In this document: piece by piece, positions 1 to 35,904 of the stretch | Numbering within the stretch: position 1 is the stretch's first letter | Layout: each line of letters opens with the position of its first letter | From: a virus | Length of the DNA stretch: 35,904 bases | Virus record (IMG/VR): IMGVR_UViG_3300008110_000328 | Span: 1-35,904 of that record | Direction: 5' to 3' (one strand) | Program-made: the position numbers and the translations under genes | The notes under the pieces: generated by a model | The model's database searches: none | What the model saw: the letters and a program-made list of their open reading frames with translations, nothing else | Told to the model about the DNA's origin: nothing

Positions 1-1761
1 ACCGTATGCCGAACCTGTTGTTGAATTTGCAATTCGTGAATTACCATTTACATCTAATTTAAATGTCCCTGTAAAAAGATTTGATCCGTTTGAAGTCGTT
101 CCAATACCAACATCTCCAGCTGATGTCACTCTCAATCTCTCTGTCGGATTGCCTCCATTAGGATTAGTAACTATTCTAAATCCTCCAGCAAGATTTCCAT
201 CAGTAGCGTTTTCTTTAAATCCTTGAATGCAAGCAAAATAATTATAACCTGCTGATGCACCTGACTTAGCCGCAAAAGCTATGCCCGGACCCACATTAGC
301 GCCAAAAGCATCAGTAGTTCTTAACATTACTATGCGAGAAGCATCTCCTAATGAAGCGCTTGCACCTTCCACTTCCAATTTGGCATATGAATAAGAAACG
401 CCAATACCAACATTCCCCTTGAGGTAAGTCATTCCAGTATTTGCCTCTGTCGAAAACAATAAATCAGAACCACTTGAATATATTTGAAATCTTGGCTCTG
501 ATCCCGATCCATAATTTGCCGCTGTTGGTATATGAACGGTAAATATTCTTGAAGATATTGCGTTTCCTCTACCAATAAAATAATAATTATTTGCCGGACT
601 ATCCGACGCCGCCGCTGCATTATCTGGAAATGCTAATCCTGCCCATTGTTGAGTATCAGTATTCTCTATTCTAATTACCCCTCTATAACTATTTGAAGTA
701 CCATTTCCTTTTACGTGAAGTGGAACTGATGGGGTTATTATTCCAACGCCAACATTACCTGTTGTAAAATTATATTGTGAAGCATAAAACTCAAGAGGAA
801 GGCCTCCAGTTCCAACATCAATCGCTTTAATATACTGTATATTACTAGTAGTTTGTAATACTAATGTTTTAGCCGCTGAATCTCTTAACCAAATTTCACC
901 AGAACTTCCTTGAACATGTAATTTTACTGATGGGCTTGTTGTTCCAATACCTACATTACCACTTCCATCTAGACGCATTCTTTCAACTAAGCTAGTGCCG
1001 TTAGACGTGTAAAATCCAAGCTGACCACTTGCTGGCATAGTTATTGCCGAGCCAAGAGCAGCGACGCTGCCCCCTCCCATAGTAAATGAAATGTGGCCAG
1101 CTGATGTAACTAAATCTCTTCCGAAACCTAATCTAGCATTTGACTCAGCTTGATAATAATGACCTCCAGATCCATTAGAATCTAATCTGAAATTGCCACT
1201 TGCTGCGCTCGCTACTTGAAATAAGGCTGATGGAGCGGTAGTACCAACACCAACATTACCACCAGAAGCGACAACCATTCTAGTATTAGCTCCTCCACTT
1301 AAAAATTCAATATTTCCACTGGCATCGCTGACATTGTAATTTGAAGCTATCGCTGACGTTGTTGCGTTACTACTATTTCTCCAAAAAATTCCGCCATTTG
1401 CTGAGCTATTAGTGGTTTGAAGAAAAACATTTGGTGGCGCTGTATTTAAACCAGCAATATGTAATTTTGCGCTAGAACTTGGATTAACTGTCCCAATTCC
1501 AAGTCTTGCTCCAAATTGCCCGACTATAACCCTATTATCTGAAAAAACTTCAAAAGCTGGTAAGCCAGATATGTCGTTTACCGACATTAAGCTGCCACTT
1601 AAACTGTCAGCGATACTGAAAAGCGAGCCGTTGGCACCATTCCAAGCGATTGTGCCATCAGCTAATACTTCCAGCTTAATTGTACCTGCGGAAGTACCTG
1701 TAAAATCAATTTTTGGGTTATTGCTTGTACCCCTATTTGGAGTTATTACGATGTCGGGCAT
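1..1761 (-). CDS. Phage tail fibre-like protein, C-terminus beyond the left edge
   Basis: An open frame starts at the ATG at 1761 (MPDIVITPNRG...) and stays open to the left end of the window, so at least 587 residues are encoded and the C-terminus is missing. The N-terminal 80 residues (KIDFTGTSAGTIKLEV, then SLFSIADSLSGSLMSVNDISGLP) match a head region I recall from many environmental phage fibre proteins. The rest is low-complexity Gly/Ser/Thr/Asn-rich sequence with at least five copies of the beta-rich unit GNVGIGTTSPS.KLHV.G. Such units build trimeric fibre shafts. It is the last gene of the minus-strand fibre block, 20 bp after the LamG gene. Role in host binding is inferred from family and context. 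Confidence 0.85.
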   Translation of the reverse strand, partial: MPDIVITPNRGTSNNPKIDFTGTSAGTIKLEVLADGTIAWNGANGSLFSIADSLSGSLMSVNDISGLPAFEVFSDNRVIVGQFGARLGIGTVNPSSSAKLHIAGLNTAPPNVFLQTTNSSANGGIFWRNSSNATTSAIASNYNVSDASGNIEFLSGGANTRMVVASGGNVGVGTTAPSALFQVASAASGNFRLDSNGSGGHYYQAESNARLGFGRDLVTSAGHISFTMGGGSVAALGSAITMPASGQLGFYTSNGTSLVERMRLDGSGNVGIGTTSPSVKLHVQGSSGEIWLRDSAAKTLVLQTTSNIQYIKAIDVGTGGLPLEFYASQYNFTTGNVGVGIITPSVPLHVKGNGTSNSYRGVIRIENTDTQQWAGLAFPDNAAAASDSPANNYYFIGRGNAISSRIFTVHIPTAANYGSGSEPRFQIYSSGSDLLFSTEANTGMTYLKGNVGIGVSYSYAKLEVEGASASLGDASRIVMLRTTDAFGANVGPGIAFAAKSGASAGYNYFACIQGFKENATDGNLAGGFRIVTNPNGGNPTERLRVTSAGDVGIGTTSNGSNLFTGTFKLDVNGNSRIANSTTGSAYG

Positions 1762-1779
1762 AATTTAAATTCTTTATAT

Positions 1780-1787
1780 ATTTACAC
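1780..1787 (-). promoter_or_regulatory. GTGTAAAT element before the left-edge fibre gene
   Basis: The minus strand reads GTGTAAATATATAAAG, with the start codon of the next gene 18 nt after the octamer. The TAA of the octamer is also the stop codon of the preceding LamG gene. It is one of about a dozen similar octamers found just before gene starts in this window. It resembles the T4-type late promoter TATAAATA with one change, but promoter activity is inferred. Confidence 0.4.
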
Positions 1788-3008
1788 GTTATAACGGCTT
1801 CTCTGAGAGTTAAAGTTTTTAAGAATTTCAGCGGCAGAAAGGGCGCGATTATACATAGAAATAGTTTCTATTTTACCATTAAAAAATCTTTGAGCTACGG
1901 ATGGACAACGCCTTCCAATAGAAAAAGTTCCATCCCAAGCTCCAATAGTAAATCCAGTTGTGGTAGAGTAATCTTGTTTTCCATTTAAATAAAGTTTTAC
2001 GGTGTTTGGGGTCACAACAATACTTCCATGATACCATTGATTATTATTTAAAGCTGTCGCTCCTGCAAAAGTGAAGTTATTAACATCTGCTATTTGAGTG
2101 ACGAATCCATATAAATATCCACTAGAAACTCCGAACCAATTATCGCAACCGTTTGCGTCTGTTCCAATAATTACAGTGTCTCCAGAAACTCCAGATGAAT
2201 TGAACCAAGCGCTTATAGTAAAACTATTGCCTAAAGTTATTGATGCAGTTGGTGCGTAATTGCTAGATCCATTAAAAGTAATTTCAGAAGAGGCGTTATA
2301 TCCAGCATTAGTTAAATCAATAGTTGAGCCTCCAACTAAATCAAGTAAACCTTGAGTGTTAGATCTTGTGCCAACTGTAAATTTCGTTGGCGCTACTTTG
2401 TATTCATATTGAAGCCCAGTAATATAAAATGCTTTATAAGGTGTTGTTGGAGTGTAGCTAGAAGCAGTGCTTATTCCAACGCATCCAACCCAACCGCCAA
2501 ATCTGCCTTCTATATTAGCACCAACATATAGCCAACCAGGAAAGCCGCTAACCGGAACACAGAATGCATTTCTATTACTAATCCCCCCGCCGTATGTGAT
2601 AGCTCTAGTAGAGAGATTAAAAGATATTTGGTTACCGCCATCTCCTAACATTCCAATTGTAAAATTAGTTATTGAATTTAAAGGCTTAATATAACAAGAT
2701 ATTGAATGCGCTCCTGATTCTCCACCTCCCCCCATTCTACTTAGATGGTGATATCCAGCAGTTCCACTTTCGGCGCATAATGTTGCCCCAAATCCTATTG
2801 GAGTAACTATTGAAGCGTCGTATGTTTTTGTAAATCTTGTAGGATCTGATGTCCACTCTCCATCAGACGAATAACCAGTTCCAGTATAATTTGAAACTTG
2901 TTGATTGAGGTTTGTTGTCGGCTCTCCAACATAACTTTTCGGCTCTTTTGCGTCAAAATAAAATACAAGACCGCTATTATTAGTTTGAATTGGGCCTTCT
3001 ATACTCAT
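1782..3008 (-). CDS. LamG-domain (concanavalin A-like) tail fibre protein
   Basis: 408 residues. The start (NNSGLVFYFDAKEPKSY) and the end (GKIETISMYNRALSAAEILK) are the two signature segments of phage LamG/concanavalin A-like jelly-roll proteins. The second half (about residues 230-400), containing FTISAWFNSSG, WYHGSIVVTPNTVKLYLNGK and the YNRALSAAEIL end, is one LamG domain. Residues 30-220 form a second beta-rich region without a motif I recognise. These domains usually bind glycans. The start codon overlaps the stop of the upstream LamG gene as ATGA, implying coupled translation. It is the third of three related genes in a row, probably alternative or combined receptor-binding tips. Confidence 0.8.
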   Translation of the reverse strand: MSIEGPIQTNNSGLVFYFDAKEPKSYVGEPTTNLNQQVSNYTGTGYSSDGEWTSDPTRFTKTYDASIVTPIGFGATLCAESGTAGYHHLSRMGGGGESGAHSISCYIKPLNSITNFTIGMLGDGGNQISFNLSTRAITYGGGISNRNAFCVPVSGFPGWLYVGANIEGRFGGWVGCVGISTASSYTPTTPYKAFYITGLQYEYKVAPTKFTVGTRSNTQGLLDLVGGSTIDLTNAGYNASSEITFNGSSNYAPTASITLGNSFTISAWFNSSGVSGDTVIIGTDANGCDNWFGVSSGYLYGFVTQIADVNNFTFAGATALNNNQWYHGSIVVTPNTVKLYLNGKQDYSTTTGFTIGAWDGTFSIGRRCPSVAQRFFNGKIETISMYNRALSAAEILKNFNSQRSRYNV

Positions 3009-3742
3009 AATCCAAACCTTGTTTTTAGTGTGTTAAAATTCTCCAATAATTCTGCATCGCTTAATACTCTATTATAGATACAATGATTGGATACATTTAC
3101 CGGAGCACAGTAGCCAGTATCTACACTAATAGACCCTAGTGTTACCCCACCCATCGAATTGATAGCAAGGTTTGTACTAGATTCTGATCTTAAAACTGTT
3201 AATGAGTTGCCAGTGTAATTAGTCATGGTCCCATTAAAAATTGAAACCGTGCAATTTGCTCTGGTCATAGGACCGGCAATTTTTCTCCATGCTACACCAA
3301 TCCATGTATTCAGAGGATATGTCTGTCCGGTTGTAAAAGTACTTTCACTCCAACTATCTATTGCAATTTGATTTGTATTATTGTAATTCCAATTACAAAT
3401 TCCTTGACCAACTCCCCCAGCATTCGATCCACCAATACCCCAAAACCCCTTGAGTGAAAAATTATTGGTTCTATAATAAAACCCCATTACTGTGAGGTTT
3501 GGATTTCCTTGCAATATTGTTGGAGTTGGCGTACTAGAAGATAAGTCATTTACACCATCAAACACAATACTTCCTTGGTTTGCGGCATTGAATGTTGGTC
3601 CATTTGTTAATGCTCCATTATATCCATTGCCGCTTAAATCACTCCAAGTTGTTCCGCTACCCGAATAACTTCTAGGATTCGCGGCATCCAAATACAAAAC
3701 TAGTCCATCATTCACTATCTTTGGCCCATTATTATAACTCAT
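3005..3742 (-). CDS. LamG-domain tail fibre protein, single domain
   Basis: 245 residues, essentially one LamG/concanavalin A-like domain. It opens with PKIVNDGLVLYLDAANPRSY, continues with WSDLSGNGYNGALTNGPTFN and SIVFDGVNDL, and closes with CIYNRVLSDAELLENFNTLK. Many environmental phages carry this compact form next to longer versions. Its stop abuts the ATG of the next LamG gene (ATGA overlap), and its own ATG directly follows the stop of the upstream LamG gene (TAAATG). The three genes are therefore a tightly coupled set. Glycan binding is the family role, not shown here. Confidence 0.8.
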   Translation of the reverse strand: MSYNNGPKIVNDGLVLYLDAANPRSYSGSGTTWSDLSGNGYNGALTNGPTFNAANQGSIVFDGVNDLSSSTPTPTILQGNPNLTVMGFYYRTNNFSLKGFWGIGGSNAGGVGQGICNWNYNNTNQIAIDSWSESTFTTGQTYPLNTWIGVAWRKIAGPMTRANCTVSIFNGTMTNYTGNSLTVLRSESSTNLAINSMGGVTLGSISVDTGYCAPVNVSNHCIYNRVLSDAELLENFNTLKTRFGL

Positions 3743-4999
3743 TTATAATCCAAAGCGTCCTTTCACCGCATTATAATTTTGAAGAACTTCTGCGGCAGAT
3801 AATGCTCTATTATACACTGTCGTTTGCCCAATTTGGCCATTGAACCAGTTACCGCCAGTATAACCAATTAAATAGGGATTTGAAGTATTATAAGAAAATG
3901 TTCCTGCTGATAAAGCCGCTGTGGTGTTGGCGACACCGTTAAAATAACTTCTTATTGCATCTCCAGTTTTAAATGTAAAAACAACATTAGTGAATACAGA
4001 TGTAGATATAGCATAATTAGTATTGCATCTTACTTCTGACCCATTCGGGTAATGAAGCGCTCTTATTAAAGATCCTCCAGTTTCCAAAAAAATTAATGGT
4101 CCGCCAGTGTATGGGCTTTGACCGAATAAAATATTCCATCCAGCTGTATTAGTTATGGCTTTTATCCACATACTTATGGTCATTTCTGTGGATGGGCGCA
4201 GTGATGCGACATTCGGTATTGAAAAATAATCATCTACTCCATCAAATAAAAAATAATTATTTTTTGAACCAAAAAGCGGCAAACCAAAATTTAAATGCGC
4301 AACTTGAGATGGGTTTGTGGTGTAATTTTCATAGGCCCAACCATAGTAATTTCCAGCCCCAAGTCCGGGCTTGCCTATTAATATCCATTCTGGCGCAGCA
4401 ATATAATCTGAATCGATATATCCAGCAGGCTTTCCCAAATCAGTTAAAATGTCTCTTACTGCTTGACTGTATCTATCTGCTCTATGACTTCCTATCACTA
4501 CAAATGAAACATCTGGATATTTTGTTTTTATATTATTGTAATCAGTAACGAATTTTGCTAGTTCAGCTGCGTATCCAGTTTCCGCACCAGTATAATTGTC
4601 ATAGCAGTGGCCAGATAAACGCGCTCCATTAAATTCACCTTCGATCCAAGCGCTAGTTGCATTATTCCAAGCGTATAAATGAAGCGCTCTGCTTGCGTCA
4701 TATGTTTTAGTTCCAGTACGAACATTAAAACCTGGTGTAATTCCATGTCTTCCAGCAGCATCTCCACCATAATTTCCTTCAGGATAATCTATTGCAAAAG
4801 CTGTATAGTAGGTTAAATTGCCTAACCTTACGCCGCCAAAATCACTTATAACATCTGACGGCGAAACCATATTCTTAACCAATTGCGGAGCGCCGTTGAA
4901 TCCTCCGCACCCAAGTGCAGATATTCCGTTACGGCTTGCGGCGTCTAAACAAAATACTAACCCATCTGTCACAATCTTGGGCGAATAATAAGTTGCCAT
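3743..4999 (-). CDS. LamG fibre protein with an inserted ILEI/PANDER-like domain
   Basis: 418 residues. The first 20 residues (PKIVTDGLVFCLDAASRNG) and the last 160 (YFLFDGVDDYF... to YNRALSAAEVLQNYNAVKGR) form the LamG jelly roll. Between them, about residues 90-230, lies a different domain: ALHLYAWNNATSAWIEGEFN, then FVTDYNNIKTKYPDVSFVVI, GSHRADRYSQAVRDILTDLG and PEWILIGKPGLGAG. The order (smooth strand, D-Y-N helix, VVIGSH, Q-A-V-R-x-I-L helix, W-x-LIGKPG) resembles the ILEI/FAM3 (PANDER) fold known from vertebrate cytokine-like proteins and some phage fibres. The LamG call is firm; the ILEI assignment is from memory. Confidence 0.75.
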   Translation of the reverse strand: MATYYSPKIVTDGLVFCLDAASRNGISALGCGGFNGAPQLVKNMVSPSDVISDFGGVRLGNLTYYTAFAIDYPEGNYGGDAAGRHGITPGFNVRTGTKTYDASRALHLYAWNNATSAWIEGEFNGARLSGHCYDNYTGAETGYAAELAKFVTDYNNIKTKYPDVSFVVIGSHRADRYSQAVRDILTDLGKPAGYIDSDYIAAPEWILIGKPGLGAGNYYGWAYENYTTNPSQVAHLNFGLPLFGSKNNYFLFDGVDDYFSIPNVASLRPSTEMTISMWIKAITNTAGWNILFGQSPYTGGPLIFLETGGSLIRALHYPNGSEVRCNTNYAISTSVFTNVVFTFKTGDAIRSYFNGVANTTAALSAGTFSYNTSNPYLIGYTGGNWFNGQIGQTTVYNRALSAAEVLQNYNAVKGRFGL

Positions 5000-5001
5000 T
5001 G

Positions 5002-8000
5002 TTATGCATCTATTTCAACTTGGAGCTTCTCAACATCTGCGCGTTCAGCCAAGATATAGAAGAAGCAATTGATACTCTTCGCTAGCAAGTTCTCGTTAGC
5101 GATATAAACTTTATTATCTTCAATCTTCTCAACGTAAAGTTTTTGGTGTGAACCAATTGGAGTGAGTTGAACAGAAATAGAATCTGGATCAACAAGCTTT
5201 GTCCAGTAATCGGGCAGTTCAATTACTTTTGAAGTTGTTTTGCCTCGAACATAAACGCCATTTTCTGGACCTTCGAGTGAGCCGTAGCGAAGTTTTTTGC
5301 CTTCTTTGGTGGGGTGCTTGATTACGAAGCTCTTAGTTGTTGCGGCGAATGAGCCGTTGACTTCAAGTTTGTATGATGGACCAGTTACTCCAATTCCAAC
5401 ATTACCGCCGGTAGTAATTGTAAAATAATTTGTTGGCCATGCAACTGGAGAAGCATTTGACGCAGCATAACCAATTCCAAAATTATCATTTGTTCCCCAT
5501 CCAGAAGTTACTTGACCTACGCGCCATTGGTGTGCAGCTTGCGCTGATCTGAATAAAATCGTCGGTCGATCAGTGTCGCCAGCGGTGTTAACTCTAAATT
5601 CCGCAACCACACCGAAGCTATGACTACCCCGAGTTTGAATAAAGCTTGCAGTTGGAAAAAATGTTCCAGACGTTGAATCATTAACGAATCTAACTAAACC
5701 TACGTCTTGAACTGAATTACCGGAGATATCTAATTTTGCCGAAGGACTCGTTGTCCCGATGCCGACGTTACCATCTAATCTTGTTTTGCCCGCATTCCAT
5801 AAACCATATGAATTTGTAATCGTCTGGTTGGTTCCAGCAATGACACCACCAGCAATATAAACTGTGGCGGCGTCAGTAGTTGTTACGCCAGTATTTGTTG
5901 CCGCAAGAGTGCTTTGAGCAAAAGAATGGATTGCAGCTGAAACAACTGTTCCAGAAGCCGTAGTTGAATTATTTGTAACTGTTCTTCCTCTGAATGCTGT
6001 ATTAATACCATCAACACCCCAGGCACTATAAGAATAATTATATGGCTGAGTAATAAATTGACCGCCCAAAGTCAAGGTCATTACTTGAGTTGCATTAGTT
6101 GGATCATTTCCAGCGCCAGTTGTTCCTATCCACCAATAATGCTGACCAGAAACGTTGTTGCAAATAAATGGGGCCGCAATTGTCATGCGGTTTTGCATTG
6201 CTGCGTTATTATTTGTAAATCCTGTACCGTATACAACTATACTTCCTTCGTAACTTCCATTACTTACTGCCAATCTTGAATAAGCCGAGTTCGCAGCATT
6301 AGAATTTGTTACTCGTATAAACTGATCTATATTAGTAGAAGTAGATGACGTAATATGGCCAGTCGCCAAAATATTTCCATTTACTTCTAGTTTTTGACCA
6401 GGCGAAGTTGTTCCGATACCAACATTACCAGCGCCAGTAAGGACAAATGCTGGATTAGTAGTGCTAAATCCTCTTGCAAATATTCCAAGATCTCCATTAG
6501 CATTTTGAGCATTCGCTAATAAATGTTGAATTGTAAATTTTGATTGGTAATCCGTATCTCCTGTAAGCCATGCTCTAAAACGGATTCCACTTCTTGGAGT
6601 ATCAATGGCCCAACCATCATTTGCAGACGGAGTGCTTGCAGCGCTAAATGTTTTTGCATTTATTGCAAGACCGACTCTTCCGTATGAGTCTGTGTTATTC
6701 TGTAGTATCAGATATTTCGACGAATCAAACTCTGTACCCGTAAAGAATGTAGCATCCGATCCATATCCAAATGCCATTCCTCCATTAACTTGCAGTTTTG
6801 TACCTGGAGCCGATGTTCCAATACCAACATTACCATCGTGCTGAATCCTCAATCTTTCAGTTAAAATTGCATTTGTTCCAGCATCAGCAGTAAAGAATTG
6901 AAATCCAGCAGTACCAGTAGTTCCCCCAGTATACTGAAACAATCCAACTTTTCTTGAAGCGTGGTCTCCTGTTACAGTTGATGATCCGCTTATTATAGTT
7001 CCGCTCGAATTAGCGGTAACTGTTCCATTGAAAGATATGTATCCACCAGCGCCATCTGGTTGAGCGCTAAATCTTGTTGATCCTACTGTTGCGCTTCCAT
7101 TATTCACTAATGCCAGTTGAACTGGCAAATATCCAGTTGCTGCTATGGCATTAATAGTTCCTGCACTAAAGTTGCCAGACGCATCGCGGAGAACAATTGT
7201 GCTAGCAGTATTTGCATTTGTTGCATTCGAAGTAACAGTAAACGTTGCTGCACCAGAATTATTATAAGTGGCAGAACCGGAAAGTCCTGCACCAGAATTC
7301 GTGTTAAGCGTAAGAGTATTAGCTAAAGTACCCGAGATATTTCCGCCGACTCCTAAATTGCTACTGATGTGGCGACCTTGGGCAGCTGTCACCAAGTTCA
7401 GCATCAATGAAACATTTGCCGACGTTCCAGAAACATCTGTTCCGGTAGAATCTTTTATTGCAAAAACTGAATCACCTACAGTTAATGCTGTAGTGCTGGC
7501 ACTAGCAGTTGATGGTGTTTTTACATAATATGTTTTACCGCCACGAACATATAACACAACATCCGTGCAATTTTGAGTTCCGCGATAAAATCCTAAGTAT
7601 GATCTTTCAGCAGCATCATACATATTATGAAATATATCATAAAATGCTGGCAGATCAGTCCATCCGCTACCGCGTACTTTTCCTAAAACTGAATGATGAT
7701 TATATGCATCGCCACCCCCAAAACTGTCCATTAGCACCTCAATGGTGTGAATTCCACCAGCTCCTAATGGAGTTCCCGTAAGCCTTATTGGGAAAAACTG
7801 CGTATTAGACTGCGCGCTTAAATTGAATGTGTATTCCTTAGTGATATGTCCGACTGTACCACCTTGCGTAAGTGTGGTAGTACTTACGTTTGAAGCGGTA
7901 ATTGTACCCGCGCTAAAGTTGCCAGAACCATCTCTAGCTACGATTGTGCTCGCCGTATTTGCTGACGTAGCATTCGAAGTAACTGTAAATGTGGTATTGC

Positions 8001-8697
8001 CACTCTGATTTGCGGTGAATGACGCTGATCCACTTAAACCTGTGCCAGATACAGCAAGGGTCAGTGCGCCGTTATTAATACCAATTTCAGACGTTGTCCA
8101 AGTAACATCCGCAGATCCATTGACTGACTTACCAGTAGATCCTATAGTGAGTGTGCGTGCAGTCTGCCATGTTGTAGCAGTGCCAGCGTTACCGCTTATT
8201 GTAGTTTGGTCGCCAGTATTTGTCCCAGATATAGATCCATTATTCGCAACTGTTAAAGTGGTAGTGGCATTTGTAAATGTGATCGTACCACTGTTAGTTC
8301 CAATTGTAAGAGTTCGACCAGCGTTATTAACACCAGTGCCGCCATAGTTAGAAGCAATAATGCCAGCGGTCCATGTTCCAGTAGTAACTGTTCCGAGAGT
8401 AATGATGCTAGCTGATCCAGCTGTAGGAGATGCACCGATTTCACCCAGCGTCCATGCAACATCCGCAGATCCATTTACTGATTTGCCAGTCGATCCGATA
8501 GTTAATGTGCGTGCTGTTTGCCAAGTCGCAGCGGTCGATGCGTTTCCAGTAACATTACCGATCAAGTTTCCACGGAAATTAGATGCCTGAATATCGCCTT
8601 GAGTTCCGCTGAATACCTCGCTTGTATTTGTTGCATCTGGAATAAAGGTAAAGTACCCAGTGCTGTCATCGAATCCAAAGAATCCTAATGGGATCAT
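5002..8697 (-). CDS. Long tail fibre protein, C-terminal part with chaperone-like tip domain; probably the 3' half of a broken gene
   Basis: About 1,231 residues from the ATG at 8697 (TTG at 8700 is in frame). It begins with LGFFGFDDSTGYFTFIPDAT, a segment that in the families I remember is internal, not N-terminal. There is no Shine-Dalgarno sequence before the ATG. Near the N-terminus TWQTARTLTIGSTGKSVNGS occurs twice, and four GNVGIGTTSP-type units follow. The last 110 residues (FVIKHPTKEGKKLRYGSLEG, VYVRGKT, VIELPDYWTKLVDPDSISVQ, FYILAERADVEKLQVE) are a conserved C-terminal fibre domain common in marine and freshwater phages. It overlaps the upstream fibre frame by about 32 nt and is best read as its continuation after a +1 shift. 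Confidence 0.8.
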   Translation of the reverse strand: MIPLGFFGFDDSTGYFTFIPDATNTSEVFSGTQGDIQASNFRGNLIGNVTGNASTAATWQTARTLTIGSTGKSVNGSADVAWTLGEIGASPTAGSASIITLGTVTTGTWTAGIIASNYGGTGVNNAGRTLTIGTNSGTITFTNATTTLTVANNGSISGTNTGDQTTISGNAGTATTWQTARTLTIGSTGKSVNGSADVTWTTSEIGINNGALTLAVSGTGLSGSASFTANQSGNTTFTVTSNATSANTASTIVARDGSGNFSAGTITASNVSTTTLTQGGTVGHITKEYTFNLSAQSNTQFFPIRLTGTPLGAGGIHTIEVLMDSFGGGDAYNHHSVLGKVRGSGWTDLPAFYDIFHNMYDAAERSYLGFYRGTQNCTDVVLYVRGGKTYYVKTPSTASASTTALTVGDSVFAIKDSTGTDVSGTSANVSLMLNLVTAAQGRHISSNLGVGGNISGTLANTLTLNTNSGAGLSGSATYNNSGAATFTVTSNATNANTASTIVLRDASGNFSAGTINAIAATGYLPVQLALVNNGSATVGSTRFSAQPDGAGGYISFNGTVTANSSGTIISGSSTVTGDHASRKVGLFQYTGGTTGTAGFQFFTADAGTNAILTERLRIQHDGNVGIGTSAPGTKLQVNGGMAFGYGSDATFFTGTEFDSSKYLILQNNTDSYGRVGLAINAKTFSAASTPSANDGWAIDTPRSGIRFRAWLTGDTDYQSKFTIQHLLANAQNANGDLGIFARGFSTTNPAFVLTGAGNVGIGTTSPGQKLEVNGNILATGHITSSTSTNIDQFIRVTNSNAANSAYSRLAVSNGSYEGSIVVYGTGFTNNNAAMQNRMTIAAPFICNNVSGQHYWWIGTTGAGNDPTNATQVMTLTLGGQFITQPYNYSYSAWGVDGINTAFRGRTVTNNSTTASGTVVSAAIHSFAQSTLAATNTGVTTTDAATVYIAGGVIAGTNQTITNSYGLWNAGKTRLDGNVGIGTTSPSAKLDISGNSVQDVGLVRFVNDSTSGTFFPTASFIQTRGSHSFGVVAEFRVNTAGDTDRPTILFRSAQAAHQWRVGQVTSGWGTNDNFGIGYAASNASPVAWPTNYFTITTGGNVGIGVTGPSYKLEVNGSFAATTKSFVIKHPTKEGKKLRYGSLEGPENGVYVRGKTTSKVIELPDYWTKLVDPDSISVQLTPIGSHQKLYVEKIEDNKVYIANENLLAKSINCFFYILAERADVEKLQVEIDA

Positions 8698-11600
8698 CAA
8701 TTGTTGTTACTGTGGAATTTACTGTAGTAGTAGTTCCATTAATTATTAAATTGCCGCCAATTGTAACAGTTTGTGCGAAAGTGACATTACCTTCTTTAGA
8801 CCAAGATTGAGATAAAGTTGGGCTTCCAGCATTAAATGTATAAAATTCTGTTGATCCATCGCTTGTGCCACCAGAAGTTACGCGGAATTGGGCGCGATTA
8901 TAAGTTGGAGAACCAAATGTAAGATATTGAATTTGTGCCGCAGCGTCAGATGCTGAACGAATCGCTAATTCTGGAGAAGTTTTGGAAATCGTAATATTAC
9001 CTGAAAACGTTGCATCTTTAGAGTTATTGAGAGTTAAGATATCTACATCACTCGCATTTCTAAAGGTATGAATCGCTCCAGATCCGCCGCCTTTATAGTA
9101 TGTACTTCCACTTGTTCCGTAGTGGAATCTTTCAACTCCATCGTTAGATTTATGCCATATTCCATTTGCAAAATTAATACGGCCATCAAAACGCACATCA
9201 GACGCGTAATTTGAATAAAAATAACCAGTTGTGCCTATAGCAAAATTTTTACCTGAAGTTGGAGTTTCTTCAATATTGTGAATGGTCGCCGCTCCAAACC
9301 AAGATTCTACTTGCCAAATAAACGTTGGGGCGTAGTCAGAAGTTCTGCATTTTACATAAACAATTCTTGGTTGCCCATCTGCTCCCTGCACTTGTATTTC
9401 ATTTAAATGATAATTATATGTATTACGAGTGATTACAACATATACTCCGCTATTGAAATATGTAGTATAAACGTCAAATTCTAATATTTCCTCACTATTC
9501 GCAGAACCATTTTTCATTAAGAATTTGGCGCGAGAATTATTAGGTATTGTTGCTAATTTAATCCATCCAGTTGATCCTAACGCAGGAGCTATTTGCGAAT
9601 GTGGATATCTATATATAAGACCATGTTTAAAATCGCCATTTAAATCTAGTTTAGCACCAGGACTCGTAGTTCCGATGCCGACGTTGCCGCCGCTGGTGAT
9701 GACCATCTGCGTAGTATTGTTCGTACTAAAATACAGCGGAACACTCGCAAATGCGTTCAGCACCGCAACCGTTGAGGACGCATACAACCCAACGATACGG
9801 CTGTCTCCTACCGCTACCTCAAAGCCAGAGTTGGTGGCTCCGTTTACTGTTACAGCAGTAGAGAATGACGACTTGTTCGGCGCAGTGGTCCCGATGCCGA
9901 CGTTGCCGCCGCTGGTCAGGCGCATCCGCTCAGAAGAATCAAAACGGAAAGCGAGGTCTAGAGTAGTTCCGGAACCAGATTTTCCATTCTGAATAAAGGA
10001 GTAAGCATTGCCTGTGTCAGTCCCCAACCTCATAATCGAATAGTTGGTTTCTGCGTTGCGAGTGCTTATTCCCGTGCCGCCAGCATTTATTATGTCGAGC
10101 GGATGGATAGGGCTTGCAGTCCCGATGCCGAGGTTGCCCGCCACGCTGCTCGTCCCCGTCCCGCTGACGGTGAGGTTGCCGCCAATAACGGTACCTCCGC
10201 TATTGGTTACTTTGAGCAAATCTGACGAGTCTGAGGCATTTCGGACAAGCAGCGCCGAGTCGGTTGTGCGGCTGGCCTGAACATATAGACCGGGAGCGGT
10301 GGTAGCGTCAGTATTTATGAATGACCCAGCGTAAGCACCACTCGCGTTCGTGACGGATATTCGGCCAGAAAAAGAATGCGGGCCAGATCCGCTGACGGTG
10401 AGGTTGCCCGTAATCGCTGCCGCGCCCGCCACCTGCAACTTCTGCCCGCCGTCGGAGCTCGTGCCGATGAGGACATTACCATCACTTGTAATTCTAACTC
10501 TTTCTCCATGCGCTGATCCATTGTATGATTGGAAGATGTAATCTGCAAGATAATTGACTCCAACCGCCTGAGTCACAGTTCCAACAGACCAATCGTGAGA
10601 ACCACCAGACCAATATCTAATAAAATTATATGTGCCAGGTGTACTATACTGCCCTATCAAAGTAAGACGAGGGGATGTATTTAATGCGGAAGGAGTATAA
10701 ATTACTGAACCCGAAATATATTCAATAGCAGCGTTTCCACCACTAACATAAAGTTTTTCAGTTGGACTTGTTGTTCCAATACCAACTCTGTTTGAAATAG
10801 TAACATCTCCATTAGCGGCAATTCTCATTTTAGAGTCCGCAACGCTCACTTTAGTTGAATTAAACGCCCCGTTTACAGCAAAATGAAGCTCACCTATGCT
10901 GTAACTACCATTAGTGTATTTTGTAAAAATACCTTGTTTTTGGTAACTGCTATCGCTCGACATAGCGAACATAATACCAGCAGTAGTGTTCGTAGAATTG
11001 ATTCCATTTTGAACTATTACAACCGGATTTATTTCCGTTGTGCTGGAATCGTTTTTGTTAACATGTAGTCTCGCGGCTGGACTCGCTGTCCCAATACCGA
11101 CTTTGCCATTGGTGAAAGTAGCAAATAGTCCATTAGAGTCAGATATATCTAGGGTGTGCCGAGCATCATTAGCTTCATTATTGTTAATAAGCATTCCATG
11201 ACTAACGCCACCGCTAGTAACAGTTCTAAACTCAGCGCCGTAGGTACCTACCCATGAACCTAAAGCTACCCCGTCTACATAATTGGCAAACCTAAAGGCA
11301 TTTCCCCCATCAGTTTTACGCACTTCAAACCTTGCTCCCGGACTCGTTGTTCCGACTCCCAAACTTCCAGCCGTACTAATATGGACATTCTCCGATCCAC
11401 TATTACCCAAAGAAATTCCACCAGCATAAGAAGTAATTAAAAGTTTTCTTGTAGAAGACTCGATACGATTTGTTGCGCCGTCCCATTGGCCAAGAACAAG
11501 CGCCGAATTATCTGTTGTCGAAGCAATAATCTGCCTCTTATCTGCGCCAACAATATGAAGTCTAGCGGATGGCGAAGAAGTGCCAATTCCCAAATCGCCC

Positions 11601-12586
11601 GAAACATAATGCGATCCAGTTCCATTAAGAGCTAAAGTATTGCTATTATACCAAACGCCAGAAGACCCATTGTATCTGATAATGTCATTATTTTGCGCAT
11701 TAACTAATTTGACATCATGAAGCTCTTCTAATTCGTAACCATTTTGAACTCTTACGTAAAGTTGACCGTTTCCACTATTAGCTCTTTCGACAACTCCAAT
11801 AAACACCATGTGGTTTGGCGCTTGTGGTTTTGTAACAGTTAATGAACCAGGCGTTGATCCTAACCAAAGAACATCTCCAGCTTGATAAGCTGATAGAGAT
11901 AAGCCGTCAACAACACCAACACTTTTTACGTAACCGAGTTGCCCAGCAGTAATATCTTCAATTGTAACTCCAAGCGTTCTTGATGAAGTTGTATCAGAAA
12001 GATTAGAGGCTAATTTTACAGTAGCTTTATCTCCCTGCGCTCCAAATAAATAAACAACCTGACCTTTTGAAATCGTTCCTGTTTCTGCGTTTCTAACATA
12101 AGCGACCAAATCTTGTCCTAAATTAGTTGAACCGCCACCAATTAAACCTAATTCTATAGTGCCTTGACTATCATTCCATGTAAGTTCAGCAGGATCAGGA
12201 CTTAGCCCAAGTCCAGTATGGAATTGAATATAATCAGTGTGGCTAATTGTGCCACTAAATACACCAGTATAATAACCTGTGAATGTGCCACTTAGAGCTA
12301 CAGTTCCGGTAATGTTTGAGCCATCTAAAAAATAAGAACTATCGTAGCCATCAAGAGTATCGGCGTTTCCTATTCCTCCACTAATCTGACCAGTGTAAAC
12401 GCCAGTTAAATTCGAAGCGTTTCTAAAATATGAACTGTCGAAATTATCTAGTTTATCAGCATCTGCGGCTTTGCCAGTAACGCTTAAATATAAGCCACTT
12501 AAATTTAAATCATTTATAACTCCAGTAGCATCAACTACTTGGAAATTAATTTGTTGATTACCTGTGCCTAGATAATACTTACCCAT
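8666..12586 (-). CDS. Long tail fibre protein, N-terminal part; frame ends at an apparent deletion/frameshift
   Basis: 1,306 residues. The N-terminus (MGKYYLGTGNQQINFQVVDA) is followed by two fibre repeats of the form ADKLDNFDSSYFRNASNLTG, then a smooth beta-rich domain (GTISKGQVVYLFGAQGDKAT) and about eight units of the GxVGIGTTSPxxKLxVxG type. AAAGGA lies just before the ATG. The C-terminus NGTTTTVNSTVTTIDDP is the start of a module normally followed by more of the same domain, but here the frame runs out after six further residues. The next frame resumes with LGFFGFDDSTGYF. DNA at 9,660-10,475 inside the gene is much richer in G+C than both flanks. Confidence 0.8.
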   Translation of the reverse strand: MGKYYLGTGNQQINFQVVDATGVINDLNLSGLYLSVTGKAADADKLDNFDSSYFRNASNLTGVYTGQISGGIGNADTLDGYDSSYFLDGSNITGTVALSGTFTGYYTGVFSGTISHTDYIQFHTGLGLSPDPAELTWNDSQGTIELGLIGGGSTNLGQDLVAYVRNAETGTISKGQVVYLFGAQGDKATVKLASNLSDTTSSRTLGVTIEDITAGQLGYVKSVGVVDGLSLSAYQAGDVLWLGSTPGSLTVTKPQAPNHMVFIGVVERANSGNGQLYVRVQNGYELEELHDVKLVNAQNNDIIRYNGSSGVWYNSNTLALNGTGSHYVSGDLGIGTSSPSARLHIVGADKRQIIASTTDNSALVLGQWDGATNRIESSTRKLLITSYAGGISLGNSGSENVHISTAGSLGVGTTSPGARFEVRKTDGGNAFRFANYVDGVALGSWVGTYGAEFRTVTSGGVSHGMLINNNEANDARHTLDISDSNGLFATFTNGKVGIGTASPAARLHVNKNDSSTTEINPVVIVQNGINSTNTTAGIMFAMSSDSSYQKQGIFTKYTNGSYSIGELHFAVNGAFNSTKVSVADSKMRIAANGDVTISNRVGIGTTSPTEKLYVSGGNAAIEYISGSVIYTPSALNTSPRLTLIGQYSTPGTYNFIRYWSGGSHDWSVGTVTQAVGVNYLADYIFQSYNGSAHGERVRITSDGNVLIGTSSDGGQKLQVAGAAAITGNLTVSGSGPHSFSGRISVTNASGAYAGSFINTDATTAPGLYVQASRTTDSALLVRNASDSSDLLKVTNSGGTVIGGNLTVSGTGTSSVAGNLGIGTASPIHPLDIINAGGTGISTRNAETNYSIMRLGTDTGNAYSFIQNGKSGSGTTLDLAFRFDSSERMRLTSGGNVGIGTTAPNKSSFSTAVTVNGATNSGFEVAVGDSRIVGLYASSTVAVLNAFASVPLYFSTNNTTQMVITSGGNVGIGTTSPGAKLDLNGDFKHGLIYRYPHSQIAPALGSTGWIKLATIPNNSRAKFLMKNGSANSEEILEFDVYTTYFNSGVYVVITRNTYNYHLNEIQVQGADGQPRIVYVKCRTSDYAPTFIWQVESWFGAATIHNIEETPTSGKNFAIGTTGYFYSNYASDVRFDGRINFANGIWHKSNDGVERFHYGTSGSTYYKGGGSGAIHTFRNASDVDILTLNNSKDATFSGNITISKTSPELAIRSASDAAAQIQYLTFGSPTYNRAQFRVTSGGTSDGSTEFYTFNAGSPTLSQSWSKEGNVTFAQTVTIGGNLIINGTTTTVNSTVTTIDDPIRILWIR

Positions 12587-12626
12587 ATTCCTTTTATATT
12601 AATTTTTTTAATCTGTCATTCAACTA

Positions 12627-14180
12627 TTAAGAAACAACAGTGCTAATTACACTGGCTGTCCATTTAATAGTCGCTGACGTTTCACCTTTTACTTGCAATT
12701 TTAAGGAATCAAAAGTATTATCCGCATCTACATAAACTTCCCAAAGGCTATTGGAATCATCGCCAATTTTTGTTACATGCGCGTACCCGACAATCGCAGA
12801 ATTTCCAGCCTTATTAGCGATTAAACAGTCGTAATTCCAAGAAGCTGCTTTTGCATTTACAAAATCAAATGCTGTAATTTGACCCTTAAAAGACGCTGCG
12901 GTATTAGAGGCTAATGTGATTCTGCCATTAGTGCCATTTAAAAACATTTCTGTTGTACTGTTATCCGTGGTAGTGCAGTATACTACAAAATGATCACTTT
13001 TCGCTTGAGCAGAGCCAGAAACAGTTAAACCGCCAACTGTAATATCATTTGCAGTTGATGCTCCATTCGTTGTGGTTGCGTCAAGAGTTAATTCTGATGT
13101 TACAGGAATATTAAAATAACCTGTTCCGTTATTGGTGAATGTCCAACGATCAGTTCCTTCGTTCCAAAGTAAAGCTGTATTTAATTGTGTACCGCGCTCA
13201 ACTTCAACTCCAGCATTTTCACTTGGAGCAGATCCAGTAAAATCTCCATTCAAAAGAACAGTGCTATCACCAACAGAAACTGTATTGCTTTCAATTGTTG
13301 TTGTTGAGCCTTGTACAGTAAGATTTCCAGTAATAATCAGACCGCCATCGATTCTTAAAACTGTTGGATCAGATTTGTAAACTGAAACTTTATTACCGTC
13401 ATCAAGACCAAAAATAAGAGCGTCAGCCGAAGTTGTTGCCGCCTCTAAAATAACTGGACCAGCTTTTACAGTAACTGAATCAGAGGCATCGCTACCAAGA
13501 ATTGTGTTTCCGCTTACAACAAGATTACCGCCAATGTTAATTCCGTTGCTTGTGCTATTTCCGCTATCAGTTACGCTTTGTAAACCTCTTCCGAGAGCTT
13601 GATCAATTAATGGTCTAAGAGTTCCAGAGAGACCATAGACGGCATTTTCACTAGGAGCAGTTGTCGTTACACCACTTGCAATTTGATCACGAACAATAAC
13701 AGCTGTTGTTCCAGTTGAAGTTAAAACGTGACCGTATGTATCATATGTAAAAGAAATTCCTGTAATCGCAGATCCAGCGGCAGCACTTACTGTGAGATCA
13801 GCGACACTTGAAGTGTCGGTGTGCGAAATAACAATTGCGTCGCTAGAAACTGAAAGGTCCAAGCCTGCACCGCCAGAAATTGTTACGCTATCAATAAACG
13901 ATTGACCGCTTACTCTACCTGTTAAATTGATTGCCGCAATATCTGTTCCCGTAGATAAGGCTGAAAGCTGATATAATCCACCAGCGTTTACATAAAGATA
14001 ACCAGAGAGACCTGTACCAAAATCAAAAACAGCTTTATTACTGGGAACTAAACCAGTTTCGCCACCAGTAACTGACTGGTTAATTATATGCTGTTTAACA
14101 TCGGCGGCAACTACCGTTGCTTCACCAGTATTAAAGTTTACTTGATTACCAACCAGTGCTCCTGTATAATAAATTGCCAT
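12627..14180 (-). CDS. Phage structural/fibre protein with intact TTTIESNTVSVGD module
   Basis: 517 residues, Gly/Ser/Thr-rich and free of long hydrophobic stretches. It starts MAIYYTGALVGNQVNFNTGE, contains SQGFIDSV-like beta repeats, and has the module LTVQGSTTTIESNTVSVGDS, STVLLNGDFTGSAPSENAGV, LNTALLWNEGTDRWTF, GTGYFNIP at about residues 280-370. I recall this module in structural proteins of large aquatic phages. The C-terminal 120 residues form a separate beta domain (TEMFLNGTNGRITLASNTAA). GGGAG lies 9-10 nt before the ATG, and a GTGTAAAT element is 22 nt upstream. It serves as an internal reference for the damaged copy of the same module at 8,666-8,700. Confidence 0.75.
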   Translation of the reverse strand: MAIYYTGALVGNQVNFNTGEATVVAADVKQHIINQSVTGGETGLVPSNKAVFDFGTGLSGYLYVNAGGLYQLSALSTGTDIAAINLTGRVSGQSFIDSVTISGGAGLDLSVSSDAIVISHTDTSSVADLTVSAAAGSAITGISFTYDTYGHVLTSTGTTAVIVRDQIASGVTTTAPSENAVYGLSGTLRPLIDQALGRGLQSVTDSGNSTSNGINIGGNLVVSGNTILGSDASDSVTVKAGPVILEAATTSADALIFGLDDGNKVSVYKSDPTVLRIDGGLIITGNLTVQGSTTTIESNTVSVGDSTVLLNGDFTGSAPSENAGVEVERGTQLNTALLWNEGTDRWTFTNNGTGYFNIPVTSELTLDATTTNGASTANDITVGGLTVSGSAQAKSDHFVVYCTTTDNSTTEMFLNGTNGRITLASNTAASFKGQITAFDFVNAKAASWNYDCLIANKAGNSAIVGYAHVTKIGDDSNSLWEVYVDADNTFDSLKLQVKGETSATIKWTASVISTVVS

Positions 14181-14202
14181 TTTTTGTGTCTCCCGTTATA
14201 TA

Positions 14203-14210
14203 ATTTACAC
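14203..14210 (-). promoter_or_regulatory. GTGTAAAT element before the 517-residue structural gene
   Basis: The minus strand reads GTGTAAATTATATAACGGGA. The octamer is followed by a Shine-Dalgarno-like GGGAG and then the ATG at 14180. It lies just downstream of the stop codon of the previous gene. Transcription starting about 6 nt after the octamer would give a short leader that keeps the ribosome site. Function is inferred from recurrence. Confidence 0.4.
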
Positions 14211-14215
14211 GATTT

Positions 14216-14935
14216 TTATCTTACTTCTATTAAATTTAAATAGCCAACCCAACGTACAGTTGTGTTAGGTTTACCCACTACATTTACCTGCAAATAACCA
14301 TAAGAAGTATTGGCCAAAACACTCACGCCGCCGCATCCAATTTCGTCAATTAAATTTACTATAGTTGTTTTGCCAATAATTTGGGTAAAGCCAGCGCTTA
14401 TACCTTTTTTAATCGCCCCTTCTGCGTTATATGTTGCAGTTGCACCATTTGTATCTTTTGCTACTACTCTTAATTTAAAATACCAAGATGTATTATTCGG
14501 CAGTGTAAGTTTTTTTGAAGAATTGCCCAATTCCAGTTCGTAACTTAAACCATCCGTTGTTTCTTCTTTTAATATAAATTCTGAAACTTGCGCGTCACCA
14601 TTTGCGCTAAAATTTCCATCTGCCATTACGCGCAAACCAGTAAGATAATTACTATATCCAGAACCTTGTATTAGCGTTCCAGTTACTGTTACGCTTTTCT
14701 CAAAGAAAACATCGTTGGTAGGATCAATTTTGTCTTCCCACAAGCCCGTGACAAAAGAATACTGACCGCTTGTTAAGTGGAAATATTCACCAGTTGTTCC
14801 TCCTTGCAAGTCAGGCGAAGAATTGTGTAGTAATTGATCGGTTTCTACAACAGAAACAGGACCGCCAGTACCAGAAATAATAATTTCTGTAGCTGGTAAT
14901 TCGCCTGATATAATTACTTCTACAATTTCTGGCAT
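14216..14935 (-). CDS. Phage structural protein, probably fibre or baseplate associated
   Basis: 239 residues. The N-terminus (MPEIVEVIISGELPATEIII) is followed by DQLLHNSSPDLQGGTTGEYF and LTSGQYSFVTGLWEDKIDPT, a segment I recall from phage fibre heads and baseplate linkers. A beta-rich C-terminal domain follows (ELELGNSSKKLTLPNNTSWY, FKLRVVAKDTNGATATYNAE). It starts 1 nt after the stop of the 113-residue gene, so the two are almost certainly co-translated. A related C-terminal domain seems to occur at the end of the neighbouring 517-residue protein. No enzymatic motif is visible. Confidence 0.65.
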   Translation of the reverse strand: MPEIVEVIISGELPATEIIISGTGGPVSVVETDQLLHNSSPDLQGGTTGEYFHLTSGQYSFVTGLWEDKIDPTNDVFFEKSVTVTGTLIQGSGYSNYLTGLRVMADGNFSANGDAQVSEFILKEETTDGLSYELELGNSSKKLTLPNNTSWYFKLRVVAKDTNGATATYNAEGAIKKGISAGFTQIIGKTTIVNLIDEIGCGGVSVLANTSYGYLQVNVVGKPNTTVRWVGYLNLIEVR

Positions 14936-14936
14936 C

Positions 14937-15278
14937 TTATGATAGAGTTGTTATATTAGTATCTACGTTAACAGTTCCTTTCAAAATCTTTTGAAAAGAA
15001 CCGTCAGAGTATTTTACTAAAACGTCGTACTTCAACGGACCTGGATGTAAAATTGCCGTTTGTGCCGCCGTTAAACTTAACTCTATAATACCAGAAACAG
15101 GAGTGATTTTTGTAACAGTAAAAGTAGCAATTGTTGGGAAATAATAATCTTGTTTTATTTCAGCGTCTATTGTTGCTGTCGTTACGTTAATCGGAGAGCC
15201 ATTGCCATCTTTTAATGTTAAAGTCACTCGGTAATCAACGTTTCTCTCAATGTAAATATTATAAGTCGATGCTGACAT
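14937..15278 (-). CDS. Small beta-sandwich structural protein, BppU-N-like
   Basis: 113 residues, predicted all beta. The pattern YNIYIERNVDYRVTLTLKDG, then ATIDAEIKQDYYF, then LKYDVLVKYSDGSFQKILKG, resembles the N-terminal domain of upper baseplate proteins (BppU type) and other Ig-like adaptors that join fibres to the tail. This match is by pattern only. It is the first gene after a terminator hairpin and has its own GTGTAAAA element, so it may head the transcription unit of the fibre block. Confidence 0.6.
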   Translation of the reverse strand: MSASTYNIYIERNVDYRVTLTLKDGNGSPINVTTATIDAEIKQDYYFPTIATFTVTKITPVSGIIELSLTAAQTAILHPGPLKYDVLVKYSDGSFQKILKGTVNVDTNITTLS

Positions 15279-15294
15279 AGCGGCGCTTTCTATG

Positions 15295-15302
15295 TTTTAC
15301 AC
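15295..15302 (-). promoter_or_regulatory. GTGTAAAA element after a terminator
   Basis: On the minus strand GTGTAAAACATAG begins directly after the terminator hairpin at 15304-15330 and 16 nt before the ATG at 15278. A terminator followed at once by this octamer and then a gene suggests a new transcription start. Confidence 0.45.
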
Positions 15303-15303
15303 A

Positions 15304-15330
15304 AAAAGCGCACCGTAAAGATGCGCTTTT
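15304..15330 (-). terminator. Intrinsic terminator after the 158-residue gene
   Basis: AAAAGCGCA at 15304-15312 pairs with TGCGCTTTT at 15322-15330 around a 9-nt loop. On the minus strand the stem ends in a run of five T. It lies 19 nt after the stop of the 15350-15826 gene and before the next gene of the strand, so it fits as a minus-strand terminator. Confidence 0.7.
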
Positions 15331-15349
15331 AAAGGTAAATTTAAATATT

Positions 15350-15826
15350 TTAAAGCAGCCCCGTACCAGTTAAGGTCAAAACATCATTGACCATACTTTT
15401 GCCTACAATTTGAACTGGAGCAGCTTGATAAGAATTATAGGCGGTTACTAATCGATTTAATTCATCGAAATTGTCTCTGGACATTTGACGAAACTGTTTG
15501 CTAATTTCATTACTATTTACGAATGTAACAGAACTATCTTCATCTCGGATTGAAATGATCGCGCTGCCAGATCCGCCAGCCGCAGCTTTAATTGCGTTTC
15601 TCGACTTCTTTTTGTAGTAATGACCTAAATATAAATGCTTATAAATATTTGCCTGTTCTGGGGTTAAATCTGCTCCAGCGCCACTAAGATCAGTATAAAT
15701 TAAATTATTTAACTCTCCTAGATTTGCCTCCATCCAGCCAGAAATTGAACTAAGATTCACTTCTGAAACATCAGCGTCAAATTCGTAGAAAAAAACGCCA
15801 CTAGCGACTTGAAATAAATTAGCCAT
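15350..15826 (-). CDS. Small head or neck protein, function unknown
   Basis: 158 residues starting MANLFQVASGVFFYEFDADV. The first half is acidic and helical (ISGWMEANLGELNNLIYTDL, LTPEQANIYKHLYLGHYYKK) and the second half carries ISIRDEDSSVTFVNSNEISK and helical RDNFDELNRLVTAYNSYQ. This looks like a head-completion or connector-type protein of the sort found between capsid and tail genes, but I recognise no specific family. Its start overlaps the stop of the upstream gene by 8 nt. The gene is followed by an intrinsic terminator. Confidence 0.6.
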   Translation of the reverse strand: MANLFQVASGVFFYEFDADVSEVNLSSISGWMEANLGELNNLIYTDLSGAGADLTPEQANIYKHLYLGHYYKKKSRNAIKAAAGGSGSAIISIRDEDSSVTFVNSNEISKQFRQMSRDNFDELNRLVTAYNSYQAAPVQIVGKSMVNDVLTLTGTGLL

Positions 15827-16214
15827 TTAAAATCTTTGTGAGCTTTTCTTTTTGCTCTTTTGAGAACATCTCTTTTTGTTGTGGTTGAGGAGAGAAGTAT
15901 CCTCTGGATTGTACATTCTGAGTATCAAATTGACGCAAAAGACGAGTTTTGATAGCCGCCATAGTACCTGAGCCATCTATCTTAAGTTTTCGCGCAAAAT
16001 CTTGAAGTTGTAGCTGCGACATAGCGTCGAGGTCTTCTTCGAAAATTTTACGATTAGCTGTACCAAAAACATTAACTTCTTTAATGCCTAAAACCACTTC
16101 TAACTCTCTTACTTTTGAACGATATTCAGATGAATTTTTATCCGCGATAGAATTAAGCTGATCTAACAGACTAGCTTTAGTAACTTCAGTAGATTGTCCG
16201 GTTGAGATTTCCAT
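15819..16214 (-). CDS. Small protein with SAP-like helix-extension-helix motif
   Basis: 131 residues from the ATG at 16214 (MEISTGQSTEVTKAS). An in-frame start exists 11 codons upstream, but it would lie over the GTGTAAAT element, so I prefer the internal ATG. Residues 60-95 (LDAMSQLQLQDFARKLKIDG, then GTMAAIKTRLLRQF) follow the SAP/HeH pattern, a short fold that often binds nucleic acid. The C-terminus is charged (KEMFSKEQKEKLTKIL). It is the first gene after the capsid-gene terminator. Its role in the head is unknown; DNA contact is an inference from the motif. Confidence 0.6.
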   Translation of the reverse strand: MEISTGQSTEVTKASLLDQLNSIADKNSSEYRSKVRELEVVLGIKEVNVFGTANRKIFEEDLDAMSQLQLQDFARKLKIDGSGTMAAIKTRLLRQFDTQNVQSRGYFSPQPQQKEMFSKEQKEKLTKILNG

Positions 16215-16232
16215 ACTAAATACTATCGTAAG

Positions 16233-16240
16233 ATTTACAC
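16233..16240 (-). promoter_or_regulatory. GTGTAAAT element after the capsid terminator
   Basis: The minus strand reads TGTAAATCTTACGAT, almost the same as the element before the 28851 gene (TGTAAATTCTTACGAT). It lies between the strong capsid terminator and the ATG at 16214. Position and recurrence suggest a promoter. Confidence 0.45.
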
Positions 16241-16263
16241 ATTTCAATCATTTAAATGAAATA

Positions 16264-16293
16264 AAAAACCCGCCCCTTTCGAGGCGGGTTTTT
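16264..16293 (-). terminator. Strong intrinsic terminator after the major capsid gene
   Basis: CCCGCC (16269-16274) pairs with GGCGGG (16283-16288) around an 8-nt loop, flanked by A5 and T5, so it could work in both directions. It lies 17 nt after the stop of the capsid gene on the minus strand and should end the highly expressed capsid transcript. Confidence 0.85.
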
Positions 16294-16309
16294 AACAGGT
16301 TTTTAAACC

Positions 16310-17449
16310 TTAGACGATCTTGCCAACGAGGGCACGAACATCGAGAACTACGCGGCCTTCCTCAAGGGAGCCGAAGTAGCCGATCTTGTTCTGACGGATG
16401 CTGTACTGGTCATCAGCAGTGAGCGAGAACTCCGAGTTGGAGTCTGGATCAGTTGCGACAACACGGAGCAGCGAATCGCGGGTGCGATCAATACCGACGA
16501 GAATTTCCTCGGTAGCGCCGTCGAATGTGTTGGTTCCAGTACCATCTGCTTTTGGATACTCTGTGCTTGCGGCAGCTGTATCGAAGATGGTATTGAACTT
16601 CTGACCTTTTCCAAGCTCACTGAACTCAAGGATGGAAACACCGTAGAAGCTGGGAATGCCAGCGGCGCTATAAATAGCGCTGCGCATTTCATCAGTAGCG
16701 GTGATGCCAACGGTTGTGCCAGTGCCCGAGCCAGCAGTAACTCCAGCAACAGTGTTGATGGGGTTATAAGCCATAGCGCGGATCTGCTCTACGATCTCTG
16801 GGGAAACCAGAAGATCAGTAATACCAACGCGAGAACCAGTGGCAGGTGTGCCTTTGGCCCATGATGTGTTGATACGCTTGGCGAGTGTGAGCAGTTCGTT
16901 GAGATCAGCCAAGAGGAAACGACCAGCTTGGTTAGATGTCTGAACGTGCTTCTTGCCATTTGTGACGGCGTTGGCCAAAGCAGTCATTGCCAGTGTAGCT
17001 GAGGTGCGCTCCTGCTTGAGCAGGATTTCCTGAGCCATACGGGTGAAGGTTTTGGCGACGACATCCATACGATGCTTGGCAGCGTAACGACGGTCAAAGG
17101 AGAGAGCGCTGTCCAGCGTATAGGTGGTCAGCTTCATCTCTGAGACTGTGGGAAGAACCTGATTGGTGGGAAGACCACCAGCTACGGACTGTGAGTATAC
17201 AGTGATGTAGTCCTCATCAGTTACGTCGTAATACAGGTCGAGAGGAATGCTGGGATTATCATCAGCGTTGTATGAGAGGCTGGTGAACAAATTGCTCAGT
17301 GTGGGAGCATTGTTGATAACCTCTGCAAGAACGGGACCGATGAACTCAGCGAGTGCGACTTGAGCATCATAAGCAACAGTGCGATTGCGGCTAGCCATTG
17401 CTTTGATAAGCTCAATCTGTTCTGGAGTGCGCTTTAATGTGATTTTCAT
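16310..17449 (-). CDS. Major capsid protein (HK97-fold, by context)
   Basis: 379 residues. The order portal, protease-scaffold, small capsid-associated protein, this gene, then a strong terminator is the usual place for the major head protein. N-terminal residues 1-60 (LKRTPEQIELIKAMASRNRT... VALAEFIGPVLAEVINNAPT) are helical. The body has long alpha-beta stretches such as TYTLDSALSFDRRYAAKHRM, RMAQEILLKQERTSATLAMT and LLVSPEIVEQIRAMAYNPIN, consistent with the HK97 P and A domains. AAAGGAA lies about 10 nt before the ATG. The gene is richer in G+C and G/C-ending codons than its AT-rich neighbours, as expected for very high expression or separate ancestry. The fold is inferred. Confidence 0.85.
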   Translation of the reverse strand: MKITLKRTPEQIELIKAMASRNRTVAYDAQVALAEFIGPVLAEVINNAPTLSNLFTSLSYNADDNPSIPLDLYYDVTDEDYITVYSQSVAGGLPTNQVLPTVSEMKLTTYTLDSALSFDRRYAAKHRMDVVAKTFTRMAQEILLKQERTSATLAMTALANAVTNGKKHVQTSNQAGRFLLADLNELLTLAKRINTSWAKGTPATGSRVGITDLLVSPEIVEQIRAMAYNPINTVAGVTAGSGTGTTVGITATDEMRSAIYSAAGIPSFYGVSILEFSELGKGQKFNTIFDTAAASTEYPKADGTGTNTFDGATEEILVGIDRTRDSLLRVVATDPDSNSEFSLTADDQYSIRQNKIGYFGSLEEGRVVLDVRALVGKIV

Positions 17450-17469
17450 TTAAGTAGTTTCCTTTCTTA

Positions 17470-18090
17470 TTACATGCGCAGACCGATTACTGCGAAGTTG
17501 CCCGCATAAGCGTCAGAAACGCTTGTGAGTGCGGTGCGTGAACCTGTGCCGAGAACGATGCCGAGCTTGCCAGCGTCGTCGTGGGCGCAGCCAGTTACTT
17601 TTCCGCCGTTAGCAGAGAGCTTGAAGCCCGAGCCAACCGTGAGTGTGCCGTCAATGGCATTAGCGGAGAGGGTGAAGATGCCGCGAGTAGCGACTGGAAC
17701 GGCTTGGCCGGGCAGTACGCACATAAGCTCTTCAGCCTTCTGGCGGTAGTAGAGAAGTTTTTCACCATTCTCGTCGTGCTTTGCAGTCTGACGGAGGGTG
17801 AGTCCAAGGCAGTTGGTCAAGTCACCAGAAGCAGCAGGAGTGACTTTGAGATTTACCTTTGGATATTGGTTAACACCGACATGGGGGAAGTCGGTCTTGC
17901 CGAGATAAGAGTCGGAAGAGTATGAAACAGGGTCAAGGTCAAAGTTGCCAGCGGAAACTTTGACAAATACCCCTGCGTCACCAGTTCCAACGCCGGTTAC
18001 GTTATCGTTGACGGCAGCGTCAACGAGAGCGTACATATTTACCACATCATTCTCGTTATATTGACGGAATGGTAGGAGACGATTAGCCAT
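17470..18090 (-). CDS. Capsid-associated (decoration-type) protein
   Basis: 206 residues, starting MANRLLPFRQYNENDVVNMY. I recall proteins with this N-terminus and with the segments SSDSYLGKTDFPHVGVNQYP, LGLTLRQTAKHDENGEKLLY and LPGQAVPVATRGIFTLSANA directly upstream of the major capsid gene in other large phages. An abundant head protein or decoration protein is likely. AAAGGA lies 10 nt before the ATG. It shares the raised G+C of the capsid gene and is separated from it by 20 nt, so the two are one transcription unit. The exact role is not known to me. Confidence 0.7.
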   Translation of the reverse strand: MANRLLPFRQYNENDVVNMYALVDAAVNDNVTGVGTGDAGVFVKVSAGNFDLDPVSYSSDSYLGKTDFPHVGVNQYPKVNLKVTPAASGDLTNCLGLTLRQTAKHDENGEKLLYYRQKAEELMCVLPGQAVPVATRGIFTLSANAIDGTLTVGSGFKLSANGGKVTGCAHDDAGKLGIVLGTGSRTALTSVSDAYAGNFAVIGLRM

Positions 18091-18109
18091 AATAGTTGTC
18101 CTTTGAGTT

Positions 18110-18117
18110 GTTTACAG
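18110..18117 (-). promoter_or_regulatory. CTGTAAAC element before the capsid-associated gene
   Basis: The minus strand reads CTGTAAACAACTCAAAGGAC, with the Shine-Dalgarno AAAGGA and the ATG at 18090 following. It is a one-base variant of the GTGTAAAY octamer. It lies just after the protease-scaffold stop and could start the capsid transcript. Confidence 0.35.
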
Positions 18118-18127
18118 TTAATTATTA

Positions 18128-18832
18128 TTATTTAGAATAGCTTACGCTAATATTTTCGCGAGAGAACGCTTTGGCGAACTTCTCACGGAAAGACTGCTCA
18201 ACAGCAACTTTGCTGTCAGGAGCTTTGTTGGTGGCTGTTGCGTTATCGAGTGCAGCAGCGACATCAGCCTTCTGTTCCTCGACTTTTACTTCGGGAGTTG
18301 CAGAAGCTTTGCTGACTTCTTTGAGACGAGCTTCAACCTGCTCAGAAATTTTCTTTTCAATCTCTGCGGCTTGAGCTTTGATAAACTCTTTGTTCTTGTG
18401 CTTCCAAACAGCAGAGAACTTCTCCTTGTAAGAAGCGAATGCCTCTTCGGTAGCTTCAAGAGCTTGAACTTCACCAATGATCAATTTGCGATCTTCATCG
18501 CTAAGATCATAAGCGGCATCAAGTTCACCAACGCGAGCATTAATACGAGCTACAGCTTCTTCTTGAGCTTTTGCTTCTTTAATCTTGTTAAGCTCTTCTT
18601 GTGTTTTGGCAAGCTCTGCCTTCATTGATTCTACTGAAGCGACTGTCTCATTGTAAAGCTTCTCGGCTTTGTCTTTAGCGGCCTTCTCGGCTGCAATGGA
18701 GTCGCGATACTCTGCATCTTTTTGTTTGATGGCTTCAGCGAAATGGCTGGTCATTGAAGCGACAGCCTCTTCACCAAACTTCTTCTCAAGAAGAGCAGAC
18801 TTTAACTCTGTGATAAGTTTTTCTAAGTCCAT
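18128..18832 (-). CDS. Possible internal-start scaffold-only product
   Basis: The ATG at 18832 (residue 294 of the fusion) starts exactly where the coiled scaffold part begins (MDLEKLITELKSALLEKKF) and would give 234 residues. A TGTAAAAA octamer lies 12 nt upstream at 18845-18852, like the elements before other genes here. Lambda (C/Nu3) and related phages make scaffold this way. There is no good Shine-Dalgarno, so this is only a proposal. Confidence 0.3.
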   Translation of the reverse strand: MDLEKLITELKSALLEKKFGEEAVASMTSHFAEAIKQKDAEYRDSIAAEKAAKDKAEKLYNETVASVESMKAELAKTQEELNKIKEAKAQEEAVARINARVGELDAAYDLSDEDRKLIIGEVQALEATEEAFASYKEKFSAVWKHKNKEFIKAQAAEIEKKISEQVEARLKEVSKASATPEVKVEEQKADVAAALDNATATNKAPDSKVAVEQSFREKFAKAFSRENISVSYSK

Positions 18833-19711
18833 ATGGTTTATTGTTTTTACATTTTTTCTCTCTAAAATGGAATTTGATTTTTTATTCGATAAAAATGCCT
18901 GCACTTCTTGGATACAGTTTTCAGTCGCTTCTGCCTCTTCGTTTTTGTTCTCGTCTTCTTGTAAATGAAATGACGGAGCGTTTTCAAATGCTACAACACC
19001 ATTGACTTGCGCTGCTGGATTTGTAGTAAATCCGCCACCTAATGGATAAATCTCTCCAACGATTAATCTGTAAACTGGAGTGCCGTCTTTTAATTTACCA
19101 GAGCCGCCTTTTGCTTTTAAAAATGGAGCGAACTCTTCAATTTGCTTTGGGTCAGTAATGATATCAGCATCTTTTAAAGATTGACTTCCAACTGCCAAAT
19201 AATAATTACTAAAACCAATTTCCCAACTTGCAGAAATTGAATTATAAAAAGAATCTTTTGGGTCAGAATTTCTCAACATCAGCGATGTGAATTTTTTATC
19301 AACAGTTTTATAAATAACACCGGCAACTGACAAATAAACAGGATCAAGACTCTTGCCAACCTCTTCTTCTGTTAAAAATTTGTTATCAGAAATTCTATTG
19401 AAAGAGTAATTTGTGATATGGCCAACAACGCGCTCTTTGTTATGCTCAATGTTAAGATATTTATTCATGAAGCGCTTTGCAATCTTTGATGCAGTAGCGC
19501 CAGAAATACCATCTCCGTTGTTATTGATCATATTCGGGACCGCAAGATTAAAAGAAACCCCGAGAAGATCAGGATTGTCTTCAAAATCTATTTTTGGAGA
19601 AAGTTTCTTGAGTTCATCCAAAGAAGCTTTGGATACTTTGAAGCGTTCATCCGAAATACCATAACAAGCGACAGCAACATTGTCCAAAATCGTGCTATAC
19701 TTGAATGCCAT
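18128..19711 (-). CDS. Prohead protease fused to scaffold (core) protein
   Basis: 527 residues in two parts. Residues 1-250 form a U9/S78-like prohead protease: LNIEHNKERVVGHITNYSF carries the candidate catalytic His90, and FYNSISASWEIGFSN carries the candidate serine (S160 or S162) in the expected beta-strand. Residues 295-527 are highly charged and helical, rich in Lys/Glu/Ala (MDLEKLITELKSALLEKKFG through LYNETVASVESMKAELAKTQ), as expected of an internal scaffold. The two roles are separate genes in T4 (gp21 and gp22) and are fused or nested in other phages. A methionine at residue 294 could start a scaffold-only product. It directly follows the portal gene (3 nt gap) and precedes the capsid genes. 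Confidence 0.85.
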   Translation of the reverse strand: MAFKYSTILDNVAVACYGISDERFKVSKASLDELKKLSPKIDFEDNPDLLGVSFNLAVPNMINNNGDGISGATASKIAKRFMNKYLNIEHNKERVVGHITNYSFNRISDNKFLTEEEVGKSLDPVYLSVAGVIYKTVDKKFTSLMLRNSDPKDSFYNSISASWEIGFSNYYLAVGSQSLKDADIITDPKQIEEFAPFLKAKGGSGKLKDGTPVYRLIVGEIYPLGGGFTTNPAAQVNGVVAFENAPSFHLQEDENKNEEAEATENCIQEVQAFLSNKKSNSILERKNVKTINHMDLEKLITELKSALLEKKFGEEAVASMTSHFAEAIKQKDAEYRDSIAAEKAAKDKAEKLYNETVASVESMKAELAKTQEELNKIKEAKAQEEAVARINARVGELDAAYDLSDEDRKLIIGEVQALEATEEAFASYKEKFSAVWKHKNKEFIKAQAAEIEKKISEQVEARLKEVSKASATPEVKVEEQKADVAAALDNATATNKAPDSKVAVEQSFREKFAKAFSRENISVSYSK

Positions 19712-19714
19712 ATT

Positions 19715-21637
19715 TTATTTTACAGCAGAATGATGCAAAATGGCCGCAGAATATTCATCAAGTAAAAATTCATCAGCTGCATCAAGAACAGATTGCATTG
19801 GTTGCAGCTTTTCAATTTCATCAAGATTGGCCATGCATTTTTGAACACTTGCTACCCAATCTTCTCTTGAACTTGATGCAATAACTTTCTTACAAAGATT
19901 TGCTACATTTGATTTTTGCTCCTCGCTTAAAGAAGCCACGGCAAATTTCTTTGCCGCAAAATCTTCAGCCGCTTTCATAAAAGCATCTACTTCATAAATT
20001 GTAGTTTGAATATCTTTTCTTGATGCGGTTGCTCCAACAGGTCTGCCAGCACCAGACTGTTTAGGTGCTGCGGTAGGAGTTGGGGTCGCTCCTTGTACCA
20101 TTGGTACGCCACCAACAATTGGATTATAATATCCCTTCTCTCGGTCAGCGACAAATTTTTGCTGCGCAGAAGAAAGATCAGCAACATTAGGCAATTTACC
20201 ATTATTAATAGATTCGATGCCTTGCTCTGGAGTAAGAATCCCAATTTCCATCAAACGACTGATGGTTCTCATGTATTGAGTTTCATCTTTCAAATCGATT
20301 TCGGTAAATTTAGCTGTAGGCCAAGCGCGGAATCCCAAGTCTTTAGAAATACGAATAATTTCTGGCTGAAGAACGTCATTAAGAAAGGCGTTTCTAGCTT
20401 CTTTTAAACGCTCCATAAAGAAACTAATTTTCGCACTTTGACCATTGTATTTTTCGTTACCAAGCATAACGTTCATCAAGCCCTCCTTGATGTCGTCATT
20501 TAAAACTTCGTATTTTTCTTTGCCAACAACTTTCTTTAAATCAGGAATTACGAAATCAGCTTTTGTGGTATAATCAGAAACAAGAACACGACCAACACTT
20601 TCATTCATAAATAAGTTTTGCATGGCTGTCATGTTGGCGGGATTAATACCGCCTTTATCTGGCTCTGCGCCCATTGTAATTAAAAGAATTACATTCTCTA
20701 CGGTACGCGCAATAGCTTGGTCAATACGCTTTAATTCAATTTTAGCATTAATATCCTCAAGAACTGGATAAGCGAAGGGAACGGCAAATGGTTCATAATC
20801 TTGTTTCTTATAAAAAGAATAAAGCAAATACTTTGGATCAAGCTTCATATTCAAACCGTCTCTAAAATACTGTTTGCTCTTGATTTGCTTTTGAATTTCT
20901 GGGTCAAATCCATTAAGGAGTTCAACGTCAGCGTCATCCTTTGGATTCTTTAGGCGTTCAAGCTCATATTCAGAAAGAATCTTTTCGTAAACCGCCTCTG
21001 CAAAAGAACTAGAGATTTTGGCTACAACATCGTAAGGATTAATCAAAATATAACGAAGAGGAACTTTATTGTTTTTGATTCCGTTTTCGCTTAAGCCCGA
21101 AAGAAGTTTAAAATCTTCAGCATTAAATTTACCGTCAATACGATAAAGGAAAATATTACCGCTACGATAGTATTCGCGAAAATACTGATCTTTAAGTTTC
21201 CAGAGTTTAATTTTCTCAAACCATTTTTGAAAAAATTCACGGCTACGTTCCGTGCCGCCTTCAAGATAAACGTCTGTGTTGGCAAACTCTGTGGCAATAT
21301 CAATTGTATTTCTAACAATCGCTACGTTTGCATAAGCCTTCTGACAAAGAATGATTGCGTCGCGAACATCAACGCCGTCTTTTGTATATTCGTAGGGAAG
21401 AAGACCTTGACTAAGCAACGAGTATCTGCCAATGTTTACATCAGTTCCATTTCTTGGGACTTTAGTTTTTGATGGGGACGCGTTTTCTTTTGCTCTGTTG
21501 TATGAGGCTTGAGAAACTTCTTTGAAAAAAGGCTCGCCCATGAGTTTTGGCTCATACGAAGCTTGAGAAACTTGAACAGGCTGTACTTTTTCAAATCTTG
21601 TCCAATAATCAGACTTTTTATTGTATTGGCGTGCCAT
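19715..21637 (-). CDS. Portal protein
   Basis: 640 residues, located between the large terminase and the prohead protease. VDVRDAIILCQKAYANVAIV, RNTIDIATEFANTDVYLEGG, FREYYRSGNIFLYRIDGKF and YILINPYDVVAKI are the wing and core segments expected of a phage portal. The long helical segment IKEGLMNVMLGNEKYNGQS and the FFMERLKEARNAFLNDVLQP helix fit the crown-proximal core. The C-terminal 100 residues, after a Pro/Ala-rich linker, form an extra helical domain (ATIYEVDAFMKAAEDFAAKK-like). It should form the dodecameric DNA gate at one capsid vertex and dock the terminase. TATAAT lies just before the ATG inside an AT-only palindrome. Confidence 0.88.
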   Translation of the reverse strand: MARQYNKKSDYWTRFEKVQPVQVSQASYEPKLMGEPFFKEVSQASYNRAKENASPSKTKVPRNGTDVNIGRYSLLSQGLLPYEYTKDGVDVRDAIILCQKAYANVAIVRNTIDIATEFANTDVYLEGGTERSREFFQKWFEKIKLWKLKDQYFREYYRSGNIFLYRIDGKFNAEDFKLLSGLSENGIKNNKVPLRYILINPYDVVAKISSSFAEAVYEKILSEYELERLKNPKDDADVELLNGFDPEIQKQIKSKQYFRDGLNMKLDPKYLLYSFYKKQDYEPFAVPFAYPVLEDINAKIELKRIDQAIARTVENVILLITMGAEPDKGGINPANMTAMQNLFMNESVGRVLVSDYTTKADFVIPDLKKVVGKEKYEVLNDDIKEGLMNVMLGNEKYNGQSAKISFFMERLKEARNAFLNDVLQPEIIRISKDLGFRAWPTAKFTEIDLKDETQYMRTISRLMEIGILTPEQGIESINNGKLPNVADLSSAQQKFVADREKGYYNPIVGGVPMVQGATPTPTAAPKQSGAGRPVGATASRKDIQTTIYEVDAFMKAAEDFAAKKFAVASLSEEQKSNVANLCKKVIASSSREDWVASVQKCMANLDEIEKLQPMQSVLDAADEFLLDEYSAAILHHSAVK

Positions 21638-21661
21638 TTTATTATATAATAAAAGTTACAC
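21637..21661 (-). promoter_or_regulatory. GTGTAACT element and 18-bp AT palindrome at the portal start
   Basis: On the minus strand GTGTAACT (21654-21661) is followed by the perfect palindrome TTTTATTATATAATAAAA (21637-21654), whose last base is the A of the portal ATG. The palindrome contains TATAAT. This could be a promoter, or a structure at the ribosome site that affects portal translation. No Shine-Dalgarno is visible. Confidence 0.4.
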
Positions 21662-21691
21662 TAAAAGTCTCAAAAGTACTTTGTATAACTT

Positions 21692-23560
21692 TTACCGAGC
21701 AAAGAATGGAACAAATGTAGAAGTACTTTTTTCAACTTTGGTGTCTATCATGTCAAAATATACCTTAGCCATCCAGTTCCCAAGAACTAAACAAGAATAA
21801 GAGTCCTTTCTTGTTTTTTCTGCTCCGCTTTGCTTTTTTAATTCTGGCGGCAAATCAAAGCTTTGATGACCATTAGCGGTTGTTGTAGGCATGATAAGAG
21901 AGCATTGAGCCTTAACCAACTCAATCATATCAGCCTGATGATCAACAAAATCTACCATTTTAGCTTCAATGCTTTGACCATCTTCTTGATCGCGAATAAA
22001 TTTTAAACCTTTAATTGGAATATTTTTACTTTTCTGGGCAGTGAAATCATTGTCAACCGCTTCTGCTGCAAAAAGAATTTTTCTATGGTCTAAATTAGAC
22101 TGAAGTAGTTCATTAGCATATCTAATCCATGAACTTGTTGGTATTCTTAAGTAGCAAATTTTATTAGTGCTTTTATTGTATACGTTTCTTGCTTTCCTTA
22201 ATTGGTCTTGATAGGTTTCTGGCGCATCAAAATCAGCTTCAAATGTTTTAATTTCAATTTTACTGTTCTTAAATAATTCGCTTTCATTCGCGGCATTTAT
22301 GAACTGCAATCCACCGTTATAGTCGCCGCACATTGCAACAATATTAAAATGATTAAATAAATAATGCAGATATTCAATATGCTTTTTTAAATTTGTGCCA
22401 GAAAGCGCGTAATTATGCACAAGAATTCCTTTGCGAGTAGCTTTATCAAGCTTTACGACATTCATCGCGAAATCGTCAGAAGATTCATTTTCTGCCCATG
22501 AAGGGTCAAAGCTTAAAATATATTCGGCGTTCTTTTCTCCAGCTACTTCAATTGCCTGTCCTTCGCCAACCTTAATTGTGCATTCGTGCATCTTGCTAAG
22601 TTTGAAATAACCAGAAGAATCATCTACAAATTGAGATCCAAACTCTCTTTTGAATTGGGATTCAGACATTGTTGCTTTTGCTTGAGTCAACAAGCTTTCA
22701 TCGTACAAACCATGAGGAGCAATATCGTAAGAGAAATGCAAGATTGCTCTTGAAGCGGAGCCTTTAGCATTTCTTTCTGGAGTTATAATCAAATTTTCGT
22801 ATTGCTTGTACAGCTTATACATGTATTCGAATTGATACGAAGCAGAAGAAAGAACAATAATTTTGTTATTGGGCCAAGCGTATCTATCTTCTTCTTTCAT
22901 TTCGCCGCGTTTAATAAGCTCGGTCTCTAAATCCCAAACTTGTTTTCTTTCGGTTGGGTTTTGAACAACGGAAAGGAACGGAATAATAACTTCATTAAAA
23001 ATGCGATCTGGCATCAGCAAGAATTCGTCAATCATCATGCGGTGGAAACGAAAACCACGAAGCTTTTCGCCGTCACCAAGAGGCAAACATGTAATCTTGC
23101 TGCGGCCAATTTCCATTGTCCATTCATCGGAGCTTTTGGAAACTTTAGTAATGCACTGTTTTAAAAATACTGCGTTAGGCTTCTCTGCAATTTCTTCTAT
23201 CTTACGGAAAATCATCTTCGCCTGACGGAATGTTTTACTGACAATGCCAATATGCACGCCTTGATTTAATATGGCGTCTAAAGATGCAAATACCGCGCAG
23301 GTAAAGCTCTTTGATAGTCCACGACTCCATACCATCATAGAATAATCTGTTTCAAACATGGTTTTAATCGCCATGTGTTGGAATGGAAACAGTTTAACTC
23401 CACAAATAATCTCCGAAGAGAACGAAATATTTGAACGTAAGAATTTATAGAGAAGGATTTTGGCATCCCTCTCTTCCAAGAATCCCTTTTTATCAAGAAT
23501 TTCTTGATTTACGTTACGGAATAAATTTTTTCTTTTTTGATTTCCTTCGATCCAAGCCAT
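21692..23560 (-). CDS. Large terminase subunit (packaging ATPase and nuclease)
   Basis: 622 residues from the ATG at 23560 (MAWIEGNQKRKNLFR), which has AAGGA 7 nt upstream. A TTG 14 codons earlier is in frame but less likely. The ATPase has a Walker A variant SRGLSKS (79-85) and Walker B MMIDEF (175-180). FPFQHMAIKTMF (about 58-69) is the adenine-binding region of terminases. The nuclease half shows SFDPSWAENESSDDFAM, MCGDYNGG and, near the end, DFVDHQADMIEL, giving the acidic metal-binding set of the RNase H-like fold. It drives DNA through the portal encoded next to it. The start overlaps the ERCC4-like nuclease gene by 52 nt. Confidence 0.9.
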   Translation of the reverse strand: MAWIEGNQKRKNLFRNVNQEILDKKGFLEERDAKILLYKFLRSNISFSSEIICGVKLFPFQHMAIKTMFETDYSMMVWSRGLSKSFTCAVFASLDAILNQGVHIGIVSKTFRQAKMIFRKIEEIAEKPNAVFLKQCITKVSKSSDEWTMEIGRSKITCLPLGDGEKLRGFRFHRMMIDEFLLMPDRIFNEVIIPFLSVVQNPTERKQVWDLETELIKRGEMKEEDRYAWPNNKIIVLSSASYQFEYMYKLYKQYENLIITPERNAKGSASRAILHFSYDIAPHGLYDESLLTQAKATMSESQFKREFGSQFVDDSSGYFKLSKMHECTIKVGEGQAIEVAGEKNAEYILSFDPSWAENESSDDFAMNVVKLDKATRKGILVHNYALSGTNLKKHIEYLHYLFNHFNIVAMCGDYNGGLQFINAANESELFKNSKIEIKTFEADFDAPETYQDQLRKARNVYNKSTNKICYLRIPTSSWIRYANELLQSNLDHRKILFAAEAVDNDFTAQKSKNIPIKGLKFIRDQEDGQSIEAKMVDFVDHQADMIELVKAQCSLIMPTTTANGHQSFDLPPELKKQSGAEKTRKDSYSCLVLGNWMAKVYFDMIDTKVEKSTSTFVPFFAR

Positions 23561-24489
23561 GATGAGTCCTTGTCTAAGAAATATTGAATGTCTACGTCCC
23601 AAAGAAGACTGCCGATTGCAGTCAATTTGGGAATTAGAATTTCACTATTAGTTCTGTTACCTGAAAATATAAATTGGCAATATCCCGCAAACTCATGTTG
23701 CAGCAATCTCATGTTATGGTATATGAATTTCAAATTCGCCTTATGAGGAGTAAAGTCATTATTATTCCTTATACGTTCTAAAGTAGATTCGATAACTATA
23801 AACAAATAACATTCCATTTCCTTGCATCTTTGTAGCTCTCGCCTAAATCTATTCAAGTTATCTCCAACTAAAGTTCCTTTAAAATCAGATTCAGACTTTC
23901 TATCGACAAAAGTTTTTGTATAGTTCGTGCCGCCAGCGGTATAGTCACCGAAATCTAATTTAACCTGCCTCTCTCTTTTAAAACTTAAAGGCTGCTGCTC
24001 TCTTGTATCAACAAAAATTTCAACGTCAGAAAAGTCTTCGCGAAATTTTTTAGGCAAACTCCTTCTGAACATAGGTTCAATTTTGATCTCGTCGCATATT
24101 CCAGAATATGAACCAAAATGCTTTTTATAAAGATCAATAGTTGGCATATCACTAGTTTCCAACTCCAAATGACATGGTGCATATTTCAAATCTTTACTCT
24201 GCACCCTATATGCTAGCATTTTTTTAATCTGTTCTCTTACCTTTTCTGGAGATTCTATTTCGCACCACCTTAAAAGCTGCTCTCTATTTTCAAAATCTTT
24301 TTCAAAATAGGACTCTTTGTCCTTAAATGGCAAGAAAGTTCCTGTTAATAGATTTTTCCTTGGATAATGGGCAAGATAGTACTCATTAATACCTATCTTA
24401 TGTTTTTTTATATGGGCGTGCAGACTCCTTTCCGAAGAAAAGGAACTATTGCAAATTTTGCAACGGTTGGAATCGTTAGACTGCATCAT
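23509..24489 (-). CDS. C2H2 zinc finger fused to an ERCC4/XPF-type nuclease domain
   Basis: 326 residues. Residues 10-30 are a classical C2H2 finger: C10-x2-C13-x12-H26-x3-H30 (CKICNSSFSSERSLHAHIKK). Residues 155-225 carry the ERCC4 nuclease core: VEIFVDTREQQPLSF, then LDFGDYTAGG and TFVDRKSESDF, matching GDx(n)ERKx3D with D196 in place of Glu. Helices follow (NRFRRELQRCKEMECYLFIV). XPF/MUS81 relatives cut branched DNA. No HhH domain is visible. The gene overlaps its upstream neighbour by 14 nt and the terminase by 52 nt, so a role in preparing concatemers for packaging is plausible but inferred. Confidence 0.75.
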   Translation of the reverse strand: MMQSNDSNRCKICNSSFSSERSLHAHIKKHKIGINEYYLAHYPRKNLLTGTFLPFKDKESYFEKDFENREQLLRWCEIESPEKVREQIKKMLAYRVQSKDLKYAPCHLELETSDMPTIDLYKKHFGSYSGICDEIKIEPMFRRSLPKKFREDFSDVEIFVDTREQQPLSFKRERQVKLDFGDYTAGGTNYTKTFVDRKSESDFKGTLVGDNLNRFRRELQRCKEMECYLFIVIESTLERIRNNNDFTPHKANLKFIYHNMRLLQHEFAGYCQFIFSGNRTNSEILIPKLTAIGSLLWDVDIQYFLDKDSSWLGSKEIKKEKIYSVT

Positions 24490-25540
24490 CTAATGATATT
24501 CCTAATATGCGCGCCTTCCACTCAACCATACTTTCCATCTTTTTAGCCTCATCAGTAACAAGCGACTTTTGCATTTCAGCAATTTTAATCATATTAGCGC
24601 GCTCTTCTTCGTCTTGGAAAAGTTGAACAATAGAAAGGATAGAAGCATTCTCTTTTTGCCTAGATGAGATTCTTTCGCGCCTATCTCCTTGCAGTTTTTT
24701 AATTAAACTTTCCACTCTACCTTCGCATTGGTGGTATTCGCTACTTTTTGCTTTTATGATCTCGGCCAAACGAATACTCATTTCGTTTTGCTCCTGAGTT
24801 TCCTCAAACATTTTATTAAGTTTGTCTAAATGGCGAGAAGTAGTTTCTAGATTAATAATTTCTTTGCAAACATTCATGTACAAATTAACCTCATCTGCCG
24901 TCAAATCAGGTTTATCCCAAGTCATGCGGATAAACTCCTGCTCGAAAATGTTTCTGTCATCTTCTGACGTATAGCAATTTATAATTTTTTGAAATCTAGA
25001 GTTTGCCAGATTGATAGAAAGCTTTTCTGCACAAACTTTATGATGTCTGCTTAATCTATCTTTATCAATCTTTTCTCCTGTCGCTTCATTGATACGATTA
25101 ATAACTCTTTCTATTGAACGCGGAGTTTGATATTTAACAAACATCGCATCATCTGATGTGGCATTATTCTCGCAACCAGAATTTCTAATATAAGAACCGA
25201 CAGTTCTATGCTCAAGACCCATTGCCGAAATTGGGCGATCTGGATAAAGAAGCTCCGCAATTCTAAGAGCAGAGATTCCATTCCTAGCTTGATCTTCAAT
25301 AAACTGCTCTTGTTCTGGCGTTAGCGGCAGATCACCAATCTTTTCGTATTTTGATGTTTTATACTGAATTTTATTGGACGCCAACAAAGAACGTATAGCG
25401 ATCCCTTGTTTTGTGCGTCCATCCAAATTTTCGTCATTGAAGAATTTGCGCGTGATTGTATTTAAATCAGGGAACTCTTTTGCAAGCTCCATGATTTTCT
25501 TGCGATCTTCTTCTGTGAAACTTATTTTATTGTTGGCCAC
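24476..25540 (-). CDS. DNA-binding protein, candidate small terminase subunit
   Basis: 354 residues. The N-terminal half has HTH-like segments: SFTEEDRKKIMELAKEFPDL, LTPEQEQFIEDQARNGISAL followed by RIAELLYPDR, and SIERVINRINEATGEKIDKD. The C-terminal half is a long charged helix, probably coiled coil (KEIINLETTSRHLDKLNKMF to HQCEGRVESLIKKLQGDRRE). DNA-binding head plus oligomerising coil, two genes upstream of the large terminase, is what a small terminase looks like, but I see no diagnostic motif and it is longer than most. It overlaps both neighbours (14 nt each), so translation is coupled. A transcription or replication role is the alternative. Confidence 0.55.
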   Translation of the reverse strand: MANNKISFTEEDRKKIMELAKEFPDLNTITRKFFNDENLDGRTKQGIAIRSLLASNKIQYKTSKYEKIGDLPLTPEQEQFIEDQARNGISALRIAELLYPDRPISAMGLEHRTVGSYIRNSGCENNATSDDAMFVKYQTPRSIERVINRINEATGEKIDKDRLSRHHKVCAEKLSINLANSRFQKIINCYTSEDDRNIFEQEFIRMTWDKPDLTADEVNLYMNVCKEIINLETTSRHLDKLNKMFEETQEQNEMSIRLAEIIKAKSSEYHQCEGRVESLIKKLQGDRRERISSRQKENASILSIVQLFQDEEERANMIKIAEMQKSLVTDEAKKMESMVEWKARILGISLDDAV

Positions 25541-26258
25541 CTAAGATATCCTCATCTTGTAGAATTTTCATCGCTACTTGTTTAAATAGCTTTTTAAAAT
25601 TCTTAATTTGTTTATATCCAGCTTTTTTGCCCTTCTCATTTGTTTTGTATCCCATTTCTGCCGCAACCTTTTCTTCGTCTGCTCCATCAATATAGAGGCG
25701 TGCATAAACTTTATATTGCTTTGGTGCTAAACGATGCTTCATTTCTTCGTGCAATCTAGCGGCGCTAGTAATGACATCAAAGTTTAAATCTTTCATTCCT
25801 TGAACAGATTCTGAATGATTCTCTATGGAAACGGAAAGCTTAACATCATAAGCTGATTTCTTTGTCTTCTCCCATTTTTTATACAAAGGGCATTCGGAAC
25901 ATTGTTTGCCGCTTGGCGTGATTGAGCAAGCTGGAGGCTCATTGCCTAAACTAAACTTACAAGCTAAACATGGACGAACATAATTTGAATAATTATTTCG
26001 TAAAAGATTTTTAATCTGATTAACGGTAATACGCGCAATCCAAGGCTCAAGAGGACGTTCTTGCTTCCACATTTTCCATTTTTTAGAAATGTGAAAACGA
26101 ATGATTTGAGCAACATCTTCATAATCCATCCAAGCAATAGCTTTAAGCTGCCAGATGTATCTGTGCTTTTCTATGATCCTATCAATAACTTCTTGCTTGT
26201 CTTCGTATTTAATTTTCTCGCGCTTTAGAGCTTCCATATTTGGTGGGAGATAAGCCAT
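25527..26258 (-). CDS. Sigma-factor-like protein with inserted zinc knuckle, candidate late sigma
   Basis: 243 residues. Residues 30-92 (YIWQLKAIAWMDYEDVAQII, KWKMWKQERPLEPWIARITV, NQIKNLLRN) follow sigma-70 region 2, including the W-[IL]-x-R-I-x-x-N-x-I pattern. Residues 175-235 (LAPKQYKVYARLYIDGADEE, KVAAEMGYK) look like region 4. Between them, C97, C100, C111, C120 and C123 (CLACKF...GKQCSECPLY) form a zinc-binding insert. This layout matches phage sigma factors such as T4 gp55 and ECF-like relatives. It could direct host RNA polymerase to the GTGTAAAT elements found before structural genes. It overlaps the upstream zinc-ribbon gene by 50 nt. The late role is inferred. Confidence 0.65.
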   Translation of the reverse strand: MAYLPPNMEALKREKIKYEDKQEVIDRIIEKHRYIWQLKAIAWMDYEDVAQIIRFHISKKWKMWKQERPLEPWIARITVNQIKNLLRNNYSNYVRPCLACKFSLGNEPPACSITPSGKQCSECPLYKKWEKTKKSAYDVKLSVSIENHSESVQGMKDLNFDVITSAARLHEEMKHRLAPKQYKVYARLYIDGADEEKVAAEMGYKTNEKGKKAGYKQIKNFKKLFKQVAMKILQDEDILGGQQ

Positions 26259-26580
26259 CTATCCCACCAACTCTTTTTGGAGCGAATTTCCTTGCTCCAG
26301 CTTGAGGGTTACGCGATAAATCTTCTAAATTAAAAGCCCTGAACCCACCTTCCATTTCTATTTCAACATCAAGTTTGCCAATATCAGGCACTTGATCTAT
26401 ATTTGTATTGTCTTCTGATTCGTCTTCTTCGTCTTCAGAATCAACTGCTCTAACTGGCCTTTTCTGTACTTGTGGCATTGACTTGCCATTCATAGAGTTT
26501 CCGCATTTTGAACAAAAATTTGGAGCAAAACCAGCATATTCATGTTTCGCACCACAACTTGTACAGAAAACGTTTGCCAT
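26209..26580 (-). CDS. Small zinc-ribbon protein with acidic linker
   Basis: 123 residues. The N-terminus is a zinc ribbon with two CxxC pairs (FCTSCGAKHEYAGFAP, then NFCSKCGNSMNG). It is followed by an acidic stretch (AVDSEDEEDESEDNTN) and a short conserved-looking end (GGFRAFNLEDLSRNPQAGAR). There is no recognised family. Position directly before, and overlapping, the sigma-like gene suggests a transcription accessory protein, perhaps comparable in role to T4 gp33, but sequence does not show that. Confidence 0.55.
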   Translation of the reverse strand: MANVFCTSCGAKHEYAGFAPNFCSKCGNSMNGKSMPQVQKRPVRAVDSEDEEDESEDNTNIDQVPDIGKLDVEIEMEGGFRAFNLEDLSRNPQAGARKFAPKRVGGIDGLSPTKYGSSKAREN

Positions 26581-26584
26581 ATTA

Positions 26585-26926
26585 CTATTTTTCTAATTTG
26601 TTAAGTTTATCGCTGAGATTTTCCAGCTTTACCAATATTGTAGCTATATCTCTTTGAATTTCAACCATCTTATCAGTATTAACCGGCTTTCCATCATCAT
26701 CTACAATCTTTGACAAGCGGCGCGATATATTTTTAACTTCCGCATTTACATAAGAAAGCTGCTCGGCTTGAACAGTAATTTCTTTGGCTACTGGCAAGAA
26801 ATCATCTCTTTTGACATAGGTAGCATTGAGATAAAATAAAAGGGCGGCAATAGCCATGCCGCCCATAATTTTAATTAGATTAGCCCAATTGCTCAAAAGG
26901 GACAGCTTTTCTTCTTGTCTCTTCAT
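26585..26926 (-). CDS. Small membrane protein with one N-terminal helix and a coiled coil
   Basis: 113 residues. Residues 17-37 (LIKIMGGMAIAALLFYLNAT) form one membrane helix preceded by a short charged N-terminus. The remainder is soluble and helical (EQLSYVNAEVKNISRRLSKI, IQRDIATILVKLENLSDKLN) with heptad-like leucines, probably a coiled coil. This layout fits an inner-membrane spanin or a holin accessory, but also many phage membrane proteins of unknown role. Its start overlaps the end of the PhoH gene by 47 nt. Confidence 0.55.
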   Translation of the reverse strand: MKRQEEKLSLLSNWANLIKIMGGMAIAALLFYLNATYVKRDDFLPVAKEITVQAEQLSYVNAEVKNISRRLSKIVDDDGKPVNTDKMVEIQRDIATILVKLENLSDKLNKLEK

Positions 26927-27650
26927 GATTATTTATATTCTTAATCTTCTTTACAATGAATTTTAGAATTTCGCTTCTTTTTATATCTTCTTCCGTAAAC
27001 TCAAACGAGAAGATGCCATGCTGGGCTGAATCTTCGTCTGAAAATAAATTGTAAAAGTCGATAAATCCATTTTTACCTTTGATGTCTGATTGCATAAAAT
27101 CTCCGCATAGGAAAATTTTACTCCCATCCCCAATTCTAGTAATAAGGGTTGTGATCTCCTTGAGTGTAAAATTTTGCACTTCATCTGCGATTACGATTTT
27201 GTCTGTTAAAGTGCTGCCTCTAAGGAAGTTAATGGGAGTTGCAGAAATTCTACCGTCGTCCTTTAAACGATGAGCGTCAATAGGTTCGATTATTTCTTGA
27301 ATTTTGTCTTCAAGAGGGAGCAGATACGGTTGAAACTTTTCGCCAACTGTTCCTGGCAAAGAGCCAAGAGATTTTTCGCCGCTTTCAGCGATGGTTCTAA
27401 TATAGATAATATCTTTTTCATTGTGGTTGATAAGGTTAAGTGCCGCGTAGACTGCCATAAAAGTCTTTGAAGTTCCCGCTGGTCCAGCGATAAAGACTAT
27501 TTTGGTCTCGTCTCCTAAAAGTATTTTTAATAAGTTTTGTTGTTTCTCAGTGAATTTGAATTTGCGTTCTTTGAATTTTATTTCTGTTTTCATCTGCGGA
27601 ATAATTACTTCCGAAGATGCCGACTTTGTTTTCTTGGGCTTTTTTGCCAT
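26880..27650 (-). CDS. phoH: PhoH-like P-loop ATPase
   Basis: 256 residues. Walker A GPAGTSKT is at 56-63 and Walker B IVIADEVQN at 152-160. SGEKSLGSLPGTVGEKFQPY (90-109) and FLCGDFMQSDI (180-190) are the typical PhoH signature blocks. PhoH-like genes are very common in marine and freshwater phages. The biochemical role is an RNA-related ATPase or helicase; the benefit to the phage is unclear despite the phosphate-starvation name. The gene starts 4 nt after the stop of the upstream structural gene, whose GTGTAA end sits just before this ATG. Confidence 0.85.
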   Translation of the reverse strand: MAKKPKKTKSASSEVIIPQMKTEIKFKERKFKFTEKQQNLLKILLGDETKIVFIAGPAGTSKTFMAVYAALNLINHNEKDIIYIRTIAESGEKSLGSLPGTVGEKFQPYLLPLEDKIQEIIEPIDAHRLKDDGRISATPINFLRGSTLTDKIVIADEVQNFTLKEITTLITRIGDGSKIFLCGDFMQSDIKGKNGFIDFYNLFSDEDSAQHGIFSFEFTEEDIKRSEILKFIVKKIKNINNHEETRRKAVPFEQLG

Positions 27651-27654
27651 AAAG

Positions 27655-28479
27655 TTACACCATCTCTTCGACTATCTGTAGCCCTCCTTTTGCTACACCA
27701 TTGCCATCTATGGATAAAGTTTGCGCATTTAATACGCCAGCAACGGAAAATGAATATCCATTGGCAATAGTTATTGTCGCAGTTACGGATTGTTTAGGTT
27801 CAAAATCAGAAAGCCAATCAATGTTTGATATTCCATTTATTTGCAACGATTTAGTAATTTTACCAACACTGGCTTTCTTAGGGTATTCGCTACCAATTTC
27901 GTAATTAGTTAATCTTTCAATATCTAAATTAAAATTCAAATTTTCGTATTCTTTAATTTGCTGCTGGGCAGTTAAACTTGAAAAAGAAATAGAAGTTTCT
28001 CTAAACGAAAGCGGCAAAAGTTCATTGACAGCTTGCTGCGTCGCGTCTTCAGCGGAATATACATATATTCCAGAACCAGTAGCTAAACCATAAGAATCAA
28101 AATCTAAATTTGCAGATATTACTTTCCAAGGTTCAATGGTTATTGACATGCTCTTTAAAAAGCATTTGTCAAATCTATAACTGGGAACTTGGATGAATGA
28201 TCCACTAACAAAATCTCCAGTCAAAGAGAAAAAGTCTTGAAACTGATTGACGCCAACGCCAGTAACAGGAATAACCGAAACGGAAACGGAAGATGACTTT
28301 GGCCCAGTTTGAATATAATAATCAAGTTCCTGACCAATTCTTTTTACTCTTTTTAATTGGGTTGTGTTGTTGGCGCTAAAGTTCGTTGCATACAAAACTT
28401 TATAATTTCCAGTGGACAAGCTCTGCTCGTTTCCAGTAGAAATCAAAGCTCTAATATTATCGTATGTAACGTAAGGCAT
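27655..28479 (-). CDS. Beta-rich structural protein, candidate tail tube or tail-associated
   Basis: 274 residues, all-beta and without hydrophobic segments. Segments include FDKCFLKSMSITIEPWKVIS, NLDFDSYGLATGSGIYVYSA, FRETSISFSSLTAQQQIKEY and SLQINGISNIDWLSDFEPKQ. Alternating strands with ISFSS...INGISN pairs and the size are what one sees in tail tube-like proteins, but I recognise no specific family. It is transcribed with PhoH and the mini-MscS-like gene, away from the main tail cluster, which weakens the assignment. Confidence 0.5.
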   Translation of the reverse strand: MPYVTYDNIRALISTGNEQSLSTGNYKVLYATNFSANNTTQLKRVKRIGQELDYYIQTGPKSSSVSVSVIPVTGVGVNQFQDFFSLTGDFVSGSFIQVPSYRFDKCFLKSMSITIEPWKVISANLDFDSYGLATGSGIYVYSAEDATQQAVNELLPLSFRETSISFSSLTAQQQIKEYENLNFNLDIERLTNYEIGSEYPKKASVGKITKSLQINGISNIDWLSDFEPKQSVTATITIANGYSFSVAGVLNAQTLSIDGNGVAKGGLQIVEEMV

Positions 28480-28488
28480 GACAAATTA

Positions 28489-28851
28489 TTATTTGTCTTT
28501 TTTGAACATTTTCAAGTCAGCTTCATCAATCATACTAAGTCTCTTGAGAAGTTTAACATTCTCAAGCTTAACATTTTGCATTGTTATTCTATGACCGCCA
28601 GTGACCATTCCCTGCTCGTTTACATCATATAAAAATAAAGTAGTTGACATCCAACCAATACGAACAATTCTGGCTGGGTTTTTAGATCCGTCCCAAAAAA
28701 TAAGAACGTCATCTTCTTTTAACCCAGAGGTCATTCTGAAAATAAGGCTTTTAACAATATTAATTATAAATTCTTTAAAAAGCAAAGAACTTACGCCAGC
28801 TACCAAAAGCACAGAGTTTTCAGAAATAAATGCGTTGAATTCTTTTTCCAT
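28489..28851 (-). CDS. Minimal MscS-like mechanosensitive channel protein
   Basis: 120 residues. Residues 12-42 (SVLLVAGVSSLLFKEFIINI, VKSLIFRM) match the pore-lining TM3 of MscS, and residues 43-105 (GLKEDDVLIFWDGSKNPARI, VRIGWMSTTLFLYD, HRITMQNVKLENVKLLKRLS) follow the MscS beta-domain order: 'GD-x-I', 'G-x-V-x-x-I', 'T-x-x-x-x-D', 'I-x-N'. The first two helices and the C-terminal alpha/beta domain of full MscS (286 residues in E. coli) are absent. It would form a small ring in the inner membrane. It opens the minus-strand operon behind a GTGTAAAT element. A channel function in infection, such as pressure relief or lysis timing, is speculation. Confidence 0.5.
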   Translation of the reverse strand: MEKEFNAFISENSVLLVAGVSSLLFKEFIINIVKSLIFRMTSGLKEDDVLIFWDGSKNPARIVRIGWMSTTLFLYDVNEQGMVTGGHRITMQNVKLENVKLLKRLSMIDEADLKMFKKDK

Positions 28852-28858
28852 CGTAAGA

Positions 28859-28866
28859 ATTTACAC
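28859..28866 (-). promoter_or_regulatory. GTGTAAAT element at the head of the minus-strand operon
   Basis: The minus strand reads GTGTAAATTCTTACG and then the ATG at 28851, a 7-nt gap. A transcript starting 6-7 nt after the octamer would be leaderless. It lies back to back with a sigma-70-like promoter for the plus strand, so this 70-bp gap is a divergent control region. Confidence 0.45.
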
Positions 28867-28884
28867 TTTTTTAATCCAAAGCTA

Positions 28885-28912
28885 TTGACAAATCAAATTT
28901 TTAGGGTAAGAT
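28885..28912 (+). promoter_or_regulatory. Sigma-70-like promoter of the plus-strand operon
   Basis: TTGACA at 28885-28890, a 16-nt spacer and TAAGAT at 28907-28912 form a near-consensus promoter. The ATG of the metallophosphoesterase is only 7 nt after the -10 box, so the mRNA should begin at or next to the start codon. No Shine-Dalgarno is present. Host polymerase could read it early in infection. Confidence 0.75.
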
Positions 28913-28919
28913 ATCTTTT

Positions 28920-29612
28920 ATGACTAGAATAGTCGTAATTTCAGACACTCATGGCAAGCATGGCGCGCCTTTACCAGACGGAGACGTTCTCATCCATTGT
29001 GGCGATTTCTGCTCTCATGGCCAATACAAAGACGCAATCCAATTTTTGGGCTGGTTCCAAGCGCAACCTCACCAAAGAAAAATTTTCATTGCTGGAAATC
29101 ATGATCTTGTTTTTGAGCAAGGCTCATATCACGACATTGAAATGCTCACCCATGTTTTTTTGAACGATTCCACCCACTATCTCAACGATAGCGGAATTAA
29201 TCTGTTTGGGATAAACTTTTGGGGCAGTCCAGTTCAACCAAGATTCTTTAATTGGGCATTTAACAGAGATCGCGGCGCAGATATTAAAAAGCATTGGGAC
29301 AAAATCCCAAGCGGCACCGATGTTCTCATCACTCACGGTCCACCTTACAAGATTTTGGATGAAGCTCCTCGTTGGAATTTTGGCTCTTATGAGAATGTAG
29401 GATGCAAAGATTTGCTGGATAAGGTTTTAAAAGTTAAACCTAAACTGCATGTCTTTGGGCATATCCATGCTTCAGGTGGTCAAACTTTTTCTACGGATCA
29501 TACTATTTATGCTAACGCCTCAATCTGCACTGAGGAATATGTTCCACTCAACAAACCATTTATTTTTGACATTGACGAAAACAAGAATATCGATATCATA
29601 AATATACACTAA
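28920..29612 (+). CDS. Calcineurin-like metallophosphoesterase (MPPED/239 type)
   Basis: 230 residues. All metal-binding motifs are present: SDTHGKHG (D9, H11), CGDF (29-30), AGNHD (58-62), ITHGPPY and FGHIHASGG. The short size, the DTHGKHG opening and the LFGINFWGSPV middle segment match the MPPED1/239-like group of phosphodiesterases. The substrate is unknown; members hydrolyse cyclic nucleotides or other phosphodiesters. As the first gene behind a host-like promoter it is likely made early. It could act on a nucleotide signal or on nucleic acid ends, but the sequence does not tell which. Confidence 0.85.
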   Translation: MTRIVVISDTHGKHGAPLPDGDVLIHCGDFCSHGQYKDAIQFLGWFQAQPHQRKIFIAGNHDLVFEQGSYHDIEMLTHVFLNDSTHYLNDSGINLFGINFWGSPVQPRFFNWAFNRDRGADIKKHWDKIPSGTDVLITHGPPYKILDEAPRWNFGSYENVGCKDLLDKVLKVKPKLHVFGHIHASGGQTFSTDHTIYANASICTEEYVPLNKPFIFDIDENKNIDIINIH

Positions 29613-29613
29613 C

Positions 29614-29805
29614 ATGGATCAAAAAAACATCAACAGAGAAGTTTCTATGGAAGAGGTCAAGAGTATTATTCTTGATTTTTACAAAAACCTAGATAAAAAT
29701 AACATTCACTTCAATTCTGTAACATCTGACGATGCTTTTTTTGAGGAGCTTCAAGCTTTGCTGGAAAAGCATTTTGACCATCCTGATTACAAAAATTATA
29801 ATTAA
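29614..29805 (+). CDS. Small acidic hypothetical protein
   Basis: 63 residues (MDQKNINREVSMEEVKSIIL...). It is helical and acidic with no motif I recognise. It starts 2 nt after the phosphoesterase stop and is 2 nt from the next gene, so it is part of the same operon. An internal ATG 11 codons in, preceded by AGAGAAG, is an alternative start. Confidence 0.55.
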   Translation: MDQKNINREVSMEEVKSIILDFYKNLDKNNIHFNSVTSDDAFFEELQALLEKHFDHPDYKNYN

Positions 29806-29807
29806 AG

Positions 29808-30041
29808 ATGAACGGAAAAGGATCTAAACCTAGACCTCTTTCTGTTTCTAAGGAGGAGTTCAATAAAAATTGGGATGAAATTTTCGCTAAAAAAGCAAGT
29901 GTTCCAGTAAAAACGCTTGACAATGGCGACCAATTCATTGAGATCCCTCAAGTGCTGATGGATAGTTTGGGCTGGAAAGTAGACGATGAAATCATTTGGA
30001 CCGAGCAATCTGATGGCACATTCAAATTAACCAAAAAATAA
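29808..30041 (+). CDS. AbrB/SpoVT-like small protein with phage GKGSKPRP N-terminus
   Basis: 77 residues. The first 25 (MNGKGSKPRPLSVSKEEFNK) match a short N-terminal segment I recall from many phage hypothetical proteins. The rest (FIEIPQVLMDSLGWKVDDEI, IWTEQSDGTFKLTKK) follows the AbrB/MazE swapped-hairpin pattern 'I.IP..L...LGW..GD.I'. Such proteins bind DNA as dimers or act as antitoxins. No toxin partner is visible next to it, so a small DNA-binding regulator is the simplest reading. It is in the operon with 1-2 nt gaps on both sides. Confidence 0.65.
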   Translation: MNGKGSKPRPLSVSKEEFNKNWDEIFAKKASVPVKTLDNGDQFIEIPQVLMDSLGWKVDDEIIWTEQSDGTFKLTKK

Positions 30042-30042
30042 T

Positions 30043-30618
30043 ATGGGAATGTTCGATAATATATCTGTAGCAGACAAGCTTCCTTATTCACAGGAAATGA
30101 TTGATCTTGGTTTGGATAAAAACAATAGAGATTTTCAAACTAAAGACCTTGATTGTTCCTTATCTCAATATTGCATTCAGCATGGTGAACTTTTCGAAAA
30201 GAAGTTTAAAAACGAAAGGTGGATTCAAGGCGATCCAAAAGCTAAATCTTTTAGTGACCGTGTAGGACACATGGAAAGAACTGATGAGTATTGGGATAAA
30301 GTAAATTTCCACGGCGTCATTCATTTTTACGATAATGAATATGATGTTCAAGATAAGTGGGATTGCTGGATAGAGTTTAAGGCAATTTTTACAGATTCAA
30401 AACTTGACCGCATTGAACTTTTTAAGTTTGAAAAAACTGATAATGAAGGAAGAAAGCAACAATCAAAAAAATGGGAGGAAAGATTGCATCGCGAATATAA
30501 TCTTTGGTATAATAAATATTTTTTTCACACTGCCCCTTTTCTCTGGTTTAAGAGAAAAATCTACAACAAGATTGCGGATGGAATTATTTTCGTTGGCCAA
30601 AAAATGAGGGGGTATTAA
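30043..30618 (+). CDS. Phage protein of the MGMFDxI family, function unknown
   Basis: 191 residues. The start MGMFDNISVADKLP and the segments FQTKDLDCSLSQYCIQHGEL and FHGVIHFYDNEYDVQDKWDC match a family of phage proteins I have seen often without known function. Aromatic and charged residues dominate the C-terminal 60 residues (HREYNLWYNKYFFHTAPFLW); no membrane helix is clear. Operon neighbour spacing is 1 nt on each side. Confidence 0.65.
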   Translation: MGMFDNISVADKLPYSQEMIDLGLDKNNRDFQTKDLDCSLSQYCIQHGELFEKKFKNERWIQGDPKAKSFSDRVGHMERTDEYWDKVNFHGVIHFYDNEYDVQDKWDCWIEFKAIFTDSKLDRIELFKFEKTDNEGRKQQSKKWEERLHREYNLWYNKYFFHTAPFLWFKRKIYNKIADGIIFVGQKMRGY

Positions 30619-30619
30619 A

Positions 30620-31189
30620 ATGAAATATAAAACAATACCAAGTGCATTACCAATTGAATACGAGAACAAATGGATCAAGCTTTACAGAAAGCCTTGGGCA
30701 TTATCTTTGGATGATTGGGAAATTTTTGACGCTGAAGTAAAAAAGAAGCATCCCATCCAATACTTCTTTAGAGAAACTGTTCCTATAACTTTTGGGCGCA
30801 TTGGAGTCTCAATTCTTAATTTTAAATGGGCAATCAGAAATTACTTCATTAATCCGAGAAAAGAAATGAGAGCCGCTGTATTTCCAGCGAGGTATCAAGA
30901 CTTGCCTGAAATCATATTTGAATTTCACTGTCAGGTGATCAAAGAATTCGTTGAAAGAGAAAAATATTTTGATATTTTCTTAGCGGAACACAATACTAAA
31001 AGATCTTCTTTCGAAAAAAATTTAAATAAATACTATTGCTATATAAATGAAACTCGGCCAAAGCTTTTAGTAGAGATGGATTGCGCTCTCAAGCCAAGAT
31101 TAAGAAATAAATTTTCCAATAATATTAAAAAGCTTGACAACCAAATGATGCTTTGGGTAATTAAGCATCAAGAGTACTTCTGGACTTAA
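30620..31189 (+). CDS. Hypothetical phage protein
   Basis: 189 residues with AGGGGG about 9 nt before the ATG, a good ribosome site that overlaps the end of the previous gene. The sequence is basic and aromatic (KWIKLYRKPWALSLDDWEIF, VPITFGRIGVSILNFKWAIR, EIIFEFHCQVIKEFVEREKY). It may have an amphipathic helix in the middle but no clear transmembrane segment. I do not recognise a family. Confidence 0.6.
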   Translation: MKYKTIPSALPIEYENKWIKLYRKPWALSLDDWEIFDAEVKKKHPIQYFFRETVPITFGRIGVSILNFKWAIRNYFINPRKEMRAAVFPARYQDLPEIIFEFHCQVIKEFVEREKYFDIFLAEHNTKRSSFEKNLNKYYCYINETRPKLLVEMDCALKPRLRNKFSNNIKKLDNQMMLWVIKHQEYFWT

Positions 31190-31214
31190 GGTATAAAATA
31201 TAAAGGCGCTGCTA

Positions 31215-31222
31215 GTGTAAAC
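31215..31222 (+). promoter_or_regulatory. GTGTAAAC element inside a CTAG-flanked palindrome
   Basis: CTAGTGTAAACTAG has 4-bp inverted ends around the element. The ATG at 31229 is 6 nt after the octamer, the same gap as at 32098-32105. This is the first plus-strand copy of the motif and could give the HAD gene its own transcript. Confidence 0.4.
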
Positions 31223-31228
31223 TAGTAG

Positions 31229-31846
31229 ATGTCTTTATTACAATACCCAGTTTATTATCTAGACCCTAGAGATGGGTATAATATTTATCATTTCTATTTA
31301 AGGAACAAAGACATGAAACCATACTTATTCGTTGATTTAGACGAGACATTAATTCACACTTATGATTTTCACGAAATGCCGTGCAAATGTGCGGTGCCAG
31401 TGACGGTTGAAAACGTTGAATTTAAAACGTCCCTGAGACCCGGCGCAAAGGAATTTCTCGCTAAATTGCGTGAGATTGGAGAGGTTCGTATGTTAACTAT
31501 CGCCACTTACGATTATGCAATAGAAATGAATCGGCTCTTTGATTTGGGTTTTGTAGAAAAGGATATTTATGCTCGCCACCATATTCAAGCCCCTACTATT
31601 GATTTAAAACCAGCAGAGTTTGTTTACTTGTTCGATAATTTACCGCTTCGAGAGAATCGTCGTAAGGTTGAGTTCTTAAGATGCGTGACCACAAACAAGT
31701 TGCCCAGTTATATTCAAGTCAAGGAATATAGCGGTGGGCAACGCTTTCCTCTTGATGAACAAGAAATCAATCGTTTAATTGCCACCATACATGGATCAAA
31801 TAGAAATACTCAGGAAAGCTCCGAAAGAGCATTATACACTACATAA
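31229..31846 (+). CDS. HAD-family FCP1/NIF-like phosphatase
   Basis: 205 residues from the ATG at 31229, or 177 from the ATG at 31313. The catalytic motif is LFVDLDETLIHTYD, with the two aspartates of HAD motif I. TSLRPGAKEFLAKLREIGEV and RMLTIATYDYAIEMNRLFDL follow the NLI-interacting-factor/SCP group (RPG, then a T/S-bearing strand), and VYLFDNLPLRENRR is the later acidic motif. The 31313 start has AAGGA 8 nt upstream and begins next to motif I, as family members often do. The 31229 start fits the 6-nt spacing from GTGTAAAC. Both are possible. The substrate may be a phosphoprotein or a small phosphoester. Confidence 0.8.
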   Translation: MSLLQYPVYYLDPRDGYNIYHFYLRNKDMKPYLFVDLDETLIHTYDFHEMPCKCAVPVTVENVEFKTSLRPGAKEFLAKLREIGEVRMLTIATYDYAIEMNRLFDLGFVEKDIYARHHIQAPTIDLKPAEFVYLFDNLPLRENRRKVEFLRCVTTNKLPSYIQVKEYSGGQRFPLDEQEINRLIATIHGSNRNTQESSERALYTT

Positions 31847-31916
31847 TAACAAGTTAATTAGAGTAGAGGATTTACTTAAGCTTTTAACTAAAAAAGAAAA
31901 TAAAAAGAAAAAATGA
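31791..31916 (+). CDS. Small basic protein overlapping the HAD gene end
   Basis: A 41-residue frame (MDQIEILRKAPKEHYTLHNN...LTKKENKKKK) starts inside the 3' end of the HAD gene and stops in ATGA, shared with the next micro-gene. The RVEDLLKLLTKKE segment looks like a helix with a Lys-rich tail. No Shine-Dalgarno is visible. It is supported mainly by the tight overlap chain. Confidence 0.4.
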   Translation: MDQIEILRKAPKEHYTLHNNKLIRVEDLLKLLTKKENKKKK

Positions 31917-32014
31917 AATTCGATACAAAGAGTGAGCGCTTTCAATTTGTTTTAATGATTTTAGCAATCATCGCGGATGTTGCCCTTATAGTTAATATTA
32001 TTCACCATTGGTGA
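31913..32014 (+). CDS. 33-residue single-helix membrane micro-protein
   Basis: The sequence MKFDTKSERFQFVLMILAII... ends NIIHHW. Residues 12-30 form one membrane helix after a charged N-terminus. Its ATG overlaps the stop of the 41-residue frame as ATGA, so translation would be coupled. A terminator hairpin follows. Similar tiny one-helix proteins lie at 32112-32204 and 32727-32807. Confidence 0.45.
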   Translation: MKFDTKSERFQFVLMILAIIADVALIVNIIHHW

Positions 32015-32057
32015 AATTACTCTCCCCGGTTTCCCGGTTCTTAAAGCGTAAAGAAAG

Positions 32058-32077
32058 TGGGGATTTTTCCCCATTTT
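32058..32077 (+). terminator. Intrinsic terminator of the plus-strand operon
   Basis: TGGGGA (32058-32063) pairs with TCCCCA (32068-32073) around TTTT and is followed by TTTT. It lies 44 nt after the last overlapping micro-gene. Confidence 0.6.
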
Positions 32078-32078
32078 G

Positions 32079-32105
32079 TATAAATGGGGGCGGGGGTGTG
32101 TAAAT
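32079..32105 (+). promoter_or_regulatory. TATAAAT and GTGTAAAT elements before a micro-gene
   Basis: TATAAAT at 32079-32085, almost the T4 late-promoter core, is followed by a G-run and then GTGTAAAT at 32098-32105. The GTG start of the 30-residue gene is 6 nt after the octamer. A terminator lies immediately upstream, the third case of terminator-then-octamer in the window. Confidence 0.45.
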
Positions 32106-32111
32106 TACTAT

Positions 32112-32204
32112 GTGAAGAATAACCACGATCTAGAAACAGATTGGTTAATTATTTTTCTTATACTGTGCCTCACTTTAGGATTCCTTGCTATAATTAAGAA
32201 GTAA
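32112..32204 (+). CDS. 30-residue single-helix membrane micro-protein
   Basis: From the GTG at 32112: MKNNHDLETDWLIIFLILCL then TLGFLAIIKK. A charged N-terminus, a 17-residue hydrophobic helix and a KK end make a convincing tiny membrane protein. An ATG two bases earlier is out of frame and meets a stop at once, so GTG is the only usable start. It lies 6 nt after a GTGTAAAT element. The same frame stays open for 69 codons after its TAA stop. Confidence 0.45.
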   Translation: MKNNHDLETDWLIIFLILCLTLGFLAIIKK

Positions 32205-32441
32205 CGCCTCATATATTGCGCATCAACCCCCGATATTGTTCCATATATAGCACTATACTGTGCATTAATAAGACCTGATCGAATAGTTATTAGAATAGAT
32301 AAGAACAAAGAGAGAGAAGAAGAGTTTGGGGTATGGAAAATTGAAGTAGAGCGGACTAAATACCACCCCCCGCCGCGCCCCACGGAAACGCGGGTCGCGA
32401 TTTTTAATTAATGGGGGAGGGTCTCGCGACCCTCTCGCGCA
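32205..32441. other. Gap at the composition boundary; open frame without a start
   Basis: Plus-strand reading continues in the frame of the 30-residue gene after its TAA: 69 codons to the TAA at 32411-32413, with a coding-like stretch (RIVIRIDKNKEREEEEFGVW) but no ATG, GTG or TTG in frame. A possible weak plus-strand hairpin CGCG-GGT-CGCG followed by ATTTTT ends it near 32401. DNA turns from AT-rich to GC-rich at about 32,340. I call no gene here. Confidence 0.4.
32417..32434 (-). terminator. Hairpin after the 80-residue minus-strand gene
   Basis: GAGGGTC (32417-32423) pairs with GACCCTC (32428-32434) around a 4-nt loop, 7 nt after the stop at 32442. The run after the stem on the minus strand is CCCCATTAATT and not a T-run, so termination strength is uncertain. 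Confidence 0.45.
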
Positions 32442-32684
32442 TCACTTGCGCGGAGCGCAACCGAAGCGGCTGCGAAACTCTAAGTAAACATTCCCCCAGA
32501 AATCTTCGTCATAAGAGAGGAGCCAAGTCGCGTGCTTTTTTGCGCGCTTTGCATCACCGTTGAAATCCGCGAGGCGAATCGCGAACACGTTTGCAGCGAC
32601 TTGCTGCGAGAATTCCGCATCAGTCGAATTAGCAGAGAGGCCAGCAATCGCTTTGGCCCAGAATGTTTCTTGGTTGTTTTTCAT
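32442..32684 (-). CDS. Small hypothetical protein in the GC-rich segment
   Basis: 80 residues from the ATG at 32684 (MKNNQETFWAKAIAGLSANS). It is helical, with FSQQVAANVFAIRLADFNGD, KRAKKHATWLLSYDEDFWGN and a basic end (RSRFGCAPRK). I recognise no family. The start was chosen because a TTGCAA-N16-TATTGT promoter ends exactly 6 nt before it; a longer frame starting 8 codons upstream would begin inside the promoter. The GC-rich codons differ from the AT-rich genes to the left. Confidence 0.6.
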   Translation of the reverse strand: MKNNQETFWAKAIAGLSANSTDAEFSQQVAANVFAIRLADFNGDAKRAKKHATWLLSYDEDFWGNVYLEFRSRFGCAPRK

Positions 32685-32690
32685 GCTGAA

Positions 32691-32718
32691 ACAATAGCAC
32701 ACGCGCACCCCATTGCAA
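32691..32718 (-). promoter_or_regulatory. Promoter of the 80-residue gene, leaderless layout
   Basis: On the minus strand TTGCAA (32713-32718), a 16-nt spacer and TATTGT (32691-32696) stand 6 nt before the ATG at 32684. The first base of the -35 box is 34 nt from the start codon, so the mRNA should have no leader. No Shine-Dalgarno is seen. Confidence 0.55.
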
Positions 32719-32726
32719 GGAATTTT

Positions 32727-32807
32727 TTATCTTTTTCTTTGTCGTTGCGTAAGTAGCACAGCGACAAGGACTAAGAATAAAACAAGGGGAAAGAATTCCG
32801 CGTTCAT
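32727..32807 (-). CDS. 26-residue single-helix membrane micro-protein, coupled to the gp88-like gene
   Basis: MNAEFFPLVLFLVLVAVLLT followed by QRQRKR. A hydrophobic helix (about residues 5-20) with a strongly basic C-terminus gives a clear one-helix membrane topology. The ATG overlaps the TGA of the upstream 229-residue gene as ATGA, so ribosomes finishing that gene can restart here. No similar gene is known to me; the size and charge pattern recall small lysis or membrane-stress peptides, without proof. Confidence 0.5.
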   Translation of the reverse strand: MNAEFFPLVLFLVLVAVLLTQRQRKR

Positions 32808-33493
32808 GCCACGACAAATCCGGTCTTGTCTTTCTTTCCGTCGCCCTTTGCCTTCAGGCCCACGACCACGTTGCGCCTGTCAAGGAAACGCAAGTCGCTT
32901 TCGTCACCGTTGACCACTTCGAACCCTTGCCACGTTGAGGGAAGGACACTAGCGAACACCACCGCAACGTTGCCACCTGCGCGCAGCACGTCGAGGGCTT
33001 GCGCTTCGTTGCTTTCGCTGCGCGAGAAAGTCAAATGGTAGTTGCTAGGCAATGCACCTTTAGCAAATTGCAAGGCACGAATAGGTGATTTCGAATAATC
33101 GTAGAACTGCACACTAGGGAACGCAGCGAACACGCCGAGACGCTCCCATGCAATGTCAGATGTTCCGTTGAGGCGAACACAAGCGCGCATCCCTTGCTTT
33201 TCACAACTAGCAACGAAGGCGCGAATGTCAGCGAAGAGAAGAGCTTTGAAGGTTGACGCATCGTCAAAAAATAATTGTGTGCGGCGAATGCGCGCTTGCT
33301 GCACGTTTGACATCTTGCCTCGCCCAGCCGTGTAAAGGCACGCAAGCGTGCATCCGATTGACCGATGCGTGCAGACTTCACCACGCCCAGCTTGGCGCGC
33401 TGGCGCGAGGTAAAGAATCGCGGTGAGCCATCCGAAAGCTTCGCCCTTGCTAGTCTTGGCATCCGCGCCAACCGAAAGAAGATTTAGTTTCAT
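32804..33493 (-). CDS. Phage gp88/DUF7227-like protein of unknown function
   Basis: 229 residues. NLLSVGADAKTSKGEAFGWL, AILYLAPARQAG, VCTHRSIGCTLACLYTAGRG, RIRRTQLFFDD, VRLNGTSDIAWERL, VQFYDYSK and YHLTFSRSESNEA are conserved blocks I recall from a family widespread in phages and plasmids (named gp88-like or DUF7227 from memory). The Cys-x6-C-x3-C cluster at about residues 41-52 may bind metal. The pattern of a substrate-like pocket (R-L-N-G-T-S-D) suggests an enzyme, but no reaction is known to me. Its stop is shared with the micro-protein at 32727-32807. Confidence 0.75.
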   Translation of the reverse strand: MKLNLLSVGADAKTSKGEAFGWLTAILYLAPARQAGRGEVCTHRSIGCTLACLYTAGRGKMSNVQQARIRRTQLFFDDASTFKALLFADIRAFVASCEKQGMRACVRLNGTSDIAWERLGVFAAFPSVQFYDYSKSPIRALQFAKGALPSNYHLTFSRSESNEAQALDVLRAGGNVAVVFASVLPSTWQGFEVVNGDESDLRFLDRRNVVVGLKAKGDGKKDKTGFVVA

Positions 33494-33598
33494 GCGAGAA
33501 CACTACCACGCCCACGCGAAAAAAAAAGAAAAAAAAATCGCGACGGAATAAAAAAAACGCTTGACACGGTTTTCCTTGCGTCTCGAAAAACGGCGGGA

Positions 33599-33626
33599 AG
33601 CATAGCACGAAAGCGCAGAAAGGCAA
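33599..33626 (-). promoter_or_regulatory. Possible promoter for the gp88-like gene
   Basis: On the minus strand TTGCCT (33621-33626), 16 nt, TATGCT (33599-33604) lie about 105 nt before the ATG at 33493. Nearer the gene, TAGTGT stands 6 nt before the ATG, the same gap as in the leaderless promoters, but it has no good -35 box. Either could be used. Confidence 0.35.
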
Positions 33627-33627
33627 G

Positions 33628-33692
33628 AAAAAAAATCAGAAAAAAAATGAAAAAAAACTTGCGCGGGGCCGTTTTTCTGGTAAGGTAACAGC
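33628..33692 (+). promoter_or_regulatory. A-tract promoter of micro-gene 1, leaderless layout
   Basis: Three A8 tracts (33628-33635, 33640-33647, 33650-33657), about 10-12 bp apart, lie directly before TTGCGC (33659-33664). After a 16-nt spacer comes TAAGGT (33681-33686) and, 6 nt later, the ATG at 33693. The A-tracts are on one face of the helix and could act as an UP element or bend. Confidence 0.55.
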
Positions 33693-33893
33693 ATGAAAAA
33701 ACAAATGCATTATGGTTGGGCGTCGGAGATAATTGCGCGAGGCGCGGATTGCGCCGCCGCTTACGCTGCGCAGCAAGCAAAGGCGACAGTCAACACCCGC
33801 TTTGAAATTGCTAAAGCGATTTTCGAGGAATATATAGTAATCGCCCCAAAGGGCAATATAACTGTTATACGCTGGTTTAAAAAAGATATATAA
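33693..33893 (+). CDS. Small hypothetical protein, array gene 1
   Basis: 66 residues (MKKQMHYGWASEIIARGADC...EEYIVIAPKGNITVIRWFKK). The middle is Ala-rich and the C-terminus is a beta-like basic stretch. There is loose similarity in layout to array gene 6 (a WSSVIIHTGENCDAAW-type first half, then T-E-Y-I-V), suggesting common ancestry: W-x-S-x-I-I-x-x-G-x-x-C-x-A-A appears in both. Function unknown. It has its own promoter and no Shine-Dalgarno. Confidence 0.55.
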   Translation: MKKQMHYGWASEIIARGADCAAAYAAQQAKATVNTRFEIAKAIFEEYIVIAPKGNITVIRWFKKDI

Positions 33894-33916
33894 GGGTTTA
33901 TATAAGGGTTTATATA
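33889..33916. repeat. Tandem TATAAGGGTTTA repeat after gene 1
   Basis: The 12-mer TATAAGGGTTTA occurs twice in tandem at 33889-33912 and is followed by TATAG. A GGGGAA/TTCCCC hairpin lies at 33934-33947. Comparable TATATA-plus-G repeats follow genes 3 and 5 of the array. Confidence 0.5.
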
Positions 33917-33950
33917 GTGGGGGGGGTGGGGTGGGGAATTTTCCCCAAAT

Positions 33951-33965
33951 CCGGGCCTGGCCCGG
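33951..33965. repeat. Palindrome CCGGGCCTGGCCCGG, copy 1
   Basis: A perfect inverted repeat of 7 bp around one T. The same 15-mer, with T or A in the centre, occurs four times between 33951 and 35562 and nowhere else that I noticed. It lies between the gene 1 repeats and the gene 2 promoter. Confidence 0.8.
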
Positions 33966-34019
33966 CGCCCTGCGTCAAGCAAAAAAATAAAAAAACTTTT
34001 CACGCGAAAATCGTGTCAA

Positions 34020-34107
34020 GAAAAAAATAAAAAAAATCAGAAAAAAAAATCGAAAAAAATCCGAAAAAAAAGTTGACCGCACAAAAAAAACCGTCATTCT
34101 CTGAGAC
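34020..34107 (+). promoter_or_regulatory. A-tract promoter of micro-gene 2, leaderless layout
   Basis: A-tracts at 34041-34049, 34053-34059 and 34064-34071 (about 11 bp apart) end next to TTGACC (34073-34078). A 17-nt spacer leads to ATTCTC (34096-34101), then 6 nt to the ATG at 34108. The same hexamer and gap recur before gene 6. The -10 is far from TATAAT, so a special factor or a strong UP element may be needed. Confidence 0.55.
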
Positions 34108-34368
34108 ATGAAAACAACCACCACCAAAGTCACCAAGACCACCAAGTACGTCACCAATCTGATCGCGAAAGTTGAAATGACCTACGTTCCCGATCACTGC
34201 GTTGCCACCCGCACCATCAAGGTGGGCGAAATCGTCGCGAAGCGCGAAGGCGCTGGCTGGTACGAGGTCTGGGGTTTCGAAGGCAACCCCGCCGAAAATT
34301 TCCGCGTCGAGCACCTTGCGGTCACGCGCACCATCACGACGGAAATCGTCACGGAAGTGGTCGAATAA
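34108..34368 (+). CDS. Small hypothetical protein, array gene 2
   Basis: 86 residues, Thr-rich at both ends (MKTTTTKVTKTTKYVTNLIA ... TRTITTEIVTEVVE) with a beta-rich centre (VATRTIKVGEIVAKREGAGW, YEVWGFEGNPAENFRVEHLA). The pattern suggests a small beta-barrel. G+C-rich third codon positions are in line with the other array genes. No family recognised. It has its own leaderless-type promoter. Confidence 0.55.
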   Translation: MKTTTTKVTKTTKYVTNLIAKVEMTYVPDHCVATRTIKVGEIVAKREGAGWYEVWGFEGNPAENFRVEHLAVTRTITTEIVTEVVE

Positions 34369-34393
34369 AAATCGCAAAAAAACAAAAAAACGC

Positions 34394-34428
34394 TTGCAAC
34401 TTACCAAAAAACCCTCACTCTCTTTCTC
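34394..34428 (+). promoter_or_regulatory. Promoter of micro-gene 3, leaderless layout
   Basis: TTGCAA (34394-34399), 17 nt, ACTCTC (34417-34422), 6 nt, ATG at 34429. A-runs precede the -35. Distance from the -35 start to ATG is 35 nt, as in genes 2, 4 and 6. Confidence 0.5.
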
Positions 34429-34635
34429 ATGAACAAAAACGATATCAAAAACCACTACTTCACTTCTCGCGCTTTCGGCGCTGGCACGGATTCTTTCCTG
34501 ATGGGAAGCGCGCTGCGCAGCGTGATGCCGAGCCTCTCGGTGAGCGACAGCGAAAAGCTGGCAAACGCCTTTGCCGAAAGGCTGAAGACCTACATGGACG
34601 AAGCCAAGGACTATGCCGAGAGAATCGGCGATTAA
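34429..34635 (+). CDS. Small hypothetical protein, array gene 3
   Basis: 68 residues (MNKNDIKNHYFTSRAFGAGT...). The N-terminal half is Ser/Gly/Met-containing and the C-terminal half is one amphipathic helix (DSEKLANAFAERLKTYMDEA, KDYAERIGD). No family recognised. GC-rich codons. A strong G/C hairpin follows the stop. Confidence 0.55.
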   Translation: MNKNDIKNHYFTSRAFGAGTDSFLMGSALRSVMPSLSVSDSEKLANAFAERLKTYMDEAKDYAERIGD

Positions 34636-34640
34636 TATAA

Positions 34641-34660
34641 GGGGGCTATATAAAGCCCCC
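34641..34660 (+). terminator. Hairpin after array gene 3
   Basis: GGGGGCT (34641-34647) pairs with AGCCCCC (34654-34660) around ATATAA, 5 nt after the stop. No T-run follows, so it may stabilise the 3' end rather than terminate. Confidence 0.5.
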
Positions 34661-34699
34661 GCCTTTGCTATATAGTGTTTGTATAGACTCTATATCAAA

Positions 34700-34714
34700 C
34701 CGGGCCTGGCCCGG
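34700..34714. repeat. Palindrome CCGGGCCTGGCCCGG, copy 2
   Basis: Identical to copy 1, after the TATATA-rich tail of gene 3 and about 37 nt before the first AATGTTCCACG repeat. Confidence 0.8.
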
Positions 34715-34751
34715 CGAAGTGCGCGCCAAACGCAAATGTCAAGTGAAAAAA

Positions 34752-34844
34752 AATGTTCCACGATGGCCGAAATGTTCCACGCTTCAAACTGAAATGAAAT
34801 TCAAATTGAAATGAAATGTTCCACGATGCGGAAAATGTTCCACG
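34752..34844 (+). repeat. AATGTTCCACG direct repeats, cluster 1 (4 copies)
   Basis: The 11-mer starts at 34752, 34771, 34815 and 34834, all in plus orientation. Members of each pair are 19 bp apart, two helical turns, and the pairs share the context CCACGATG...AATGTTCCACGCT. TGTTCCAC is also a half-site of the bacterial parS sequence, but no inverted partner is present. The cluster lies just upstream of the gene 4 promoter and is probably a multi-copy protein binding site. Confidence 0.8.
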
Positions 34845-34848
34845 CTCC

Positions 34849-34915
34849 AAAAAAAATCTGAAAAAAATCTGAAAAAAAAGTCGACTGCACCGAAAAAAGT
34901 TTCATGCTCTCTCTC
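34849..34915 (+). promoter_or_regulatory. A-tract promoter of micro-gene 4, leaderless layout
   Basis: A-tracts at 34849-34856, 34861-34867 and 34872-34879 (11-12 bp apart) run up to TCGACT (34881-34886). After 17 nt comes ATGCTC (34904-34909), then 6 nt, then the GTG at 34916. The spacing shows that the ATG at 34904 belongs to the -10 position and that GTG is the start. Confidence 0.5.
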
Positions 34916-35086
34916 GTGAACCTCATCACCTCCCTCCCCTCCACCGCCGCCGCCGAAATCGCTGCTCTCTCCCCTGCCGAGATTGCCGAGATGGAGGCGT
35001 TTTTCGCCTTCGTCGATTCCGTCAACGACGAGGTTGACGCCGCTTGGGATCGCCTCGCGAGCCTCGTCGATTCGGGGGCGCTGTAA
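34916..35086 (+). CDS. Small acidic hypothetical protein, array gene 4
   Basis: 56 residues from GTG (MNLITSLPSTAAAEIAALSP ... FVDSVNDEVDAAWDRLASLV). It is Ala/Glu/Asp-rich and helical, with two short amphipathic helices. The start was set by the promoter spacing shared with the other array genes; an ATG four codons earlier lies within the -10 hexamer. The terminator stem overlaps its last codons and stop. Confidence 0.55.
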   Translation: MNLITSLPSTAAAEIAALSPAEIAEMEAFFAFVDSVNDEVDAAWDRLASLVDSGAL

Positions 35087-35099
35087 GCCCCCTTTTTTT
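35074..35099 (+). terminator. Intrinsic terminator overlapping the end of array gene 4
   Basis: GGGGGC (35074-35079) pairs with GCCCCC (35087-35092) around a 7-nt loop holding the TAA stop, followed by T7. This is the clearest terminator of the right end. Confidence 0.85.
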
Positions 35100-35113
35100 C
35101 TTTCACTTTTTTC

Positions 35114-35147
35114 TTTACCCTCACGGATTTTTTCTTACTGTTTTCTC
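35114..35147 (+). promoter_or_regulatory. Promoter of micro-gene 5, leaderless layout
   Basis: TTTACC (35114-35119), 17 nt, ACTGTT (35137-35142), 5 nt, ATG at 35148. It directly follows the gene 4 terminator and lacks the A-tracts and AATGTTCCACG repeats of its neighbours. Confidence 0.45.
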
Positions 35148-35369
35148 ATGAGCATCAACCTCACCCTCACCCTCACCGAAGCCTCCCTCGTTCTCTCCGC
35201 GCTGCGCAATGCAGCCGACGCGATGAACGCGCCGCAGCTGGATGCGGTCATCGACACCCTACAGGCGTCCTACAACGCCGCCAACGAGGAGGAGCCGTTT
35301 GACGGCTTCCGCACCGATGCGGAGGCGGATGCGGATGCCCTCGCGTCTGTTTACGGACCTGAAGAATAA
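35148..35369 (+). CDS. Small acidic hypothetical protein, array gene 5
   Basis: 73 residues from the ATG at 35148 (MSINLTLTLTEASLVLSALR ... DADALASVYGPEE). LTEASLVLSALRNAADAMNA and LDAVIDTLQASYNAANEEE are two helices; the C-terminus is acidic. The frame is open further upstream, but that part overlaps gene 4 out of frame, and the promoter spacing supports this ATG. No family recognised. Confidence 0.55.
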   Translation: MSINLTLTLTEASLVLSALRNAADAMNAPQLDAVIDTLQASYNAANEEEPFDGFRTDAEADADALASVYGPEE

Positions 35370-35374
35370 TATAT

Positions 35375-35406
35375 AGTCCCCTCTATATAGGGACTCTATA
35401 TAGGGA
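35375..35406. repeat. Tandem CTCTATATAGGGA repeat and hairpin after gene 5
   Basis: The 13-mer CTCTATATAGGGA is repeated twice (35381-35393 and 35394-35406). AGTCCC at 35375-35380 can pair with GGGACT at 35390-35395. It resembles the TATATA/G tails after genes 1 and 3. The whole gap 35370-35721 holds no gene; it contains these repeats, two palindromes, the second repeat cluster and the gene 6 promoter. Confidence 0.6.
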
Positions 35407-35438
35407 CTTTACATCCCTTTGTATAGCGCTATATAAAT

Positions 35439-35453
35439 CCGGGCCAGGCCCGG
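35439..35453. repeat. Palindrome CCGGGCCAGGCCCGG, copy 3
   Basis: Same 7-bp inverted repeat as copies 1 and 2, with A in the centre instead of T, about 33 nt after the tandem repeat. Confidence 0.8.
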
Positions 35454-35547
35454 TGAAAAACCCAAAATTTCGCGAGCCAAGCGATTTTCAATATGGGTAA
35501 AAATCCCCAATAATAAAAATTACGACCAGGTGCACCAGGCAAGGATT

Positions 35548-35562
35548 CCGGGCCAGGCCCGG
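35548..35562. repeat. Palindrome CCGGGCCAGGCCCGG, copy 4
   Basis: Identical to copy 3, 109 nt further on and 37 nt before the second AATGTTCCACG cluster, the same distance as copy 2 from cluster 1. Confidence 0.8.
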
Positions 35563-35598
35563 CGCTTCAGTGCAAAATGAAATTTCAAACCAAAGTGA

Positions 35599-35660
35599 AA
35601 TGTTCCACGCTGAAAAAAATGTTCCACAAAAATGTTCCACGACGTTGCGAATGTTCCACG
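35599..35660 (+). repeat. AATGTTCCACG direct repeats, cluster 2 (4 copies)
   Basis: Copies start at 35599, 35619 (ends CCACA), 35631 and 35650, with steps of 20, 12 and 19 bp, all in plus orientation. The pair at 35631/35650 repeats the composite unit of cluster 1 (CCACGACG...AATGTTCCACGCTCC). It stands upstream of the gene 6 promoter. Confidence 0.8.
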
Positions 35661-35664
35661 CTCC

Positions 35665-35721
35665 AAAAAATAATTCGAAAAAAAATTTGACTTCACGAAA
35701 ATTTCGGTCATTCTCTGAACT
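35665..35721 (+). promoter_or_regulatory. A-tract promoter of micro-gene 6, leaderless layout
   Basis: A-tracts at 35665-35670 and 35678-35685 precede TTGACT (35687-35692). A 17-nt spacer, ATTCTC (35710-35715) and 6 nt lead to the ATG at 35722. Hexamers and gaps match the gene 2 promoter. Confidence 0.55.
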
Positions 35722-35904
35722 ATGAAAAACAAATTCTATCGGTCCGCTTCGAAAAATTATCGCTGGTCCTCGGTCATCATTCACACTGGCGAAAATTGCG
35801 ACGCGGCTTGGAAAGCGTGCAAGGCTCGCGCCACTAATGGCAGCATTTTCCAAATCGTTCCCGCTACCTCCACGGAATACATTGTCGAATTTTCTTCGGG
35901 ACAT
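35722..35904 (+). CDS. Small hypothetical protein, array gene 6, cut by the right edge
   Basis: 61 residues are visible (MKNKFYRSASKNYRWSSVII ... STEYIVEFSSGH), and the frame is open at the window end. WSSVIIHTGENCDAAWKACK resembles WASEIIARGADCAAAYAAQQ of array gene 1, and both have a later E-Y-I-V, so the two may be distant paralogues. Function unknown. Confidence 0.55.
   Translation, partial: MKNKFYRSASKNYRWSSVIIHTGENCDAAWKACKARATNGSIFQIVPATSTEYIVEFSSGH

Follow-up and report, generated by a model that had tools for sequence, protein, structure and literature searches.

An array of six small genes at positions 33,628 to 35,904 appears to consist of individually promoted units, each with its own sigma-70-type promoter, from which a leaderless mRNA would start at the start codon. 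The window, i.e., the whole stretch of DNA that was analyzed, comprises 35,904 nt (positions 1 to 35,904 of the virus record IMGVR_UViG_3300008110_000328). As the best explanation, to which we assign a probability of roughly 0.7 as a whole, the array would be an early-type accessory gene set in a lineage of large double-stranded DNA phages that is represented by metagenome contigs alone. The array region had no DNA match among plasmids, and the final 10 kb had none among phages; terminase matches in the phage collection were distant only, and an Rfam search of the window found nothing. The genome collection yielded a single terminase relative, a 14.9-kb contig from the bin of a Flavobacteriaceae metagenome-assembled genome, which was considered too weak a basis for naming a host. 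The GC content rises from ~0.36 to 0.49 near 32 kb of the window; a chimeric assembly, an idea raised by this jump, was rejected because the relatives are collinear across it.

All six genes (g1 to g6) are on the plus strand, and each start codon lies 34 or 35 nt downstream of the first base of its -35 box, just as the sequence-only reading had described. The promoter of g1 (33659 to 33686) combines TTGCGC (33659 to 33664) with TAAGGT (33681 to 33686), is conserved in three relatives (L002, G002, and G003), and is preceded by A-tracts at 33627 to 33657. That of g2 (34073 to 34100) has TTGACC and CATTCT (34095 to 34100) and is the same in G001 and L005. The g3 promoter (34394 to 34421) has TTGCAA and CACTCT (34416 to 34421), with TTGCAA-16-CATTCT-7 upstream of the orthologue in L013; the g4 promoter (34881 to 34908) has TCGACT and CATGCT (34903 to 34908), with TTGACC-16-CATTCT-7 upstream of its orthologues. 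TTTACC and TACTGT (35136 to 35141) make up the g5 promoter (35114 to 35141), and TTGACT and CATTCT (35709 to 35714) that of g6 (35687 to 35714). The spacer is 16 nt in every case, and the distance from the end of the -10 box to the start codon is 6 nt (g1 and g5) or 7 nt (the other four).

The second hexamers had been proposed as TAAGGT for g1, which stands, and as ATTCTC, ACTCTC, ATGCTC, ACTGTT, and ATTCTC for the rest, all placed one base too far to the right. In the better register, all six -10 boxes fit YANNNT (TANNNT in two genes and CANNNT in four), including -11A and -7T of the sigma-70 -10 box. The earlier description of these boxes as C-rich and unlike TATAAT was mainly an error of register, yet a genuine bias toward C exists at -12 and -8, where 25 and 28, respectively, of 38 nonredundant upstreams that had been picked by promoter score have this base. 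In the profile built from these score-selected upstreams, A-tracts form two blocks resembling UP elements, one at about -38 to -43 and the other at about -48 to -54. In the array itself, the promoters sit directly behind A-tracts at five genes, as had been claimed for most of them; the exception is g5, whose upstream region is a T-rich, terminator-derived stretch. Shine-Dalgarno sequences are absent from five of the genes, and g1 alone has an AAGG, which lies inside its -10 box.

The usual sigma-70 features (TTGACA-like -35, 16- to 18-nt spacer, -11A, and -7T) are all present, with hexamers matching the consensus at fewer than 9 of 12 positions in all six cases, and a 9-of-12 scan recovers none of the promoters, its consensus being that of Escherichia coli (TTGACA/TATAAT). 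The match to TTGACA/TATAAT is thus weak by itself, and the case for promoters is carried by the constant spacing, which is conserved among the relatives. Four of the six genes pass a strict promoter pattern; when the region was dinucleotide shuffled 2000 times, the mean was 0.11 and the highest count 3. Shuffles for individual starts give p values of 0.0002 to 0.016, which are indicative only, the weights having been chosen once the data had been seen. Leaderless geometry of this kind also occurs outside the array, at 28920, 29808, and 32684 (minus strand), and seems to be a general trait of early genes in this phage that is concentrated in the array.

Related genomes retain the spacing. In seven related array regions with 129 open reading frames (ORFs), not chosen by promoter score, TTG[AC] precedes the ATG by 35 nt in 33 cases and by 34 nt in 11, compared with 0 to 9 cases (mostly 0 to 4) at other distances; on the opposite strand, the count at 34 and 35 nt is zero. 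Among orthologous upstreams, identity is 100% at -12, -11, and -7 (a value partly favored by selecting upstreams for score), 96% in the -35 box, 80% in the spacer, 72% in the UP region, and 60% in the discriminator. When a 2.9-million-contig collection was scanned for the exact spacing, ten array contigs of the lineage matched, whereas a control with the spacing widened by two matched four contigs, none of them from the lineage. Seven contigs outside the lineage with the N17 pattern were rejected as arrays: five of them share one conserved sequence before a MLNLDSIEQ ORF, and the other two (L093 and L096) are unrelated contigs. Eight contigs together contain 17 copies of the motif TTGAC[CT][GT]CAC, of which 14 are in the promoter-ATG geometry. 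Leaderlessness, as previously proposed, holds as a rule and not as a requirement: two g5 homologues keep the promoter with a gap of ~19 to 24 nt after the -10 box. The g5 homologues in G007 and G008 have no promoter.

The products are small. Gene g1 (33693 to 33893) encodes a basic protein of 66 aa from family F1 (dN 0.11 to 0.17, dS 0.65 to 1.0) with a predicted beta-alpha-beta-beta-beta fold (AlphaFold2 pLDDT 82); a Foldseek search with the model of this family gave no PDB match with an E value below 0.6. Its paralogue g6 (35722 to 35904), also basic and in family F1, has at least 61 aa and is open at the window end. Proteins of 86 aa (family F5; dN 0.16 to 0.19, dS 0.33 to 0.45) and 68 aa (family F9) are encoded by g2 (34108 to 34368) and g3 (34429 to 34635), respectively; the L013 orthologue of the latter is 43% identical and has the same promoter geometry. 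The acidic 56-aa product of g4 (34916 to 35086; pI 4.1) starts with GTG; an in-frame ATG at 34904 falls inside the -10 box and is missing in the orthologues, whose own ATG is at the GTG position. Gene g5 (35148 to 35369) encodes a very acidic helical protein of 73 aa from family F3 (dN 0.07 to 0.09, dS 0.19 to 0.29), modeled by AlphaFold2 as three helices with moderate confidence (pLDDT 71). Across the six genes, dN/dS is 0.11 to 0.61; dN is thus below dS, which argues that all six are real genes. None of the proteins had a match over the cutoff in Pfam or below 0.01 in PHROG, and the sole PADLOC match, of g4 to AbiEi, was weak (E value of 0.004, 14.7 bits) and was treated as chance. Examined as a possible host takeover module, the array has a promoter-like block at each gene and no convincing family matches for the six proteins.

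The gaps between the genes contain several repeats. The palindrome CCGGGCCTGGCCCGG is found in the long gap after g1 (33951 to 33965) and between g3 and g4 (34700 to 34714); CCGGGCCWGGCCCGG is present in 1 to 9 copies in each of the closest relatives (G001 to G004 and G006) and in five copies in G009. Four direct repeats of TGTTCCACG (34754 to 34844, plus strand) are also seen in G001 to G003. Two palindromes CCGGGCCAGGCCCGG (35439 to 35453 and 35548 to 35562) are followed by four plus-strand direct repeats of TGTTCCAC(G) at 35601 to 35660, upstream of the g6 promoter. An intrinsic terminator, GGGGGC-loop-GCCCCC-TTTTTTT (35074 to 35099, plus strand), overlaps the g4 stop codon, and its pattern recurs 3' of the g4 orthologue in G001 to G004. 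This g4-g5 gap is the only one with a clear terminator, and other gene pairs are joined by short gaps of 38 to 64 nt without one; across those of 45 to 64 nt, read-through could occur. The array might therefore be read mainly as longer messages from upstream, with the per-gene promoters only boosting or restarting expression. We consider this rather unlikely: read-through alone would not keep a fixed promoter-ATG distance for each gene across relatives, and internal genes would have no ribosome-binding sites.

Another unlikely reading accepts the promoters and the leaderless starts as real but has them recognized by a sigma factor that is alternative or encoded by the phage, in place of the host housekeeping one. 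Such a factor would fit the bias toward C at -12 and -8, and a 193-aa protein of the distant relative G008 matches Sigma70_r2, although very weakly (E value of 0.12). However, the TTGAC of the -35 box, the spacing, and the invariant -11A and -7T are sigma-70 features, the same phages carry standard TTGACA-TAAAAT/TATAAT leaderless promoters in the AT-rich part (at 28920 and 29808), a Sigma70_r3 match was not found in five relative records, and phage-directed promoters are better sought in a second motif, GTGTAAA.

Improbable, in our view, is a start-associated binding site, such as a repressor operator, a stoperator-like element, or a translation signal. TTGAC does resemble operators that overlap -35 boxes, the pyrimidine-rich stretch before the ATG could be a translation signal, and start-linked repeats of this kind exist in the cluster K mycobacteriophages, whose SAS (GGGATAGGAGCCC) contains a ribosome-binding-like stretch (PMC3203893). 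Comparable to the block seen here, SAS and ESAS are repeated right before the starts of many small phage genes of different families, in one orientation, with conservation across subclusters (PMC3203893). The block differs from them in having two promoter boxes and a predicted leaderless start, and GGGATAGGAGCCC (with up to 2 mismatches) has no matches in the window. Two boxes at a fixed spacing, the UP-like A-tract, and the constant ATG distance are what a promoter predicts, and in the G004 and G009 copies with a displaced start codon the block moves as a unit. Chance, with A/T-rich spacers and overcalled small ORFs, could draw on the relaxed pattern seen at many ORFs elsewhere but is already contradicted by the shuffles, dN below dS, the 34- to 35-nt peak, and the spacing-shift control.

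In the preferred explanation, one sigma-70-type promoter per small gene, each would consist of a UP-like A-tract in most cases, then STTG(A/C), 16 nt, and YANNNT. Host RNA polymerase would initiate either at the start codon's first base or at the base that precedes it, making the mRNAs leaderless, and translation would begin from the 5'-terminal AUG without a Shine-Dalgarno sequence; expression probably falls early in infection, and the products may serve as host-modifying proteins. The proposal of individually promoted, leaderless small genes in a modular set finds support in the sequence comparison with relatives. Gene content and order vary between relatives, and at one clean junction the identity is 138/140 across the upstream gene and its promoter as far as the ATG, after which a different gene follows; coding parts behind the promoters thus appear to be exchanged among related phages. 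With promoter and start codon fused, the promoter-ATG junction would be a natural point of gene exchange, at which a newly landed reading frame would be expressed at once. We tentatively suggest that it may be the joint of a plug-in cassette system, in which conserved promoters would stay as recombination junctions while tiny frames are swapped in and expressed immediately with neither leader nor ribosome-binding site, so that host-modifying genes could turn over fast.

Among known systems, the closest include the TA-led leaderless genes of bacteria (Zheng et al. 2011, PMC3160421), with the -10 motif of Deinococcus-Thermus (PMC12340547). The array resembles TA-led genes in having YANNNT ~12 to 13 nt before the start, little or no Shine-Dalgarno sequence, and an mRNA start expected at the start codon; the -10-like hexamer ends within the expected 5 to 8 nt of the start in all six genes and in the 38 score-selected upstreams. 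Unlike them, it belongs to a phage, has a -35 box and mostly an A-tract at each gene, allows and prefers C at -12, and has one such unit per tiny gene. Thermus phages such as P23-45, whose host is rich in leaderless genes, make whole classes of leaderless middle and late transcripts; the array shares with them the (here predicted) leaderless phage mRNAs but is built of promoter-ORF cassettes instead of whole transcript classes. In the host takeover modules of Bacillus phage SPO1 and phage T4, which hold many small early genes without an assigned function, strong sigma-70 promoters are numerous, leaders carry Shine-Dalgarno sequences, and one promoter often serves several genes, whereas here nearly every gene would have its own leaderless promoter.

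Gene callers based on ribosome-binding sites may miss or mis-start genes of this kind, and the block may help in locating tiny genes of metagenomic phages and in assigning their correct starts. A main source of host-modifying and counter-defense proteins is the small early genes of phages, and little is understood of the ways in which such genes are acquired and linked to expression signals. Should the 5' ends of the array mRNAs lie at the start codons, a single 45-nt promoter would be all the control sequence that a new gene needs.

The six small array genes g1 to g6, which start at 33693, 34108, 34429, 34916, 35148, and 35722, all lie on the plus strand within the last 2.3 kb of the window, a virus contig of 35,904 bases, with the open reading frame of g6 (35722 onward) cut by the window end. 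When each gene was measured, the distances between boxes and start codons proposed in the sequence-only reading proved correct: the -35 box begins 34 or 35 nt upstream of the start codon in all six genes, a 16-nt spacer separates the two hexamers, and each gene has a YANNNT -10 box with a gap of 6 or 7 nt to the start codon (last base 7 to 8 nt before it). Most of the second hexamers of that reading, however, had been placed one base out of register; after correction, YANNNT fits, and in every gene the key sigma-70 -10 positions, -11 and -7, are occupied by A and T, respectively. A Shine-Dalgarno sequence is absent ahead of five of the six genes, and g1 has only AAGG, located within its own -10 box. 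An information profile that, like the family clustering, was built on upstreams picked by promoter score shows blocks rich in A from about -38 to -43 and from about -48 to -54; these resemble UP elements, which are contacted by the alpha subunits of the polymerase. With the -10 box ending 7 to 8 nt from the start codon, +1 would coincide with the A of ATG or with the base preceding it. This -10 placement, the lack of a Shine-Dalgarno sequence in five genes, and the UP-like blocks suggest that every gene has a sigma-70-type promoter of its own that yields a leaderless mRNA. The same geometry is found ahead of 28920 and 29808 and, on the minus strand, ahead of the gene at 32684, so that such putative leaderless starts are not limited to the array.

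The array genes are grouped as pairs or triples with gaps of 38 to 64 nt that contain little besides the promoter. The g4-g5 gap opens with an intrinsic terminator, a pattern shared by four related phage contigs (G001 to G004); read-through may occur over the other short gaps. Most of the longer gaps (200 to 1,150 nt) contain GGGCC-N-GGCCC palindromes (CCGGGCCWGGCCCGG or variants) and TATATA-rich hairpins, with additional TGTTCCACG direct repeats in the closest relatives. The 15-nt palindrome CCGGGCC(T/A)GGCCCGG, a candidate terminator, protein site, or recombination site, is found in the long gaps at 33951, 34700, 35439, and 35548, in 1 to 9 copies in the close relatives G001 to G004 and G006, and in five copies in G009, with none in G007 and G008. 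At 34754 to 34844 and 35601 to 35660, TGTTCCAC(G) occurs eight times as a direct repeat, always on the plus strand; these repeats are also present in G001 to G003, and each represents one half of a parS-like TGTTCCACGTGGAACA.

A strict form of the promoter pattern was observed 4 times, against a mean of 0.11 and a maximum of 3 in 2,000 dinucleotide shuffles of the region; per-gene shuffles gave p values of 0.0002 to 0.016, with weights chosen after the data had been seen. A generic 9-of-12 consensus scan recovered none of the six promoters, so hexamer quality on its own is not convincing, and the case for these predicted promoters is carried by the relatives. A search with the neighboring GP88-like protein (Pfam GP88; 32804 to 33493, minus strand), which adjoins the array, matched 71 viral loci, about a dozen of them at 90 to 95% protein identity. 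The GC content rises from ~0.36 to ~0.49 at about 32000, and A-tracts are frequent from the start of the array region; an assembly artefact or chimera was rejected because most close relatives are collinear with the window across this jump. Among all 129 ATG open reading frames of at least 50 amino acids in seven nonredundant array regions, taken irrespective of promoter score, TTG[AC] starts exactly 35 nt before the ATG in 33 and 34 nt before it in 11, with 0 to 9 (mostly 0 to 4) at each remaining distance from 20 to 60 nt and none at 34 or 35 nt on the opposite strand. A pattern with an exact 17-nt spacing from TTGAC to CATTCT retrieved from the viral collection ten array contigs of the lineage and seven others judged unrelated; with a spacer two bases longer, the scan hit four contigs, all from outside the lineage. 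These two scans and the distance test are free of the selection bias of the promoter score. Between orthologues, identity is 96% in the -35 pentamer, 80% in the spacer, 72% in the upstream A-rich region, and only 60% in the six bases just before the ATG; the 100% at -12, -11, and -7 is partly favored by the choice of upstreams by promoter score.

Comparison of the six genes with their orthologues (dN of 0.07 to 0.56, dS of 0.19 to 2.3, and dN/dS of about 0.11 to 0.61) indicates that they are real. Relatives show ATG at the position of the GTG of g4, and an in-frame ATG at 34904, inside the g4 -10 box, is absent from the orthologues, which settles the start at 34916. Pfam and PHROG gave no convincing family match for the six proteins; a single weak PADLOC match of g4 to AbiEi (E value of 0.004) was treated as chance. 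The paralogues g1 and g6 belong to a family predicted to form a small beta-alpha-beta-beta-beta protein, whose model had no PDB match.

Family content and order vary between genomes. G003 and G001 share an upstream gene end and promoter identical at 138 of 140 positions up to the ATG, followed by different reading frames; the G001 relative of the G003 frame sits behind a different promoter, and the promoter of the gene displaced in G003 resembles one belonging to a further family. In G004, an unrelated frame follows the promoter of the 35148 (g5) family. The pair of families F8 and F19 shows another junction at the start codon, with an upstream block without -11A, and may be leadered. Two homologues of 35148 (L011 in G004 and L018 in G009) keep the promoter with a -10-to-ATG gap of ~19 to 24 nt, which shows that the promoter block is separable from the ATG.

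A second motif, GTGTAAA, is found 7 to 23 nt before ATG at 28866, 16240, 15302, 14210, and 1787 on the minus strand and 31215 on the plus strand. It precedes virion and other genes, sometimes directly 3' of a terminator-like hairpin, is kept at the same genes in G002 and G009, and likely represents a second, late-type promoter class. A 193-aa protein (L115:15791-16372, minus strand) of the 127-kb relative contig G008 (loci L114 to L118, L082, and L083) has a very weak Sigma70_r2 match (E value of 0.12), making it a possible phage sigma factor that might read GTGTAAA. G008 also encodes DNA polymerase III alpha, DnaB, a RecA-like protein, dUTPase, ribonucleotide reductase, and a ClpC-like ATPase, and the window may be a piece of a similarly large genome. 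The tRNA gene clusters in relatives (L074 and L082) are mostly for A- or U-ending codons, which suggests an AT-rich phage in a host of higher GC content.

In Actinobacteria and Deinococcus-Thermus, leaderless genes that have a TANNNT box close to the start have been widely described (PMC3160421, PMC12340547). Cluster K mycobacteriophages carry start-linked repeats ahead of many small genes (PMC3203893), a likeness to the array, although the cluster K repeat sequence is absent here. We infer an early, host-modifying role for the array genes solely from where they lie, their size, and the type of their promoters. No prior description of such an array was found in the literature covered, which excluded most subscription journals; what is new is the arrangement, in which every tiny gene has a predicted leaderless promoter of its own and which the lineage retains despite differing gene content.
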